The notes below the pieces were generated by a model. The model searched no databases and was not told where the DNA came from. It saw only the letters and a program-made list of their open reading frames with translations. From Chloroflexota bacterium (GTDB taxonomy: Bacteria > Chloroflexota > Dehalococcoidia > Lucifugimonadales > UBA3495), in NCBI GenBank assembly GCA_026710825.1, contig JAPOQH010000006.1:1-64000 (forward strand): a DNA stretch of 64,000 nucleotides, written 5' to 3'. The position numbers were made by a program, and so were the translations under genes. Below, one piece after another: positions 1 through 64,000 of the stretch. Numbering within the stretch: position 1 is the stretch's first letter; the number at the start of each line of letters is the position of its first letter.

Positions 1-130
1 TCGGGCAATCAGGGGTTCCTCACAATTCAGACAGAAACATCCGCAATCTGCCCCGCGCGGAACTTCATCAACCCCCACGATGCGCCGGTCAGCGGTTATA
101 GCAAATGGGTTTCGCAGACGGCGGGACGGA

Positions 131-325
131 CTACTCATTGTCATCACGCAATTTCAAACGGTACGCCATCAGAAGGCCTGCAACCGGAACGGACGCCGCT
201 AGAGACACCAGCAACGCGATGAGCTTCTGCTCCCCGTTCAAGTGCGGGCGTTTCAGGAGATACCACAACGATCCTACGAGAATTGCCACTACCATTGTCC
301 AGGCCACGAAAGCGCCGGGGTGCAA
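131..325 (-). CDS. Small two-helix membrane protein (hypothetical)
   Basis: A 64-residue reading frame starts at a TTG a few bases after the ruvB stop. It contains two hydrophobic stretches (about residues 9-23 and 37-53) separated by a short polar loop, and it ends in a charged tail (RLKLRDDNE). The frame is open further upstream inside ruvB, but the hydrophobic protein-like part lies entirely after the ruvB stop. A GTG or an ATG slightly downstream are alternative starts. It would be co-transcribed with ruvB. No family was recognised and no function is proposed. The case for coding rests on the two-helix pattern and its position. Confidence 0.5.
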   Translation of the reverse strand: MHPGAFVAWTMVVAILVGSLWYLLKRPHLNGEQKLIALLVSLAASVPVAGLLMAYRLKLRDDNE

Positions 326-330
326 TTGTC

Positions 331-1422
331 CTATCCGCCCCCGAACAACTGCGCCTGCCGCGCGTCGTCGTTGCCACCACCCCACGGCCATCCCATGTAC
401 TCGTACGCCAGCCGCGTCGCCATCCGACCCCTCGGCGTCCGCTCCAGGAACCCCTGCTGCAGCAGGAAAGGTTCCAGCACTTCCATCACCGTGGCCGCGT
501 CCTCGCTCATCGAGGCCGCCAGGGTATCCAGCCCAACGGGCCCGCCGTTGAACTTGTGGATGATGTTCGTCAGCAGGCGGTGGTCAGTTTCGTCCAGGCC
601 ACGCGAGTCGACCCCAAGGCGATCCAGCGACTCCCGCGCCACCGGCCCGGTGATCCGGTTGTCCGCTTTCACCAGCGCGTAGTCCCGCGCCCTCCGCAGC
701 AACCGGTTGGCGATCCTGGGCGTGCCCCTCGAGCGCACCGCCACCTCGCTAATCCCCTCGTCGTCTGCCTCAATCCCCAGGATGCGCGTCGAGCGGTTCA
801 CCACCGTCGTCATGTCCTCGTCGGAGTAATAATCAAGCCGGAACACTGACCCGAATCGGGACCGCAACGGCGCGCTCACCAGCGAGTACCGCGTCGTCGC
901 CCCCACCAGCGTGAACGGGTTGATCCGCAAGTTGATGCTCCGCGCCGACAACCCTTTTCCCACCACCCACGACAGGAAGAAGTCCTCCATCGCCGAGTAC
1001 ATCACCTCCTCCACCGCCCGGTTCAATCTGTGAATCTCGTCGATGAACAGCACGTCGTTGGGCTGCAATCCGGTCAGGATGGACGCCACGTCGCTCGCCC
1101 GCTCGATCGCAGGCCCCGCCGTCACCTTGATCGTCGCGCCCATCTCGTTGGCGATTATGTTCGCCAGAGTCGTCTTCCCCAGGCCCGGCGGCCCGTAGAT
1201 CACCACGTGGTCCAGCGGCTCACCCCGTATCCGCGCCGCCTGCATCGCGATGCTTAAATTCTCCTTGACCTGCGGCTGACCTACAAAATCGTCCATCCGC
1301 GCCGGCCGGAGCCTTGTTTCTTGCTCCCCGTCGTCTCCCTGCACGTCCGGCGACACCGTCCGAACCTCGGAATTTGCCGGCTCAGGCGAGTATTCCTCCG
1401 CGCTGTCCCTTGCGGTCGTCAT
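331..1422 (-). CDS. ruvB: Holliday junction branch-migration ATPase RuvB
   Basis: RuvB is the hexameric AAA+ motor that, with RuvA, drives branch migration of Holliday junctions in recombinational repair. The 363-residue product has Walker A ([11 protein letters not shown]), Walker B (DEIHRLN), the sensor and arginine-finger stretch [18 protein letters not shown] and a C-terminal winged-helix region ending in an RLAYEYMG-type motif. The ATG at 1422 is preferred. The frame extends upstream to a TTG at 1497, but the extra 25 residues are not RuvB-like and no ribosome site is visible there. ruvB is separated from the yebC-ruvC-ruvA cluster at 13.2-15.1 kb and is transcribed divergently from the FakA gene. 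Confidence 0.97.
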
Positions 1423-1481
1423 GGTTGCCACATCATACCCGAAATGGCACGCCCAACGCACGGAATGTGTAAAAACCCCCG

Positions 1482-1490
1482 TGCTATACT
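1482..1490 (+). promoter_or_regulatory. Extended -10 promoter upstream of fakA
   Basis: TGC directly followed by TATACT (1485-1490) forms an extended -10 element about 30 nt before the ATG at 1521. No convincing -35 box was seen. It lies in the short divergent gap between ruvB and fakA. Confidence 0.5.
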
Positions 1491-1520
1491 CTGCCAATCC
1501 TATACAGATCGACCAGTCAA

Positions 1521-3197
1521 ATGACCACCAGCACCACCATCCTCCTGGGCTCCGACCTGCGTCAGGCCATGCTCGGCGCCGCCGCGTACATGGAACTGTA
1601 CCGGGACGCCGCCAACGCCCTCAACGTATTCCCGGTGCCCGACGGCGACACCGGCACCAACATGCTCCTGACCCTGCGCGCCGGCATCGAGCAGATGAAC
1701 AAGGATGCCGACAAAGACGCCGCTTGGGAAGTCGCGGAGTCCATCGCCACCGGTGCCTTCTGGGGCGCTCGCGGCAACAGCGGCGTTATCCTCTCCCAAC
1801 TCCTCCGCGGTTTCGCCGATGGTGTTGCCGGCTCCGAGACCATCGAATCCTCGGACGCCGTCGCCGCCTTCCGCTCGGCCACCGATTCTGCGTATGGCGC
1901 GGTGAGCCAACCCCGCGAGGGAACCATGCTCTCCGTCATCCGCGGCGCGTCAGACGCCACGTTGCGCGCCAACGATGCTGGCGAACGCGACGTCGTCGCC
2001 CTGTGGCAAATCGCCTACGACGGCGCGATCGAAGCCTTGGCCCTGACTCCCGAGCAGTTGCCTGTACTCAAGGAAGCCGGCGTCGTCGATTCCGGCGGCC
2101 TCGGCGTCGTCGCCATCATCGGCGGCGCTCTCCGCCACCTCCAGGGCGATACCGGCCCGGCATCCGATCTCGGCCTCCGCAGCGTCGGCGGACTCATCGA
2201 CCCAACCCAGACCGCGTCTGTATCCATCGACAGCGATTTCCTTGACACGCACGAAGAGTCCGAGTTCGGCTACTGCACCCAGTTCGTCATCCACGGGCAC
2301 GAACTCAGCGTTGACGTCCTCCGCGCCGGTCTCGACGCCATTGCCGAGTCCACCGTCATCATTGGTGGCGGTTCCGCCGTCCGCGTCCACGTCCACACCG
2401 AGGATCCCGGCGCGGCGCTCACCTTCGGTGTAGCCCACGGCGATATCGACGAAGTCAAGATCGACAACATGAGCCTCCAGAACCGAGACTGGACCACCGG
2501 CCATCGCGAACGCTCGAGACCCGCCGAGATCCGCGCCGGCGTATCCGTCGTCGCCGTGGCGTCAGGTCCCGGCATCGCCGCCCTGTTCCAGGACGCCGGC
2601 TGCGCTGCCATCGTCCCCGGCGGCCAGACCCTCAACCCCAGCGCCAGCGAGATCATCGACGCCGCCCTGTCCGCCGGCACCACCGACGTCATCATCCTGC
2701 CCAATAACTCCAACGTCATCCTCACTGCCGGACAGGCCGCCGAGGCCGATACCGAAGGCGTCCGCCTCCACGTCGTCAACACGCGCTCCATGCCCCAGGG
2801 CACGGCGGCCATGCTCGGTTTCAACCCCGAGGTGTCGGTCACCGATAATCTGTCCAGCATGGACCAGGCCGCGACGTCCATCGAAACCCTCGAGGTCACC
2901 CAGGCCGTTCGGGATTCCATCGTCGATGGCCAGGAGGTCACCGAAGGCCAGTTCATGGCCATCCTCGACGGCAGCCTGGTCGCCCTCGCCGCTGACGCCG
3001 AATCCGCCGCCCTGGATGGCCTGTCCCATTCCTCGGTTGACGAAGACAGCATCATCACCCTCTATTGGGGCGAAGCCGTTGACGAGGAACGCGCCACCCG
3101 CTTACAGGAAACCCTGGAATCCGCCTACGATGGCGCCGAAGTCGATCTATACGCCGGCGGCCAGCCCCACTACCCCTATCTCGTTTCCGTCGAATAG
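1521..3197 (+). CDS. fakA: Fatty acid kinase catalytic subunit FakA-like (DAK2/DhaL domain)
   Basis: This 558-residue protein has the FakA/YloV layout: an N-terminal DhaL-type ATP-binding domain with [13 protein letters not shown] at residues 35-47, then a middle region and a C-terminal domain. In the known family FakA phosphorylates fatty acids held by a DegV-type carrier (FakB), and the acyl phosphate feeds phospholipid synthesis. The next gene, 39 nt downstream on the same strand, is a DegV protein, which strongly supports this role over dihydroxyacetone kinase. The start is the first ATG after an extended -10 box. No clear Shine-Dalgarno sequence is seen. Confidence 0.88.
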
Positions 3198-3236
3198 CTG
3201 CACCGCACTCATAACCCCGTCATTGGAGCTATAAAC

Positions 3237-4073
3237 ATGGCAGTCAAAATCGTCTCCGACAGCACCTGCGACATCGCACGCGAAAACGTTGAAAGGCTTG
3301 GCATCACCCTGGTTCCCGCCTATGTCCTGTTCGGCGAGGAACAGTTCCGCCAGGGGATCGACATCAACCCAACCCAGTTCTACCAGCGCCTCCAGTCCTC
3401 TCCTCAACTGCCCAGCACCTCTCAGCCCACCCCCGGCGACTTCACCGAACGCCTCGAGCCCCTGGTCGCAGCCGGCGATCAGGTGGTTTGCGTCACCGTC
3501 GCCCGCCAACTCAGCGGCACCTATAACTCCGCAATTCAGGCCGCGGGCCAGTTCGACGATGGCGCAGTTACCGTCATCGACTCCCAGACCGCCTCAGTCG
3601 GCCACATGCTCCAGGTGATCGCCGCCGCCGAGGACGCCTCATCTCCGGATGCCACCGCGGAATCCGTCGCCGCCGCCGCCACCCAGCGCGCCGCCTCCGG
3701 CTACGGCCTCGCCATGGTGGACACCCTCGAATACCTCCAGAAAGGCGGCCGCATCGGCAAGGCCCAGGCATTCATGGGCTCCATCCTCAAGGTCAAGCCC
3801 ATCCTCAGCGTCGCCAACGGCGAGGTCTTGCCCGTAGACCGCCCCCGCAACCTGCGTCGCGGCCTGCAACGCCTGGAAGAATTGGTGCGCGAACACTCCG
3901 CCTCCGTCTCCAAGTTGGGAGTCGCCTACACCACCGACGCTGCCCCTGCCGAGGAAATGCGCAACCGCCTCTCCGACCTCGCCGACCCGGAAAACACCTA
4001 CACCATCCAGATCGGCTCCGCCATCGGCACCCACGTCGGCCCCGGCGCAATCGCCATCTCCACCCTCCCCTGA
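3237..4073 (+). CDS. DegV family fatty-acid-binding protein (FakB-like)
   Basis: The 278-residue product opens with the DegV signature VKIVSDSTCDIA and contains the QLSGTYNSA loop, the IDSQTAS motif and a GGRIGKAQAFMGSIL stretch, all typical of DegV fatty-acid-binding proteins. Proteins of this family bind one fatty acid and present its carboxylate to FakA. Adjacency to the DAK2 gene makes a FakA/FakB pair the natural reading. Acyl specificity cannot be read from the sequence. The length matches the family norm of about 280 residues. Confidence 0.9.
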   Translation: MAVKIVSDSTCDIARENVERLGITLVPAYVLFGEEQFRQGIDINPTQFYQRLQSSPQLPSTSQPTPGDFTERLEPLVAAGDQVVCVTVARQLSGTYNSAIQAAGQFDDGAVTVIDSQTASVGHMLQVIAAAEDASSPDATAESVAAAATQRAASGYGLAMVDTLEYLQKGGRIGKAQAFMGSILKVKPILSVANGEVLPVDRPRNLRRGLQRLEELVREHSASVSKLGVAYTTDAAPAEEMRNRLSDLADPENTYTIQIGSAIGTHVGPGAIAISTLP

Positions 4074-4118
4074 GCGCCCACCCAACAGCGGCCGCCAAAC
4101 CTAACGACCACCATCCGT

Positions 4119-4143
4119 AAGGGCGAATAATCACTCGCCCCTG
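4119..4143. repeat. Palindromic GGGCGA...TCGCCC repeat
   Basis: An inverted repeat (GGGCGA / TCGCCC, with AATAATCAC between) in the fakB-recG gap. It belongs to the dispersed GGGGCGAAT/ATTCGCCCC family also found at 18036, 40735, 48298, 48869 and 50091. Confidence 0.75.
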
Positions 4144-4232
4144 CTTGCGGCAGTGATGCCCTAACGTGCCAACCGCCGTATCACCGGTCGAGTAAATCCC
4201 ATAACCCCCAAGTCCTGATTCTGCCAGCGGCG

Positions 4233-4238
4233 TATAAT
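4233..4238 (+). promoter_or_regulatory. Consensus -10 box immediately before recG (possible leaderless mRNA)
   Basis: A perfect TATAAT ends only 7 nt before the recG ATG at 4246. The usual transcription start would fall on or next to the A of the ATG, and no Shine-Dalgarno sequence is present. The -35 region is weak. Confidence 0.5.
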
Positions 4239-4245
4239 CCAACCT

Positions 4246-6834
4246 ATGGACCCCGACCGCCGCGACAACGAGCCCATCTGGCGCGACGCCCTCCGTAAAA
4301 TCCTCGCCCTCGAAGAGCACAAGGGCTTCGGGGACAATGCCGTCAGCGGCGGCATCCGTCGTTTTATCGAACGCTGGGAACCCGACCTGCGCGAATACCT
4401 GGACGACGACACCCGCGCCCGTCAACTCATCGACCAACCCTACCGCGAACTGCCGCCCGACCAGCGTCGCGCCTGGGTCGCCGGCTGGCAGGCGGCCCTG
4501 GATGGCGTAGCCGTTCCACAACCGGCCCCAGCTGAATCAATGACCCTCGCAGACCCTGTCGTCTCGCCCACCCCACCACCCGCGCAGTCGCCGGCCGCCG
4601 CAGCGCCAGTGGAAACCCCCGGGCTCTTTGCGCCCGAAGAAACGTCTCCGTTGGTGCGTTTCCGTCGCCGCCTCCAGGCCTCTCCAACACCGAGCGCAAA
4701 CCCCATCGACCCTGATCAGCCCGTGTCCACCCTGCGCCGCATGGACGCCAAAACTGTCCAGCGCCTCGAGCAACTTGACGTGCGCTCAATCCGCGACCTC
4801 CTTTACACGCTCCCGCGCCGCCATGATGACCGCTCAGAGATCGCCAGCATCGCCGACCTGTATCCCGGCGGCACGTTCACCGTAGAGGGCAAGTTGGTCG
4901 ACATCCGTTCCGGCAGCGTCGGCCAGCGTCGCCTGCAACTCGCCGAGGGCATACTCAGCGACGACACCGGACAGATCGAACTCCAGTGGTTCGGACAGGG
5001 TTACCTCGCCCGTTCCTTGAAACCCGGCGATCACCTGGTCGTGAACGGCAAGGTCGACATCCATCGTGGCCGCCTGTCCATTTCATCCCCAGAGTACGAC
5101 GTGATCACACCCCGACAGCCGCCGCTCAACTCCGGCCGCGTCACACCGGTCTATCGCCTCACCCAGGGCATGACCGCCCGCAATCTGCGCAGCCTCACCT
5201 GGCAGGCCGTCACCCGGTCAGCCGGCCAAATCCCCGAAACGTTGCCCGATGACGCGCTGCAACGCACTGGATTGGCCGCATTGCCGGACGCCATTCGAGA
5301 CGCGCACTACCCCGCTGATTCTGCGGCTGCGGATCGCGGTCGCCGCCGCTTGGCCTTCGATGAAATCCTCGCGTTCCAGTTGGCCATCCTGGGACGCCGC
5401 CGCCACCGCGAGCGTAACGCCGTCGGCGCTCCCATCAAGTACCACGCCTCCACCGTCGACGGTTTCCTGAACGGCCTGCCCTTCACTCCCACCGCCGCCC
5501 AGTTGCGTTGCGTCGCCGAGATCCTGGAGGATATGGGCCGCGGTTCGCCTCCCATGAGTCGCCTGCTCCAGGGCGAGGTCGGCAGCGGCAAAACCCTGGT
5601 CGCCCTCGCCGCAATCCTGGCGGCGGCCTCAGCAAATCGCCAGTCCGCCCTGATGGCCCCCACCGAGGTGCTCGCCGAGCAGCATTTCCGCACCGTCAGC
5701 AAACTCCTCGACGGATTCGACCAGCCTTTGCAGCAGCCCAACGTGTTGTCGGCGTATCTACCGGACCTCCCGCGACCGTTCGCCTTCGGCCTGCTCACCG
5801 GCAGCACTCGCGTCGCGCCCCGCCGCGAGGTCCTTCGCATGGCCTCGGAGGGTCATCTCGACCTTCTCATCGGCACCCATGCCATCATCCAGGACGGCGT
5901 CGAACTGCCCAATCTCTCCCTGGCCATCGCCGATGAGCAGCATCGGTTCGGCGTGGAGCAGCGTTCCGCCCTGCGCGGCGCCGGCGAGGAACAGCCCCAT
6001 TCCCTGATGATGTCGGCCACACCCATTCCTCGCACCCTGCAGCTCACCCTCTACGGCGACCTGGATATCTCCTCCATCGACGAACTCCCTCCCGGCCGTC
6101 AGGAGATCCTCACCCGTGTCGTCCCCGAAGACAAACGCCACGCTGCTTACCGATTCGTCCGCCAGCAGGTCGAAGCCGGCCGGCAGGCGTTCGTAATCTG
6201 TCCGCTGGTCGAGGAATCCGACAAGCTGGACGTCCGCGCCGCCATCGACGAGCACAAGCGCCTCTCCGACGCGGTCTTCCCCGACCTCCGCGTCGGCCTC
6301 ATGCACGGCCGGCTCGCTCCACGCGAAAAAGACCGCGTCATGCGCCGGTTCCGCGATGCCGAGTTGGACATCCTCGTTGCCACCGCCGTCGTGGAAGTCG
6401 GGATCGACGTGCCCAACGCCACCGTGATGCTCATCGACGGCGCCGACCGGTTCGGCTTGTCTCAACTGCACCAGTTTCGGGGACGCGTCGGTCGCGGCGG
6501 GCACCAGAGCTATTGCCTGCTCATGTCGGAGTCGGAGTCAGAACGCGCCCACGAGCGACTGTCCGCCTTGGCCTCCAATAGCGACGGTTTCAAACTGGCG
6601 GAAATCGACCTGCAAATGCGCCGCGAGGGAGACATCTTCGGCACCAGCCAGAGCGGCGATCAGACGATCCTCCGCGTCGCCAACATATTCGACCAGGATC
6701 TGCTCGCCCTTGCCCGTCAGGAAGCCGGCCATATCATCGAGCGCGACCCCGAACTCGAGGATCCGCGCCATGCCGGCATCGCTGCCGAACGCGACCGCTT
6801 CCTCAGTCGCGTCGAATCCCACATCAGCGACTGA
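4246..6834 (+). CDS. recG: ATP-dependent DNA helicase RecG
   Basis: RecG remodels stalled replication forks and branched recombination intermediates. The 862-residue protein has an N-terminal extension (about 1-160, longer than in E. coli), an OB-fold wedge domain (about 190-330) and the helicase core. Walker A is GEVGSGKT near residue 445, the DExH box is DEQHRFGVEQR near residue 562, and the C-terminal helicase motifs include VVEVGIDVPNA and QLHQFRGRVGRGG. The chosen ATG is the first in frame and directly follows a TATAAT box. The gene converges with the response regulator downstream. Confidence 0.96.
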   Translation: MDPDRRDNEPIWRDALRKILALEEHKGFGDNAVSGGIRRFIERWEPDLREYLDDDTRARQLIDQPYRELPPDQRRAWVAGWQAALDGVAVPQPAPAESMTLADPVVSPTPPPAQSPAAAAPVETPGLFAPEETSPLVRFRRRLQASPTPSANPIDPDQPVSTLRRMDAKTVQRLEQLDVRSIRDLLYTLPRRHDDRSEIASIADLYPGGTFTVEGKLVDIRSGSVGQRRLQLAEGILSDDTGQIELQWFGQGYLARSLKPGDHLVVNGKVDIHRGRLSISSPEYDVITPRQPPLNSGRVTPVYRLTQGMTARNLRSLTWQAVTRSAGQIPETLPDDALQRTGLAALPDAIRDAHYPADSAAADRGRRRLAFDEILAFQLAILGRRRHRERNAVGAPIKYHASTVDGFLNGLPFTPTAAQLRCVAEILEDMGRGSPPMSRLLQGEVGSGKTLVALAAILAAASANRQSALMAPTEVLAEQHFRTVSKLLDGFDQPLQQPNVLSAYLPDLPRPFAFGLLTGSTRVAPRREVLRMASEGHLDLLIGTHAIIQDGVELPNLSLAIADEQHRFGVEQRSALRGAGEEQPHSLMMSATPIPRTLQLTLYGDLDISSIDELPPGRQEILTRVVPEDKRHAAYRFVRQQVEAGRQAFVICPLVEESDKLDVRAAIDEHKRLSDAVFPDLRVGLMHGRLAPREKDRVMRRFRDAELDILVATAVVEVGIDVPNATVMLIDGADRFGLSQLHQFRGRVGRGGHQSYCLLMSESESERAHERLSALASNSDGFKLAEIDLQMRREGDIFGTSQSGDQTILRVANIFDQDLLALARQEAGHIIERDPELEDPRHAGIAAERDRFLSRVESHISD

Positions 6835-6905
6835 ATCGCGACCCCTGGGTTCCGGCCGCGTCCCCGGTCGTCCTGAATCCTGGGGATGATCCGACGGTCC
6901 CGGCC

Positions 6906-7580
6906 TTAATCCTCCGACCCCACGTCCCTGAACCGGTACCCCACGTTCCAGATCGTCTCGACAAACAGGTGGTCCGGGTCCTCCACCTTGGAACGCAAAC
7001 GACGGATGTGCACGTCCACCGTGCGCGTCCCGCCCAGGTAGTCGTACCCCCAGACTTGGTTCAGCAACGCCTCTCGCGTGTACACCCTGCCCGGATTCGA
7101 CGCCAGCAGCGTGAGCAACTGGAACTCCTTGTACGTCAGCGAGATGCGACGTCCCCCCATCGTCACCTCGTAACTCTGGAGGTCGATGGTCAACTCGCCC
7201 ACTCGCACCACTTGGTCGGCGTTTCGACCGTTCCGCCGGAAAACAATCTGCCCGACCCGCGCCATCAACTCCGACGCGTTCAGTGGCGCGATGATAAAGT
7301 CGTCCGGATTGATCGTCGGGTCATACTGCGGCAGGAAAGTCGCATCCACTACCAGCATCGTGGGCAGGCTCAGTTGGTTGATCTGCTCGATCACCGATTG
7401 TGCTCCGATGCCAACCGCCGACATATCCAGCAGCACCACGTCCAGTCGGATCGTGTGCGCCGCGTCGTCCAGTTCTGCGATGTCGCTGCCCGCCTGACAC
7501 GACAAACCGGACGCGTCAATTTGCTTGACCAGCGACATCATCCCCTCTCCGGGACGTGTCAGGAGAAACACGTTGTACAA
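6906..7580 (-). CDS. OmpR/PhoB-type response regulator with degenerate receiver
   Basis: The C-terminal half (about 125-220) is a winged-helix DNA-binding domain of the OmpR family (YKEFQLLTLLASNPGRVYTREALL, with the VDVHIRRLRSKVEDP recognition region). The N-terminal receiver keeps an aspartate at the phosphorylation position (D52 in VLLDMS). The acidic pair expected near residues 8-9 reads T-R, and the conserved lysine near residue 98 is alanine (FIIAPLN). It may therefore work without phosphorylation. The start is a TTG at 7580; a GTG at 7571 is the alternative. No histidine kinase is nearby. It is divergent from the D-glutamate cyclase genes. Confidence 0.88.
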   Translation of the reverse strand: MYNVFLLTRPGEGMMSLVKQIDASGLSCQAGSDIAELDDAAHTIRLDVVLLDMSAVGIGAQSVIEQINQLSLPTMLVVDATFLPQYDPTINPDDFIIAPLNASELMARVGQIVFRRNGRNADQVVRVGELTIDLQSYEVTMGGRRISLTYKEFQLLTLLASNPGRVYTREALLNQVWGYDYLGGTRTVDVHIRRLRSKVEDPDHLFVETIWNVGYRFRDVGSED

Positions 7581-7631
7581 ACTGCCCGCCCGATCTGCCA
7601 GTTATGATTCGCCCCAGCGCTTCGCCCAAAA

Positions 7632-7661
7632 TTGACGCTGGTGCGTCCCGTTGTCTATCAT
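7632..7661 (+). promoter_or_regulatory. Promoter of the D-glutamate cyclase genes
   Basis: TTGACG (7632-7637), an 18-nt spacer and TATCAT (7656-7661) form a sigma-70-type promoter on the plus strand, leaving a leader of roughly 80 nt before the ATG at 7751. Confidence 0.55.
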
Positions 7662-7750
7662 GACTCGCCGTCGGCGCAATTCTAGCATAACCATTGTCTC
7701 TGCCAGACCGGTCGCCGCCGAATCATCCTGCCATTGAACGGGGTTTCCTC

Positions 7751-8548
7751 ATGACCACTGCCACTCTGTTGCCCACCCAGCCCTCCGACATCCGCCGCCT
7801 GATCCGCGCCGGGGAATACGACGGCGTTACCGCCGGCCTCGCCAACGGACACGTACAGGCCAACCTGGCCGTGCTTCCCCGCGACCTCGCCTTCGACTTC
7901 CTGCTCTTCTGCCAGCGCAATCCCCAGCCCTGTCCGATCCTGGAAGTGATCGAAGCCGGCTCCGTCGAACCGTCTTTCGTCGCCCCGGGCGCAGACATCA
8001 GCACCGATGTACCCGCATACCGCATCTACGAAAACGGCGAAATGACCGGCGAGTACCAGTCGGTCGCCGATTTCTGGCGCGACGACCTCGTCTCGTTCCT
8101 GTTGGGCTGCAGTTTCTCCTTCGAAGCCGCCATGTCCGATTCGGGCATACCGTTGCGCCACCAGGAAGCCGGCAGCAACGTCCCAATGTACATCACCAAC
8201 ATGCCCACCCGTCCCGCCGGCATGTTCAACGGCCCCATGGTGGTCAGCATGCGCCCCATACCACGAGAGCAGATCGTGCGTGCCGTACAGGTCACCTCCC
8301 GCTTCCCGGACACTCACGGCGCCCCCGTTCACATCGGCGACCCGTCTGCCATTGGCATCCGCGATATCGACAACCCGGAGTTCGGCGAAGCTGTCGAAAT
8401 CCGCCCCGGCGAAACCCCGGTGTTTTGGGCCTGCGGCGTCACTCCCCAGGCCGTCGCCCTCAACTGCAAGCCTCCCCTGATGATCACCCATGCCCCCGGC
8501 AAGATGTTCATCACCGACCGCCGGGACTCCGACTACGCCGTGATCTAG
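7751..8548 (+). CDS. DUF1445/YcsI family protein, N-terminal half of D-glutamate cyclase
   Basis: This 265-residue protein belongs to the YcsI/DUF1445 family, annotated as putative hydro-lyase. Recognisable parts are [17 protein letters not shown], the NVPMYITN stretch, [17 protein letters not shown] and the C-terminal [20 protein letters not shown]. In animal mitochondrial D-glutamate cyclase (DGLUCY) a domain of this family is the N-terminal half, and the protein converts D-glutamate to 5-oxo-D-proline. The gene for the matching C-terminal half lies about 150 nt downstream on the same strand. The ATG at 7751 starts the conserved region; an in-frame ATG-like start at 7694 adds 19 poorly conserved residues. 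Confidence 0.88.
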
Positions 8549-8600
8549 CGAACCCTTACCTTCAACACGCTGGTCCCAAAACCAGATACGCCACCCAACA

Positions 8601-8628
8601 CGTCATTCCTGCGACAGCAGGAATCCAG
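8601..8628. repeat. ATTCCTGC/GCAGGAAT palindromic repeat
   Basis: ATTCCTGC, a short loop and GCAGGAAT form an 8-bp hairpin between the two D-glutamate cyclase genes. Related units occur at 13159-13185, 15364-15393, 19141-19170 and 51597-51626. Confidence 0.7.
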
Positions 8629-8696
8629 TGCCGTGAGCCAGACGGGCACGGGTCATCCCCATAACCCCAATCTAATCAAAGAGAGTGCGCTCAACA

Positions 8697-9563
8697 ATGC
8701 CAACCATCGAAGACATCATCCTCAACCACGACCGCAGGGGCATCACCGCGCTGCGTCCCCATCTCCCTGGGGACTTTTGCACCCAAGCCGCCCAGTACCT
8801 GCTGGAACATCCCGGGCCGGTCATCATCACCACCGGTTTCTACATCATCATGAGCGATGCCCCCGAAACCGACGGCCCTCCAGGGGCGTTCGCCATCGGC
8901 AATGCCATACGCGAACTCGGACACCCCGTCGCTTACGCCGTTGACGATCCCGTGGCCGGCATGATGTCCGACTGGCTCACCCAGCAAGGGGACCCCTCGC
9001 CCGTCATCGACTTCGCCATCACCGAAGACGCCGCCCGCAACTACCAGGCCGCCCGGAACGCCGTCGCCGAACACGAACCTTCCCTGGTCGTTTCCATCGA
9101 ACGCTGCGCCCCCGACGCCCACGGCATCTATCGCAACATGCGCGGCATCGACATCTCCGACAAAACGGCGCGCATCGACCGCCTGTTTGAACTCGGCATC
9201 CCGTCCATCGGCATCGGCGACGGCGGCAACGAAATCGGCATGGGCAACCTCCTCGACGTGGTGGAGGCTTCCGACAAGCTGCCCGATTACCCTGCCATCA
9301 CCACGTGCAACCAGCTCATCGCCTCCTCCACCTCCAACTGGGGCGGCTACGGCCTCGTCGCAGCGCTTTCCATCGCGGTGGGACGCAACCTGCTGCCCGA
9401 TATCGCAACCGACACCGAGTGCATCCGGTTCCTCGTCGACGCCGGCGCCGTCACTGGCGTCAGCGGCGCTCACGATTACCAGGTTGACGAGTTCACCTTG
9501 GAAGAAAACGCTGCGGTCCTCCAGGAACTTCACGACCACGTGTCGGCCAACTTGCCGGGCTGA
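8697..9563 (+). CDS. DUF4392 family protein, C-terminal half of D-glutamate cyclase
   Basis: The 288-residue product matches the DUF4392 domain that forms the C-terminal part of animal D-glutamate cyclase. Visible features are IITTGFYI near the N-terminus, ETDGPPGAFAIGNAI, the SIERCAPDAHGIYRNMRGID stretch, GIGDGGNEIGMGNL and the NQLIASSTSNWGGYGL motif. Together with the upstream DUF1445 gene it probably forms one D-glutamate-metabolising enzyme. The ATG at 8697 is preferred over a GTG at 8685; a weak GAGAG sits 12-16 nt upstream. A palindromic repeat separates the two genes, but no terminator is obvious. Confidence 0.88.
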   Translation: MPTIEDIILNHDRRGITALRPHLPGDFCTQAAQYLLEHPGPVIITTGFYIIMSDAPETDGPPGAFAIGNAIRELGHPVAYAVDDPVAGMMSDWLTQQGDPSPVIDFAITEDAARNYQAARNAVAEHEPSLVVSIERCAPDAHGIYRNMRGIDISDKTARIDRLFELGIPSIGIGDGGNEIGMGNLLDVVEASDKLPDYPAITTCNQLIASSTSNWGGYGLVAALSIAVGRNLLPDIATDTECIRFLVDAGAVTGVSGAHDYQVDEFTLEENAAVLQELHDHVSANLPG

Positions 9564-9581
9564 CACCAGGGGCGTATCGCC

Positions 9582-10703
9582 ATGGGCAACTGCAGACACT
9601 GCGGCCAGAAAGCCGGGTTCCTCCGCCGCAGCCATAAGGAATGTGATCACGCCCACCAGGCCGGCCGCGAGCGCATGGTCGAGATGGTCGTTGACGCCGC
9701 CGGCCGGCCTGATTTCAACGAACGTTCGCTGATCGACAACCTGTCTGTTATCGCCGACCGATCGTATGTGGACCAGGATGGCATCCGCGCCGCCATGGCC
9801 GAAGGATGGCGCCAGGCCGTGCGCGAGGGCCTCTCCGACGGCATCCTGACCCGCGGGGAGGAAGCCCGCCTGCGCGAGTTCCGCGAGCAATTCTCCATCG
9901 ACACCGACGACAAGGCTGGTGGCGAGACCCTGGAGCAGATCGATCGCGCCGCCCACGCCCGCTTGATGACCCATGCCCGTCTTGCCGCGGTATCGACCAA
10001 CCGCGGCGAAAATCACGTTACAACCCTCGAGGACGCCCTCGCTGACTCACAGCTTTCCCCTGCTGATCGCCGGGCGCTGCTGGTCCAGGGATGGGAGGCG
10101 GCAGTCGAAACATCCATCGAGGATGGTGTGCTTTCGTTGGACGAAGAGCACGCCCTGAACCTCTACCTCGATCACTTCGATCTGGAACAGTCGGACGTCA
10201 ACGCCAATGGCGCTTTCCGTAGCATGATCCAGTCCGCCGTCATCCGTGAAGCCGCTGAAGGCCTCATACCCGAGCGTCTGGGCGACATCCCGCTCGTGCC
10301 GTTCAACCTGATGAAATCCGAGCAACTGGTCTGGCTCATCGACGACGTTGACTACTACGAGGTCAAGACCCGCCGCGAACGCCGCGGTTCATCCCACGGC
10401 CTGAGCATCCGCGTCGCCAAAGGCCTCTACTACCGCCCCAGCACCTTCAAAAGCCGGCCCATCGAATGGGAGGAGACCGTCCACGAGGACACCGGCCTGT
10501 TGGGCGTGACCAGCAAGCACATCTACTTCCACGGCCCGCGCAAGCGGTTCCGCATCCGCTACGACCGCATCGTATCCTTCGAGCCCTACAGCGACGGCAT
10601 CGGCGTCATGCGCGACGCCCAAACCGCCAAGCCCCAGACATTCCACACCGGCGACGGCTGGTTCATCTACAACCTGGTAACCAACCTGGCCCAAAACTGG
10701 TAA
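9582..10703 (+). CDS. Zinc-ribbon and PH-like domain protein, unknown function
   Basis: The 373-residue protein starts 18 nt after the D-glutamate cyclase gene, so it is probably in the same operon. Its N-terminus has a CxxC and a later Cys (NCRHCGQKAGFLRRSHKEC), suggesting a small zinc-binding knuckle. The middle (about 40-240) is acidic and helical with two similar blocks (EGWRQAVREGLSDGILTRGEE and QGWEAAVETSIEDGVLSLDEE), which suggests an internal duplication. The C-terminal 120 residues are strand-rich and resemble bacterial PH-like domains (RYDRIVSFEPYSDGIGVM). No signal peptide or membrane segment is visible, and its role next to D-glutamate cyclase is unknown. Confidence 0.75.
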   Translation: MGNCRHCGQKAGFLRRSHKECDHAHQAGRERMVEMVVDAAGRPDFNERSLIDNLSVIADRSYVDQDGIRAAMAEGWRQAVREGLSDGILTRGEEARLREFREQFSIDTDDKAGGETLEQIDRAAHARLMTHARLAAVSTNRGENHVTTLEDALADSQLSPADRRALLVQGWEAAVETSIEDGVLSLDEEHALNLYLDHFDLEQSDVNANGAFRSMIQSAVIREAAEGLIPERLGDIPLVPFNLMKSEQLVWLIDDVDYYEVKTRRERRGSSHGLSIRVAKGLYYRPSTFKSRPIEWEETVHEDTGLLGVTSKHIYFHGPRKRFRIRYDRIVSFEPYSDGIGVMRDAQTAKPQTFHTGDGWFIYNLVTNLAQNW

Positions 10704-10729
10704 CCCGGCTCGCGCACGACCAAAAAATC

Positions 10730-10752
10730 CCCTCCCCCTTGGCGGGAGAGGG
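10730..10752. repeat. CCCTCCC/GGGAGAGGG palindromic repeat
   Basis: A hairpin-forming repeat in the gap between the PH-like gene and uvrB, followed near 10808 by an imperfect TCATCCTG/CAGGATG inverted repeat. Similar CCCTCTCCC/GGGAGAGGG units occur at 32296-32318 and 60229-60251. Confidence 0.65.
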
Positions 10753-10893
10753 CCACGGTGAGAGGGAAATGCGCTTCACCTGGAGCGGCCAAACCCAATC
10801 AACCGCTCATCCTGAACCTGTCGCAGGATGCACCTGAATCGCGGACTAAGAATCCCGTCCATCCTGTACATCGATGTAGAACTGCGTAGCCCC

Positions 10894-12894
<2,001 letters not shown>

Positions 12895-13232
12895 CTCCAA
12901 TGGCTCCCCATCGTTTCGCCAAATTATACGCCAAACCCCATAACCTCGGCTGCCACTAACCAGCCATATCGACGCGTCGGTCTGCTAGCGCCAACCCCCA
13001 CCCTATCCGTTGACGGGAGAGGGTTGGGGTCGGGCGAGGGGCAACCCCCCGTTCCATCCCAGACACACGCCGCTCATGGTGAGCCTGTCGAACCATGAGA
13101 TACATCCAACCACCGCCGCCCCTCCATGAACTGGTCGAACCGTCACACTCCCAACCAACGTCGTTCCTGCGGAAGCAGGAACCCAGACACCCTTGGGAAA
13201 AGGAACCAGCGGGATCACCCCGACGGATACCC
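12895..13232. other. Intergenic region with dispersed hairpin repeats
   Basis: No gene was found in these 338 bases. They contain a CCCTATCC...GGGAGAGGG-type hairpin (about 13000-13025), a CTCATGGT...ACCATGAG hairpin (about 13073-13100) and a GTTCCTGC/GCAGGAAC hairpin (13159-13185). Confidence 0.7.
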
Positions 13233-13820
13233 TCACCCACCCCCCATGCCAACCAACGCCTGCCGGATCTTGTCCTCTGCCGACGCATCCGCCGGCAGAT
13301 CCAGCGAAGCCACCGCCTGCCGCGCGTCAGCCAGCGGCATCCCCAACGCCGTCAACGCCTCCACCGCCTCAGCATCCGTCCCGCCCGCGATCACGACCCC
13401 CGGCATCGCCCCATCTGCCTCCGGAAGTTTCCCCCGCAGTTCCAGCACCACACGTTGCGCGATCCTCCTACCGACTCCCTGCGCCCGCGCCAGCGCCGTA
13501 ACATCCTCAGATGCCACCGCTTGTCGGAACCCGTCCTCGCCCAGTTCCGACAGTATCGACATCGCCGACCGCGGCCCGACGCCATTGACCCCGTTCAGCG
13601 CCCCAAAAAGTTCCACCGACCCCGCATCAGGAAACCCGTACAGCACCGGCTGCTCGTTCTGGATCCTGAGTACCGTGTGCAGCCGCACCGGATCTCCCAC
13701 GCTGCCCATTCCCGCTACGGCCGACGCCGGCACGTTCACCTGCAGGACAATCCCGCCGACCAGCACGTTCACCCAATCCGCTCCGACGGCCTCCAGCGCG
13801 CCGTGCACGCCCACCAGCAC
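13233..13820 (-). CDS. ruvA: Holliday junction DNA helicase subunit RuvA
   Basis: RuvA forms the tetramer that grips four-way junctions and recruits RuvB. The 195-residue product has an OB-fold N-terminus, two helix-hairpin-helix stretches (LNGVNGVGPRSAMSILSEL and ALARAQGVGRRIAQRVVLEL) and a C-terminal three-helix RuvB-binding domain (EAVEALTALGMPLADARQAV). It starts at a GTG three bases after the ruvC stop, so it is translationally linked. The order yebC-ruvC-ruvA is common, but ruvB sits 12 kb away. Confidence 0.95.
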   Translation of the reverse strand: MLVGVHGALEAVGADWVNVLVGGIVLQVNVPASAVAGMGSVGDPVRLHTVLRIQNEQPVLYGFPDAGSVELFGALNGVNGVGPRSAMSILSELGEDGFRQAVASEDVTALARAQGVGRRIAQRVVLELRGKLPEADGAMPGVVIAGGTDAEAVEALTALGMPLADARQAVASLDLPADASAEDKIRQALVGMGGG

Positions 13821-13823
13821 TGC

Positions 13824-14345
13824 CTAAAACACCTCACCCGGCTTGATCTCTCGCGCCATCAAATCATCCTCGGCGAAATGCCGCAAATGGCACAATCCCA
13901 CCGCCAATGCGTCAGTGGCGTCTTCCCTTGGATGATCGGTTATCCCAAATGTGGATATAGTTATCTGTTGCACCTGCTCTTTAGTCGCGCCGCCGTAATC
14001 CGCGACCGCCCGTTTCACCGCCGCCGGCGCGTAGCGATGCACCGGTACTCCCTGGCTCGCCGCGCCGATCAGCACCACCGCCTGCGCCTGCCCAATCGCC
14101 AGCGCTGACTTTACGAACGCCCGCTCACCCCGACCCACGAACGGGTCCTCCACCGCAATCGCGTCCGGCTGGAACACATGGATCATGTTCAGGATGTGCG
14201 TGTGAAGCTGGTATAGCCTCTTTTCGATGGGCATCGACGCCGGCAGCGCAACCACCCCGTAATCATCCGCTCGCGGAGTCGGCTCCGCGTCCACCACGCC
14301 GTAGCCCATCTTCAGGGTGCCCGGATCGATGGCCAGTACACGCAT
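13824..14345 (-). CDS. ruvC: Crossover junction endodeoxyribonuclease RuvC
   Basis: RuvC is the RNase H-fold resolvase that cuts Holliday junctions. The 173-residue product begins MRVLAIDPGTLKMGYGVVD, with the first catalytic aspartate at D7. It contains IAVEDPFVG with the catalytic glutamate and ends with the ATDALAVGLCHL stretch carrying the last acidic residues. The ATG overlaps the yebC stop by one base (TGATG), which implies coupled translation. Length is normal for the family. Confidence 0.96.
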   Translation of the reverse strand: MRVLAIDPGTLKMGYGVVDAEPTPRADDYGVVALPASMPIEKRLYQLHTHILNMIHVFQPDAIAVEDPFVGRGERAFVKSALAIGQAQAVVLIGAASQGVPVHRYAPAAVKRAVADYGGATKEQVQQITISTFGITDHPREDATDALAVGLCHLRHFAEDDLMAREIKPGEVF

Positions 14346-15109
14346 CAGTCGGATCCGTACCGCTCCAGCACCTCTGCCGGAAAGTCAGCGTTGGTGTACG
14401 CCTTCTGCACGTCGTCCAAGTCCTCCAGGATGTCCAGCAACCGCAGCGTCTGTTCCGCCGCCCTGTTCTCCAGCGGAATCACCGTCTTGGGCACCATCGA
14501 AATGTCCGCCGACGCCGGTTCTGCTCCCTCGCTTTCCAACGCCGATTTCACCGCCAGCAGATTCTCCGGCGCCGTGTAGACCTCCAGGATCCCGTCCTCG
14601 AACTTCACGTCGTCCGCTTCCGCGTCAATCGCCGCCAGGCTCAACTCTTCGGCCACCGATTCATCATCGATTTCCAGTGTGATGACGCCCCGGGTATCGA
14701 AATTCCATGCCACGCACCCAGAGTCTCCCAGGTTCCCGCCGCCCTTGTTGAAAGCCGACCGGACTTCGGACGCGGTGCGGTTGCGGTTGTCAGTCAGCGC
14801 CTGCACCAGGATCGCCCCGCCGCTCGGCCCATACCCTTCGTACGTGACTTCCGACAGGTCCACCATGCCCTCGCCGCCCTCGCCGGTCCCCCGGCGCACG
14901 GCCCGCATGATGCTGTCCAGCGGCATGTTGTTGGACCTCGCCTGGTCCATGGCGATCCTCAGGCGGAAGTTCATGTCAGGGTCTCCACTGCCGCCTTCCT
15001 TGGCCGCCAGCGATATGTTCCGCGCCAACTTGGTGAACAGCGCACCCCTCTTGGCGTCCGCCGCTCCCTTCGCCCGTTTGATGGTTGACCACTTGGAATG
15101 TCCGGACAT
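14345..15109 (-). CDS. yebC: YebC/PmpR family protein (TACO1-like)
   Basis: The 254-residue protein starts MSGHSKWSTIKRAKGAADAK, the YebC hallmark, and contains GYGPSGGAILVQALTDNRNRT and FNKGGGNLGDSGCVAW. Members of this family are known as transcriptional regulators or as ribosome-associated factors that relieve stalling, as in mitochondrial TACO1. Which applies here cannot be read from sequence. A strong GGAGG lies 6 nt before the ATG. It is the first gene of the yebC-ruvC-ruvA operon, and a likely promoter is at 15215-15244. Confidence 0.95.
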   Translation of the reverse strand: MSGHSKWSTIKRAKGAADAKRGALFTKLARNISLAAKEGGSGDPDMNFRLRIAMDQARSNNMPLDSIMRAVRRGTGEGGEGMVDLSEVTYEGYGPSGGAILVQALTDNRNRTASEVRSAFNKGGGNLGDSGCVAWNFDTRGVITLEIDDESVAEELSLAAIDAEADDVKFEDGILEVYTAPENLLAVKSALESEGAEPASADISMVPKTVIPLENRAAEQTLRLLDILEDLDDVQKAYTNADFPAEVLERYGSD

Positions 15110-15214
15110 CCGACACCTCCTCGCGCTTGGTATTCCGCCGATTCAGACCGACACTCGCTCGATCGTTCCGCCGCCGCCCGCGCTTTATTACTCTATGTAA
15201 TTTGTAACATCAAG

Positions 15215-15244
15215 ATTCTAGCATCGTGCCGCCAACCCGGTCAA
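15215..15244 (-). promoter_or_regulatory. Promoter of the yebC-ruvC-ruvA operon
   Basis: On the minus strand, TTGACC (15239-15244), an 18-nt spacer and TGC-TAGAAT (-10 at 15215-15220) form an extended -10 promoter with a leader of about 100 nt before yebC. Confidence 0.6.
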
Positions 15245-15287
15245 AACGTTCGACACCACGACAGCAACCCGCCATCCCCGTAAACCC

Positions 15288-15393
15288 CGTCGTTCCTGGC
15301 ATACCATGTCCATCCGGGCGTACCAAGTCATTCCGGCCAACCCACGTCATTCCGGGCATACCACGTCATTCCGGCCTTCAGCCGGAATCCAGG
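15288..15393. repeat. Degenerate 19-bp tandem repeat ending in a palindrome
   Basis: Four consecutive 19-bp units (15288, 15307, 15326, 15345) resemble CGTCATTCCGGGCATACCA. A fifth start at 15364 turns into the complete ATTCCGGC/GCCGGAAT hairpin. The array lies in the gene-poor stretch between yebC and the HEPN-like gene. The rest of 15394-15662 shows no gene, only a half-copy of the GGGCGAAT-type repeat near 15571-15594. Confidence 0.75.
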
Positions 15394-15662
15394 AAACCTA
15401 TCCCACCACACCACCCCCAACCCGCCCACGATGAGCCCGTTGATCCATCCGCTGCTCGCCGACACCCTCCCCCATCCACCAACGCATCCCGTGGAACCTG
15501 CCCACTTCTGGCGCTCCCCGTCCATCCAAGCAGACGGTGACGTTGCGAGTTGGATGGTTTCTGCTAATAGAGACGGACAATCATTCGCCCCTACCCTGGT
15601 CACCGGCGCCGTTTGACCGAGTGAACCACCTGAAACGGAGCGTTGCCAAGCAAACGAGACCC

Positions 15663-16050
15663 TTGACAAAGCGAACGCATGAGCCCATAATGGTCTCACT
15701 CGAGTTAGAACATAACATCCAGCACCGTCCCGCCAGAGGTGATACCGGTCGTACACGGCCAACCCGTCAGACTCCAAATCGCATACCAGCCTCCGCCAGG
15801 ACCAGCGACCGGTCGCTCTAGCCGGTGTGGTCGCAACGGGGCCAGCGCCTCCCCACACGCTGGGAGGTCAGCGCATCCACCTCTCCCATCTTTTCCGGGA
15901 GAGGCCAGGGCCAGGGATTCCTCCCGACCCGTGCGCTGTCCGCCAAACCTTGAGTGGGCAAAAACCCATGCGTAACCCCTCGGCCGTGGGGCTGACAACG
16001 ACCACCATCACCTCTGGCAGACACCCAAATCAAAGACACCGAAAGGAGCA
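15663..16050 (+). ncRNA. Conserved promoter-led RNA-like element, copy 1 (upstream of HEPN-like gene)
   Basis: A near-consensus promoter (TTGACA 15663-15668, 17-nt spacer, CATAAT 15686-15691) precedes a long stretch shared with 29835-30263 and 48367-48745. Conserved marks are a palindrome at the expected start (ACTCGAGT, 15698-15705), an exact 14-mer AAATCGCATACCAG (15776-15789), a hairpin with loop TCGGCCGT and stem CCCC/GGGG (15976-15991), the nonamer CTGACAACG (15992-16000) and AAAGGAG (16042-16048). The HEPN-like gene starts 32 nt after the last mark, so the element could be its leader or a separate RNA. The class is unknown to me. Confidence 0.65.
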
Positions 16051-16079
16051 AAAGCCAATCGCAACAACCAGCCAACCCG

Positions 16080-16673
16080 TTGAAAACCTACCGGAGCAAG
16101 CGCCTGTTGAACCCCGAGCATCACCTGGACCTCAGCCGACAATACCTGGACTATGTTTCCAGGGACATCTCCGCCGGCGACTACGCAAGGGCGGCAACCG
16201 CCCTAACCCGGTCGGCCAGTCACGCCGCAACCGCCGCCGCCGTGCATTGGCATCATCTTCATTACAGCCGACGGCGACTCAACGTCGTAATGACCGAATT
16301 GGCGTTTGACCGTCGTATCCGCCGCACCCACGTCCGCACGTTCGTCGAAGTGTACCGAACTTTGGATCAGATAATGCGAGAGCCGCCCGCGACCGCCTTT
16401 CGAAGGTTGCGCCGGATGCGACGCCGCGTGTCCCGCTTGATCGCAGCCATCACGGCCGCAATCGCGGCCCAACCGGACGTGCCCACGCTGGAACAGCTCT
16501 TGGCCGACCCGACCAGAGTGCCCGCCCCGATCCCGTCGCCCCGGATTACCACCATCGGTGAGTTGAGGGACGCGTTGGGTCAGTCCGTCGACACCGACCA
16601 CCGCAACCATCCCATCGACTGCCCCGGTTGCCGCATCAACTTCCACGGCCCAAGCCCGGCCCACGCCGTCTGA
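16080..16673 (+). CDS. HEPN-like protein with RX4H motif and C-terminal CPxC, paralogue 1
   Basis: The 197-residue product is paralogous to the gene at 29095-29673. Over residues 14-125 the two align without gaps at about one-third identity. Shared points are HHLD, Y(A/L)RA, L-x-RS-x2-HAA, RRRL, F-x2-R(I/L)-x3-H-x2-TF and RV-x-RL. The R79-x4-H84 motif and all-helical character resemble HEPN ribonuclease domains, although the usual polar residue after Arg is Ile or Leu here. The C-terminus carries CPGC (181-184), possibly half of a metal site. The start is uncertain: TTG at 16080 has no close ribosome site, and AAAGGAG sits 32 nt upstream. Function is inferred only. Confidence 0.75.
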   Translation: MKTYRSKRLLNPEHHLDLSRQYLDYVSRDISAGDYARAATALTRSASHAATAAAVHWHHLHYSRRRLNVVMTELAFDRRIRRTHVRTFVEVYRTLDQIMREPPATAFRRLRRMRRRVSRLIAAITAAIAAQPDVPTLEQLLADPTRVPAPIPSPRITTIGELRDALGQSVDTDHRNHPIDCPGCRINFHGPSPAHAV

Positions 16674-16814
16674 TCTCGCCGGGCCCGGAAAGCCGCCGGC
16701 ATCCGCACTAGGTTGAATGGCAGCCTTGCATAACCTACAATGCCCCTACGATCTGCGGCGCAGTCTGCCGACTCCATCGGCGATTCACGCCGCCCCACGC
16801 CTGGAGGCTCACCC

Positions 16815-18011
16815 ATGATCACCACGTTTGACAGTCTTTACGCCGGTCATGTCGACATGGAAAACGTCGGCTACGGCGGCATCGCGGTCAACGACCGTAC
16901 CTACTCCGACGAGTACCTCGCCACCGCATTCGACAAGGGCGTCGCCATCGCCCAGACCCTCGACAAGCACGGCTACGACACCTTCTGGATGGCCGAGCAC
17001 CACTTCCAGCCCGAGGGTTACGAGTGCATCCCCAACCTGTTGATGTTCATCGTTCACCTCGCCCACGTAACCGAGCGTCTCCGCTTCGGCTGCGGTTTCA
17101 ACATCGCCCCCATGTGGCACCCCCTCCGCCTTGCTGAGGACTTCGCCATGGCCGATTGGCTCACCAAGGGCCGCGTAACTTTCGGCGTCGGTCGCGGTTA
17201 CCACACCCGTGAGGTCGAGGCCCTCGGTTCCCCCCTCATGGACCAGGCCGCCAACCGTGAGCTCTTCGAAGAGCAGGTCGAGGTCGTTTTCAAGGCGTTC
17301 CACGAGCGCTCATTCTCCCACCACGGCAAGCACTACGACTTTCCGCCCCAGGTTCCCTACCGCGGCTATGACCTCGAAGAGATCACCTTGGTCCCCCGTC
17401 CCCGGACCCTGCCGGTGGAGTGCTGGCAGCCCATCCAGGGCGGCACCGGTCGCGCCCTCGAGTTTATGGCCAAGATGGGTATCAAGGGCGTCATCGGCGG
17501 CGGTTCCTCCGAGGGCGGCGCCATGGACGGCATCATGCACGCTTACCGCGACGCTCTCCAGCGCAACGGCAAGCCCGACGCCGAACTCGGCGAGGACTTG
17601 GCCGTCGGCTTCCACTTCCACCTCGCCCCCACCGTCGAGGAGGCCGCCCGTGCCGGGGCCGGGGCCTACGAGGAAAACCTCAAGATGTTCGGCCCGCTGC
17701 GCCTCACCCGCGGCCTCACCGAGCAACAGATCCGAGACATCAGCAATCCTGAGGTCGCTCCCAACGCTGGCCTTCCCACCATCGAGGACGCCATCGAGAA
17801 CGGCAGCGTCCTGGCCGGCCCGCCCGAGTTGATCATCGAAAAACTCAAGGGCGTCGAGGAAAGGTACCCCGGCCTCAAACGCGTCCAGGTCGGACAGCCC
17901 GTCGGCACCCCTCAGTCCGTCATCCTTGACCAACTTCAGTGGTTCGCCGAAGAAGTCATGCCCGCTTTCAAGGACACTAAGGTCGAGGTCTCTGTCCCCG
18001 CCGACAACTGA
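16815..18011 (+). CDS. LLM class flavin-dependent oxidoreductase (luciferase-like monooxygenase)
   Basis: The 398-residue protein has the bacterial-luciferase TIM-barrel pattern: FWMAEHHFQPEGYE near residue 60, the VTFGVGRGYHTREVEALG stretch that lines the flavin site, and a C-terminal LAGPPELIIEKLKGVEE segment. Relatives use reduced FMN or F420 to oxygenate or oxidise organic substrates; cofactor and substrate are not evident here. The ATG at 16815 follows TGGAGG by 7 nt. A second family member lies at 24761-25807. It has its own transcription unit, with a palindromic repeat downstream. Confidence 0.9.
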   Translation: MITTFDSLYAGHVDMENVGYGGIAVNDRTYSDEYLATAFDKGVAIAQTLDKHGYDTFWMAEHHFQPEGYECIPNLLMFIVHLAHVTERLRFGCGFNIAPMWHPLRLAEDFAMADWLTKGRVTFGVGRGYHTREVEALGSPLMDQAANRELFEEQVEVVFKAFHERSFSHHGKHYDFPPQVPYRGYDLEEITLVPRPRTLPVECWQPIQGGTGRALEFMAKMGIKGVIGGGSSEGGAMDGIMHAYRDALQRNGKPDAELGEDLAVGFHFHLAPTVEEAARAGAGAYEENLKMFGPLRLTRGLTEQQIRDISNPEVAPNAGLPTIEDAIENGSVLAGPPELIIEKLKGVEERYPGLKRVQVGQPVGTPQSVILDQLQWFAEEVMPAFKDTKVEVSVPADN

Positions 18012-18035
18012 CCCGAAACACCGTCCGATCCATCG

Positions 18036-18061
18036 TAGGGGCGAATACTCATTCGCCCCTA
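18036..18061. repeat. Palindromic TAGGGGCGAAT/ATTCGCCCCTA repeat
   Basis: An 11-bp perfect stem with a 4-nt centre, in the gap between the LLM monooxygenase and the VOC gene. It could also act as a transcription terminator. Confidence 0.8.
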
Positions 18062-18164
18062 ATCTTTGCCCAAGCGTATCTCAGAAATTCGATGACACCC
18101 GCCCCACGACGAGCGCAATACCCCCTGATATCCTTAACCGGCAAATTCACAACGGAGGCTTACC

Positions 18165-18950
18165 ATGCCCGAAATGACCGACTACCCACCAGGCTCCCCA
18201 TCGTGGGTTGACCACCTCGCCCACGATGGACAGGTCGCCAAGAATTTCTACACCGGCCTTTTCGGCTGGACCTACGATGACCATCCGGCCGGAGAGGGCA
18301 TGGTCTACACTATGTTCTCCCACGATGGCGTCCCCGTCTGCGCCACCGCTGAAGCCGGACCCATGCAGCAGAACCTGCCTTCCCACTGGAGCGTCTACGT
18401 AACCGTAGATGACCTCGAGGCCGCCGTCGAGCGCGCCAAAGCCGCCGGCGGAACCGTCATCTTTGAACCCTGCGACGTGCTCGACGTTGGACGCATGGCC
18501 ATCATCCAGGATCAGGAAGGCGCTTTCCTCCGCCTCTGGTATCCCCTCAAACACGCCGGCGCCGGCAAACTCGGCGAACCCGGCGCACCGACCTGGTTCG
18601 AACTCGCCACCACCGACGTCGATTCCGCCAAGGCCTTCTACTCCGCCGTCCTCGGCGCGGAAATCGTCCCTGATCCCGACGCTCCCTTCGAGTACACGCT
18701 GGTCAAGGTGGCCGGCAACCCCGCCGCCGGCATCCTCAAAATCGGCGAGGACTGGGGCCCGGTCCCACCCAACTGGGGCGTCTATTTCGGCGTGGACGAC
18801 GTCGACGCCACCGTAGCCAAAGCCCAGCAACTCGGCGGCAAAATCTGCGTGGAACCCCGCGACATTCCCGACTTCGCCCGTTTCTCGGTCCTGTTTGACC
18901 CCGAAGGCGCAGTGTTCTCCATCATCCACCTGAACGAGTGGAGTTCGTAA
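18165..18950 (+). CDS. VOC family protein with two tandem glyoxalase-type domains
   Basis: The 261-residue protein consists of two VOC (vicinal oxygen chelate) modules. The first (about 10-125) begins PSWVDHLAHDGQVAKNFYTGLFGW and the second (about 140-258) begins TWFELATTDVDSAKAFYSAVLG. The layout matches the CFP30B/hydroxylase-like subgroup, for which no firm reaction is known. GGAGG lies 7 nt before the ATG. It stands alone between two repeat-rich gaps, so partners cannot be inferred. Confidence 0.88.
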   Translation: MPEMTDYPPGSPSWVDHLAHDGQVAKNFYTGLFGWTYDDHPAGEGMVYTMFSHDGVPVCATAEAGPMQQNLPSHWSVYVTVDDLEAAVERAKAAGGTVIFEPCDVLDVGRMAIIQDQEGAFLRLWYPLKHAGAGKLGEPGAPTWFELATTDVDSAKAFYSAVLGAEIVPDPDAPFEYTLVKVAGNPAAGILKIGEDWGPVPPNWGVYFGVDDVDATVAKAQQLGGKICVEPRDIPDFARFSVLFDPEGAVFSIIHLNEWSS

Positions 18951-19270
18951 AATCCTCCCATCACCGTTCCAACCGCAGGGGCGGGTCTGAGACCCGCCCC
19001 TGCAGATCTCGGGCCGATTCAGGATAGAAGACTCCGCGCCACATCAGAACCATCATTCCCGCGGAAGCGTGAACCCGGAAACCTGCGGCAACGCCAGAAT
19101 CGGCGGTTGTGCCGACCCTGCGCACGCTCTGTCGGCAATCCGTCATACCGGCGAAAGCCGGTATCCAGGGATTCCTCGCGCAACGGAATCTTGCGGGCGC
19201 GCGGACCGTCTCAATACCGGAATACGGTTCCGGCGACCCGAACCAGGATCTACCGCGAACCACCCGACGC
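18951..19270. other. Intergenic repeats between convergent genes
   Basis: No gene is supported in this 320-nt gap. It holds a long hairpin CAGGGGCGGGTCT/AGACCCGCCCCTG (about 18976-19005), which could terminate both converging genes, and a CATACCGGC/GCCGGTAT hairpin (19141-19170) of the ATTCC-type repeat family. Confidence 0.7.
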
Positions 19271-20182
19271 TTACGATTGCAGCGTCCCCGGCGGGTACTT
19301 CTCCAACCACCACCGCGCAATCTCGTCCCGCCGCGCGAACCACACTCCGGGGTGATTCTTCGCATACCGCAGGAACCGGTCCAGCGCCCTTGACCGCGCC
19401 GGCCTGCCCGCGATCCGGCAGTGCAGCCCCACCGACATCATTTTCGGGTGCGACCTGCCTTCCTCGTACAGCACATCGAACGTGTCTTTCAGGTACTCGT
19501 AAAAGTCTCCCACACTGTTCAGACCGCCTCGCCAGAATCGCGCGTCGTTCGTCTCGAAGCTGTACGGCAACACCGGCCACGGTTTCCCGCCAACCTCCGT
19601 GTAGTACGGCAGGTCGTCGTTGAAAACCCCGCTGTCGTAGATGAATCCGCCTTCGCCTACCACCAGATCGCGCGTGTTCACGCTCGGCCCATACCGCGTG
19701 AACCATCCCACCGGCCGCACTCCGGTCGTCTCCGTCAGCGATTCCACCGTCTTGCGAATCGCCTCAGCCTCCTCCTCCCGTGTCTTGCTGTGGTATTCCT
19801 CCCAGCGGTACCCGTGCCCGCACACCTCATGCCCGCGTTCCACGACCGCCCTCGCCACCTCGCGATTCCGATCCATCGCCACCGCACAGCAGAAAAACGT
19901 GCTCTTCACGTCGTACTTGTCCAGTAGATTCAGAATCCGCCACACGCCCACCCGGCTCCCGTACTCGAAAAACGACTCGTTGAACAGGTCCCGCTGCCCC
20001 GCCGGAATTGGCGACGGCACCTCGTTGTTCGACTCGTGAGCCGCGTCCCCATCCAGCAGCGACGTTTCACTCCCCTCCTCGTAGTTCACCACCACCGACA
20101 CCGCAATCCGCGCCCCTCCCGGCCACTCAACAACCGGCGGCTCCGCCCCATACCCAACAAAATCCCGTTCCTGGTTGGCCAT
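19271..20182 (-). CDS. Polysaccharide deacetylase family protein (PuuE/allantoinase-like)
   Basis: The 303-residue product has the NodB-homology pattern of the PuuE allantoinase-like branch: ARIAVSVVVNYEEGSE near the N-terminus, YGSRVGVWRILNLLDKYDVK, the FFCCAVAMDRN strand and GHEVCGHGYRWEEYHSKT with metal-binding histidines. Enzymes of this branch hydrolyse cyclic amides or N-acetyl groups on small molecules rather than polysaccharides. Substrate is not predictable. No signal peptide is present, so it is probably cytosolic. The next upstream gene on the strand ends 7 nt away but has different composition. Confidence 0.85.
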   Translation of the reverse strand: MANQERDFVGYGAEPPVVEWPGGARIAVSVVVNYEEGSETSLLDGDAAHESNNEVPSPIPAGQRDLFNESFFEYGSRVGVWRILNLLDKYDVKSTFFCCAVAMDRNREVARAVVERGHEVCGHGYRWEEYHSKTREEEAEAIRKTVESLTETTGVRPVGWFTRYGPSVNTRDLVVGEGGFIYDSGVFNDDLPYYTEVGGKPWPVLPYSFETNDARFWRGGLNSVGDFYEYLKDTFDVLYEEGRSHPKMMSVGLHCRIAGRPARSRALDRFLRYAKNHPGVWFARRDEIARWWLEKYPPGTLQS

Positions 20183-20189
20183 ATACCGC

Positions 20190-21242
20190 TTAACCCCGTT
20201 CGTAAGTGGGCACAGTTGGATCGATCAATCGAGCTATGCGATTAAGTTGAACCAATACGGACGTTATCGCTCGTGAAAGATCTTGCTGCGCGGGCAACGT
20301 GATTGGGAAGTAGTGGTAATCATCAAACATTCTGTACTTGACAATGCTTTTGTCTCTGGCAAATCTCCGCAATGTTTTTTCTTTGTCTGGGAGATCATCG
20401 TTCTTCAACTGCGCCCAGAGTGGGGAGGTTCCAAGCTCTGACCAAGATCGGAAATCGACGCCAAACCACACACCGACTCCTGACAGCCACAAGTAACGTC
20501 CGTACTCGATTCCGCGAGGATGGCTACTATTTTGCTCGCCAATCCATCGTTGCTCGTCCCCTCGCGTGATTGCTCCGTCTATTACCTGACGCAGTCCCTG
20601 TAGCTTGGCTGGCATTTCACGTGAAAAATCGCGTTCTTCCCAAGGTATGAACATTTCTTTCTCCATCTTTTCGGCCAACCCCAACAGCTGTGCTAAATCA
20701 GACTTGGTTTCCTGATCGCAATTTTGGGCCAATACCCCTAACAGGTGCGACCAACTGGTTAACATCATACGACTGGAATTGTTGCCGACAGCCGCAACGC
20801 GCAACTCGCCGTCGCGGATCAATGGATTGATGCTCATTTTGCTCTCGGATCGATCCAAAATTTCGATCCATAAGCCTTCGGCCCGAGAATTGGGCACCAC
20901 GAACAATAACACTGACGGTATGCTGCGGTTCAGGCGCCTCAAGTAAGTAACCGGCTGGTGGTCTGTGAGATCTGCCCAGAATTTCGCTTCCAACAATATT
21001 CGCTCATGACCGTCGGCATCGAAAGCCGCCAAGTCTACACGCTCCTTCTCATCGCCGACGACTTGAGTGTCCACACTACTTATGGCCCCGACGTCTACTC
21101 CACCTTCCTTTACCATATCTCCAAGTGCTCGGCGAGTTTCAGTTGATTGCGAAAGGATATGCCCCAACGCTTCTACTGCTACGTCCTCGTGCCGTCTAGT
21201 AAAGTCCGCTATGCGGGTAAGCAGAGTCGTTTGGATAGTCAT
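20190..21242 (-). CDS. PD-(D/E)XK nuclease superfamily protein, possible defence gene
   Basis: The 350-residue protein has a nuclease-like core: RVDLAAF with D70, then a strand with E85-A-K87 (ILLEAKFWA) and Q96. This matches the PD-(D/E)XK superfamily of restriction-type endonucleases. The rest is helical and shows no methyltransferase or helicase. The DNA is visibly more AT-rich than its neighbours. The gene sits 7 nt before the deacetylase and 32 nt after the UGSC partner gene, so it looks inserted. The ATG at 21242 (MTIQTTLLTRIADF) is chosen; the 68 upstream residues are translated from antisense-type sequence. Target and partner are unknown. Confidence 0.75.
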   Translation of the reverse strand: MTIQTTLLTRIADFTRRHEDVAVEALGHILSQSTETRRALGDMVKEGGVDVGAISSVDTQVVGDEKERVDLAAFDADGHERILLEAKFWADLTDHQPVTYLRRLNRSIPSVLLFVVPNSRAEGLWIEILDRSESKMSINPLIRDGELRVAAVGNNSSRMMLTSWSHLLGVLAQNCDQETKSDLAQLLGLAEKMEKEMFIPWEERDFSREMPAKLQGLRQVIDGAITRGDEQRWIGEQNSSHPRGIEYGRYLWLSGVGVWFGVDFRSWSELGTSPLWAQLKNDDLPDKEKTLRRFARDKSIVKYRMFDDYHYFPITLPAQQDLSRAITSVLVQLNRIARLIDPTVPTYERG

Positions 21243-21274
21243 GGAACTTATTCTGACGCATCTCTTTTGTGAAC

Positions 21275-22372
21275 TCATCCCGTCATCCGCACCGCTTTCG
21301 TAACCGGCCGATTGTACGGACGCGCCGGGCAGAACGCAGACCTCGATCTGGCCGGATCTCCCGCCACCACGATCATGATGTTGTCCGGATCCCGCACGAC
21401 GGGCAGCATCGGATCCGGTTCGGTGGGGTCCTCGACATCCAGCCATTTGGGCCAGAAGTATGGCTCACCCGCCTCCACGTTGCGCCCGTAGCGCAATTCC
21501 TTGTACCGGCGCACCCGCTCAATCGGAACCCGCGCCTTTTCATACAGGTACAACTGCACGTCCCGCTTCGTCCAGCCTTCCTCATGCAGTCCATGGGCGA
21601 TCAACGGGCTGATCACCACCAGGGTATGCCCGCCGTGGATCATGTTCGGATTCAGATTCCGCAGCGAATCCGCCAGCAACCACAACGCGAACTCCATGCT
21701 CCCCGAACCCGCGGGGTTGTTGCCTCGGGGACCGTCTGCCGCGAAGATGGTTACGCAGCTTTCCTCCGGACCAAAGCCGAAATCGGTATGTATCGGAGCC
21801 CACGGCGTGTCCGCGTCCGCTCCCATGCAGTAGGAGTATTTGGAAGGCGAACCCATTGTCGATTTGTCCCCAGTGTCGGGCCGGCCGTCCCCCAGGTTGA
21901 TCATCATCAGCCGCAGGGCCCGCCCGATCGTTGCGTTAGCCCGACTCCCGTGCCCGAACAGGCCCACTCCATGGTTGATCCCAACCTGCTCCACCACCGG
22001 CCCGCTCACGATGATCAACGGCGCGGCCGGATCGCTGGTCGCTTGCAGGCCTCGTATGTCCAAAACGGGGTCCAGGGCCGCCTCCGTGGCTGCCAGCACC
22101 ACCGGCATGTATGCCGGAAGGCATCCAGCCATCACCGCGTTGGTCGCCACCGCCTCGACCGTCACCACCCCCATGCGAGGCGGCATCAAGCCTAGAACCT
22201 CCGAGCCATCCCGCCCGGACGCCGCCACGAACTCGGCCACGGCAGGCTCAGTCGGCGGCATCACCGGCAGACCGTCGGTCCAACCGTTCTCAAAATAGGT
22301 TTCGATCGTGTCCAGCGCTCCCTGGACCGTATCCAACCCGGTCAGGCGGTTGTCCTGTCCCTGATCCAGCAT
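21275..22372 (-). CDS. Conserved protein encoded with UGSC-family selenoprotein
   Basis: The 365-residue product begins with a helical segment and the motif YFENGWTDGLPVMPPTEPAV. It contains GLMPPRMGVVTVEAVATNAVMAGC, a GHGSRANATIGRALRLMMIN stretch and HGGHTLVVISPLIAHGLHEEGW. It starts 18 nt after the stop of the UGSC selenoprotein gene on the same strand, and proteins of this kind are typically found next to UGSC-family genes. No known enzyme activity was recognised. The pair probably forms a redox or reductase-like complex, by analogy with selenoprotein partners. That role is inference. Confidence 0.75.
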   Translation of the reverse strand: MLDQGQDNRLTGLDTVQGALDTIETYFENGWTDGLPVMPPTEPAVAEFVAASGRDGSEVLGLMPPRMGVVTVEAVATNAVMAGCLPAYMPVVLAATEAALDPVLDIRGLQATSDPAAPLIIVSGPVVEQVGINHGVGLFGHGSRANATIGRALRLMMINLGDGRPDTGDKSTMGSPSKYSYCMGADADTPWAPIHTDFGFGPEESCVTIFAADGPRGNNPAGSGSMEFALWLLADSLRNLNPNMIHGGHTLVVISPLIAHGLHEEGWTKRDVQLYLYEKARVPIERVRRYKELRYGRNVEAGEPYFWPKWLDVEDPTEPDPMLPVVRDPDNIMIVVAGDPARSRSAFCPARPYNRPVTKAVRMTG

Positions 22373-22390
22373 AATCGGCTCCGCTTGGGA

Positions 22391-22951
22391 TCAGATTTGT
22401 TCAGACGTGATCGCGGCCACCACTTCCGCCGCCACAACCCTGGCCCTCTCTGCCGCCTCGGCGGAGTTTCCCAGCGGGTGCGGTATCGTCACCAGCGGCA
22501 GCGCGTCCAGGTGGCTCGCCCGCGCTATGGAAGTGGCCAGCCGCACAAAGTTCGTAGTCGCAACCACCGCCGCCGGTTTGCCGTAGTCCTCAAAATTCAC
22601 TGCATCGAGCATACTGCCCGAAGTGCAGGACCCTCAAAGCGCCACGCCGGAGATCAGGAAATCGGCCTCCGCTCCCATCTGATCCATGAGACCCTGCTCA
22701 GCCGGCCGAGTCGACGTGAACTTGGTGCGCAAAACCACCTTGCTGACCCCGTAATCGCGTTCCAGAGTCTCCGCCAGGCTGTTGAAGAAATAACTGGACG
22801 TGTCGTTGCCGTTGTCCAGCAACCCGGCCACTTTACCCGCGACCGAGTCCAACCGTCGGGTCAAATGCCGGTCGACCTGGTGCACGAACCCGGTCGGGTT
22901 CAGATACGTTACTCGCCCTACCTCAGGCGCTGTGGCTACGCGCGCTTGCAT
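22391..22951 (-). CDS. UGSC-family selenoprotein with in-frame TGA (selenocysteine)
   Basis: Reading through a TGA at 22636-22634 gives a 186-residue protein in one frame. The codons after the TGA are GGG TCC TGC, so the peptide reads Sec-Gly-Ser-Cys at residues 106-109, the defining UGSC motif. Both flanks look like real protein: VVLRTKFTSTRPAEQGLMDQ before, and NFEDYGKPAAVVATTNFVRL after. A 7-bp hairpin with loop GTA begins 12 nt after the TGA, as expected for a bacterial SECIS element. GAGG lies 7 nt before the ATG. The redox-active Sec-x-x-Cys suggests a thiol/selenol reductase-like role. SelA-D genes and tRNA-Sec are not in the window. Confidence 0.88.
22605..22621 (-). promoter_or_regulatory. 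Bacterial SECIS-like hairpin for UGA recoding
   Basis: On the minus strand TCGGGCA pairs with TGCTCGA (7 bp, one G-U) around the loop GTA. The loop starts 19 nt after the TGA, and weaker outer pairs (CACT/AGTG and GTCCT/AGGAC) can extend the stem. Position and G-containing loop fit SelB-dependent SECIS elements. Confidence 0.7.
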
Positions 22952-23083
22952 ATCGCTACCTCGATCGTGTTTTCGGCATCATACCACGGCGCCGGCCCGA
23001 TGTTCTTCTGGACATTTCGAGCCTTACGGTACAGAATGACGTATCAAATCGCTGCATCCATATTGCGAATCGGAGTCCCTCCC

Positions 23084-24703
23084 ATGGTAACCAGCGCCAC
23101 ATCCGCCAACCTCACGCCTTTGCTGTTTTTGGAGCGTAGCGCAGCCGTCTACCCCGATAAGGCCGCCTGCATCTACAACGGCGGAGTCACGACATACGCC
23201 CAGTTCTACGACCGCGTCCGCCGCCATGCCGCCGCCCTCCGGAGCGTTGGCGTACAGGCGGGAGACCGCGTCGCGTACCTCGTGCCCAACCTGCCCTCCA
23301 TGCTGGAAGCCAACTTCGCCCCCATGGGCATCGGCGCAGTGCTGGTCGCGCTCAACATCCGCCTGTCCGCGCGGGAAATCGCCTACATCCTGAACCACTC
23401 CGGTTCCAAGGTTCTGGTGTTCGATTCCGAACTGGCGGACACGGTTAGGCAGTTGCGGGACGACTGCCCCGGCGTCGAGACCTACGTCCAGGTCCGCGAC
23501 ACCGTCCCATTGGCGACTGACATTCCCAGCATCGAGTTCGAGCAATGGCTGGCCTCCGCGGAACCGCTCGATGAACTGCCCGGCGCTGCATCCGAGACCG
23601 ATACCCTCACCATCAACTACACCTCCGGCACCACCGGCATGCCCAAGGGCGTGGAGTACACGCCGCGAGGGGCCTACATCAACGCCCTCGGTGAAGCCAT
23701 GGAAATGGGCATGAACTGGCGCAGCATCTACCTGTGGACGCTGCCCATGTTCCACGCCAACGGCTGGTGCTTCCCGTGGGCGGTAACCGCCGTCGGAGGC
23801 ACCCACGTCTGTCTCCGCCGCGTGGATCCCGCCGAGGTCTACCGCCTCATCCGCGAAGAATCAGTCTCCCACCTGTGCGCCGCCCCCACCGTTCTGACCG
23901 GCCTGTACGCTGCACCCGAAGCCGCCTCCGCCGACCTGTCCGGCCTCACCATCATGACCGCCGGCGCTCCTCCGGCTCCCCAGGTGATCCGCACCATTGA
24001 GGGCATGGGCGCGGAGATCATTCACGTCTACGGACTCACCGAGACCTACGGCCCGTGCACTGTGGCCGCCGCCCAGCCGCAGTGGGACAGCTTGCCCTCA
24101 GACGAACTCGCCCGTGTCAAGGCTCGCCAGGGCGTCCCGTTCATTGTGTACGGCACCGGCCTGCGCGTCGTCGACGAGAACTTGGCCGACGTCCCCAAGG
24201 ATGTCGAAACCATGGGCGAGGTGGTGATGCAGGGCGACGCCGTGATGAAAGGCTATTACGATGACCCGGAAGCCACCGCTGAGGCCTTCCGCGGCGGGTG
24301 GTTCCACTCCGGCGACCTTGCCGTCTGGCATCCCGACGGATACATCGAACTGCAGGACCGTTCCAAGGACATCATTATCTCCGGCGGTGAGAACATCTCC
24401 AGCCAGGAGGTCGAGAAGGTCATCATGGAGCACCCAGCCGTCCTGGAGGTCTGCGTCGTTGGAGTGCCCGACGACCGCTGGGGCGAGGTGCCCAAGGCAT
24501 TCATCGTGCCCAGAGAGGGCGGCACGGTAAGCGCCGATGAAATCATCAACTTCACCCGCGACCGCATTGCCCACTTCAAAGCCCCCAAGAGTGTCGAGTT
24601 CGGCGATCTGCCCAAGACCGCCACCGGCAAGATCCAGAAATACATCCTGCGGGACCGCGAATGGGAGGGCCAGGAGCGTCGCATCCAAGGTTCGCAGGTG
24701 TAG
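23084..24703 (+). CDS. AMP-binding acyl-CoA synthetase
   Basis: The 539-residue enzyme belongs to the ANL superfamily and activates a carboxylic acid to acyl-CoA through an acyl-AMP. The P-loop is TINYTSGTTGMPKG near residue 180. HVYGLTETYGP, the HSGDLAVWHPDGYIELQDRSKD stretch and the C-terminal KTATGKIQKYILRDR with the catalytic lysine are all present. It resembles medium-chain or AlkK-type ligases, but chain length is not predictable. The ATG at 23084 has GGAG 8 nt upstream. The frame is open 233 codons further upstream, but that part is antisense to the selenoprotein operon. Confidence 0.93.
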   Translation: MVTSATSANLTPLLFLERSAAVYPDKAACIYNGGVTTYAQFYDRVRRHAAALRSVGVQAGDRVAYLVPNLPSMLEANFAPMGIGAVLVALNIRLSAREIAYILNHSGSKVLVFDSELADTVRQLRDDCPGVETYVQVRDTVPLATDIPSIEFEQWLASAEPLDELPGAASETDTLTINYTSGTTGMPKGVEYTPRGAYINALGEAMEMGMNWRSIYLWTLPMFHANGWCFPWAVTAVGGTHVCLRRVDPAEVYRLIREESVSHLCAAPTVLTGLYAAPEAASADLSGLTIMTAGAPPAPQVIRTIEGMGAEIIHVYGLTETYGPCTVAAAQPQWDSLPSDELARVKARQGVPFIVYGTGLRVVDENLADVPKDVETMGEVVMQGDAVMKGYYDDPEATAEAFRGGWFHSGDLAVWHPDGYIELQDRSKDIIISGGENISSQEVEKVIMEHPAVLEVCVVGVPDDRWGEVPKAFIVPREGGTVSADEIINFTRDRIAHFKAPKSVEFGDLPKTATGKIQKYILRDREWEGQERRIQGSQV

Positions 24704-24760
24704 TCCATAGGACAGATTTCGCCCTGCCGCCAAAGAAGGGTTTGACGAAGGAGAACTGGT

Positions 24761-25807
24761 ATGGAATACGGACTGTTCCTTGAATTTCCGCGCCCAATCG
24801 ATGGCGATCACCATGACGCTTTCACCCAGTCGTTCCGCCTGGTCCAGGAAGCGGAGGACTTGGGCGTAGCCTCCTGCTGGCTCGCCGAGTACCACTTCAA
24901 CATGGAGCGGGTGCTTGCCTCGCCTGTGATGATCGCCACGGCCATCGCGGCCAAAACGCACACGATGCGGGTCGGGACCGCGGTGTATTGCTTGCCGCTC
25001 GGTCACCCAGTCCGGGTCGCCGAGGAAATGGCAACCCTCGACCACATCAGCGACGGGCGCGTTGAACTGGGCGTGGGCCGAGGTACTTTCCCCAACGTCC
25101 ACGAAGGCTTCAACGTCACGTTCGAGGAAAGCCGCAGCCGCTTCGACGAATTCCTCGAGATCGTCAAGACGGCGTGGACCGAGGAGTCCTTTTCCTTCCA
25201 CGGAGAACACTATTCGTGCGATGACCTCACGGTTACCCCCCGGCCTTACCAGCAGCCGCACCCGCCCATCACTGTGGGCGTGACCTCGGCTGAGAGTTTT
25301 CCAATCATCGGCGCAATGGGCTACCCGCTGATCGTGAACCCGTCCCGCGTGTTCACGCTGGACCAACTGAAGGGCCCCATGTCGGAGTACCGCAAGGCGT
25401 GGAAAGCGGCAGGCCACCCAGGTGAGGGCAAGGTGGGTCTGAGGGTGCCGATATACGTCAACGAGGACGCTGAGGCCGCGTACCGCAACCCGATGGATTC
25501 GGCGATGAACTCGATCACGCGTCTGGGCGAGCGTGTGGGATCCTACGCCGGGCGCGCCGGCACCACGGGCGACTGGGGCGAGCAGAGCCGCATCATCCTG
25601 GGCATGGACTACGACGACTGGCTGCGGGACAAGGTGGTGTACGGCACTCCTGATGCGGTGACCGAGCGCCTAACTGAACTCGAAGAGAACTTGGGCCTGG
25701 ACCAACTTATCTACGAGATCAACTATGGCAACCTGATGTCAGACGAGATGCAAACCGCGTCTCTCCGGCTGTTCAACAAAAAAGTGCTGCCCAGGCTGAC
25801 GGCTTAG
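24761..25807 (+). CDS. LLM class flavin-dependent oxidoreductase (second paralogue)
   Basis: The 348-residue product shows the luciferase-like fold: SCWLAEYHFNMERV, TAVYCLPLGHPVRVAEEMATLDH and RVELGVGRGTFPNVHEGFNV. AAGGAG lies 7 nt before the ATG, and the gene begins 57 nt after the acyl-CoA synthetase, so the two are probably co-transcribed. That association suggests oxidation of a lipid- or acid-like substrate, which is inference. It differs clearly from the paralogue at 16815. A strong terminator follows at 25875. Confidence 0.9.
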   Translation: MEYGLFLEFPRPIDGDHHDAFTQSFRLVQEAEDLGVASCWLAEYHFNMERVLASPVMIATAIAAKTHTMRVGTAVYCLPLGHPVRVAEEMATLDHISDGRVELGVGRGTFPNVHEGFNVTFEESRSRFDEFLEIVKTAWTEESFSFHGEHYSCDDLTVTPRPYQQPHPPITVGVTSAESFPIIGAMGYPLIVNPSRVFTLDQLKGPMSEYRKAWKAAGHPGEGKVGLRVPIYVNEDAEAAYRNPMDSAMNSITRLGERVGSYAGRAGTTGDWGEQSRIILGMDYDDWLRDKVVYGTPDAVTERLTELEENLGLDQLIYEINYGNLMSDEMQTASLRLFNKKVLPRLTA

Positions 25808-25874
25808 GCGAACCCCAAAATCTGCCTTTGCCCTGTTGGCACGGAAACGCGGGCAGGTACATCTCGTCGCATTT

Positions 25875-25903
25875 GCCGGGGCAACCATCGTGGTTGCCCC
25901 GGC
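25875..25903. terminator. Rho-independent terminator between convergent genes
   Basis: GCCGGGGCAACC and GGTTGCCCCGGC form a 12-bp stem with loop ATCGT, followed by TATTTT on the plus strand. It lies between the LLM gene and the oppositely oriented alcohol dehydrogenase. Confidence 0.85.
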
Positions 25904-25994
25904 TATTTTGGACGCTACGGAGACATGTGGGACGAGGAGAGGCATGCCTCACCCCTACCGAGATTGGACGGACGGCTGTCCCGCCCCGATCGGT

Positions 25995-27023
25995 CTAATC
26001 CCAGGTGAAACAGACTTTGCCGGTGCCGCCGGCGTCGAAGAGTTTGTAGGCGGCGTCGGCATCGTCCAGCGTGAACCGATGGGTGAACAATTCCTTGAGG
26101 GGCACCTGGCGGTCAACCACAAACCGGGCCACTTCCTCGAGTCCGTTCAGACTGAACGTCCACGATCCGACGATGGTCAGCTGTTTGTGGATGATTTGAG
26201 GGCTAACGTCAAACGTGGTGGTGTTGCCCTCCCCTACGAAGCAGACGCGGCCCCAGAGCATCGCTGAATCGACCGCGTTGATGCGGGCCTCGGGGCGGCC
26301 CGTGCAGTCCAGGGCCGCCGGCGTTCCCTCGCCGTGGGTGAGTTCACGGATGGCTTCCACCGGGTTCTGGTAACTGGCGTCTATGCAAACGTCCGCGCCG
26401 AGTCGCTGGGCCAGATCAAGACGTTCCGCGTCGACGTCCACCGCGATTACGCGGGCGCCCATGGCTTTCGCAAACATGGTACCGCTGGCTCCCACGGGTC
26501 CCTGCCCGAAGATGGCGATGGTGTCATCGCCGGCAAGGTTCAGGCGTTTCAGGGCGTGGAACGCCGTTCCGGTGCCGCAAGCGCAGGCGGATCCCTCGTC
26601 AAAGTCCAGGCCGTCCGGCATTTTGACGCAGGTATAGGCAGGGCAGATCAGGTAGTCCTCGTGGCCGCCGTTTGCGCCGGTGCCATAGACCACCGAGCCG
26701 TTCAGACACATCTGGGTGTAGCCAATCCGACACATGGTGCAGGCGCGGCACCCGGTGTAGTGGTGCATCATCACCCGGTCTCCGACGGACACTTCGGTGA
26801 CGCCGGCGCCGACTTCGGCGATGACGCCGCATGGCTCATGGCCGGCGACCTTGAGGTTGGCAGGATCGCCGCGGTCGGCTTTGGGAGCGCGGTAGTGGCG
26901 CAGGTCGCTGCCGCACAAACCGGACGCCTTCATATGGATCACCACCTCGCCGGGACCCGGATGCGGGTCAGGCAGGGTGCGGATTTCGACCTCGCGGTCG
27001 CCGGTGAAAACTACTCCTCGCAT
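25995..27023 (-). CDS. Zinc-dependent alcohol dehydrogenase family protein
   Basis: This 342-residue medium-chain dehydrogenase has the catalytic-zinc cysteine in GLCGSDLRHYRA and GHEPCGVI. Its structural-zinc cysteines lie in TGCRACTMCRIGYTQMC (one site shifted relative to the usual four-Cys set). The Rossmann motif is AIFGQGPVGASGT near residue 165, followed by an acidic residue in AVDVD that suggests NAD preference. GGAGGG lies 8 nt before the ATG. The FAD-linked oxidase gene ends 57 nt upstream on the same strand, so the two may act on related alcohols. The substrate is not evident. Confidence 0.9.
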   Translation of the reverse strand: MRGVVFTGDREVEIRTLPDPHPGPGEVVIHMKASGLCGSDLRHYRAPKADRGDPANLKVAGHEPCGVIAEVGAGVTEVSVGDRVMMHHYTGCRACTMCRIGYTQMCLNGSVVYGTGANGGHEDYLICPAYTCVKMPDGLDFDEGSACACGTGTAFHALKRLNLAGDDTIAIFGQGPVGASGTMFAKAMGARVIAVDVDAERLDLAQRLGADVCIDASYQNPVEAIRELTHGEGTPAALDCTGRPEARINAVDSAMLWGRVCFVGEGNTTTFDVSPQIIHKQLTIVGSWTFSLNGLEEVARFVVDRQVPLKELFTHRFTLDDADAAYKLFDAGGTGKVCFTWD

Positions 27024-27080
27024 TTTGGGTTCCCTCCGGTAATTTGATTCATGGATGCAAGGGATGTTCGATTTTGCCCG

Positions 27081-28685
27081 TTATGGATCGATGAGGACGC
27101 CGGGGTTCAGGATGCCGTTGGGGTCGAGGGATTTCTTGACGGAGCGCAGGGCTTCGGCGAAGGGGTCGGGACGCTGCCCGTCGTACCAGGGCCGGTGGGC
27201 CCGGCCAACGGCATGGTGGTGGGTGATGGTGCCGCCGGCGGCCATTACGGCGTCGGACGCGGCCTGTTTGATCTCAGCGTGGGCTTCGAGTTCGCCGCCG
27301 ATCCGGCCCAGACCTTCGAAGGTGTAGTACGGCGCGGGCCCGTCGGGATAGACGTGGGTGAACCGGCAGGAAACCCGGCCTCCTCCGCAGGTGCGCTGGA
27401 GGGCGTCCTGCAGGGCGGAGCGCACCATTTCGTCCATGGCGGGCCAGCGTTCCCAGGTGATCGCTGTTTCCAGCGTTTCGGCCACGATGCCGAACCCGAT
27501 AGTAGCGTTGCGCTCATAGGGAGCGTTGATGAACGAGTTGCGCCAACTGCCCACCGCGCCCTGGCGTCCGGCGGTGGCGTCGGTGCGCTCTGCGGCGTCG
27601 GCGATCACGATGGACTCCTCGTCGATGATGCCGCCGGCGTCGCGGGCGATGGCGACGGCCTGGCGGATATTCTCGCCCTGGGGTAGTTCCGCTGCCTCGA
27701 AGCCGATGATCAGCAAGGCCTGTTGCCCGTCGAGTCCGGCGAAGTCCTGGGCCTCACCGGGGTCTAGCATCCGGAGGTTGGCGGGCCACTGCTTGGCCTG
27801 GGCGATGAGGCGAGCGCCCTCGGAAGCCGCCGCCATGCCGTCAAACACGACGCCGGCGGAGGCGCGATATCGTGGCCTGGCCTGGATACGCATCCACGCC
27901 TCGGTTATGACGCCCAGGATGCCCTCGCTGCCGATGACCATGCGGTCGGGCGACGGGCCGGCGCCGCTACCGGGAAGACGACGGGACTCCCACACGCCGG
28001 CCGGAGTTACCATGCGGACGGACTCAACGAAATCGTCGATGTGGGTGTGGTTGGTGGCGTAGTGGCCACCGCTGCGGGTGGCGATCCAGCCCCCGAGAGT
28101 GGAGAATTCGAAGCTCTGGGGGAAGTGCCTCAGGGTATACCCGTGGGGACGCAGTTGGGATTCCAGATCGGGACCCAGCACGCCGGCCTGGATGCGGGCG
28201 GCGCGGGAGGTATCGTCGATCTCGAGCACCTGATCCAGACGGGTGAGATCGATGGTCACGACGGCGTCGGCTTCGGGTGGCTCCACGCCGGCCACGACGG
28301 TGCTGCCGCCGCCGTAGGGTATGGCGACGATGTTGGAATTGGAGCACCAGTCCAGGACAGTGGTCAGTTCGGACTCATTGCGGGGGTAGGCTATGACGTC
28401 CGGGGGGTTCGGAAACTGGCGGTTGAATGCCCGGATGCGGTCCCGGAAGCTGCGCCCGTAGGTGTGGGCGGCGCGATCGTGGTCATCGGTGGAGCATAAC
28501 TCCGCGACCAGCGGATGGGGCAGGATTCTAGGCGGACGGAGGTCCAGATCAGCGTCGGTGGGCGGCGTGGGCGCGTCCAGCGAGACGCCGTACCTCTCGT
28601 GGATGCGTTGGGCCATGGCGGCGTAATCCGCCGGTGTGGGTTCCCGATCCTCGTTGCCCCAGGCCCAGAAACTGCGACGCGTCAT
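27081..28685 (-). CDS. FAD-linked oxidase, alkyldihydroxyacetonephosphate-synthase-like
   Basis: The 534-residue flavoprotein has a PCMH-type FAD-binding domain (PDVIAYPRNESELTTVLDWC, IPYGGGSTVVAG, FEFSTLGGWIATRSGGHYA, IGSEGILGVITEA) and the C-terminal cap of the vanillyl-alcohol-oxidase family ending NGILNPGVL. The order and the YATNHTHIDDFVESVRMVTP stretch resemble alkylglycerone-phosphate synthases, which would make ether lipids. A lactate or hydroxy-acid dehydrogenase is the alternative. The ATG at 28685 has GGAGGG 5 nt upstream. The 18 residues further upstream overlap the tRNA and are not used. Confidence 0.85.
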   Translation of the reverse strand: MTRRSFWAWGNEDREPTPADYAAMAQRIHERYGVSLDAPTPPTDADLDLRPPRILPHPLVAELCSTDDHDRAAHTYGRSFRDRIRAFNRQFPNPPDVIAYPRNESELTTVLDWCSNSNIVAIPYGGGSTVVAGVEPPEADAVVTIDLTRLDQVLEIDDTSRAARIQAGVLGPDLESQLRPHGYTLRHFPQSFEFSTLGGWIATRSGGHYATNHTHIDDFVESVRMVTPAGVWESRRLPGSGAGPSPDRMVIGSEGILGVITEAWMRIQARPRYRASAGVVFDGMAAASEGARLIAQAKQWPANLRMLDPGEAQDFAGLDGQQALLIIGFEAAELPQGENIRQAVAIARDAGGIIDEESIVIADAAERTDATAGRQGAVGSWRNSFINAPYERNATIGFGIVAETLETAITWERWPAMDEMVRSALQDALQRTCGGGRVSCRFTHVYPDGPAPYYTFEGLGRIGGELEAHAEIKQAASDAVMAAGGTITHHHAVGRAHRPWYDGQRPDPFAEALRSVKKSLDPNGILNPGVLIDP

Positions 28686-28712
28686 GCTATCCCTCCGGTG
28701 TGGGCATAGCAA

Positions 28713-28788
28713 TGGTCGGGGTGAGTGGATTCGAACCACCGACCTCCACGTCCCGAACGTGGCGCGCTAGCCACTGCGCTACACCCCG
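28713..28788 (-). tRNA. tRNA-Pro (anticodon CGG)
   Basis: A complete cloverleaf: acceptor CGGGGTG/CACCCCG, D-arm with GCGCAGTGGCTAGCGC, anticodon stem CCACG/CGTGG around loop TTCGGGA (anticodon CGG), T-arm with GTTCGAATC, discriminator A and an encoded CCA. The FAD-oxidase gene starts 27 nt downstream on the same strand. Confidence 0.97.
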
Positions 28789-29094
28789 ACTACGATTGGA
28801 TTATAGCATAAGGCCCCGGTTTTCCCTGGTTTTGCGCCGCGAGTAGCGGGTCTTTCAATGGTCGGAAAACCGAGGAATTGTGCGGAGCCCGTCACGTTTC
28901 TGAAAACCCAGTCCGCTCGTGGTTCGACAGGCTCACCATGAGCGGACTGGGTCGGCGTGGGCACATGCATGAGCGGACGGGGTCGGCGATCTTCGCTATC
29001 ACGCAAAAATTTCCGGTCGCGCAAGGCTTTCCTGTTACGTAGAGCTTTCGCGCGGCCGGGGCTCAGGTGATTCCCTGGTTTTGAGACGCTAATC
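28789..29094. other. Intergenic region between tRNA-Pro and HEPN-like gene
   Basis: No gene is supported in these 306 bases. A CCGCTC...GAGCGG hairpin carrying TGGT/ACCA (about 28914-28946) belongs to the TTCGACAGGCTCACC-type repeats also seen near 13075. A partial repeat of the same unit follows at about 28970. Confidence 0.65.
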
Positions 29095-29673
29095 CTACGG
29101 GGCTCGGGGAATCAGCCTGGCGGGCAGGTTGGCGCATTTTGGGCAGACCTGCGGGTCGTAGGCCAAACGCATACCGGGTGCGCCGATCGCTGGCACGGAC
29201 AAGTTGTTGCAGCGCGCTGGGACAGTGGTGTGCATCTCTTCCAACTGGGGCAGCCTGCTGAGGAGCCTGGGGATGCCAGTTTCCTCGTATGCTTCCCACG
29301 GACCGCCATCATACATGACGTTCGACACGTCCCTGACCAACCGTTTCACACGCGGACGCATGACGCGAACCATGTGGCGGGTCTCGGCTGGCGTCGCGGT
29401 TTCCATCCGATGGGGCAAATCATGGACACGACGAAAGGTTGTCAGATGCGCATGAGGCAAACGGCCCTCAAAAACCAACTCCGACAATACATTGTGCAGG
29501 CGCCGCCGAGTTCGCACCGGCCGGCCCTGCTTGGCCAGAATTGAACTGGCGGCGTGGGTTACGGAACGGCGGAGGGCGTCGACGGCCCTGAGATACTGTT
29601 CGTCATGGAAATCCTCAAGGGCAAAATGAAGGTAACGCTGTGCGCGATCCAAGTGATGATCAGAAGTGCCCAT
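29095..29673 (-). CDS. HEPN-like protein with RX4H motif and C-terminal CPxC, paralogue 2
   Basis: This 192-residue protein is the paralogue of the gene at 16080. Residues 6-118 align without gaps and keep HHLD, LRRSVTHAASS, RRRL, the R71-x4-H76 motif followed by TTF, and RPRVKRL. The C-terminal third differs but again carries a CP-x-C pair (177-180). The helical domain and RX4H motif suggest a HEPN-type ribonuclease, unproven. The ATG at 29673 has GGAGG 13 nt upstream, a rather long spacing. The conserved RNA-like element at 29835-30263 lies upstream in the same orientation, as for the paralogue. Confidence 0.78.
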   Translation of the reverse strand: MGTSDHHLDRAQRYLHFALEDFHDEQYLRAVDALRRSVTHAASSILAKQGRPVRTRRRLHNVLSELVFEGRLPHAHLTTFRRVHDLPHRMETATPAETRHMVRVMRPRVKRLVRDVSNVMYDGGPWEAYEETGIPRLLSRLPQLEEMHTTVPARCNNLSVPAIGAPGMRLAYDPQVCPKCANLPARLIPRAP

Positions 29674-29834
29674 GTTGAGTTCAATCCCTCCAAACGGCGT
29701 TGCCGGTACACCGGCCTTTGAACCAATGCCGGCGGTAAAGCGGACTGACGTGGTGGTGGCGACGCGTCAGGCGAGAGTCGCCGCAGAATGATCGGTGGAG
29801 TGTCTCTGCTATAACTTTCTTGGCTGCGGTCTGG

Positions 29835-30263
29835 CTCCTTTCAGGCGATGGAGTGGCGAATCAGGCGATGGAGTGGCGAATCAGGCGATGGAGTGGCGGT
29901 TGTTTTGATTTGCTTTTGCCAGGGTTTCCCGCCGGTGGCGGACTCTTGCGAGCGGGCCGTTGTCAGCGCGCGGCCGGTTGGGTACGCATGGTAGTTTTGC
30001 TCGGTATTTACCGTGGCCCACATGGCTGGCTCGCCTCTACAGACGGCCCGCCACACAGCACGGAACGCTGTGGCTGACGCTGGGGTACTGACGGCCACGC
30101 TGCTGATGCGCTAAGCAGACGTTAGCAGACAGGAACCCTGGTATGCGATTTTTGCTGACTGGGTGGCCGCTAGGCCCGAAACCCTGGCATGGATTTTGTC
30201 GTGGTGATAAACAATTGTTCGCCTGATGAATCCAGTATAGGGATTGGTGAAACTCGGCCACAA
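29835..30263 (-). ncRNA. Conserved promoter-led RNA-like element, copy 2 (upstream of HEPN-like gene)
   Basis: On the minus strand TTGTGG (30258-30263), an 18-nt spacer and TATACT (30234-30239) precede the shared element. It has a start-proximal palindrome AACAATTGTT (30210-30219) and the exact 14-mer AAATCGCATACCAG (30138-30151). A hairpin with GCGT/GCGC ends lies around the common CGGCC loop (29966-29987). CTGACAACG (29958-29966) and AAAGGAG (29835-29841) follow. This copy is lengthened by a 20-bp tandem repeat just before AAAGGAG. A CAGCG...TGCTG hairpin is shared only with copy 3. Confidence 0.65.
29841..29898. repeat. 20-bp tandem repeat (2.9 copies) inside copy 2 of the RNA-like element
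   Basis: The unit TCAGGCGATGGAGTGGCGAA is repeated without change at 29841, 29861 and 29881 (the last incomplete). On the element's strand each unit contains CACTCC, which could pair with the adjacent AAAGGAG. Confidence 0.9.
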
Positions 30264-30517
30264 CAGCCGAATGTCACTTCCGTGGAAAAAGATTAAATTG
30301 GGAGGGCTGAGGCTCTGGATGTCCGGCTGAGCCGGCGAGCAGTCGCGGGTTGGAGTAAATTCTTTAGTCGGGCTCAGGACCGGAATGACCAGAGGAATGC
30401 GGAAATGATCATGGCGTCGCGTTTTGTCGGCGATGACGGTGTGGCGGTATGAGCAGGGGCGAATCCGAAAGGCGAACCAATTCGTAGTCACGGCATCTAC
30501 AATCGGGAGCTTTGATA

Positions 30518-32116
30518 ATGAGTATTGCGAGATTGCGACGGATACTGCCGGGGATTATGTTGATCGCCGGATTGATGGCGATGGCGCTGAGTTGCGGCGG
30601 GGCGGCAGAGCACGCGCCTGCGCCAGCAGCGCCCTCCGCGTCTGATCTTGCGGTGGAAGAGCGAGGGGACGTCGAGTCGTCGACGCAAGGGCAGATGGCC
30701 GCCGCATCGGCAACGGCTGCGCCCCAGGCAGCCAGCGACGCATTCGCACGGCCAGAGTCGCTCCCGGCGCAACCGCAAGCAGCGGCGGCAAAGGCGGATG
30801 ATTCCGGCAACCAGGGGATACTGCTTGGGTTACTGGAAGGCGGATCTGATGGCGAGGCTCCATCGAGCGTGATGCAGCAGCAGAGCGGGCGTCAGTTGAT
30901 CGTGGAGGCGTGGGTCAGCGTAGAGGTGAGTGAGATCGACGGTGCGGCGCGACAGGTGGAAGCGATCGCCACGCAGCGCGGCGGATGGGTCGAATCGGCG
31001 GACATCGTGGGAGAGGCTGGCTATCGCACCGCGACCGTCAACGTACGGGTGCCGGCGGACCGGCTGAAAGACGCCATGGACACGCTGCGCGGATTGGGTC
31101 GAGTGACGGACGAGGGAGTGTCGTCGACTGATGTCACGGACCGGTTGATCGACAACGAAGCGCGGCTGGAAGCGTGGAAGGTGCAGGAGGAGCGCCTGAT
31201 TGACCTGCTGGAGAATGCGAAAACGGTGGAGGACGTGATTGAAATCGAACAACGCATCTCCCAAGTCAGGGCAGACATTGAGCACGTAGCGGCGACACAG
31301 CGGAACTTGGAGAACCGGGTAGCGGCGTCGCTGATCCGGGTCCACCTGCACCTGCCGGCCAGGTTCGCCAGCGATCCACCGAACGGTTCGCTGACACTGG
31401 CGGTTGGCGACCCGAAGGGTACGGCCGCCACCATCTCGGGGCGGGTGGAAACGCTGGGCGGATACATCGGAGGACAACGCGAATACCAGGAGGGACGCGG
31501 GCAGGTGGTGGAGATAACGGCGTACGTCAAGCCGACGGACCTGGCAGGACTGATGGATTATGCCGCCAACCTGGGCGAGCCATCGGAACGGAGGCTCAAT
31601 TCGGTGGGGCCGGCTCCGGCCGGGGACGTCCCCAACGCCAGGTTGTCGATGCTGGTGCGTTCCAACGTGGATTCCGCGGCGTCGCTATCGCTTGCGGCAT
31701 CGGAACCCATCGCGGCGGCGGGTGAGATTCGCGCGCGGGCGGAGTCGCTGGGCGGCTATGTGGAAAGCTGGAACGAGTCGCGGTGGGATGAAGGGAAGCG
31801 GCAGAACGTTCATATGGAACTGGTGGTGAAGGCGTCGGACCTGCGGGAGATCATGGACTTTGGCACGACGCTGGGCGATGCGGAGAACTGGGAGTTCCAC
31901 TCCGTCGGTCAGGGTCCGGAGGACGCCGCGCCCAATTCGAGGCTCACGGTGTCGGTGTACACCGACGATGGCGACGAAGTGGTGTGGTATATCGTGACCA
32001 TCGTGGTGGGCGTCATTGTGCTGGCGACAACCTTGGGATCGGTGGTGGTGATTCGTCGGCGCGGCAGGAGGGGTGAAGCGGCTGCGGTTGCCGGCATGGA
32101 GGTGCAGCAGGAATAG
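30518..32116 (+). CDS. DUF4349-type lipoprotein with C-terminal membrane anchor
   Basis: The 532-residue protein has an N-terminal lipoprotein signal (a hydrophobic run ending ALSC-GG, Cys near residue 26) and a low-complexity Ala/Pro/Gln linker (to about 110). Three repeats of a DUF4349-like module follow, each with an LGGYV or RGGWVES signature (about residues 150, 310 and 410). A DNEARLEAWKVQEERLIDLL coiled-coil stretch lies near residue 215, and a transmembrane helix is near 490-512 before a basic tail. The protein is therefore probably anchored at both ends outside the membrane. The ATG at 30518 has GGGAG 9 nt upstream. Its function is unknown. Confidence 0.85.
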   Translation: MSIARLRRILPGIMLIAGLMAMALSCGGAAEHAPAPAAPSASDLAVEERGDVESSTQGQMAAASATAAPQAASDAFARPESLPAQPQAAAAKADDSGNQGILLGLLEGGSDGEAPSSVMQQQSGRQLIVEAWVSVEVSEIDGAARQVEAIATQRGGWVESADIVGEAGYRTATVNVRVPADRLKDAMDTLRGLGRVTDEGVSSTDVTDRLIDNEARLEAWKVQEERLIDLLENAKTVEDVIEIEQRISQVRADIEHVAATQRNLENRVAASLIRVHLHLPARFASDPPNGSLTLAVGDPKGTAATISGRVETLGGYIGGQREYQEGRGQVVEITAYVKPTDLAGLMDYAANLGEPSERRLNSVGPAPAGDVPNARLSMLVRSNVDSAASLSLAASEPIAAAGEIRARAESLGGYVESWNESRWDEGKRQNVHMELVVKASDLREIMDFGTTLGDAENWEFHSVGQGPEDAAPNSRLTVSVYTDDGDEVVWYIVTIVVGVIVLATTLGSVVVIRRRGRRGEAAAVAGMEVQQE

Positions 32117-32295
32117 TCAGGGGAGTTGACGCGGGAGATTTCAACCTAATCCTCATCCCATCAAGAAGGGCGATGACTGGCGCCGGAATGTTCAGTCGCA
32201 CACCGTCTGCTCGTCCTTCTACAAGCTCAGGATGAGCGGACTGCGTTGATGGGGAACGATGAGCGTCCGGCGTGGGCGCGGGCGGTTCACCCTAA

Positions 32296-32318
32296 CCCTC
32301 TCCCATCCAGGGAGAGGG
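32296..32318. repeat. CCCTCTCCC/GGGAGAGGG palindromic repeat
   Basis: A perfect 9-bp stem with loop ATCCA between two converging genes (DUF4349 and mfd). The same hairpin recurs at 60229-60251. Confidence 0.8.
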
Positions 32319-32340
32319 GATACGGGGGTCGGCGCTTTTT

Positions 32341-35300
32341 TCAGTCAGCGCCCACCGGCTGTTTGGATGGTCGCCGTCGCCTTCTCCGGACATGCCCGGG
32401 CTTGACGTCGCCACTTTCGTTGGCTGGAGCGTCGTTTTCATCGACACTGCCGTTGAGCATTTGGTCAACAGGCGCCGAGTCCTGGGATTGGTCGGGAGAT
32501 GAGGCGGCCTGGAGGGCTTCCTGCATCTCGTTGACGAAGGCCACCACGCGGCGGAGGGCGCGAGCGATCCGCGCGACGCCATGATCAGCGTCGCCGGCGG
32601 CGCGAATCTCCATGTCGCGGCGGCCGACACGCACGCCGGGGCCCATCTTGTTCTGCAGGGCGAACCGCGCATCGCCAACGGGTTGGTGGAATACCACCGT
32701 GATGATACCGTCCCCGGCGCCGACGATGGACTCCACGCCGGCGGCAGCGCCCAAGCAGCGGAGGTCGGTTATCGAGAGGAGGTTCTCGACCACCGGTGGC
32801 AGCGGGCCGAACCGGTCCTGCATATCGGCGCGGACCGCCGGAATATGGTCGCGGTCGGTGATGTTGGAGAGCCGCTGGTAGAACGCGAGGCGGGCCGGCA
32901 GATGGCCGATGTAGTCGGTGGGAATCACGGCCGGTACCGGCAGGTCGATGCGCGGGGGCGGGGGAGCATCCGTTGACGGCGTCCCTGAGTTTTCGTCGTC
33001 GAGTTCCTGGACGGCCTGGGTGAGCAACTCGGAGTACAGGTTGAGTCCAACGGCGTGGATCTGGCCGCTCTGGTCGGCCCCAAGGAGGTTGCCGGCGCCG
33101 CGGATCTCGAGGTCGCGCATGGCGATGCGGAACCCGGATCCAAGCTCGTTGGCCTCAAGGATGGCGTGGATGCGCTGGCTGGCGGTCTGCGTGATCTCAT
33201 GATTGTCCGGCAGCAGTAGGTAGGCGTAGGCGCGGTGATCGCTGCGACCGACGCGTCCGCGCAACTGATAGAGTTGAGCGAGGCCGAACCGGTCGGCGCG
33301 GTCGATGATGATGGTGTTGACGTTGGGCATGTCGAGGCCGGACTCGATGATAGTGGTGCACACCAGCACGTCGGCCTCGCGGTTGGCGAACGCGACCATG
33401 ACGTCCTCGAGTTCGGATTCGGGCATCTGGCCGTGGCCGATGATGAAACGGGCTTCGGGGACCAGTTTTTGCAGTTCATCGGTGGTCTGCTGGATGGTGC
33501 GAACGCGGTTGTGAAGGAAGAAAACCTGTCCGTCCCGTTCCATCTCGCGCAGGATGGCCTCGCGGACGAGGTCGCCGCTGTCCTCAGACACGAAGGTCTT
33601 GACCGGCAGACGGGCCTCTGGCGGCGTGTGGATCACGCTCATATCGCGGACGCCGGCGAGGGCCATGTGCAGGGTACGCGGGATGGGCGTGGCGGTGAGG
33701 GTGAGGACGTCGACCTCGGCGCGCATCTGCTTGAGGCGTTCCTTGTGGGCGACGCCGAAACGGTGTTCCTCGTCGACGATGACCAGTCCAAGGTTGTTGA
33801 ACCCGACGTCCTTTTGCAGTATCCGGTGGGTGCCGATAACGATATCGGCCGTGCCGGATTTGGCCGCATCGACAACCTCCACCTGCTCCTGGTGGGTGCG
33901 AAAACGGCTCAATACTTCGACCTTGACAGGATAAGGAGCGAGCCTCTCCGCGAAGGTGGCGTAGTGCTGCTGGGCTAGGACGGTGGTGGGGACCAGGACA
34001 GCGACCTGCATGCCCTCGTTGACGGCCTTGAACGCAGCGCGCAGGGCGACCTCGGTCTTGCCGTAGCCCACGTCGCCGCAGATCAGGCGATCCATGGGCT
34101 TGGAGGTCTCCATGTCGGTTTTCACTTCGTCGGCGGCGCGGAGTTGGTCCGGAGTTTCCACGTACGGGAAGGAGTCCTCCAGATCGCGCTGCCACGGCGC
34201 GTCGGGGGAGAAACGGTGGCCGGTTACGGTTTCGCGAGTGGCATAGAGGCGGAGCAGTTCGGCGGCGATTTCGCGGGCGGCGCCCTTCGCGCGATCCTTG
34301 ATGCGCTGCCACTCGCTTCCACCCAAGCGGGTCAGGGTCGGGGACTGATCAGTGGACGCGATGTAGGCGCCCAGGCGGTCGAGTTGCTCAGTGGGGACGT
34401 AGAGGCGGTCATCGTCGGCGTATTCCAGGACGAGGTACTCGCGGTCTTCGCCGCTGGATTCCAGGTGGGTCGTGCCGACAAACCGCGCGACACCGTGGTC
34501 GATGTGGACGACGTAACCGCCGGGGGTGAGATCGTTGAGGGATATCGCGTCCCCCAAGTCCCGCTGCTTGATTGACGGGCGGAAGCTGCGCTGCTTCACG
34601 GTACCGAACAGTTCGGCGTCGCTGTACACCGCGACGATCGGGCCGCTGGCGGAGCCGGCGGTCTGCCATCCCTTGCGCAGGGCGCCCTGGATCAGGTACA
34701 CGCGGCCGGCCCTTGGGCGCGTGGGAAGGTTTTCCACCACGCTGGCGGAAATGCTGGACTCCTGCAGCAGTTCGCTGAGGCGTCCGGCGTGCTGGCTGAC
34801 CGCCACCACCGCGCCTTCGTTAGCGACACGCGCCAAGACATCCTCGGTAAATGCCGGCAGGCCGGCCAGGGTGTCGGGGAGCGTCTGGACCAAGGCGGTA
34901 TCCGCGTCAGAGCCCCAACGCAGCACCTCGACCATGGGAACACCGCTGGCATTGATACGGTTGCTGAACGACTCCCAGTCCGCTGACGGGTTGGGGAATC
35001 CGTGGGGCAGTTCGCCGCGATCCTGCCGGGCAGAACGCTGCTGTTCGTAGCGGGCCTCCTGCTCCTCGGCTTCGCCGGCGAGACGAGCAGGGCGGTCCAT
35101 GACCAGTACGGCGTTTTCGGGGATATAGTCGGCCAGGGTGTGGGAGTTGAGCAGGCCGTTGTAGAACGACACGACCTCGGGGTTCGGCGCGGTGAGCAAC
35201 TCGCTCAACTCTTCCTGGAATTTGGCAATGGTCGTGGCGGAACACGAGGACAGGTCAATGCGGCTACGGCGTTCGTCGAACACCGCCGGGTCGCAAAGGT

Positions 35301-36042
35301 CCGTCAATTGCTCGGCGGCGGCGATGACGCTCACCACGTCTGCTTCGCCGATGGAACGTTGAGTCTCAGGGTCAAACTGACGGATGGTGTCGATCTCATC
35401 GTCCCAAAACTCAACGCGGTATGGCACGTCCACGTTGGGAGGAAACACGTCCAGGATACCGCCGCGCAGGCTGAAGCTGCCGGGGGATTCTACCTGGGGT
35501 TCCCGGCGGTAACCCAACTGGACCCACGTGGTGAGCATGGCGTCCATCGACGGCACGCGCTGGCCCTTGACCAGCCGATGCAATCCGTCGCTGCCCGGAT
35601 TATGGCCGAGGGCCAAGTCGGGAGGTATGGTGAGGCGGAGAGCCGAGGCCACCGTCGCTACCACCAGGGGCGGCGGCGCGTCATCGTCGCCTCGTTGAAC
35701 GGCAGCGAGGGAGGCTAGAGCGGTGAGGCGCTGGTTGCTGGTGCGGGCGTCGACGGCCAAGCGTTCGAATGGCAGGACCTCGGGTTCCGGCAGGAGAAAC
35801 ACCGGAGCGTCATCGCCCAAGTAGGCCAGCAGTTGATCGTGGAGTCGACGGGCATCATCCAACCGAGGGGTGATGGCGACCACCGGCCGTTGCTGCAACT
35901 GCCATATCGCAGCCAAGTAAAGCGGTTGATGGTCGGGGTTGAGGGTGAGTGACGGGCGCGCGCCCGGGGAGGCCAGATTCCGCAGGTGTCGTTGCAACCA
36001 CGGTTGTGAGCCGAGCAGAGAGAGCAATCCTGTTAATGCCAT
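32341..36042 (-). CDS. mfd: Transcription-repair coupling factor Mfd
   Basis: Mfd removes RNA polymerase stalled at DNA lesions and recruits UvrA. The 1233-residue product has the UvrB-homology N-terminus (GVARFVG and the preceding RNAP-interaction domain near 500-560), a RecG-like translocase with Walker A CGDVGYGKTEVALRAAF near residue 655, a DEEHRFGV box near 757, and RADRFGLAQLYQLRGRVGRS. A C-terminal TRCF domain (IPAVRADMQDRFGPLP) is followed by a charged tail ending in arginine-rich RRRRRRPSKQ. Length is somewhat longer than in E. coli because of that tail. It is a single-gene unit. Confidence 0.96.
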   Translation of the reverse strand: MALTGLLSLLGSQPWLQRHLRNLASPGARPSLTLNPDHQPLYLAAIWQLQQRPVVAITPRLDDARRLHDQLLAYLGDDAPVFLLPEPEVLPFERLAVDARTSNQRLTALASLAAVQRGDDDAPPPLVVATVASALRLTIPPDLALGHNPGSDGLHRLVKGQRVPSMDAMLTTWVQLGYRREPQVESPGSFSLRGGILDVFPPNVDVPYRVEFWDDEIDTIRQFDPETQRSIGEADVVSVIAAAEQLTDLCDPAVFDERRSRIDLSSCSATTIAKFQEELSELLTAPNPEVVSFYNGLLNSHTLADYIPENAVLVMDRPARLAGEAEEQEARYEQQRSARQDRGELPHGFPNPSADWESFSNRINASGVPMVEVLRWGSDADTALVQTLPDTLAGLPAFTEDVLARVANEGAVVAVSQHAGRLSELLQESSISASVVENLPTRPRAGRVYLIQGALRKGWQTAGSASGPIVAVYSDAELFGTVKQRSFRPSIKQRDLGDAISLNDLTPGGYVVHIDHGVARFVGTTHLESSGEDREYLVLEYADDDRLYVPTEQLDRLGAYIASTDQSPTLTRLGGSEWQRIKDRAKGAAREIAAELLRLYATRETVTGHRFSPDAPWQRDLEDSFPYVETPDQLRAADEVKTDMETSKPMDRLICGDVGYGKTEVALRAAFKAVNEGMQVAVLVPTTVLAQQHYATFAERLAPYPVKVEVLSRFRTHQEQVEVVDAAKSGTADIVIGTHRILQKDVGFNNLGLVIVDEEHRFGVAHKERLKQMRAEVDVLTLTATPIPRTLHMALAGVRDMSVIHTPPEARLPVKTFVSEDSGDLVREAILREMERDGQVFFLHNRVRTIQQTTDELQKLVPEARFIIGHGQMPESELEDVMVAFANREADVLVCTTIIESGLDMPNVNTIIIDRADRFGLAQLYQLRGRVGRSDHRAYAYLLLPDNHEITQTASQRIHAILEANELGSGFRIAMRDLEIRGAGNLLGADQSGQIHAVGLNLYSELLTQAVQELDDENSGTPSTDAPPPPRIDLPVPAVIPTDYIGHLPARLAFYQRLSNITDRDHIPAVRADMQDRFGPLPPVVENLLSITDLRCLGAAAGVESIVGAGDGIITVVFHQPVGDARFALQNKMGPGVRVGRRDMEIRAAGDADHGVARIARALRRVVAFVNEMQEALQAASSPDQSQDSAPVDQMLNGSVDENDAPANESGDVKPGHVRRRRRRPSKQPVGAD

Positions 36043-36685
36043 ACATTTCCCACTTGCCAGATTACATTACTCGGCCGGCGGCACACGCCGAGACGGGACT
36101 GACCGTCGGACAGCCCCGTGCAATGATTCTACGCTACGTTGCAACGCCGATTCAACACGAAATGGATCCAGGGCAGGGCCTTTCGATTATTTACCTGCTG
36201 CCGACCCAGTCCGCTCATGGTGCCGACGTCCGCCGGTGGCGGCAGCAGCCGCAGGTCCGCCTCTGGCGGATCGAAGCACCAGCGGACGGTGTCGGCAGAA
36301 CCGCGCTGGGCTCCACACATTTTCTTGGACTGGCGGCAATCGAAAGGCCCGGTGACAATTCCCCCTTGTCCCTGACATCCCCATATCCTTACCATCTAAG
36401 TGTCCAACCGCCCAACTAAAATGCGGCATCCGCAATCCTGATTCTGACCATCACGAACCATTCCAACCCCGCTCCGCCAAACCCTCTCACCGGCCCGTCA
36501 AAACCATCAATATCTCCCCCAAAACCTCACTGGCCGACCCCATTCCACCCCCGCCACCCTCTCCCCGCCCTGCTCAAATGAACAGAAATGAGCGGAAATG
36601 AGCGGAAAACCCATAAATTCCGTCCATCATGCCCATCATGCCCATCCGGCCCATGGATACAACCCCCCCGTCTGAGGTATTACTC
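36043..36685. other. Gene-free region upstream of mfd with simple repeats
   Basis: Apart from the start of the next gene I find no coding sequence. There is a degenerate CTCATGGT-type repeat near 36215, a 10-bp tandem repeat at 36576-36605 and a short CCCATCATG direct repeat near 36627-36645. Confidence 0.6.
36576..36605. repeat. 10-bp tandem repeat (AAATGAGCGG) x3
   Basis: AAATGAACAG followed by two AAATGAGCGG units, directly upstream of a small hypothetical gene. Confidence 0.8.
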
Positions 36686-37018
36686 TTGACCATCTCCCAG
36701 ATCCGCCGCCGCGTCGCCGCCCTCAAGCGCAGGTTCGCCCCCGAACTCGCCATCATCAAACTCCGCCGCATCGCCAAGGCCGTCGCCGACGACTGGACTC
36801 CCGACCAACCGCCCGAGCCCTCCGACGTCATCGGGCGCATCGCCAAAGCCGGCCTCCGCCTGACCACATTCGCCAACCTCGGCCGCTACCTCAACGACAC
36901 CCGACGCCGGGGCGACATCCCTGACCCGTGCGAAATCGTCCTCAACCTCCTGCCTTGGGCCGACAACCACCGCTACCTCGAATTCCTCCGCTGGGACCTT
37001 CCCGCCCCAGCGCGCTAG
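36686..37018 (+). CDS. Small basic conserved-looking protein, unknown function
   Basis: The 110-residue product is helical and basic at the N-terminus (QIRRRVAALKRRFAPELAII) and ends with a WADNHRYLEFLRWDLPAP segment. Codon positions show strong third-base GC, supporting real coding. A TTG at 36686 has GAGGT 7 nt upstream and starts the compact domain. An ATG at 36653 would add 11 residues and lacks a ribosome site. No family was recognised with confidence. It does not overlap other genes. Confidence 0.65.
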   Translation: MTISQIRRRVAALKRRFAPELAIIKLRRIAKAVADDWTPDQPPEPSDVIGRIAKAGLRLTTFANLGRYLNDTRRRGDIPDPCEIVLNLLPWADNHRYLEFLRWDLPAPAR

Positions 37019-37183
37019 TCACGCCGCCAACCCGTCATTTCGCCCAACCATCCGTCATTGCATCCATGCCATCAAACCACCCGAAACCGAACCCTACCCC
37101 ACGCTACGTCTCCGCTGTCCACCGGCGCCGCAAATGCGGTATAGTTTCCGCCGACGGAACGCCGCAATAACGGGAGGGCAACC

Positions 37184-37999
37184 ATGATCTACGGAGCGAT
37201 TACCAACTCCTGGCGCAACCAACTTGACGACACCGAGTTGGGCGACCTGATTGCCGAGGCCCAGTCGCGAGGCGCGCGCCACATCGAACTGCGACAGACC
37301 TGTCTCGCCGCCGCCGAATCGGGCGAGGGCAACGCGTGGCGGCCGAATCTGGAGACACTGGCCAACGTGGTGCACAGATTCCCCGATCTCACCTTCGACC
37401 TTGCCGTGGCCCTGCCCTGCATCACCACCGACATCGACCCCGAGGGAGGGTTGTACCAGTCCCAATTGGAGGCTGCGCGCCTGGTTGGCCGCGGGACCCC
37501 ACATCTGCGCACCGTTGATCCGGGCGCGCCCAGCACGCCGTGGGAAAATTCCGCAGACGTTGCCGAGCCCGCCGCGCGCATTGTGCCGCTGGTGCGGGAG
37601 GCTGCCCGACAGGGCGTTATCTTCTCCATGGAAAATTCCGGCCAGCCGTTGCGTTCCATGTCCCTGCTGGTGCAGGAAGCCCGCGCCCAACTGACCGACG
37701 AGGAAGGCCAGTACTTGGGCCTGTGTCCCGACCCCACCAACCAGTTGCGTCGCCATCCCGACAGCCAGCCGCTGGATGAGCTGGCCGCACTGCCCACCGA
37801 CTACATCAAGATCGTCCACTTCAAACAGGCGCGGAACGGTGAGGCCATCGGCAGCGTCGACGACGGCGACCTGGACTGCCATGCCATGAGGCGCATCCTT
37901 GAGGGGAAGGCCTACGACGGGCCCGCTGTGATGGAGATTCCGTCGGCGGACGACGTGTTCGACAACCTGGCCGCCAGCTTTTCCTACCTGGACGCCTGA
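37184..37999 (+). CDS. TIM-barrel sugar phosphate isomerase/epimerase-like protein
   Basis: The 271-residue protein has the AP-endonuclease-2-like TIM-barrel pattern: ARHIELRQT in the second strand, a GVIFSMENSGQPLRS strand with an acidic metal ligand, LGLCPDPTNQLRRHP, and DYIKIVHFKQ followed by DGDLDCHAM near the C-terminal metal site. Relatives isomerise or epimerise sugars or sugar acids with a divalent metal. The substrate is unknown. GGGAGGG lies 5 nt before the ATG, and a TATAGT -10-like box is at 37140-37145. Confidence 0.8.
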   Translation: MIYGAITNSWRNQLDDTELGDLIAEAQSRGARHIELRQTCLAAAESGEGNAWRPNLETLANVVHRFPDLTFDLAVALPCITTDIDPEGGLYQSQLEAARLVGRGTPHLRTVDPGAPSTPWENSADVAEPAARIVPLVREAARQGVIFSMENSGQPLRSMSLLVQEARAQLTDEEGQYLGLCPDPTNQLRRHPDSQPLDELAALPTDYIKIVHFKQARNGEAIGSVDDGDLDCHAMRRILEGKAYDGPAVMEIPSADDVFDNLAASFSYLDA

Positions 38000-38119
38000 A
38001 ATACTTCTCACATAATGGGAGAGGGTCAAGGTCAATTTGGTTGCCACGCGTACTCTGACAACGCCAGTGTGTTGAACAACACTTTCCAACGATGATGGCT
38101 TTGACCAAGGGGTAATTGA

Positions 38120-39961
38120 ATGGCGAATGTTTGGTGTGTTCGTGCCGACGGAGGCGCATACACAGAACATTTTGTGCGCGGCCATTACTTCGGCTATGGC
38201 GGACACGATTGGCCTGATCTGACAGGGTGCCGCAACTTCGGCGACGTTCGAGATATTTTGAAAGGTCTCTATCCCGAAGGAACTGAGCCATCAAAAATTG
38301 GCGTACGCGCGGGGATGGTGACCGTTTTTCTGTTGCGAATCCAGCCCGGCGATTGGGTGATCACGCCATTGGAAGACTCGACGCAGATACGATTTGGCGA
38401 GGTTCAGCCAGGTGCTTGCCAGTATGAGGTTGGTGGACACGATGGCTGTCCATATCCTCTCCGCCGGAGAATTAATTGGGTGGACCACACGCTTCGGGTT
38501 GACAGTCTATCAATCCAGTTGAGGAACTCGTTGCGACATACACAAAAGAGCGTTTTTGCCGTCAAGTATCGAGATGATTTCTTAGCTGCGATCGGTGACA
38601 CTGCCCCACCTGATCCGCACGACCACAGCGAATACACCGTTTCCATTCACTACGACCGCCGGCTGTATCGCCAGGACATCGCCGGCTCCAAGGCCCACGC
38701 CGCCATGCTGGCGCAGCAGGGCATCATCACCCGGGACGACGCGGACAGCATCATCGCCGGCTTGAGTACGGTGCAGGATGAGATCGAACACGGCGATTTT
38801 CCGTGGGATCCGGCTCTCGAAGACCTGCACATGAACATCGAGCGTCGGCTCACCGACCTCATTGGCCCTACCGCCGGACGATTGCACACCGGCCGCTCCC
38901 GCAACGACCAGATCGCGCTGGACATGCGGCTGTACACGCGCCAGGCTATCGCCGATGCCGTGTCTGCCCTGCGCAACGTGCAGCGCGCCCTGACCCAACT
39001 GGCAGATCAGAACGCCGGCGTCGTCATGCCCGGCTACACCCACCTGCAACGGGCGCAGCCCGTGCTGTTCGCCCACCACATGCTGGCCTACTTCGAGATG
39101 TTCCAGCGGGATATCGGACGCCTCAACGACTGCGCGGCGCGCATGGACGTGCTACCACTGGGCAGCGGCGCTTTGGCCGGCGTGCCCTATCCGACCGACC
39201 GCCACGCAGTGGCGGACACGTTGGGGTTCGGCGAAATCAGCCCCAACAGCATGGATGCGGTGGCTGATCGTGATTTCCTGGCCGAGTTCCACGCGGCGGC
39301 GGCCATCACCATGATGCACGTATCGCGCCTGTCTGAGGAGATCGTCATCTGGTCCAGCCGGGAGTTTGATTTTGTGCGCCTGGCAGACGAATTCACCACC
39401 GGCAGCAGCATCATGCCGCAGAAACGCAACCCGGATTTCGCCGAGATCGCCCGGGGCAAGACCGGCCGCGTGTACGGCAGCCTCATGGGGATCCTCACTG
39501 TGCTCAAGGGATTGCCGCTGACGTACAACCGAGATTTGCAGGAGGACAAGGAGGGGTTCTTCGACACCGTCGACACCCTGCTGTCCACCCTGCGCGTCTT
39601 CGCCGATATGCTGCCTGGCATGACCCTGAACGCCGAACGGGTGGAGTCGTTGGCCAGTGAGAGTTACATGCTGGCCACGGACCTGGCCGACTACCTGGTG
39701 AGCAAGGGCGTGCCGTTTCGCGAGGCCCATGGCGTGATGCGCCGGCTGTGCCAGCACTGCGAGGCCGAGGGACAGTCGCTCTCGGATTTGCCGCTGGGTG
39801 AGTACCACAGGTTCTCGCCTCACTTCGGTGAGGACGTGTATGACATCACCGCCGCCGCGTCGGTAGCGGCCCGGGACAATCCCGGCGGCACCGCGCCCAA
39901 CCGCGTGGCGGACGGCCTCGCACGGGCCAAGAGAATCCTGCAGGAAGCGGGCGCAATATGA
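38120..39961 (+). CDS. argH: Argininosuccinate lyase fused to a restriction-associated N-terminal domain
   Basis: One 613-residue frame joins two unrelated parts. Residues 1 to about 155 resemble the N-terminal domain of Mrr-like/type IV restriction proteins (VWCVRADGGAYTEHFV, a GDWVITPLEDSTQIRFGEV strand pair, RRRINWVD). This half is more AT-rich. From about residue 172 it is argininosuccinate lyase: SIHYDRRLYRQDIAGSKAHA, HTGRSRNDQ, GYTHLQRAQP and the catalytic loop SSIMPQKRNPD. The usual first 15-20 residues of ArgH, including WGGRF, are missing and replaced. No in-frame start exists at the junction. AAGGGG lies 7 nt before the ATG. ArgH would release arginine and fumarate. rpe overlaps the stop. 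Confidence 0.85.
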   Translation: MANVWCVRADGGAYTEHFVRGHYFGYGGHDWPDLTGCRNFGDVRDILKGLYPEGTEPSKIGVRAGMVTVFLLRIQPGDWVITPLEDSTQIRFGEVQPGACQYEVGGHDGCPYPLRRRINWVDHTLRVDSLSIQLRNSLRHTQKSVFAVKYRDDFLAAIGDTAPPDPHDHSEYTVSIHYDRRLYRQDIAGSKAHAAMLAQQGIITRDDADSIIAGLSTVQDEIEHGDFPWDPALEDLHMNIERRLTDLIGPTAGRLHTGRSRNDQIALDMRLYTRQAIADAVSALRNVQRALTQLADQNAGVVMPGYTHLQRAQPVLFAHHMLAYFEMFQRDIGRLNDCAARMDVLPLGSGALAGVPYPTDRHAVADTLGFGEISPNSMDAVADRDFLAEFHAAAAITMMHVSRLSEEIVIWSSREFDFVRLADEFTTGSSIMPQKRNPDFAEIARGKTGRVYGSLMGILTVLKGLPLTYNRDLQEDKEGFFDTVDTLLSTLRVFADMLPGMTLNAERVESLASESYMLATDLADYLVSKGVPFREAHGVMRRLCQHCEAEGQSLSDLPLGEYHRFSPHFGEDVYDITAAASVAARDNPGGTAPNRVADGLARAKRILQEAGAI

Positions 39962-40656
39962 CCACCACAGCCGGCCATGTCCAGATCGCACCATCGGTGC
40001 TGGCGGCTGATTTCGGGCGGTTGGCTCAGCAGGTGCGCGACGCCTCGGCAGCCGGCGCCGACCTGATCCACGTGGACATCATGGATGGCCGCTTTGTGCC
40101 CAACATATCCTTCGGTGAAGTCGTGGTGGACGCCATACGCAGCGCCACCGATCTGCCGCTGAATATTCACCTGATGGTCCACGAACCGGACCGACTGTTG
40201 CCGGGCCTGGTCAAGGACATCACCGACCAGGTGCTGGTACACGCCGAGTCCTGCTCTCACCTCCACCGCACCGTCGGCCTCATCAAGGAGCAGGGTTGCG
40301 AAGTGGGGGTCGCCATCAATCCGGCTACCCCCATCGTAGCGGTGGAAGAGGTGCTGCCGGACCTGGACATAGTGCTGGTGATGACGGTGAACCCCGGCTT
40401 TGGCGGGCAGTCGTTCATCCCGTCGGCCCTGAGCAAGCTGCGCCGGCTGTACCGGATCATCGAGGAAAACGGGTACGGCGCCCAGTTGGAGGTTGACGGC
40501 GGCGTCAAGGCGGACGACACGGCCCGCGATTCGGTGTCCGCCGGCGCCGGCATCCTGGTAGCCGGAACGGCCATCTTCAACCGCGAACAGTCGGTGGCAG
40601 AGGCGATGGCCGCGATGCGGGAGAGCGTTGCGGGGCTGACGCCGGGATGTTCGTAG
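39958..40656 (+). CDS. rpe: Ribulose-phosphate 3-epimerase
   Basis: Rpe interconverts ribulose-5-phosphate and xylulose-5-phosphate in the pentose phosphate pathway. The 232-residue TIM barrel carries LIHVDIMDGRFVPNISFG, NIHLMVHEPDR, VMTVNPGFGGQSFIPSAL and LEVDGGVKADD, covering the metal and phosphate sites. Its ATG overlaps the argH stop (ATGA), indicating translational coupling with the argH fusion gene. Confidence 0.97.
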   Translation: MTTTAGHVQIAPSVLAADFGRLAQQVRDASAAGADLIHVDIMDGRFVPNISFGEVVVDAIRSATDLPLNIHLMVHEPDRLLPGLVKDITDQVLVHAESCSHLHRTVGLIKEQGCEVGVAINPATPIVAVEEVLPDLDIVLVMTVNPGFGGQSFIPSALSKLRRLYRIIEENGYGAQLEVDGGVKADDTARDSVSAGAGILVAGTAIFNREQSVAEAMAAMRESVAGLTPGCS

Positions 40657-40734
40657 TTCGGATTGTTCAACCGGCTGCTCTATGAGCGGCAAGCGCGACG
40701 TATTGTCGACCTTGGCAAGTCAATCCCAAAGAAT

Positions 40735-40758
40735 AGGGGCGATTGACCATTCGCCCCT
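40735..40758. repeat. Palindromic AGGGGCGA/TCGCCCCT-type repeat
   Basis: AGGGGCGA-TTGACCAT-TCGCCCCT between the converging rpe and rpmB genes. It is a member of the GGGGCGAAT family. Confidence 0.75.
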
Positions 40759-40784
40759 GCATGAATCTCTGCGGTGGTGCCGCG

Positions 40785-41006
40785 CTATGATGTCGTTGCC
40801 GCTGCTCTCGCTCGGGCCTTGGGGCCCCGGGGCGGCTTGTACATGGTCCGCAGGCAGCGCGAGCAAATCTTTACCCGGGTGGGCTTGCCGTCAATGGCGA
40901 GGGTCTGCTTGTGGACGTTGGCCTTCCACCGGGTCTTGGTCTTGCGGTTGGAGTGGCTGACGTTGTTGCCGGTCATGCCGGCTTTTCCGCACATTTGGCA
41001 CTGCAT
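40785..41006 (-). CDS. rpmB: 50S ribosomal protein L28
   Basis: The 73-residue protein begins MQCQMCGKAGMTGNNVSHSN and contains RTKTRWKANVHK-type sequence, as in L28. It has the zinc-binding (C+) form with two Cys pairs: C3 and C6, and a C-terminal CSRC. The C-terminal Lys/Arg/Ala tail is typical. A TGC-TATAAT promoter lies about 30 nt upstream of the ATG. Confidence 0.95.
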   Translation of the reverse strand: MQCQMCGKAGMTGNNVSHSNRKTKTRWKANVHKQTLAIDGKPTRVKICSRCLRTMYKPPRGPKARARAAATTS

Positions 41007-41035
41007 GGTTTCTGTCCTGACGGTTGATTGGCCGC

Positions 41036-41044
41036 ATTATAGCA
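41036..41044 (-). promoter_or_regulatory. Extended -10 promoter of rpmB
   Basis: On the minus strand TGC-TATAAT (TATAAT at 41036-41041) lies about 30 nt before the L28 start. The -35 box is weak. Confidence 0.65.
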
Positions 41045-41051
41045 TACTCGC

Positions 41052-41080
41052 TTGACTTGCCGTCGGCGCTGCCGTTAAAT
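41052..41080 (+). promoter_or_regulatory. Sigma-70 promoter of the Lin0512-family gene
   Basis: TTGACT (41052-41057), a 17-nt spacer and TTAAAT (41075-41080). It is divergent from and adjacent to the rpmB promoter. Confidence 0.6.
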
Positions 41081-41118
41081 GGCGGCAGCCAACTCCCCGA
41101 TACACAGGAGGTTTCAGC

Positions 41119-41463
41119 ATGGCTCTCGTGCGTTGCGTTACCGAGATGGGCATGGGCGTCGACGTCCATGGCCTCGATTACACCCTGGCGGCCAAGCGTG
41201 CCGTTTTCGACGCCATACACCACAGCAGCCTCGGCTTTTCCCGTCTGGTGGGCGCGACCGCCGATGACATGACGGTGGACGTGACCATTGGCGCGCCCAA
41301 GCCGGAAAAGGTCAACGCGGATGAGGTCGCCGATTCCCTGCCCCACGGCCGGGCCAACGTTAAGGTCGTGGTGGGCGGCCTGGAGTTGCTCAACGACGAC
41401 GGCAGCGACGGCACACTGATCGCCAACGCCATCATCACCGTGAGCATCGAAGACGGCAAGTGA
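41119..41463 (+). CDS. Lin0512 family protein
   Basis: The 114-residue protein matches the Lin0512 family: MGMGVDVHGLDYTLAAKRAV, then AIHHSSLGF, the strand MTVDVTIGAPKPEKVNADEV and the C-terminal LLNDDGSDGTLIANAIITV. Family members are short, conserved and of unknown function. AGGAGG lies about 8 nt before the ATG. It is probably monocistronic, with its own promoter 40 nt upstream. Confidence 0.9.
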   Translation: MALVRCVTEMGMGVDVHGLDYTLAAKRAVFDAIHHSSLGFSRLVGATADDMTVDVTIGAPKPEKVNADEVADSLPHGRANVKVVVGGLELLNDDGSDGTLIANAIITVSIEDGK

Positions 41464-41707
41464 CCACGGCGCAATAGTACCTGGAAACGCCATGCGGGAG
41501 TCGCTCGCGTGGCGTTTCTATGTCACAATGGCGCGACTCCTGATGGTGGGGTTGACTCACCATGAGCGGGACGCTAATAGCCGGCCAAACAGCTTCAGTT
41601 CGCCAACCTTGACTCGGGGTTCGGCGTGGGGGTGACTATGCGGCCGCGCGCCAGCGCCGAATTGTGGACACCTCCCCAGGTCTCGGCTATGATGCCCGCA
41701 CTTTTGA

Positions 41708-41757
41708 CCCCGTCGCCGCCCGCCGGAGGCTTCCGTGGACAACGCGACGGGGCTTTT
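41708..41757 (+). terminator. Possible hairpin terminator upstream of the TRAP gene
   Basis: CCCCGTCGC (41708-41716) pairs with GCGACGGGG (41744-41752) over a 27-nt loop, followed by CTTTT. The large loop makes a classical terminator uncertain; a leader structure for the TRAP gene is possible. The remainder of 41464-41801 holds no recognisable gene. Confidence 0.45.
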
Positions 41758-41801
41758 CCGTGCCAGCCAAACCCCTAAACAATTGGATTCGTAACTGAAC
41801 C

Positions 41802-43304
41802 ATGTTGATTGCAGTCGCATTCATCCTGATGGGCGTGATGTTCTTCGCCGGGATGTATGTCGCCGGCGCGTTGGGGTCGTTGGCGTTGATTCTGCTGCAG
41901 GCGTTTTCCGACAACCCGGTCTGGAACATCATGGGCAACCGGGCGTGGGAGACCAACACCAACGTCAACCTGGTGGCCATCCCGCTGTTCATCCTGATGG
42001 GGGAAATCGTGCTGCGGGGCGGGTTCGCCGACCTGATGTACCGGGCCCTCTCACGCTGGGTGGACTTCATACCGGGTGGGCTGATGCACACCAACATCGC
42101 CAGTTGCGCGGTGTTCGCGGCGTGCGCCGGCTCGAGTATTGCGACGGCGGCCACGGTGAGCCGGGTTGCGCTGCCGTCATTCCGGGCGCAGGGTTACCAG
42201 GAAAGGCTGGTCGTGGGATCGCTGGCGGCCGGCGGTACGCTGGGGATCCTGATCCCGCCGAGCATCCTGCTGGTGCTGTATGGGCTCACCGTGGGCGAAT
42301 CCATCGGGAGGTTGTTCCTGGCGGGTTTCATACCTGGCATCCTGCTGGCGGGCGTATTCATGCTGATGATTGGCATAGCATCGGTGATCTGGCCGGCGGT
42401 CGCGCCCCGGCAGACGGGAGCGCGGTTCTGGAGTTGGGAGGGCTGGGTGGAGCGCCTGTTGTTCACGGTGCTGATGGTGCCCGTGCTGGCGCTGATCTTC
42501 ATAGTGCTGGGCAGTATCTACTTCGGCTGGGCCACGCCGTCGGAGGCGGCAGGGTTCGGGGTGGCCGGAGCGCTGGCGCTGGCGATCATCTACAACTTCG
42601 TGAGGCTCTTCGCGGGAAACATCGCGGCGTTGGTGCTCAGCATGGGATTCGCGAGGCAGCTTTCGCCCGAGGTGCGAGGGACGCTGGAAAGCTGGCGGGT
42701 GGAATACCGGTTCAGCGGCGAGCACTTCCGCAACTACTGCCGGTTCATGGTGTCGATGACCATGGAGGCCTGCGTGTCGGCGGCACGCTCGTCAGCCATG
42801 ATCCTGTTCATCCTGATGGCCGCGTTCACGCTGCAGTTTGCCTTTGCATACCTGCGGATATCGATAACCATGGCGGAGTGGGTCGCCAGCTTCAACCTGA
42901 GCACGGTGCAGTTGGTATTGTTCCTGGTGGTTTTTTACCTGTTGCTGGGGACATTCATGGAGGCGTATTCCATGATGCTGACTACCCTGCCGATCATCTC
43001 GCCGGTGCTGCGGGCGGCCGAGGTGGACCTGCTGTGGTTCGGGATCATCATGATCATCCTGCTGGAGGCGGCACAGATCAGTCCGCCGCAGGGTTTGAGC
43101 CTGTATGTGCTGCAGGGCGCGCGGCATGACGTGGCGCGACAGGAGGTCGCCGACACCGGCCAAAGGGTGGAAACAGGCACCATCAACGATGTGTATATCG
43201 GGGTGCTGCCGTTCATGGCGTGCATGGCCATCGTGATCGGCCTGATCATAGTGTTCCCCGACCTGGCGCTATGGCTGCCCGACCAGATCAAGGGACCGCG
43301 GTAG
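41802..43304 (+). CDS. TRAP transporter large permease subunit (DctM-like)
   Basis: The 500-residue protein has about twelve hydrophobic segments and the DctM signatures: NLVAIPLFILMGEIVLRGG, AACAGSSIATAATVSR, a GGTLGILIPPSILLVLYG stretch and EAAQISPPQG near the C-terminus. DctM is the ion-coupled channel subunit that imports organic acids with a periplasmic DctP and a small DctQ. Neither partner gene is next to it. It is longer than most DctM proteins because of a central loop (about 275-320) rich in charged residues. The ATG has no strong ribosome site. Confidence 0.9.
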   Translation: MLIAVAFILMGVMFFAGMYVAGALGSLALILLQAFSDNPVWNIMGNRAWETNTNVNLVAIPLFILMGEIVLRGGFADLMYRALSRWVDFIPGGLMHTNIASCAVFAACAGSSIATAATVSRVALPSFRAQGYQERLVVGSLAAGGTLGILIPPSILLVLYGLTVGESIGRLFLAGFIPGILLAGVFMLMIGIASVIWPAVAPRQTGARFWSWEGWVERLLFTVLMVPVLALIFIVLGSIYFGWATPSEAAGFGVAGALALAIIYNFVRLFAGNIAALVLSMGFARQLSPEVRGTLESWRVEYRFSGEHFRNYCRFMVSMTMEACVSAARSSAMILFILMAAFTLQFAFAYLRISITMAEWVASFNLSTVQLVLFLVVFYLLLGTFMEAYSMMLTTLPIISPVLRAAEVDLLWFGIIMIILLEAAQISPPQGLSLYVLQGARHDVARQEVADTGQRVETGTINDVYIGVLPFMACMAIVIGLIIVFPDLALWLPDQIKGPR

Positions 43305-43443
43305 GGTAGAATTTAAGGGTGCGCCCGGATCGACGGCGCCGCATCGAGATCATGGGGTGCGATAGCGCTCCGCATTGGTTGACCAGACGAGCCCTGCCCG
43401 GGATGGAGCAGCAGGGCGAGTCCTGAATATTTTCCGGTGCATC

Positions 43444-44853
43444 ATGCCGTTTGATTACAATCTGGCAATTATTGGGGCAGGATCAGCGGGGCTGACCGCC
43501 GCCCGTTTCGCGACCAGGCTGGGAAAGCGGGTCGCACTGATTGAGGCCAACCGGGTGGGCGGGGACTGCACGTGGACGGGATGCGTACCCAGCAAGGCGT
43601 TGCTGCATGCCGCGAGGGTCGCGCATACGATTCGCACCGGAGGAACGCTTGGCGTACGGGCCGGGGAACCAGAGGTGGATTTTCCGGCGGTGATGCGGCG
43701 GATTCGGAATGTCATTGAGGAGATATACGCAGCCGAATCGCCTGATGCGCTGCGAGCCGAGGGTATCGGAGTAATCGAGGGACGTGCACGGTTTGAGGAT
43801 GCACACACAGTGGCGGTCGGGGACCGTTCCATCTCCGCGAAATACTTCCTGATCTGCACCGGGGCATCGCCATTTGTGCCGCCGATTCCCGGTTTGTCCG
43901 AAACGCCATATCTGACCTACGAGAATTTCTGGCGGCTGGAATCCCTGCCGCAACGCCTGATCGTTATCGGCGGAGGACCGATCGGGTGCGAACTCGCTCA
44001 GGCCTGCCAGCGGTTGGGTTCCAGCGTCACGCTCGTGGAGGCGCTGGACCGCATCCTGCCCAACGACGAACCGGAGGCTGCGCGGACAGTTGCTGAGGCT
44101 TTGCGGCGCGATGGAGTCGACCTGCGGTTTGGCGCGCCGGTGGAATCGGTGAGATCGGGCGAAGAGGGCGGTATCACGGTGAGCGCTGGTGGTGAGGACG
44201 TTGAGGGCGATGGGCTACTGGTTGCCGTGGGTCGGCGGGCGAACGTCGACGGTATAGGCCTGGAGAAGGCAGGCATCGAGCATTCTCGGGCCGGAATTAC
44301 AGTGGACGACTACCTGCGCACGAGCGTCAAGAACATCTACGCGGCCGGGGATTGCGTAGGCGGTTTCCAGTTCACGCACTACGCGGGGTACCAGGGAGCG
44401 ATGGCGGTGCGGAACATGCTGCTGCCGGGACGCTCCCGAGCGCGGCCGGAGCATCCGCCGTGGGCGACATTTACCGATCCGGAGGTGGCGCACTCAGGCT
44501 ATACGGAGAAGCAGGCGCGGGAACAGTTCGGCGGGAACGTCCGGGTGTCGACGCTGCCGATGGAATCGGTTGACCGGGCGGTCACGGACGACGCAGACGA
44601 AGGATTCATCAAGGTGGTGTCCAGGGACAACGGGACGGTGCTGGGCGCGACGGTGGTGGGGCGCAATGCAGCCGAGGCATTGCAGGGATGGGCAATCGCC
44701 GGACAGCATGGCTTGAAAATGGGGGATGTCGCCAGGGCAATGCAGGCCTACCCTTCGCTGGGCACGGGCAACCAACAGGTGGCGTGGGATGCGTACGTGG
44801 ACGGTTTGACGCGGGGATTTATGGGTCGCTTGCTTCGGTGGCTGGCCAGATAG
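43444..44853 (+). CDS. FAD-dependent pyridine nucleotide-disulfide oxidoreductase
   Basis: The 469-residue flavoprotein resembles dihydrolipoamide dehydrogenase/mercuric reductase: FAD motif LAIIGAGSAGLTAARFA, the redox disulfide GGDCTWTGCVPSKAL, NAD motif LIVIGGGPIGCELAQA and the NIYAAGDCVGGFQFTHYAG stretch. In classical dihydrolipoamide dehydrogenases the C-terminal dimer domain supplies an HPTxSE catalytic His-Glu pair. Here that position reads YPSLGT, so lipoamide is unlikely to be the substrate. The ATG at 43444 starts the FAD motif; 23 upstream residues are not conserved-looking. No lipoyl or 2-oxoacid dehydrogenase genes are nearby. Confidence 0.88.
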   Translation: MPFDYNLAIIGAGSAGLTAARFATRLGKRVALIEANRVGGDCTWTGCVPSKALLHAARVAHTIRTGGTLGVRAGEPEVDFPAVMRRIRNVIEEIYAAESPDALRAEGIGVIEGRARFEDAHTVAVGDRSISAKYFLICTGASPFVPPIPGLSETPYLTYENFWRLESLPQRLIVIGGGPIGCELAQACQRLGSSVTLVEALDRILPNDEPEAARTVAEALRRDGVDLRFGAPVESVRSGEEGGITVSAGGEDVEGDGLLVAVGRRANVDGIGLEKAGIEHSRAGITVDDYLRTSVKNIYAAGDCVGGFQFTHYAGYQGAMAVRNMLLPGRSRARPEHPPWATFTDPEVAHSGYTEKQAREQFGGNVRVSTLPMESVDRAVTDDADEGFIKVVSRDNGTVLGATVVGRNAAEALQGWAIAGQHGLKMGDVARAMQAYPSLGTGNQQVAWDAYVDGLTRGFMGRLLRWLAR

Positions 44854-44894
44854 GACCGGGCAGACCGACTAATAGCAGCTACAAAATAAGAACG

Positions 44895-44917
44895 GGCACC
44901 CTCTTGAGGAGGGTGCC
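44895..44917. terminator. Hairpin between convergent genes
   Basis: GGCACCCTC and GAGGGTGCC form a 9-bp perfect stem with loop TTGAG between the flavoprotein and DUF5679 genes. No T-tract follows, so it is either a rho-independent-like bidirectional stop or a repeat. Confidence 0.5.
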
Positions 44918-45060
44918 ACGGGCCTGCGGCGGACAATGTGAATGGTTATCTGACGCTATTGTCAGCCGTGGTTGTTCAGAGTCAGACGGCCAATGCGCAC
45001 GGCCCTACCTATCGGACAGGATTCTACCGTACGCGCTTCACGTCTGGAAATGTTGATCGG

Positions 45061-45216
45061 TTAGGGCATAGCTCCTATGCGGAACTTCTTGGTACCGCAG
45101 ACCACACAGATGGCCTGGGTGGCCGGGCGGCCGTTCTTCATGGTGACTCCCTGGACGTCGCGCGAGTCGGTCTTGGCCTTACACTTGACACAGAAAATCT
45201 GTACTTGCGTGGTCAT
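45061..45216 (-). CDS. DUF5679 small zinc-binding protein (51 residues)
   Basis: The short product starts MTTQVQIFCVKCKAKTDSRD and continues TMKNGRPATQAICVVCGTKK. The four cysteines (9, 12, 37, 40) fit a zinc ribbon or treble clef, and the TMKNGRPAT core is the DUF5679 signature. GGAGG lies 9 nt before the ATG, and a consensus promoter is at 45267-45295. Such proteins are usually annotated as zinc-ribbon-like with no known role; the strong promoter suggests abundant expression. Confidence 0.9.
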   Translation of the reverse strand: MTTQVQIFCVKCKAKTDSRDVQGVTMKNGRPATQAICVVCGTKKFRIGAMP

Positions 45217-45266
45217 GAAACTAATCCTCCGATAGTTTGGCGGGCCCTTATTGCAGCCCGCAGTGA

Positions 45267-45295
45267 GTAATACCCCAGCGTCGACGCCATGTCAA
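45267..45295 (-). promoter_or_regulatory. Consensus promoter of the DUF5679 gene
   Basis: On the minus strand a perfect TTGACA (45290-45295), a 17-nt spacer and TATTAC (45267-45272), about 50 nt before the ATG. Confidence 0.7.
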
Positions 45296-45341
45296 TGACT
45301 ATGTCGTGGCCTTTGGGACAAATTTTGTGAAAAATCCGAAA

Positions 45342-46751
45342 TCAACCTTGAAGCGGCGGCCTGCGGTCGATGAAACGGGTTGTCTGTTCGTAGGCGTGGG
45401 CCACGCGCAGAGCGGTTGCTTCGTCGAATGGCCGGCCGACTATTTGCAATCCCATGGGGAGCCCGGCGTCGGACAAGCCGCTGGGCGTTGACACCGCGGG
45501 CAGCCCGGAGACATTGAATGGCCCGGTGAAGCTGGGCTGGGTAAGGGTTGTGCCCCCTGCGTAGCCCTCGATTTGCGGGGCGGGAGAGGCATAGGTGGGT
45601 GTCACCAGCACGTCGGCGTGGTGCAGCGCCTCCGCCATCTCGTCCTTGATGACGCGACGCATCCGCAGGGCCTGGTTGTAGTCTGATGCCGAGAGCAGGC
45701 CGCCCAGCAGGAAACGGTTGCGGACCAAGTTTCCGTAATCCTGACGACGGGTCTTGAGGTTGGCCTCATGGAACGAGTAGGCCTCGGACATCATGATGAC
45801 CTGGTTGGCGGTTTGGGCGTACTTGATGTGGGGAATGTCCACATCCCGGATTTCGGCACCCAGCTCGGACAGAGTCTCCAGACCACGCTCCGCGGCCTGA
45901 ATGACCTGTACGTCGACGCCGGGGGCTTCCTCGTAGAAATACTCGCGAGGCACACCGACGGTGAGGCCGCGCACGCCGTCGCGCAGGGCAGCCAGGTAGT
46001 CGGGCACCGGAACGTCGGCTGTAGTTGGGTCTTTGGGATCATAACCGGCGATGGCCTGGAGCATGATGGCGCAGTCTTCCACGGTCCAGGTCATGGGGCC
46101 GCAGTGGTCCTGGGACCAGGAGAGGGGCACGACGCCAAAGTTGCTGACGCGCCCGAAGGTGGGCTTGACACCGGCGATGCCACACATGGAGGCGGGTCCG
46201 CGGATGCTTCCGCCGGTGTCCGAACCCAGCGCCCCCATGCACAGACCGGCGGCGACCGCCGCACCCGAACCGCTGCTGCTGCCACCGGGCATGTGCGCGG
46301 TGTTCCACGGGTTGCGCGCCGGCGGGAACAGGCTGGTGAAGTCGGGGCCGCCGAGGGCGAACTCGTGCATGGCCAGTTTGCCCAGGAGCACAGCACCGGC
46401 CTCGTAGAGTTTGGCGACGGTGGTAGCGTCTTCCTCGGGGACCCGATCCGGAGTTACCCGGGACATGGCGGTGGTCCTGATGCCCGCGGTGTCGTAGAGG
46501 TCCTTGAGGGCGATGGGGATCCCGTGGAGAGGACCACGGTATCGTCCGGCCTGGATTTCGGACTCGGCCCGGCGGGCCCGGGAGAGCGCGAGTTCCGAGG
46601 TGATGGTGACGAAGGAGTCGAGCTGACCGTCGATGGCTTCGATACGGGCCAAGTACGCGCGCGTGAGTTCCACCGGAGACAGTTCTCCGGAGGCAATCAG
46701 CGGCGCTGCTTCACCGATGGTCAGGTAGTGCAACTCGCCGGGCACGGCCAT
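45342..46751 (-). CDS. Amidase (amidase signature family)
   Basis: The 469-residue enzyme has the Ser-cisSer-Lys triad of the amidase signature family: Lys in GIPIALKDLYDTAG, cis-Ser in PGGSSSGSGAAVAAG and nucleophile Ser in GSDTGGSIRGPAS. It hydrolyses an amide, but the substrate is not evident. GatA of the tRNA amidotransferase is a relative, yet no gatB is nearby and the small partner looks AtzG-like. The ATG at 46751 has GAGGTGAT 5-6 nt upstream. The AtzG-like gene ends 30 nt upstream on the same strand. Confidence 0.9.
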   Translation of the reverse strand: MAVPGELHYLTIGEAAPLIASGELSPVELTRAYLARIEAIDGQLDSFVTITSELALSRARRAESEIQAGRYRGPLHGIPIALKDLYDTAGIRTTAMSRVTPDRVPEEDATTVAKLYEAGAVLLGKLAMHEFALGGPDFTSLFPPARNPWNTAHMPGGSSSGSGAAVAAGLCMGALGSDTGGSIRGPASMCGIAGVKPTFGRVSNFGVVPLSWSQDHCGPMTWTVEDCAIMLQAIAGYDPKDPTTADVPVPDYLAALRDGVRGLTVGVPREYFYEEAPGVDVQVIQAAERGLETLSELGAEIRDVDIPHIKYAQTANQVIMMSEAYSFHEANLKTRRQDYGNLVRNRFLLGGLLSASDYNQALRMRRVIKDEMAEALHHADVLVTPTYASPAPQIEGYAGGTTLTQPSFTGPFNVSGLPAVSTPSGLSDAGLPMGLQIVGRPFDEATALRVAHAYEQTTRFIDRRPPLQG

Positions 46752-46781
46752 GCAAATCACCTCGAACGCTGGGTTGAGGGC

Positions 46782-46985
46782 CTACCGGCTCCAGTCGGCG
46801 GGGAAAGTCATTGCCTGACCACCCAAAGGCAGGTCCGCCTCGTGGAGCATATCAACCCGATCCCTGAGAAACTGGTACAGCGGCAGGAGTTCTCCCAACT
46901 CCTCGTCATCCAGCGGCAGTCCCGCCAGACGGACCAGGACGCGGAAGTCGTCCATGGAAACGGTGGACTCACTGGACTCGCTCAT
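46782..46985 (-). CDS. AtzG/GatC-like small amidase partner
   Basis: This 67-residue protein (MDDFRVLVRLAGLPLDDEEL, then PLYQFLRDRVDMLHEADLPL) has the short helical form of GatC/AtzG-like proteins that wrap around amidases and stabilise them. It lies immediately upstream of the amidase gene on the same strand, matching known AtzG-AtzE and GatC-GatA arrangements. The ATG at 46985 is first in frame. Confidence 0.75.
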   Translation of the reverse strand: MSESSESTVSMDDFRVLVRLAGLPLDDEELGELLPLYQFLRDRVDMLHEADLPLGGQAMTFPADWSR

Positions 46986-47114
46986 AACCCTACCTCACCC
47001 CAATATATGCATGATTGGACTTGGCCGCATTGATGTCAAGGGCCGGTGGCATGACAACGGGCACTAAAACCTCGCAGACAGCCAAGATTTTGGCAAGTAC
47101 GAGGCGGTGCCGGC

Positions 47115-48068
47115 CTAAAATACCGCCACGGGGTTGACCGGGGACCCGGTGGTGTTCTGCATGCGGAGGGGGTTGATGCTCACCATGAAGGTCCAGCGGT
47201 TGCGTTCCCGGCAGGCTTCCGCGACGTCTTCCAGATTGGCGTTGTCCAGGATCCACAGGCCCATGGCGACTATGGAGACCTGGTGGACCGGGTTGGTCAG
47301 TTGGCCGGGATACTGTGGCGGGCTGACGTCGTTGCCGGTGTCGGAACCCAACACGGCGATATCACGCTCCTTGAACAGGGGCAGGCAGGCAGCCTGACAT
47401 GCGGTCGACCCGGCTTCACGTGGGACCGGGCCTTCGATGTTGCGGCGGTGCAGTTGGCCGGTCCGAATGAGGAGGACATCGCCGGGTTCAATGCGGAAAC
47501 CGCAGCGCTCCTCGGCGGCCAGGATATCTTCGGGCATTACGCCTTCGCCGCGTTCGACCCAGTCGATGCCGCGCACGTACGGGACATCCACGAGCACGCC
47601 GCGTGTTATGAAACCTTTGTGGGCCTGTTCGACCGAGCAAACGGTGGCGCCCAGGCTGGTGGAAACCATGTGGGCCGGCTTGCCGTTATAGGTCTGGCCG
47701 TTCCAGAAGAAGTGGGCCAGGCTATCCACGTGGGTAACGGTAACGCCATGGAAGATCATTCCGATGTAGTCCATCGCCACGGCGGATGCGCGGTTGGACA
47801 CCTTGTCGCCGGTGGCCCAACCCTCGCCGCTCTCGATCATGTAGTGCACGGGAGGAGCAGGGACGTCGACGGAGGGATCCCAGGTGAGTTCGCGGGACAG
47901 GGAAACGCAGTGACCTTCCTGCACGGTGGCGAGGGCGGCCTTAGTTTTCTCGGGAGTTATGAGGTTGGGTGTGCCCAGTTCGTCATCATCACCCCAGCGA
48001 CCCCAGTTGGACAGGCTGTCGAACCAGCCCAGCACTTCCTGCTCAGATGGGATTCCGGCTTGTGGCAT
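47115..48068 (-). CDS. Cyclase family protein (kynurenine formamidase-like)
   Basis: The 317-residue product belongs to the metal-dependent cyclase/formamidase family. GRWGDDDELGTPNLITPEKT opens it, and HVDSLAHFFWNGQTYNG carries the family metal-binding HxxxH-type motif. EPGDVLLIRTGQ and AVLGSDTGND follow. Relatives open or close amide or lactone rings. The ATG at 48068 has GGAGG 8 nt upstream; 29 residues further upstream are not counted. It may be co-transcribed with the amidase genes 130 nt downstream, suggesting amide degradation. Confidence 0.88.
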   Translation of the reverse strand: MPQAGIPSEQEVLGWFDSLSNWGRWGDDDELGTPNLITPEKTKAALATVQEGHCVSLSRELTWDPSVDVPAPPVHYMIESGEGWATGDKVSNRASAVAMDYIGMIFHGVTVTHVDSLAHFFWNGQTYNGKPAHMVSTSLGATVCSVEQAHKGFITRGVLVDVPYVRGIDWVERGEGVMPEDILAAEERCGFRIEPGDVLLIRTGQLHRRNIEGPVPREAGSTACQAACLPLFKERDIAVLGSDTGNDVSPPQYPGQLTNPVHQVSIVAMGLWILDNANLEDVAEACRERNRWTFMVSINPLRMQNTTGSPVNPVAVF

Positions 48069-48297
48069 ATGACGTTCCTCCCGTGTGCACCGGCAGTGGG
48101 CCGACAAATTGATCCTGGGTGGCAGTATTATGGCGCAGGGCCCCGGAGGGCGCAACCGGGAGAGCCTTGCATATCACCAGATACGCCAACTGCGGCCCGA
48201 CCCCGGATGGGCGGACCGACAGTGGGCTTCGAGCGCCGCAAGCCTGCGCCATATCCAACCTTCCTCTGTGGCGAGGAGTTGTGGGACAGGGCGGGAC

Positions 48298-48320
48298 GGG
48301 GCGAATGATTATTCGCCCCT
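48298..48320. repeat. Palindromic GGGGCGAAT/ATTCGCCCC repeat
   Basis: A 9-bp stem with a short centre, located directly after the end of RNA-like element copy 3. Confidence 0.8.
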
Positions 48321-48366
48321 ACATTTGGCGGTTGATTGGTGGTTGCGGTGTTTGGGTTGGCGGTTT

Positions 48367-48745
48367 CTCCTTTGGGGGTTCTTGGGGTTTTGGCTGGTTG
48401 GGGAGGCAGGATTCCCGTTGCATCGTTGTCAGCGTACGGCCGGGGGTACGCATATTCTTATGCTCGGTATTCTCCGTGGCCCACATCGGCCATCCGCCAT
48501 GACGTGCCCATCAGGGCCGGTTCATTGGGATAGACGACGCAGCACGGAACGCTGTGGCCGGTGCTGGGACGCAACTCCACGCTGTTGATAGGTTAAACAG
48601 ACCTTGGCAGTCGCGGAGCCTGGTATGCGATTTGTTACTGACGGGGTTGGCCGTCGATGCTGGGAATCCTGCCTCACTGGTGTTGGGATAAACGTACGTT
48701 TGGTCTAGACACAGTTAGGATATACGTTCTTATGGGCGGTGTCAA
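48367..48745 (-). ncRNA. Conserved promoter-led RNA-like element, copy 3 (solo)
   Basis: On the minus strand TTGACA (48740-48745), a 17-nt spacer and TATCCT (48717-48722) precede the shared element. It has the palindrome AAACGTACGTTT (48690-48701) and the exact 14-mer AAATCGCATACCAG (48620-48633). A perfect hairpin with stem GCGTAC/GTACGC lies around loop CCCCGGCC (48432-48451). CTGACAACG (48424-48432) and AAAGGAG (48367-48373) follow. Unlike copies 1 and 2, no HEPN-like gene follows; a palindromic repeat and then the cyclase gene lie downstream. Confidence 0.65.
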
Positions 48746-49037
48746 GTGGTAGTGTCGGGGTTATTTTTTACCGGGATAAACGGGATTTACGGGATGGACA
48801 GGATATTTTTGTGATTGCGTGTGGATTTGGGTAACGGAGGGACGGTGTGGGGTGCGGGGGTTGGGGACGGGCGAATAATCATTCGCCCATTCAATCGGAG
48901 TACGGTGGTGGTTCGACCGACGCACCGTGAGCGGATCAGGTCGGAGTATCGAGAGGTACTGGGGTTGGTCTCGCGGGGTGTTGCATTTTGATATTTTGTT
49001 TCGTACAATCGTACTGTTTAGAACAGGAGGTCGCAAA
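48746..49037. other. Intergenic repeats upstream of small gene
   Basis: Contains direct CGGGAT-type repeats (about 48775-48803), a GGGCGAAT/ATTCGCCC palindrome (48869-48888) and a partial GTTCGACC...GTGAGCGG repeat near 48915. No gene is evident. A TTGTTTCG...TACTGT stretch near 49000-49018 may be the promoter of the following gene. Confidence 0.55.
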
Positions 49038-49280
49038 ATGGTCCTGAATGATGCAACCCTCGCCTTTTCCGTAGAGTCAGACCTGCCCACGGACGCTGAA
49101 CGCATGATTGCCCGGTGGCGCGCGCTGGGGTGCCCGTACATTGAGCTGGATTCGGGCGTGGTGGTCAGCAACCTGGAACGTTGGCTGTACAATAACGCAC
49201 CCCACTCGGGCGTCTGGCTGGCGCGAGTGAGGGAATATCTCTACATCGACACCTATGGCGTCGGTCTGATGGCGGCGTGA
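49038..49280 (+). CDS. Small protein of unknown function, 80 residues
   Basis: The product (MVLNDATLAFSVESDLPTDA to a C-terminal LYIDTYGVGLMAA) is predicted soluble and has no recognised motif. AGGAGG lies 7-8 nt before the ATG, supporting translation. It ends 7 nt before the methyltransferase gene, so the two are an operon. The ATG is used rather than upstream in-frame starts, which fall in repeat sequence. Confidence 0.7.
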   Translation: MVLNDATLAFSVESDLPTDAERMIARWRALGCPYIELDSGVVVSNLERWLYNNAPHSGVWLARVREYLYIDTYGVGLMAA

Positions 49281-49287
49281 ACATCCC

Positions 49288-50037
49288 ATGAACCTCCGGC
49301 TGTACAGCGATCTGGCCCACCTGTGGCCCATCATAAGTCCGCCGGAGGAATACATGGTCGAGGCGCAGGAGTGGCTGGATGTGATCCGCGGGCGGTTGGA
49401 TTTGACTGCGGCGACGGGGCGAGGCCTGCCAACGCTGTTGGAGTTGGGCTGCGGCGGAGGGCATTTGCTTTCGCACCTGACGGAACATTTCATCACCGAG
49501 GCGGTGGACATATCGCCGCAGATGCTGGAGATTTCTCAGCGCCTCAATCCGCAGACGCTGCATCACCAAGGGGATATGCGCGACGTGCGGTTGGGACGGA
49601 CGTTTGACGTGGTGGCGATCCACGACGCCATAAACTACATGACGACGGAGGGCGACCTGGGGGCGGCCATCGCAACGGCGGAAGCTCACCTCAATCCGGG
49701 TGGAGTGCTGCTGCTGGCGCCCGACTGCATTGAAGAAACGTTCACCGGTCCCCGGGTGGTCGAATGGACCCGTGAGGCCGAGGACCGGTCGGTGACTTTT
49801 ATTGAGTACATGGGGAAGCCGCGAGCCGGTTCAACCACCGTCGAATCGGTGTTCATATTCGTCATCGACGACGATGGTGATATCAGGGTGGAAACGGACC
49901 GGCACACGGGCGGCCTATTCCCGACGAATACCTGGCTCGGCCTCCTGGATGCGGCCGGCCTGGCGGCGGAATATATCCAGACCAACGCCTACGAGGGCGG
50001 GTTTGGCGGGAATTTGTTCGTGGGGCGGAAGGGGTAG
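49288..50037 (+). CDS. Class I SAM-dependent methyltransferase
   Basis: The 249-residue protein has motif I LLELGCGGGHLLSHL near residue 52, an acidic residue in AVDISPQMLEI for the SAM ribose, and motif IV-like FDVVAIHDAINYM. The C-terminal domain is strand-rich (STTVESVFIFVIDDDGDI). This resembles small-molecule methyltransferases of the UbiE/Methyltransf_11 type. The substrate is unknown. It is the second gene after the 80-residue protein. Confidence 0.88.
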   Translation: MNLRLYSDLAHLWPIISPPEEYMVEAQEWLDVIRGRLDLTAATGRGLPTLLELGCGGGHLLSHLTEHFITEAVDISPQMLEISQRLNPQTLHHQGDMRDVRLGRTFDVVAIHDAINYMTTEGDLGAAIATAEAHLNPGGVLLLAPDCIEETFTGPRVVEWTREAEDRSVTFIEYMGKPRAGSTTVESVFIFVIDDDGDIRVETDRHTGGLFPTNTWLGLLDAAGLAAEYIQTNAYEGGFGGNLFVGRKG

Positions 50038-50090
50038 GTAGAGAGTGGTTCCGAAGCTTGGCGCAGGGGACGATCGTTTTTGGCGTGGGT

Positions 50091-50118
50091 GTAGGGGCGA
50101 ATAATTATTCGCCCCTAC
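50091..50118. repeat. Perfect 28-nt palindrome of the GGGGCGAAT family
   Basis: GTAGGGGCGAATAA and TTATTCGCCCCTAC are exact reverse complements with no spacer. It is the best copy of this family in the window and sits between the converging methyltransferase and glyA genes. Confidence 0.85.
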
Positions 50119-50218
50119 GTTTGCAGAGATGCTTCGCGCCGGAACAATTGATGGCGTATGTACGCGCGAGACACGCCGTCCCTGCACTGGCAATGCCCAC
50201 CAATGGAAGGGGATCGTA

Positions 50219-51469
50219 TTACTCGTCGTCGAGGCCGGGGACGGGGAAGCGGTTGCTGAGGTGGCGGACCTCGTCGCGGATTTGGGTCATGGCGGCTTCG
50301 TCGCCGATGCTGCCGAGGGTGCGGACGATGAGTTTGGCGACCTGCCGCGTGTCCTCCTCGGCCATGCCGCGGCTGGTGATGGCCGGGGTGCCGAGGCGGA
50401 GACCGGACGCGGTGCGCGGCGGCAACTGGTCGTAGGGGATGGCGTTCTTGTTGGCGACGATGTCCACGGACTCCAGGGCGCGTTCAGCCTGCCGGCCGGT
50501 GATGCCCAGGGGCGTGAGGTCGACGAGCATCAGGTGATTGTCGGTGCCGCCAGCGACGAGGCGCACGCCTGCCTCGGAGAGTTCCTGGGCCAAGACCTGG
50601 GCGTTGGCGACGACCTGATGGGCGTAGCGGGCGAAATCGGGCTGGAGGGCTTCGCCGAAGCAGACTGCCTTGGCGGCGATGACGTGCATGAATGGGCCGC
50701 CTTGCATGTAGGGAAAGACGGCGAAGTCGACCTTGCGGCCGAGTTCCTCCTCGGTGAGGACCATGCCGCCGCGGGGGCCGCGCAGGGTCTTCTGGGTGGT
50801 TGACGTTACGATCTGAGCGTGGGGGAACGGCGACGGGTGGGCGCCGCCGGCGATGAGGCCGGAGATGTGCGCCATGTCCACCATGAGCAGCGCGCCCACG
50901 GAATCGGCGATCGCGCGGAAGCGTGGGAAGTCGAGGATGCGGGAATAACTGCTGCAACCGGCGACGATCAGCTTGGGGTTGTGCTCCTTGGCCAAGCGCT
51001 CGACCTGATCGTAGTCGATGGTCTCGGTATCGGGGTCCACGCCGTAGGGGACGAACTGGTACAGGTTGCCGGAGAAGTTGACACTGGCGCCGTGGGTGAG
51101 GTGCCCGCCCATATCGAGTTGCATGCCAAGCACGGTATCGCCCTGCTCCAGCACGGCGAAGTAGGCGGCCATGTTGGCCTGGGCGCCGCTGTGGGCCTGG
51201 ACGTTGGCGTGCTCCGCCCCGAAGAGTTCCTTCGCGCGGTCGATGGCGAGGGTTTCGACCACGTCCACGAACTCGCAACCGCCGTAGTATCGCCGGCCGG
51301 GGTAGCCCTCGGCGTACTTGTTGTTCATCAACTGCGCCTGGGCTTCGAGCACCGCCTTGCTGGCGTAGTTTTCGGATGCGATCAGGACGATGGAATCGCG
51401 CTGTCGGCGATTCTCGTTCTCAATGGCAGCGGCGACGGCGGGGTCGATGCGGTCGAGTACGGTGGTCAT
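50219..51469 (-). CDS. glyA: Serine hydroxymethyltransferase with atypical active-site Gln
   Basis: GlyA converts serine and tetrahydrofolate to glycine and methylene-tetrahydrofolate. The 416-residue product is typical: [63 protein letters not shown] and TLRGPRGGM after the PLP lysine K227. The residue before that lysine is Gln ([10 protein letters not shown]), where most SHMTs have His. The ATG at 51469 has GGAG about 9 nt upstream. A methylenetetrahydrofolate reductase fragment lies at the right edge of the window. Confidence 0.96.
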
Positions 51470-51596
51470 TTGGGGTGTCTCCTGATATGGGGTCGGTTAT
51501 CTTTACGAGAGTCTCAGGGCTCACGGTTTTCGGCGGGTTTGCGTGCCAACCGCATTGCCGGTCAGTAGGGTCGGCGTCAGTTGGGGCCAAGGGTTC

Positions 51597-51626
51597 CTGG
51601 ATTCCCACTGTCGCGGGAATGACGGG
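51597..51626. repeat. ATTCCC/GGGAAT palindromic repeat
   Basis: GGATTCCCACTGTCGCGGGAAT-type hairpin in the glyA-upstream gap; it belongs to the ATTCC repeat family. The rest of 51470-51734 shows no gene. Confidence 0.65.
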
Positions 51627-51734
51627 TTGGTCTGGCGGTAATGACGAGTTGGGTGCGCGGGTGATCAGAGTACCCTGTTGGGCGCAAATGCGTAGATATA
51701 TGATAACAAATCGACGCAACGGGCCTGTGCGGTT

Positions 51735-53090
51735 TCAGAATTTGTAGAAATGGTGGCGGATTTCAAAGTCAGCGTCGTGCTGGGAGAACAGGTCCCAGTC
51801 GGCTTTGCGGACGGTGAGGTACGAGTCGGCCAGCAGTGGGCCCATGGCGTCGGTGAGGGTGGTATCGGCTTCGAGTTCGTTGATGGCCTCCAGCAGTGAC
51901 GATGGGAGACGTTTGATGCCCCGCGCGGCCAACTCGTCGGGCGTCAGGCGGGCCGGGTCGGTGTCGATGCAAAGCCCCTCGGGCGGCATCAGGCCCCGCT
52001 GGATGCCGTCCAGGCCGGCGGCGATGATGCCACCCAGGGCGATGTACGGGTTGGAGCTGGAATCGGCGGGCCGGTATTCCAGGTTGGTTGAGGCCATCTC
52101 CGAACCCCAGAACCGCGACGGTATCCGTACCGCCGCCTCGCGGTTGTCGAGGCCGTAGCAGATGTAAGCGGTGCTCCACGAACCCGGCGAGATGCGGCGG
52201 TAGCTGTTCATGCTGGGGCTGGTCAGCAACGTGAGCCCAGGCAGGTGCGCCATGATTCCGCCGATGAATTGGTAGGCCATTTCGCTGATCTGCATGGGAT
52301 CGTCGGGGTCGTAGAACAGGTTGCGTTCGCCGCCGGCGTCCCACGCGCTGAGGTGGGTATGGTTACCGTTGCCGGCCTGGTCGGGGAACGGCTTAGGGGC
52401 GAAAGAGGCGAGCCAGCCGTGCTGCCAGGCGACGTTGCGGACGGTTTCGCGATAGATGATTTGGTTGTCGGCGGCGCGCAGGGCGCCGGAGTGGGTGATG
52501 CTCAGTTCCTGCTGGCCGTGTCCCACCTCGGTGTGATACTGCTCCAGCTGCATGCCCTGGGCTTCGAGGGCTTCCACCACGTCGTCAATCACATCCTGCG
52601 ACGCCGTTGTGCCCAGGGTGGAGTTGTCCAGGCTCTCATCAATCGGGATGAACGCATCGCCCTCGCGCCGCGCCAGGTACCATTCCGGCTCGAAGGCAGC
52701 TTGAAAAGTCATCCCCATGGACGCAGCCTTCGCCAGCATCCGCTTTAGGAAATCGCGCGGGCAAGCCGCCCAGGGCTCGCGATCCAGGGTCACCATGTCC
52801 GTCAGGACCATCGCCCGGCCGGGCGCATAGGGAATCATGGTAAAGGTATCCAGATCCGGCATCATGCGGAACTCGCCCACCGGGCCCATGCCGTTGACCA
52901 CCTGCAACTGGTCCATGCCTCCCATGGCCTGGATCGCCGTGGTGGAGCCAATACCCGATTCCAGCCTCCGCTCAAGGCCGGAGACGTGGGTCGCCTTGCC
53001 GCGGATGATCCCGCTGCTGTCGCAGTAGGCAAACATCACCAGCCGGACGCCGGAACCGCGCACGATCTGCAGGATTTCGTTGACTTCCAT
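51735..53090 (-). CDS. Glutamine synthetase family protein
   Basis: The 451-residue enzyme shows glutamine-synthetase family motifs: an N-terminal beta-grasp (VRLVMFAYCDSSGIIRGKAT), AFEPEWYLARREG, GHGQQELSI, the NGNHTHLSAWD metal and glutamate site, and NREAAVRIPSRFWG. The C-terminus lacks the Tyr adenylylation loop of enteric GlnA. The branch also contains gamma-glutamyl-amine and -amide ligases, so the amine substrate may not be ammonia. No PII or amt gene is nearby. The ATG at 53090 has GGATGG upstream. Confidence 0.88.
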   Translation of the reverse strand: MEVNEILQIVRGSGVRLVMFAYCDSSGIIRGKATHVSGLERRLESGIGSTTAIQAMGGMDQLQVVNGMGPVGEFRMMPDLDTFTMIPYAPGRAMVLTDMVTLDREPWAACPRDFLKRMLAKAASMGMTFQAAFEPEWYLARREGDAFIPIDESLDNSTLGTTASQDVIDDVVEALEAQGMQLEQYHTEVGHGQQELSITHSGALRAADNQIIYRETVRNVAWQHGWLASFAPKPFPDQAGNGNHTHLSAWDAGGERNLFYDPDDPMQISEMAYQFIGGIMAHLPGLTLLTSPSMNSYRRISPGSWSTAYICYGLDNREAAVRIPSRFWGSEMASTNLEYRPADSSSNPYIALGGIIAAGLDGIQRGLMPPEGLCIDTDPARLTPDELAARGIKRLPSSLLEAINELEADTTLTDAMGPLLADSYLTVRKADWDLFSQHDADFEIRHHFYKF

Positions 53091-53141
53091 AATCGCACCA
53101 TCCCTCAGTTATTGGTGGGGCATTGTCGCAAAAAGAGAGGA

Positions 53142-53160
53142 GAGCGGTGTATGACCGCTC
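53142..53160. repeat. GAGCGGT/ACCGCTC palindrome, left flank of TA module
   Basis: A 7-bp stem with loop GTATG, closely matching the palindrome on the other side of the toxin-antitoxin genes at 53842-53866. Confidence 0.75.
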
Positions 53161-53200
53161 CCCCAACCTTGTGTCATATCCTGGCGGGCAACAGATGGAT

Positions 53201-53518
53201 TTAAGGTGAGATGGGCTCCGGGGCGGGCGTCGGAACAAGGGCATTCCGAATGCTGTCGGCATCTACGTCGGGCGCGATGACGATCGTGGCTGACGCGCCG
53301 TTCACAGTGGTAACGGTAACCGAGCGAACCCCGTTATGCACATGGAACTCGCAGGTTTTGATCTCCGCAACGCCTTTCGAGCGGGCGATGCAGTCCATCA
53401 GGGCACCGAAAACCGTCGAATCGTAATCTTCCAGAGATATTCTGAGGAACATGACAGCGTCTTCGCCAGTCTCTATCCGATCCGCCGGGTCCCATGGGTA
53501 GGTTTTGACTTTGACCAT
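53201..53518 (-). CDS. HI1420-type antitoxin with swapped C-terminal domain
   Basis: The first 50 residues (VKTYPWDPADRIETGEDAV, SLEDYDSTVFGALMDCIARS) match the N-terminal part of HI1420/HigA-like antitoxins. Family members then have a helix-turn-helix (ETGLSRESLYKAL-type). Here that is absent, and a strand-rich segment (FHVHNGVRSVTVTTVNGASA) with a Pro-rich end takes its place. The other frames do not encode the missing part, so this is not a simple frameshift. GGAG lies 6 nt before the ATG at 53518. The toxin gene is just upstream. Without the DNA-binding half, autoregulation would be lost. Confidence 0.75.
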   Translation of the reverse strand: MVKVKTYPWDPADRIETGEDAVMFLRISLEDYDSTVFGALMDCIARSKGVAEIKTCEFHVHNGVRSVTVTTVNGASATIVIAPDVDADSIRNALVPTPAPEPISP

Positions 53519-53533
53519 GTCCATCTCCTGAAC

Positions 53534-53827
53534 TTACGGGCCGCGCGCCAAACTACGTGCCAACGTGATGTCCCTCTGCTGAGTGCTCTTGTCTCCGCCG
53601 GCCAGCAGGATGATCAACTGCTGTCCCTGTTGCACATAATACACCCTGTACCCAGGTCCGTAGTCGATGCGCAACTCGGAAACGCCTCCGCCGACCGGGC
53701 CGACGTCACCGGGGTTGCCCGCCGCGAGACGCGTGATACGGTTGGCGATGCGTAAGCGCGCTTCCCGGTCGCGCAGGCGGTTGAACCAGCGTGTGTACGT
53801 TTCGGTGGCGTGGATTTCGTTTGTCAT
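53534..53827 (-). CDS. RelE/HigB-like toxin (HI1419 type)
   Basis: The 97-residue protein fits the upstrm_HI1419 killer-protein family: WFNRLRDREARLRIANRITR, GPVGGGVSELRIDYGPGYRVYY and LLAGGDKSTQQRDITLA. Relatives are ribosome-dependent or free mRNA interferases. It precedes its antitoxin by 15 nt, the usual order for this family. The ATG at 53827 is first in frame. The pair lies between two similar palindromes. Confidence 0.9.
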   Translation of the reverse strand: MTNEIHATETYTRWFNRLRDREARLRIANRITRLAAGNPGDVGPVGGGVSELRIDYGPGYRVYYVQQGQQLIILLAGGDKSTQQRDITLARSLARGP

Positions 53828-53841
53828 CGGCGCATTGATAT

Positions 53842-53866
53842 GGGGAGCGGCGAATGACCGCTCCCC
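53842..53866. repeat. GGGGAGCGG/CCGCTCCCC palindrome, right flank of TA module
   Basis: A 9-bp perfect stem with loop CGAATGA, 15 nt from the toxin start. It may overlap the toxin promoter. Confidence 0.8.
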
Positions 53867-53900
53867 TCAGCATCGCGTATTTGGTTTACCAGACCGGTGT

Positions 53901-54914
53901 TTACAGCACGTGGTACATGAGGAGGTGGTCGCGCATGACGTCGGCGGCGAAGTCGTTGTTGACGTCGCGGAGGACGGAGTGGATGTGGTTGGCGCCGTCC
54001 TGGCGGTTGTCGTACTCGACGACGAAGTCGCCGCCGTGGAGGCGGTAGTAGTGGGGCTGCGCCCGGTCGACGGGTCCGCCCCAGGCGAGATGGATCTTCT
54101 CCAGGCCGCCCTCCCGCAGGGCGGTGAGCTTTTCCTCGGCGAGGTCGGCGCGGATGCGGGTGACGTACTCGCTGGCGAGGGTCATCAGCATTTCGCGCTG
54201 GGTGCCGGACATCGCGGTGGCGGGCAGGCCTTCCTCCTTCGGGAGGGACGCGCGGGACGAGTTGAACGTGATGATGTCGGCGGGCGCCTCATCGTAGATG
54301 GTGGCGCGGCTCTTCTGGCCGGCGTCGAGGCTGTCCATGAGTTCAAGGGCGATGTCCTGGCTGTCGCCCAGGATGCGGAGGCCCTGCTTGGGTCCCTTGG
54401 GAACCTCGGCGGGGTTCGCGCCGAAGAAGAATGGGGTCATGGACAGGACGCGGTCGGCCCAGACGCTGTAATGGAGGGATACGTGGTGTCCTTCCACACG
54501 CCAGGCCCAAGGCTCCGCGTCGTTGGCGGGGTCGCCGAATATGGTCCAGGAGTAGAGCAGCGGATCGCGGACGAAGGTAATGAGACCTCGCTCCTGTTCC
54601 AGCGGGCCCAGGACGGACTCATGGTCGATGATCAGCTGCGCCTTGCGGTTGGAGTCCTCGGTGAGGCCGGTGGCCATGAGAGCATAGGCCAGCTTGCGCT
54701 GCTCTTCGTTCATTTCCCGTAGCAGCAGACCATGGCGGTTCATCGGCGGGGAGTACCAGAAGATCCGCTCGCCGTCGTAGTAACTGAAACTGACAGCGGA
54801 CTTCTGATTGGCGTCGAGGCTGTTCAGGAGCGCGAGGGCCGCTCCGCGCATTTCGGATGCGGCAGCCGAGTGGGTGTGTGGATGGTCATGGTCATGGGTG
54901 TGTGCCGTGGTCAT
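53901..54914 (-). CDS. DUF3500 family protein with His-rich N-terminus
   Basis: The 337-residue protein matches DUF3500: SFSYYDGERIFWYSPPMNRH, QRKLAYALMATGLTEDS, PLLYSWTIFGDPANDAEPWA and the GHHVSLHYSVWADRVLSMTP stretch with conserved histidines. A His/Asp-rich leader (HTHDHDHPHTH, residues 5-15) probably binds metal. The biochemical function of DUF3500 is not established. The ATG at 54914 has GGAGG 8 nt upstream; an in-frame start nine codons earlier is possible. Confidence 0.88.
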   Translation of the reverse strand: MTTAHTHDHDHPHTHSAAASEMRGAALALLNSLDANQKSAVSFSYYDGERIFWYSPPMNRHGLLLREMNEEQRKLAYALMATGLTEDSNRKAQLIIDHESVLGPLEQERGLITFVRDPLLYSWTIFGDPANDAEPWAWRVEGHHVSLHYSVWADRVLSMTPFFFGANPAEVPKGPKQGLRILGDSQDIALELMDSLDAGQKSRATIYDEAPADIITFNSSRASLPKEEGLPATAMSGTQREMLMTLASEYVTRIRADLAEEKLTALREGGLEKIHLAWGGPVDRAQPHYYRLHGGDFVVEYDNRQDGANHIHSVLRDVNNDFAADVMRDHLLMYHVL

Positions 54915-54995
54915 AGCGTGGTCCTCCGTGGGGAATCGCAAAGGGTATACTTAAAATGTGCGACAGTGTATGCGTCGCATTTCGCGGGTGTCAAA

Positions 54996-55475
54996 CTAGG
55001 CGCGGCGCTGGGCTGCGGTGCGCACCGACGCAAGGATGCGGCCGTAGGCATTGCAGCGGCATAGGTTGCCGGACAGGGCTTCGCGGATTTCCGCTTCGGA
55101 CGGGTGGGGGTTGGCATCCAGCAGGGCGCGGGCCGACATGACGAAGCCTGGGGTGCAGAAACCGCACTGGCCGCCGTCCTCGTCCAGGAACGCCTGCTGC
55201 AATGCAGAGAGTTCGCCCGAGGCGGCGAGACCTTCCACGGTGAGCACTTTGCGTCCGGAGGCGCGGACGGCGAGTACCTGGCACGCGTTGACCGCGGCGC
55301 CATCCAGCAGGATGGTGCAGGATCCGCACTCACCACGGTCGCAGCCGCGCTTGGCTCCGGTGAGGCCCAGCGAATCGCGCAGGACGTCGAGCAGTGACCA
55401 GTGGTGCGGCACGGAAATGGCGTGCTCGGAGCCGTTTACGGTGAGGGAGATGTTGGCGGTGTGTAGGCTGGTCAT
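54996..55475 (-). CDS. (2Fe-2S)-binding subunit of molybdenum hydroxylase (CoxS/PaoA-like)
   Basis: The 159-residue protein carries two [2Fe-2S] sites: a plant-ferredoxin-type CDRGECGSC plus C in the N-terminal half, and a C-terminal helical site with CGFCTPGF and the CRC pair in LSGNLCRCNAYG. It passes electrons from the molybdenum subunit to the FAD subunit. It is divergent from the large subunit gene 94 nt away. The ATG at 55475 is used; upstream in-frame codons are antisense to the large subunit. Confidence 0.93.
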   Translation of the reverse strand: MTSLHTANISLTVNGSEHAISVPHHWSLLDVLRDSLGLTGAKRGCDRGECGSCTILLDGAAVNACQVLAVRASGRKVLTVEGLAASGELSALQQAFLDEDGGQCGFCTPGFVMSARALLDANPHPSEAEIREALSGNLCRCNAYGRILASVRTAAQRRA

Positions 55476-55569
55476 GGTGGCTGGATCGTACAGCAGGGGC
55501 GGGAGGTGGGGCAATACGGAGGAAAGACGGTCGTTGACGGCGAACCGGGCCGTGGTTACCATCGCGGGC

Positions 55570-57894
55570 ATGACCACGACTTTTCCATTGCCGTACAACA
55601 CGGTGGGGCAGAGCGCGCCCCGGCGTGAGTTGCCGGACAAGCTTACCGGCGCGGCCGTGTACTCGGCGGACATTTCGCTGCCGGGGATGCTGCACGGTGT
55701 GATTGTGCGGAGCCCGCATCCGCACGCGAACGTGCTGAGCGTGGATGCCTCTGATGCGCTGGCCCTGCCGGGAGTGCGCGCTGTGGTAACTCCAGCGGAC
55801 GCTCCGGAGACCTGGCTGGCACCCGATATGCCCGTGTTGGATACGCGGGTGCGGTTTGCCGGGGATGAGGTGGCCGCTGTGGCCGCCGATGACCTGGACA
55901 CCGCTCGCCGGGCGGCTTCGCTGGTACGCGTGGAATATGAGCCGCTGCCCTTTGTGACTGATCCGGTGGCTGCGCTGGAACCGGACGCGCCGCAGATTCA
56001 TCCCGGCGGGAATCTGGCCATTCCAGAGCCATTGGAATTGGAGCGTGGGGACGTCGACGCGGGGTTTGCCGCCGCCGACATCATCCTGGAGGAGACCTAC
56101 CATCTGCCGACGCACTCGGCGACGCCGCTGGAGCCCCGGGCCGCGCTGGCGGCATGGGACGGCGACCAACTGACGGTTTGGAAATCTACGCGCGGCGTCC
56201 ACGTGGACCGAGGGGTGTTGGCGAGCGTACTGAGGCTTGACGCCGGGCGGGTGCGGGTAATTGGGCCAAACATGGGCGGCGGCTACGGCAACAAGGACGA
56301 AAGCCGGATAGCCGTGCTGGCGGCGATGCTGGCGCGCCGGGCGTCCCGGCCCGTGCGCATCGAGTATTCGCGGGAGGAGGAGTTTGTTGCGGGGCGCACG
56401 CGACACGGTGGACGGATTACCCTGCGGATCGGCGTGACGCAGGACGGAGACATCACCGCCATACACGGCGACGCGATTCTGGACTCTGGCGCGTACCAGG
56501 CAACCGCACCGAACGTGGCGCGACGGACGGGACAAGGGATGCTGTACCTATACCGGTGCCCCAACGTGCGTTTCGACTGCAGACCGGTCGCCACCAACAA
56601 GCCGGTGGCTGGCAGTTACCGCGCCTTGGGGGCTCCGCAGGGCCATTTCGCGCTGGAGACGCTGATGGATCGGGCAGCGGAGGTCGTGGGGATGGACCCG
56701 CTGGCGTTCCGGCTACGCAACCGCGTTCCGCCGGAGGGGCAGGCGGGTCAGCGGGAGACGCCGCCGGACGAGATTGTGGACGGACAGCCTTTGGAGGGTG
56801 GAATTCCCTTTTCCAGCAACGGGCTGGAGGAATGCCTGCGCCGGGGCGCCGCCGAGTTCGGCTGGGACGATCCGTTCGAGAACAACGACCCTGACGATCC
56901 GTTCATCCGGCGCGGGCGCGGCATGAGCATGATGATCTATCGCGGCGGCGTCGGGTTTGAAGCGGCGGCGGCGCTGTCGATCGACACTGACGGCAAAGTG
57001 AGGTTGATCAGCGGTGTCATTGACGTGGGCGAGGGCGCGGTAACCGTGCTGTGCCAGATGGCGGCGGAGGCCATGTCGGTGGGTTATGAGGATGTGCTGC
57101 CGCACTTTGCTGACACCGAGGACACCCCCAATGCTCCGATCACCGCCGGGTCCACGGCGACCTTCGGTACGGGGACGGCGGTGTTGCGAGCGGCGGATCA
57201 GCTGCGCGCAAGGGTACTGCAAGCCGCCGCGGACCGGCTGGACGCGTCGGCCGAAGAACTGACCATCTCGGACGGGGCGGTGTTGGTGAGCGGCCGTCCG
57301 GATCACCGGATCAGCTACGCGGAGTTGGCGCAGGCGGTGGGTCCGGAAACGCTGATCGGGGAGGCGGCGCTGTTTCCCGGCAGCACCGACTACATCGTCA
57401 ACAGCTTTGGGGCGCACTTCTGCGAGGTGGAGGTGGATACCGCGACGGGACGGGTGCGGATCAACCGGTACGTGGCCGCGCACGATTCGGGGCGCATCAT
57501 CAATCCACGGACGGCACTTAATCAAGCGGAAGGGGCGATTTCGCAAATGCTGGGCTTCGCCCTCAGCGAGGAACTGATCACGGACACGCCGACGGGGGTT
57601 ACGCTGAACGGCAGTTACCTGGAGCACAAAAGCCCGACCATCCAGGATTTCCCGAGCATCACGACGATCTTTGCCGACGTGGTGGACCCGGTGGGTCCGA
57701 TGGGGGCCAAGGCGCTGGGGGAGGTGCCGGCCGTGGGAGTCGCGCCGGCGATTGCGAACGCCCTGTACGATGCCATCGGGGTGCGGTTCACACGGTTGCC
57801 GATCACGCCGGACCGGGTGCTGGACGCGCTGGGGCGGCGGGAGGATACTCCCGCCGCAGGGATACCGTCAGAAGACGCCCCGCCAAGTGGTTAG
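55570..57894 (+). CDS. Molybdopterin-binding large subunit of xanthine/aldehyde oxidase family
   Basis: The 774-residue protein has the family pattern: RRELPDKLTGAAVYSADISL, GMLHGVIVRSPHPHA, GPNMGGGYGNKDE, VAGSYRALGAPQGHFALETL for substrate and cofactor binding, and GAKALGEVPAVGVAPA with the catalytic glutamate. It lacks the CO-dehydrogenase signature AYxCSFR, so CO oxidation is unlikely. Substrate is unpredicted, perhaps an aldehyde or N-heterocycle. The ATG at 55570 starts the conserved domain; 173 upstream in-frame codons are antisense to the 2Fe-2S gene. An aspartic-protease gene separates it from the FAD subunit. Confidence 0.93.
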   Translation: MTTTFPLPYNTVGQSAPRRELPDKLTGAAVYSADISLPGMLHGVIVRSPHPHANVLSVDASDALALPGVRAVVTPADAPETWLAPDMPVLDTRVRFAGDEVAAVAADDLDTARRAASLVRVEYEPLPFVTDPVAALEPDAPQIHPGGNLAIPEPLELERGDVDAGFAAADIILEETYHLPTHSATPLEPRAALAAWDGDQLTVWKSTRGVHVDRGVLASVLRLDAGRVRVIGPNMGGGYGNKDESRIAVLAAMLARRASRPVRIEYSREEEFVAGRTRHGGRITLRIGVTQDGDITAIHGDAILDSGAYQATAPNVARRTGQGMLYLYRCPNVRFDCRPVATNKPVAGSYRALGAPQGHFALETLMDRAAEVVGMDPLAFRLRNRVPPEGQAGQRETPPDEIVDGQPLEGGIPFSSNGLEECLRRGAAEFGWDDPFENNDPDDPFIRRGRGMSMMIYRGGVGFEAAAALSIDTDGKVRLISGVIDVGEGAVTVLCQMAAEAMSVGYEDVLPHFADTEDTPNAPITAGSTATFGTGTAVLRAADQLRARVLQAAADRLDASAEELTISDGAVLVSGRPDHRISYAELAQAVGPETLIGEAALFPGSTDYIVNSFGAHFCEVEVDTATGRVRINRYVAAHDSGRIINPRTALNQAEGAISQMLGFALSEELITDTPTGVTLNGSYLEHKSPTIQDFPSITTIFADVVDPVGPMGAKALGEVPAVGVAPAIANALYDAIGVRFTRLPITPDRVLDALGRREDTPAAGIPSEDAPPSG

Positions 57895-58268
57895 AGAGGT
57901 CCGCCCCAACCAAATCGTAATGCGGGTACTGGTATAAGTTCTTGTGCTACCGGATCAACTGCCAATTTGAAGAATTCAAGCGTCGTCGCACCAAGCAGAA
58001 AGTGGCGGTCCGGCCCAAAGATTACTGGGCAGATTCTGGTCGTATCGCCAATGCGAATGGCCGCTTCGCCGTAGCTACGCACATCGGTCTCGCCATTGGC
58101 ATACCGGCACGGATACGTCCCTTCGGGTTCAATATGCAGTTCTTCGAGCAGGGATGCCGGAAACATGGAATCCGACGCACCAGTATCGACGACCGCATCT
58201 ACGGGACGCAAATCTCCACCTGGTATCGCAGGGTGGCCAATATGAACCGGTACGCTGAAATAGCCCAT
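57891..58268 (-). CDS. Retropepsin-like (clan AA) aspartic protease
   Basis: The 125-residue product has the single-domain aspartic-protease signature VDAVVDTGASDSMFPASLL near residues 25-45 and a second hydrophobic-hydrophobic-Gly motif, HFLLGATTLEFFKLAV. It would act as a dimer. The start is uncertain: tandem ATGs at 58271/58268 follow GGGGAG, and an ATG at 58289 is possible. The gene runs opposite to its neighbours and overlaps the end of the large subunit gene by 4 nt. The upstream sequence is more AT-rich, suggesting insertion into the hydroxylase cluster. Its target is unknown. Confidence 0.8.
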   Translation of the reverse strand: MGYFSVPVHIGHPAIPGGDLRPVDAVVDTGASDSMFPASLLEELHIEPEGTYPCRYANGETDVRSYGEAAIRIGDTTRICPVIFGPDRHFLLGATTLEFFKLAVDPVAQELIPVPALRFGWGGPL

Positions 58269-58471
58269 CATGCTCCCCGTGGTCGGCATTTGATTGGTAA
58301 CTGGTGTTGCATAAGTTTTGAAATCAGAGTTGAGGGGAGGTTGACGTATATCATTGTGCCATAGACATGTCAATGATGACACTCACGGTTTGAGAAATCA
58401 TTCAGCACGACCGCCCTGGCGCATTTGAAATACTATATAGCCATGCGCACGGGTATAGATGAGGACTGCCA

Positions 58472-59461
58472 ATGACGTTTCGACTGGTTCAAGCGACTTC
58501 TCTGGCGGAGGCTTGCGCACTGCTTTCCGATGCACCCGACGCCGTTCCGGTGGCCGGCGGGACTGACCTGTTGTCCGAGATTCGGGATGGGACTGCGATG
58601 CCGGACGTGCTGGTTTCGTTGGATTCGATCGCCGATGCCGGGATGAATGGGATCGTCGATACCGCGGACGGTGGGTTGCGCATTGGGGCGTTGGCGACGA
58701 TTGCGGAGATTGCCGACCACGACGGCATCCACGAGCGTTACGCCGCGTTGTGCCAGGCTGCTGCCGGGCTGGCGACGCCGCAGGTGCGGAACCTGGGCAC
58801 GCTGGGCGGGAATCTGAACCAACGGCCCCGTTGCTGGTACTACCGGCATCCGCTGACGGTGTGCCTGAAGCGCGGGGGCGACCGTTGTTTCGCGGTGCAG
58901 GGGGTTGGCAAGTACCTTTGCATCACCGGCGGGGACCGGTGTTTCATCGTGCATCCATCGGACGCGGCGGTGGCGCTGGCCGCTTTGGGGGCGTCGGTGA
59001 CCATCGCTGCGAGCGACGGGCAGCGAGATGTTCCAATCGAGGAGTACTTTGTGGGTCCCGACGTGGATTTGATGCGGGAGAATATTTTGCGGCCTGGAGA
59101 ACTGTTGACGGCGGTGACGCTGCCGCCGGCACCCGTGGGTCAGCGCAGCGTTTACCTGAAGGCGCAGGAACGGGAGTCTGGTGATTTTGCGCTGGTGAGC
59201 GTGGCAGCGGCTTTGACCATCAGCGATGCCGTGGTAGCGGACGCGTCGGTGGTACTGGGCGGCGTTGCACCGACGCCGTACCGAGCCAGTGGCACGGAGG
59301 AGTATCTGCGAGGGCGAGCGGCAGCGGATGTGGACACCGCCGCGGCTGGGGCGGTTGCCGTTGCGGACCCGCGACCATTGCCGGACAACGCTTACAAGGT
59401 GCCGATGGCGGCGAACCTGGTGAATCGGGCAATTGCGGTGCTGCTGGGTGGTAATTCCTGA
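58472..59461 (+). CDS. FAD-binding subunit of molybdenum hydroxylase with [4Fe-4S]-type insertion
   Basis: The 329-residue protein has the CoxM/PaoB fold: VPVAGGTDLLSEIRDG for FAD, ATPQVRNLGTLGGNLNQR and the CO_deh_flav_C tail. Between residues 121 and 157 there is an insertion with Cys121, 131, 139, 150 and 157 (RCWYYRH, CLKRGGDRCF, RCFIVHPSD). The same insertion in PaoB and 4-hydroxybenzoyl-CoA reductase holds a [4Fe-4S] cluster. With the 2Fe-2S and large subunits it completes a three-subunit enzyme. The ATG is first in frame. Confidence 0.92.
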   Translation: MTFRLVQATSLAEACALLSDAPDAVPVAGGTDLLSEIRDGTAMPDVLVSLDSIADAGMNGIVDTADGGLRIGALATIAEIADHDGIHERYAALCQAAAGLATPQVRNLGTLGGNLNQRPRCWYYRHPLTVCLKRGGDRCFAVQGVGKYLCITGGDRCFIVHPSDAAVALAALGASVTIAASDGQRDVPIEEYFVGPDVDLMRENILRPGELLTAVTLPPAPVGQRSVYLKAQERESGDFALVSVAAALTISDAVVADASVVLGGVAPTPYRASGTEEYLRGRAAADVDTAAAGAVAVADPRPLPDNAYKVPMAANLVNRAIAVLLGGNS

Positions 59462-59824
59462 CGACCGCTGGATCCGAACAGGGGTAGGCTGCTGCAATGT
59501 GGGCGGGATGCGCCGGTGATAACGGAGCCCTGCTGCCGACGCACTCTGCGGTCGGACGTTAGGAGCCGTCGAGCAGACCTGGCGATAGTTTTGCCACCCC
59601 ACGCGCTGTCATCCGGCAGGGTAAATCCAACGTCGCTTACGGGATAGATTTTCTGGATTACCGCTTGGCGCCGGAATGACAGATCAACTCAGGAAAGGGT
59701 CTCCTCAAGCCTGCTGCCCTACCCACGACACTGGTTCCGTACTATACTGCCGACGGCGACGGTGGGGCGAGTTATGTAACCACCGGGCCGTACACATCCC
59801 ACATCAGCGATCTAAGGAGGCGTT
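59462..59824. other. Gene-free region upstream of the CMD gene
   Basis: No coding sequence is supported in 363 nt. TATACT at 59743-59748 is a possible -10 box for the next gene. A degenerate ATTCC-type repeat (about 59650-59682) is the only other feature. Confidence 0.6.
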
Positions 59825-60145
59825 ATGACGCAGCCCGCAGCCCGAACCGTAATGCAGGAAATTTCCCCCAAGCTGGCCGAGTTGTCGGCCGACGTGCTGT
59901 TCGGAGACGTTTGGGAGCGCCCCGAACTCTCGAAGCGCGACCGCAGTTTGATCACCGTGGCGACGCTCACCGCGCTGTACCGCACCGACCAGCTTCGCGG
60001 ACACATCGGCCGCGCGCTGGACAACGGCGTGACCCGCGACGAGATCTCCGAGGTAATCGCGCACATGGCGTTCTACGCCGGCTGGCCGGTTGCCGCGAAT
60101 GCCGTTCGCGTGGCCAAGGAAGTGTTTGACGAGCGCGGCGTCTAG
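59825..60145 (+). CDS. Carboxymuconolactone decarboxylase family protein
   Basis: The 106-residue protein is a compact all-alpha CMD/AhpD-type subunit: LSKRDRSLITVATLTALYRT, then LRGHIGRALDNGVTRDEISE and a C-terminal HMAFYAGWPVAANAVRVAKE. No CxxC is present, so it is a decarboxylase-like member rather than an AhpD peroxidase. AAGGAGG lies 4-5 nt before the ATG. It precedes the ThDP enzyme gene on the same strand, separated by a hairpin repeat. Confidence 0.92.
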   Translation: MTQPAARTVMQEISPKLAELSADVLFGDVWERPELSKRDRSLITVATLTALYRTDQLRGHIGRALDNGVTRDEISEVIAHMAFYAGWPVAANAVRVAKEVFDERGV

Positions 60146-60228
60146 ATACCAGCGCAGCCCGTCGATTTCCCCTCTCAGACCCATGGAAAGGGTCGGCTTG
60201 AGAGGGCGACCATTCACTCTCACCCCAG

Positions 60229-60251
60229 CCCTCTCCCATCCAGGGAGAGGG
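60229..60251. repeat. CCCTCTCCC/GGGAGAGGG palindromic repeat
   Basis: A 9-bp stem with loop ATCCA, identical in form to 32296-32318, between the CMD and ThDP genes. Confidence 0.8.
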
Positions 60252-60274
60252 AATATTAAACAGGAGGCAATGTC

Positions 60275-61948
60275 ATGCCCAGAATGACCGGCGCCCGATT
60301 TCTCGCGGAAACACTGCGCGAGTACGGTGTAACGCACGTTTTCTTTGTCCCGGCGATCATCCGCCGCGCCCTCGTCGAGATGGAGGATGTAGGCATCCAA
60401 CGGATCATCTCCCACGGTGAGAAATCGGCGGCGTACATGGCCGACGCGTACGCGCGGGTGACCGGCAAGCCCGGGCTTTGCTTCGCGCAGTCCGTGGGAG
60501 CGGCCAACCTGGCCGCCGGATTGCAGGATGCGTACCTGGGCGTTTCGCCGGTGATCGCGATCACCGGACACCGGCCGCCGATGCACCGGCACAGGAACTC
60601 GTACCAGGAGATCGAGCATTCCAAGCCGTTTGCCTCGGTCACCAAGTACAGCGCCGAGGTCGAGACGGTGGAGCAACTGCCCCACCTGCTGCGGCAGGCG
60701 TTCCGCGAGGTTACGACGGGACAGACGCTGCCGGCGCACCTGGACTTCTCGGGCATCTCCGGAGACGTGATCACGGACGGCGAACTGGATATTGACGTGA
60801 TCGTGGAAGAGCCGTTCACCCAGCGGCCGGCGTTCCGTCCCGAGCCGGAGCCGGAACGAGTCCGTGAGGCGGCACGGATACTGTCGCAGGCGGAGCGTCC
60901 CGTGATTGTGGCCGGCGGCGGCGTGACGGCGTCTGGTGCCGAGGCCGAGGTGGTGCGACTGGCTGAGATGCTGAACATTCCGGTGGCCACGGCGCTGAAC
61001 GCCAAGGGCTGCATACCCGAGAATCACCCGCTGTCGGTCGGCGTGGTGGGCAGCTACTCGCGCTGGTCCGCCAACCGTGTGGTGTCCGAGGCCGACCTGG
61101 TGCTGTTCATCGGGAGCCATACGGGCAGCCAGGTGACGCTGGACTGGAGGCTGCCGGCGGAGGGCACGCCGACCATCCAGATCGACATCGACGCCAGCGA
61201 ACTGGGCCGGTCGTATGCCGGCGGATACGGGCTGCTGGGCGACGCCAAGCGGACGCTGGAACGGCTCATCGACGTACTGGAGCCCACCGGCGGCAACGCC
61301 GGCTGGGTGTCGCAGGCACAGGAGCACGTGCAGAACTGGCGGGATGAGCACGAGGATGTGCTCAATTCCGACGCCGTTCCGATTCGGCCTGAGCGGCTTT
61401 GCCAGGAACTGACCAACTTCCTGCCGTCGGACGCAGTTTTGCTGGCCGACACGGGCCACGCGGGCATCTGGACGGGCAGCATGGTGGAAATGCACCACCC
61501 CGACCAGTCATACCTGCGGGCCGCGGGTTCGCTGGGCTGGGGGCTGCCGGCCGCGCTGGGCGCCAAGTGCGGCGTGCCAGACCGCCCGGTGGTGTGCTGG
61601 ACCGGCGACGGCGGCATGTGGTACCACATCGGCGAGCTCGAGACCGCAGTGCGCTATGGCATCAACGCGGTGATCGTGGTGCACAACAACGGCGGCCTGA
61701 ACCAGGTCCGGCGGGGCGACGAGTCCGCCTCCATCGGGCGCGAGGGCGGCAATCCTGACGAACTGTGGCGGTTCACCGACACCAACTTCGCGCAGATTGC
61801 TGAGTCCATGGGCGCGTTGGGCATCAGGGTGACCGATCCGAACCAAATCAACTCCGCGCTGGACCAGGCGGTGAGCGCGAACCGCCCGACGGTGGTGGAC
61901 ATCGTCAGCGACGGGGACGTTGCCGCCGCGCCGCCATGGGGACCGTAG
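60275..61948 (+). CDS. Thiamine pyrophosphate-dependent enzyme (acetolactate-synthase-like)
   Basis: The 557-residue protein has the three-domain ThDP fold: an N-terminal PYR domain with the catalytic glutamate (SHGEKSAAYMADAYARV near residue 50), a central nucleotide-binding-like domain (PVIVAGGGVTASGAEAEV) and a C-terminal PP domain with the ThDP motif GDGGMWYHIGELETAV...NN. The branch includes acetolactate synthase, oxalyl-CoA decarboxylase and benzoylformate decarboxylase, so the reaction is open. AGGAGG lies 8 nt before the ATG. A long hairpin follows the stop. Confidence 0.9.
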   Translation: MPRMTGARFLAETLREYGVTHVFFVPAIIRRALVEMEDVGIQRIISHGEKSAAYMADAYARVTGKPGLCFAQSVGAANLAAGLQDAYLGVSPVIAITGHRPPMHRHRNSYQEIEHSKPFASVTKYSAEVETVEQLPHLLRQAFREVTTGQTLPAHLDFSGISGDVITDGELDIDVIVEEPFTQRPAFRPEPEPERVREAARILSQAERPVIVAGGGVTASGAEAEVVRLAEMLNIPVATALNAKGCIPENHPLSVGVVGSYSRWSANRVVSEADLVLFIGSHTGSQVTLDWRLPAEGTPTIQIDIDASELGRSYAGGYGLLGDAKRTLERLIDVLEPTGGNAGWVSQAQEHVQNWRDEHEDVLNSDAVPIRPERLCQELTNFLPSDAVLLADTGHAGIWTGSMVEMHHPDQSYLRAAGSLGWGLPAALGAKCGVPDRPVVCWTGDGGMWYHIGELETAVRYGINAVIVVHNNGGLNQVRRGDESASIGREGGNPDELWRFTDTNFAQIAESMGALGIRVTDPNQINSALDQAVSANRPTVVDIVSDGDVAAAPPWGP

Positions 61949-61972
61949 TCATACCCGAGCTACGCGGGGTCT

Positions 61973-62010
61973 CGGAGGTATGGTCAACGATCCGGTTGAC
62001 CATACCTCCG
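61973..62010. terminator. Perfect 16-bp hairpin between convergent genes
   Basis: CGGAGGTATGGTCAAC and GTTGACCATACCTCCG pair fully around loop GATCCG. No T-tract follows. It is probably a bidirectional terminator or a small inverted-repeat element. Confidence 0.65.
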
Positions 62011-62028
62011 ATCAGTTGTGGCCGAGCG

Positions 62029-63363
62029 CTAGGGCTTGGTACCCACCGCGCAGTGGAACGGCGTCGATATGAAGAAGGTGCCGTCGGACTCCGCCTGCGC
62101 GACGGCCGTTCGCCATTCTTCGGCTTCCTCGGGAGTCAGCGTGGGCAGGATGCCTCCCTGCAGGAACCGGAGGCGTATCGGCTCTGAGAAAGTGCTGATG
62201 AACGGGAACATCCTGGTATCTTCCAATCCCAGTCCCGCAAAGCGGCGATAGAGGGACGAATCGTCGCAACCGTCGGGATGGCCCGGGTCGTCAACCCACG
62301 GCGGCGACTCTATCCTGGCCTTCAAGGCTGGACTCAAGGACAGGTTGACCCACCGGTTCATGTCGTGGGCGTGGCCCAAAACCGCGATCCTTCCGCCCGG
62401 TTTGGCGACCCTCACCATCTCCGGCAGCATGCGGTCCGCGTTGACGCGCTGGATCACGGTGCTGGAAAAGACCACATCCGTGCTGTTGTCGTCGAAAGGC
62501 AGGGACTCGGCGCTGCCCTCCCTGAAACTGACCACATTCTCCATACCGTCACGCCGGGCGATTTCCGCCGCCTCCCGGAGGAAGAAAGCATTGACGTCCA
62601 CGCCGGCTATCGGGTTGGCGTTGCCCGTCTGGCGAGCCACCCATCGGCATAGCACGCCGGTGCCGCAGCCGACTTCGAGGACGCTTTCGCCGGGTTGGAT
62701 CGCCGCCGCGGCGATGAGGCTACCCACCGCGGACAGGTAGCCCGGCGTGCGTCCCCTGGATTCCAGGCTGGCGACCATGCCCAAAGCGGGTCCGGTCAGG
62801 GTCACCACGCAGTACCGTTCGGTTAGAGCCGCAACGACGGGGTCCCACTGGGCGGGCGCCGCGCCAAGGGGGAGCAACACCAGCGCCGGCCCCGAACCCG
62901 CGACCTTGTAAAAGACGCCGCCAACCTCGCCGTCCTGAACCGGATGAGAAACGGCGGATGGTCCACCCTTGGCGCCGTTACCGGCCAGAAAGTCCAGCAT
63001 CGGTCCGGCGAAATCGTTGCCGCGCTCGGCCGCGATGTCGGCATAGTTATTTGCGTACACGTAATCCGGCAGGGTGACCATCGACGCCGAGGGGAGACCA
63101 GCCATGTTGCGGTTGATGGTCTCCGTCGCGCCGCCCCGGTCGCCGTTGAACACCAGCAATCTCGCATCCAGACTGGCCAGCGCCGACGCGTCGAAACCCA
63201 GGGGGCAGACCAGGGTCAGGGAAGCGACCGAATCGGGGAACCTGGCCACCATCCCGTACCAGTCGTTCAGATTGCGAGAAGCAAAGTGGGCCCGTTCGAT
63301 GCCCAAACGCCGCAAAACCTCAACTATTCTCTCTTCAACGGGAGTGTCGATCTGGGTGGTCAT
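62029..63363 (-). CDS. Degenerate alpha/beta-hydrolase fused to SAM methyltransferase
   Basis: The 444-residue protein has three parts. Residues 1-115 look like the C-terminal half of an alpha/beta-hydrolase (LGIERAHFASRNLNDWYGMV, SVASLTLVCPLGFD), but the nucleophile elbow GxSxG reads S-R-N-L-N. Residues 145-190 look like the N-terminal strands of a hydrolase (YKVAGSGPALVLLPLGAAPA). From about 220 a class I methyltransferase follows (VLEVGCGTGVLCRWV, GSAESLPFDDNSTDVVFSS). The hydrolase halves are thus in swapped order and probably inactive, perhaps serving as a binding domain. Substrate is unknown. Confidence 0.8.
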   Translation of the reverse strand: MTTQIDTPVEERIVEVLRRLGIERAHFASRNLNDWYGMVARFPDSVASLTLVCPLGFDASALASLDARLLVFNGDRGGATETINRNMAGLPSASMVTLPDYVYANNYADIAAERGNDFAGPMLDFLAGNGAKGGPSAVSHPVQDGEVGGVFYKVAGSGPALVLLPLGAAPAQWDPVVAALTERYCVVTLTGPALGMVASLESRGRTPGYLSAVGSLIAAAAIQPGESVLEVGCGTGVLCRWVARQTGNANPIAGVDVNAFFLREAAEIARRDGMENVVSFREGSAESLPFDDNSTDVVFSSTVIQRVNADRMLPEMVRVAKPGGRIAVLGHAHDMNRWVNLSLSPALKARIESPPWVDDPGHPDGCDDSSLYRRFAGLGLEDTRMFPFISTFSEPIRLRFLQGGILPTLTPEEAEEWRTAVAQAESDGTFFISTPFHCAVGTKP

Positions 63364-63528
63364 GTCTCTCCCTCCGGTCGCTGATTCACATGCTCAACGT
63401 ACGCGTTGTCCTCTGCATTTCGCATTCGGACTGGGCGGTCCACTACAGGGATAGTAGCACCATTACGACGGGAGAGTGGCATGAGCCTGTCGGGGGGCGG
63501 TGCGTTGAACGAGGGAGGACCGCTTCGG

Positions 63529-64000
63529 TTATTCGGTTGTCGCCCGCTGGATGAATTCTCGGGCGGCCGAGTAGTTTCGGGCTCCGCTGCGCCTGATGGG
63601 TGGCACGACGTAGCAGTCCTCGACGCCGGCCTCCCGCAAACGCTGCCAAACATCCAGAGCGATGTCGACGCCGGAGCGGCCGTTGGCGAGATCGTCGGTT
63701 ACCCACCGGGGCACGCTGGCGAAGGAGACACCGTCAGGTTCCATGAGCCCGACGCCGTAGAAGACAGGCGTGGTGAATCTCATGCCGGCGGTGCGGGCGC
63801 AAGCGTCGGCGAATCGTGCCACATCGGCGGGATCGAACACGGGTTGGGTGATGAGGAAGTGCGCGCCGGCATCGACCTTGCGGGCGGCCAGGCGAGCCTC
63901 ACGGTCGATGCCTCGCCCCAGGTCCACGGTGGCGCCGATGCAGAAATCGGTGGGGGCGCGCAACGAGCGTCCACGATAGTCGACGCCCTGGTTGAGGTTG
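63529..64000 (-). CDS. Methylenetetrahydrofolate reductase family protein, C-terminal part (cut by window end)
   Basis: The frame is open to the right edge, so only the last 157 residues or so are seen. NLNQGVDYRGR and PTDFCIGATVDLG, then RLAARKVDAGAHFLITQPVFD, are the family's barrel strands near the folate and FAD site, and the C-terminus is GARNYSAAREFI. The enzyme reduces methylene-tetrahydrofolate to methyl-tetrahydrofolate. An internal TTG at 63963 is not the true start. A multi-domain corrinoid/MTHFR fusion cannot be excluded because the N-terminus lies outside. Confidence 0.85.
   Translation of the reverse strand, partial: NLNQGVDYRGRSLRAPTDFCIGATVDLGRGIDREARLAARKVDAGAHFLITQPVFDPADVARFADACARTAGMRFTTPVFYGVGLMEPDGVSFASVPRWVTDDLANGRSGVDIALDVWQRLREAGVEDCYVVPPIRRSGARNYSAAREFIQRATTE

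Follow-up and report, generated by a model that had tools for sequence, protein, structure and literature searches.

A Predicted Structured RNA Coupled to a HEPN-Fold Protein Gene, and Its Multiplied RNA-Only Copies, in an Uncultured Lineage of Chloroflexota

Introduction

Bacterial toxin-antitoxin systems of type III (ToxIN, CptIN, and TenpIN) join a ToxN-like endoribonuclease to an antitoxin formed by short tandem RNA repeats, and some bacterial MITEs have been linked to small RNAs, with an example in PMC5896051. AbiF (Abi_2), for example RCd22-AbiF, consists of a HEPN toxin and a noncoding RNA antitoxin, and its RNA is reported to neutralise the protein both in cis and in trans (PMC12373285). 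With the locus reported here it has in common a gene for a structured noncoding RNA that immediately precedes one for a HEPN-type protein.

Results and Discussion

Copies of the RNA

The window, that is, the whole stretch of DNA analysed, covers 64,000 nucleotides of contig JAPOQH010000006.1 in an assembly (G000) of 3.86 Mb and 137 contigs. The initial annotation had pointed to a structured RNA in three copies, and the three stretches are genuine relatives placed where it had located them (Table 1). Their alignment has blocks shared by the copies at either end and a variable middle. The exact 14-mer AAATCGCATACCAG occurs only three times in the window (15776-15789 on the plus strand, 30138-30151 and 48620-48633 on the minus strand); allowing up to 2 mismatches, 0.27 occurrences are expected by chance and none of 100 shuffles reached 3. 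CTGACAACG and AAAGGAG were read directly in copies 1, 2, and 3. By comparison, the stretches are copies of a putative promoter-led structured RNA. No HEPN gene was found within the 1.2 kb that follow copy 3, which is RNA alone.

Table 1: Predicted features of the three copies (positions in the window).
Feature	Position	Strand	Details	Basis
Copy 1 (type A) promoter	15663..15691	+	TTGACA 15663-15668, 17 bp, CATAAT 15686-15691	read directly
Copy 1 palindrome near expected transcription start	15698..15705	+	ACTCGAGT	read directly
Copy 1 structured RNA	15732..16018	+	closing stem P1 arms ~15732-15752 and 15998-16018	P1 duplex, permutation test
Copy 1 cores	15757-15783 (5'); 15970-15996 (3')	+		
AAAGGAG after copy 1 RNA	16042..16048	+		read directly
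Copy 1 HEPN-fold protein gene	16107..16673	+	188 aa	
Copy 2 (type C) promoter region	30234..30276	-	TGACA, TTGTGG, 18 bp, TATACT	
Copy 2 start-site element	30210..30227	-	ATCAGGCGA 30219-30227; palindrome AACAATTGTT 30210-30219	
Copy 2 structured RNA	29918..30188	-	P1 arms 30178-30188 and 29918-29928	
Copy 2, three TCGCCTGA repeats	29841..29888	-	complementary to start-site element; last joined to AAAGGAG 29835-29841	
Copy 2 HEPN-fold protein gene	29095..29673	-	192 aa	family alignment
Copy 3 (type B) promoter	48717..48745	-	TTGACA, 17 bp, TATCCT	
Copy 3 palindrome	48690..48701	-	AAACGTACGTTT	read directly
Copy 3 structured RNA	48403..48675	-	P1 arms 48655-48675 and 48403-48425	
Copy 3 5' core	48626-48652	-	type represented by L011, L033 in P1 test	
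AAAGGAG after copy 3 RNA	48367..48373	-		read directly

Many contigs of G000 end inside RNA copies, as is expected of repeats, and for this reason its copy numbers are based on exact 5' cores, of which there are 24. Searches gave 18 matches to copy 1 and 35 to copy 3, the latter including copies in two pieces and copies of type A or C. Type A is that of copy 1, type B that of copy 3, and type C that of copy 2 and one more copy; type B has two alternative middles between identical ends. Three loci, L006-L008, match copy 1 at 97% from the promoter onward, their upstream flanks being unrelated.

The comparison of L003/L004 with L006-L008 presents the same RNA with two promoter types, as if promoters and RNA bodies had been swapped in a manner similar to gene conversion, and such an exchange is also apparent in the type B middles. 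Palindromic repeats of the GGGGCGAATAATCATTCGCCCC type crowd the intergenic regions around the RNA copies, in the flanks of copy 3 (~48300-48325 and ~48868-48890) and at other loci.

Structure of the RNA

The covariation had originally been placed in a hairpin with a CGGCC loop. Its stems, CCCC/GGGG in copy 1 and GCGTAC/GTACGC in copy 3, fall in different alignment columns, which is not strict covariation, and the form of copy 3 is broken in some relatives (L073, L074). Pairs do covary, according to permutation and shuffles, in the overlooked closing stem P1 formed by the sequences before the 5' core and after the 3' core. The 62 distinct complete copies were reduced to 32 representatives below 85% identity, whose P1 duplexes had a mean of -34.9 kcal/mol with the own partner versus -19.7 with others. 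The own partner held the first rank in 14 of 32 and was among the best six in every case, and none of 10,000 permutations, which do not fully remove relatedness, was as good. The arms are very unlike one another in sequence: GAGGCAGGATTCCC/GGGAATCCTGCCTC in type B, GCCAGAGGTGAT/ATCACCTCTGGC in type A, GCCAGGGTTTC/GAAACCCTGGC in type C, and GGAGATTCAAGTC/GACTTGAATCTCC in genome G002.

RNAalifold was applied to one subfamily of 10 sequences and gave 57 pairs with 96.4% of cells paired. Both sides were changed in 14 pairs (7.1 in shuffles, 0-4 with slid partners) and the covariation score was 0.202 versus 0.121, relatedness not being fully removed by these controls; further pair types (24) did not exceed the 25.7 of the shuffles (452/500). 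Inside P1, the N pair of N-TCAG...CTGA-N takes the form G-C or A-T in 61 of the 62 copies, and the N pair of CGC-N...N-GCG the form A-T or T-A in 59, changes that represent few evolutionary events. The covariation between species shows that the predicted structure itself has been kept.

Purely neutral repeats that gene conversion makes uniform would be in agreement with the mosaic types, with their common ends, different middles, and exchanged promoters. Against them stand the compensatory stem changes across species, as well as the fall in diversity where the RNA ends, and we find this explanation scarcely credible, the covariation having already largely refuted it.

Rfam 15 at gathering thresholds returned only tRNA in the whole window, and, with E up to 10, seven loci of several types gave only tRNA and a ClpQY promoter match (17.7 bits, L101) falling outside the RNA. 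The search proposed by the initial annotation thus gave no known family matching the three-copy RNA, and a known RNA family was ruled out. In the RNA form of genome G011 (L301, L305, L317, L323), the middle holds three imperfect repeats of ~70 nt each.

The HEPN-Fold Protein and Its Coupling to the RNA

The initial annotation was incomplete in that copies 1 and 2 form the 5' part of a unit with a HEPN-fold protein gene. The RNA is kept even in stand-alone copies. The gene of copy 1 has a TTG start, aligned with the ATG of its relatives, and a GGAG ~10 nt upstream; in related loci GGAG lies ~8 nt before the start. The family protein presents the helical-bundle fold of HEPN proteins, and its scores stay under the cut-off (22 bits) of the Pfam HEPN model PF05168: 18.6 bits (E=0.0021) for copy 2, 15.9 bits for L190, and no match for copy 1. 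A sequence-only search of the PDB gave 8 matches, the best with E 0.0027 (Syn-F4-Link), none of them a HEPN by name. The catalytic RNase signature of HEPN proteins is RX4-6H. Considering that it is not conserved here, the constant pair being R-x3-H, with RX4H at that site in 10 of 23 proteins, RNase activity is doubtful. In the dN/dS comparison, 2 of the 14 pairs (G003c with G003d or G010a) were left out because the frames were misplaced.

We checked 46 of the 61 places encoding the protein (36 + 10), 9 of them with less than 450 bp upstream. By the strict pattern, the RNA lies upstream of the HEPN gene at 28 of the 37 loci with enough upstream sequence. A diverged form was recognized at 8 of the other 9 with a relaxed pattern, which had been derived from L199 after inspection of that locus; the last one, L336 (a weak match), had no RNA by the strict pattern, the relaxed one being applied to the other 8 only. 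The 15 further places are 14 fragments in genome G006, all with both RNA cores, and L170, without its N-terminus. There is a second HEPN group of ~240-270 aa (L199, L193, L327, L328, L330, L331, L334, L335), whose putative, much diverged form of the RNA upstream has ACGGTCAAC..ATCGTCGGAT..TTGCATCGC and GGCCGTAGCGCCGAC with ends of the GAGGTTCAGG/CCTGAACCTC type. In the window genome each of the three types has at least one HEPN-bearing copy, and the same holds for both G002 types and the main G006 types; no such copy was seen for the main G011 types or, in G006, for the L280 type.

One HEPN subfamily has ATC where the start codon is expected, with GGAG or similar ~8 nt upstream, at 7 of 7 loci in 7 genomes (L094, L097, L105, L109, L111, L118, L198). 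AUC appears to be a conserved nonstandard start codon at these loci and is reminiscent of the AUU start of infC.

The frequency of this coupling bears on the possibility that the RNA is a family of trans-acting small RNAs serving the host, unrelated to HEPN activity, which mobile elements spread and dosage maintains. Genome-wide spread and conservation are what such a family would present, but the association with the HEPN loci and the restriction of the strict form to the genus are not, and we regard it as improbable.

Promoters and Start-Site Element

The promoter-led layout was as annotated in copies 1 and 3, while the -35 of copy 2 is weaker; its -10 region recurs in the other copy of type C (C28:23333, L046). 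The palindromes at the expected start are real in the three copies (Table 1), and palindromes of at least 8 bp are present in 21 of the 32 family representatives (300 shuffles: mean 5.9, maximum 13). In copy 2, TCAGGCGA has a 9-nt complement in the three TCGCCTGA located directly before AAAGGAG. A complement of the start-site element of at least 9 nt was found after P1 in 5 of the 32 representatives (0.24 in shuffles, maximum 2). In G002, ATCGGGC marks the start of 14 among 15 copies, each followed downstream by two or three GCCCGATA; in the fifteenth, L320, inspected by eye, GTCGGGC is accompanied by GCCCGACA, both sides having changed.

Conservation of the RNA-Only Copies

Diversity was computed without gaps in 29 distinct copies of G006, a closed genome. 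It was 0.019 in the RNA, 0.102 in the promoter, 0.143 in the spacer that follows it, and 0.30 upstream; the Shine-Dalgarno and start region had 0.057 and the ORF remnant 0.073 (15 copies, gaps in 79 of 217 columns). Variation in the RNA is thus 6-10 times lower than in the spacer next to it, both in the 14 copies without the longer remnant (0.016 versus 0.169) and in the 15 that have it (0.024 versus 0.143), and singletons number 15 in 222 RNA sites and 9 in 35 spacer sites. The pattern of low RNA diversity recurs in the two types of G002. The uniformity of the RNA could also owe something to gene conversion, to selection for mobility alone, or to selection acting on the lineage that moves.

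These values have to be considered together with the possibility of a cis-acting leader, in which the RNA would only regulate translation of the downstream HEPN gene and the RNA-only copies would be decaying remnants. The position of the RNA, 5' of the HEPN gene and on the same strand, is favourable to it, and so are the AUC starts and, in some subfamilies, the complementarity between start-site element and pre-Shine-Dalgarno repeats. Decay is at odds with the low diversity of the RNA in RNA-only copies, and the gaps fall in the ORF remnant of the other copies, so that a purely cis-acting role seems unlikely to us.

Mobile Units

Both ends, GGYAGCGTT... and ...AACGCTGCC, are present in 17 of the 29 copies analysed in G006. 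Exact duplications of 9-10 bp flank 8 of these 17 (L178, L180, L184, L269, L278, L282, L291, L297), among them AGTCATTTC, CCTTTGCGG, TCGCGCGCC, GTCAAGTGC, GCGATTTTT, TAGCCGGCA, and GCCAGCCTG, and the others have near-match duplications or none. The vehicle in G006 has the terminal inverted repeats and target-site duplications of a DNA transposon or MITE. In 13 of the 29 the HEPN gene is reduced to ~seven codons before the end repeat. In 11 copies of the window genome, the homology mostly ends with the promoter on one side and the Shine-Dalgarno region on the other. The initial annotation had opposed a functional RNA to an insertion element; the structured RNA with its covarying pairs was upheld, the exclusion of mobile DNA was not, and since the family is a conserved RNA and also mobile DNA, that choice is a false one.

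Just upstream of copy 1, at 15625-15650 of the window, lies ACCACCTGAAACGGAGCGTTGCC, close to the G006 terminal repeat; as a 26-mer with 2 mismatches, that repeat had 0 matches in G000. A divergent left neighbour was found for 18 of 21 RNA-only copies of G006 and for 49 of 68 pooled (p 0.0004 against 0.5, home-made gene finder); this orientation signal was discarded, since RNA-free gaps of at least 250 bp (19 divergent, 21 tandem, 9 convergent) already give ~60%.

It may be asked whether the RNA itself drives the spread of the DNA, recognized in cis and with HEPN as a helper in trans, the RNA-only copies being nonautonomous parasites of the complete ones. This selfish behaviour would fit the ~88 copies in one chromosome, the removal of the protein gene while the RNA was kept, the inverted ends and 9-bp duplications of the G006 units, and the persistence of HEPN-bearing copies. 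However, the G006 ends are ordinary inverted repeats and also occur as pairs ~122 bp apart that enclose no RNA core, which suggests that a separate transposase probably moves them, and they have 0 matches in the window genome in spite of its 24 RNA cores, so that the vehicle would differ between species. We consider a selfish RNA doubtful, with some weight left to it. The core-less pairs, observed at G006:C1:757388-757509 and 658612-658733, probably represent a MITE of simpler make that belongs to this vehicle.

Distribution

A search with copy 3 in 60 genomes (own included) gave matches in 8, of which 7 belong to the genus, and the 5' core pattern matched in 13 of 14 genus genomes: 89 matches in G006, 48 in G002, 26 in G011, 24 in G000, 18 in G005, and, at the lower end, 2 in G001 and 0 in G004, with 0-2 per genome for backward-pattern controls. 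One of the 89 (3130809) is unlike the family, which leaves ~88 copies. Outside the genus the strict core pattern was at chance level (0-3 per genome versus 0-2 in controls), a pattern that would miss diverged forms such as the RNA of the second HEPN group. The named records encoding the HEPN protein (32 loci) are all Dehalococcoidia, Chloroflexi/Chloroflexota, or SAR202 MAGs. The protein profile matched 17 of 294 genomes of the class, own included; the other 16 matches were weak (E 5e-12 to 9e-4), covered in most cases only part of the protein, and were taken as generic HEPN. A viral origin was also considered and rejected, as none of 58 pattern matches in viral_contigs was confirmed as a relative by the protein profile. 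PADLOC gave no match for 6 proteins, and nothing on the RNA family or on a HEPN-RNA unit in SAR202 was found in the literature, in which subscription journals were thinly covered.

Proposed Explanation

The firmest statement is that of a putative mobile unit composed of promoter, structured RNA, and HEPN gene, whose RNA-only derivatives have been kept and multiplied; to this extent comparison shows the RNA structure, its promoter, the fold and the coupling of HEPN, the mobility in one relative, and the conservation of RNA-only copies. From it we infer transcription, binding, control of the protein, and action in trans. The explanation that we favour, with about even chances of being right, is that the RNA would be the dedicated partner of the HEPN protein, similar to an RNA antitoxin, and that RNA-only copies would work in trans. 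Each copy would be a gene for a structured RNA of ~220-330 nt with its own sigma-70-like promoter, closed by a long stem between the two ends of the RNA. In a complete unit, such as copies 1 and 2, the transcript would continue via the Shine-Dalgarno sequence into the gene of ~190 aa with HEPN fold. The RNA would most likely bind the HEPN protein, restraining or directing it as RNA antitoxins do, as suggested by the coupling, by the survival of the RNA in copies that have lost the protein, and by the precedent of AbiF (PMC12373285). RNA-only copies such as copy 3 would have arisen by deletion of the protein gene, spread afterwards on mobile DNA, and would still act in trans with HEPN made from the few complete copies.

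If the RNA were a mere antitoxin, dozens of spare copies should allow loss of the toxin gene, and HEPN is kept. Its persistence speaks for a useful role that the protein has together with the RNA and that goes further than addiction. A bolder reading, conceivable but less likely than not, is a bacterial system resembling SINEs, with ~90 promoter-bearing RNA copies per chromosome as satellites of rare RNA-HEPN "masters," a ribonucleoprotein acting in trans, and species-specific DNA vehicles.

The family adds an RNA that Rfam does not contain, found in an uncultured lineage and with a proposed protein partner, and an example of mobile DNA in which a noncoding RNA, more than a protein, is preserved and multiplied. 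Next to AbiF, it would be another system in which to ask how RNA gains control over HEPN proteins, and a natural experiment on the reasons for which a genome maintains the same RNA in dozens of copies.

Comparison with Described Systems

With bacterial MITEs the family shares short nonautonomous units, inverted ends, target duplications, and tens of copies; it differs in its payload, a promoter and a covarying RNA tied to a HEPN gene. It differs from HEPN-MNT (type VII) in that a Pfam scan of 7 proteins encoded near copies 1-3 gave no MNT. As in type III systems (PMC12373285), the RNA lies 5' of the protein gene in one unit. Unlike these systems, the protein has a HEPN fold instead of being a ToxN-like endoribonuclease, with no such Pfam match. 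In the copies inspected by eye no short tandem repeats were seen, and the G011 form has its three imperfect repeats of ~70 nt. Regarding AbiF, the family proteins are presumably shorter, do not conserve RX4-6H, and were unmatched by the Abi_2 models (10 proteins, E up to 5 or 10); the 36-37 nt repeats of abiF were not noticed in the family RNA, whose RNA-only copies have multiplied to tens per chromosome. The best reading of these likenesses and differences is a pair that would be similar to AbiF in its working, coming from an unrelated family, with multiplied RNA-only derivatives.
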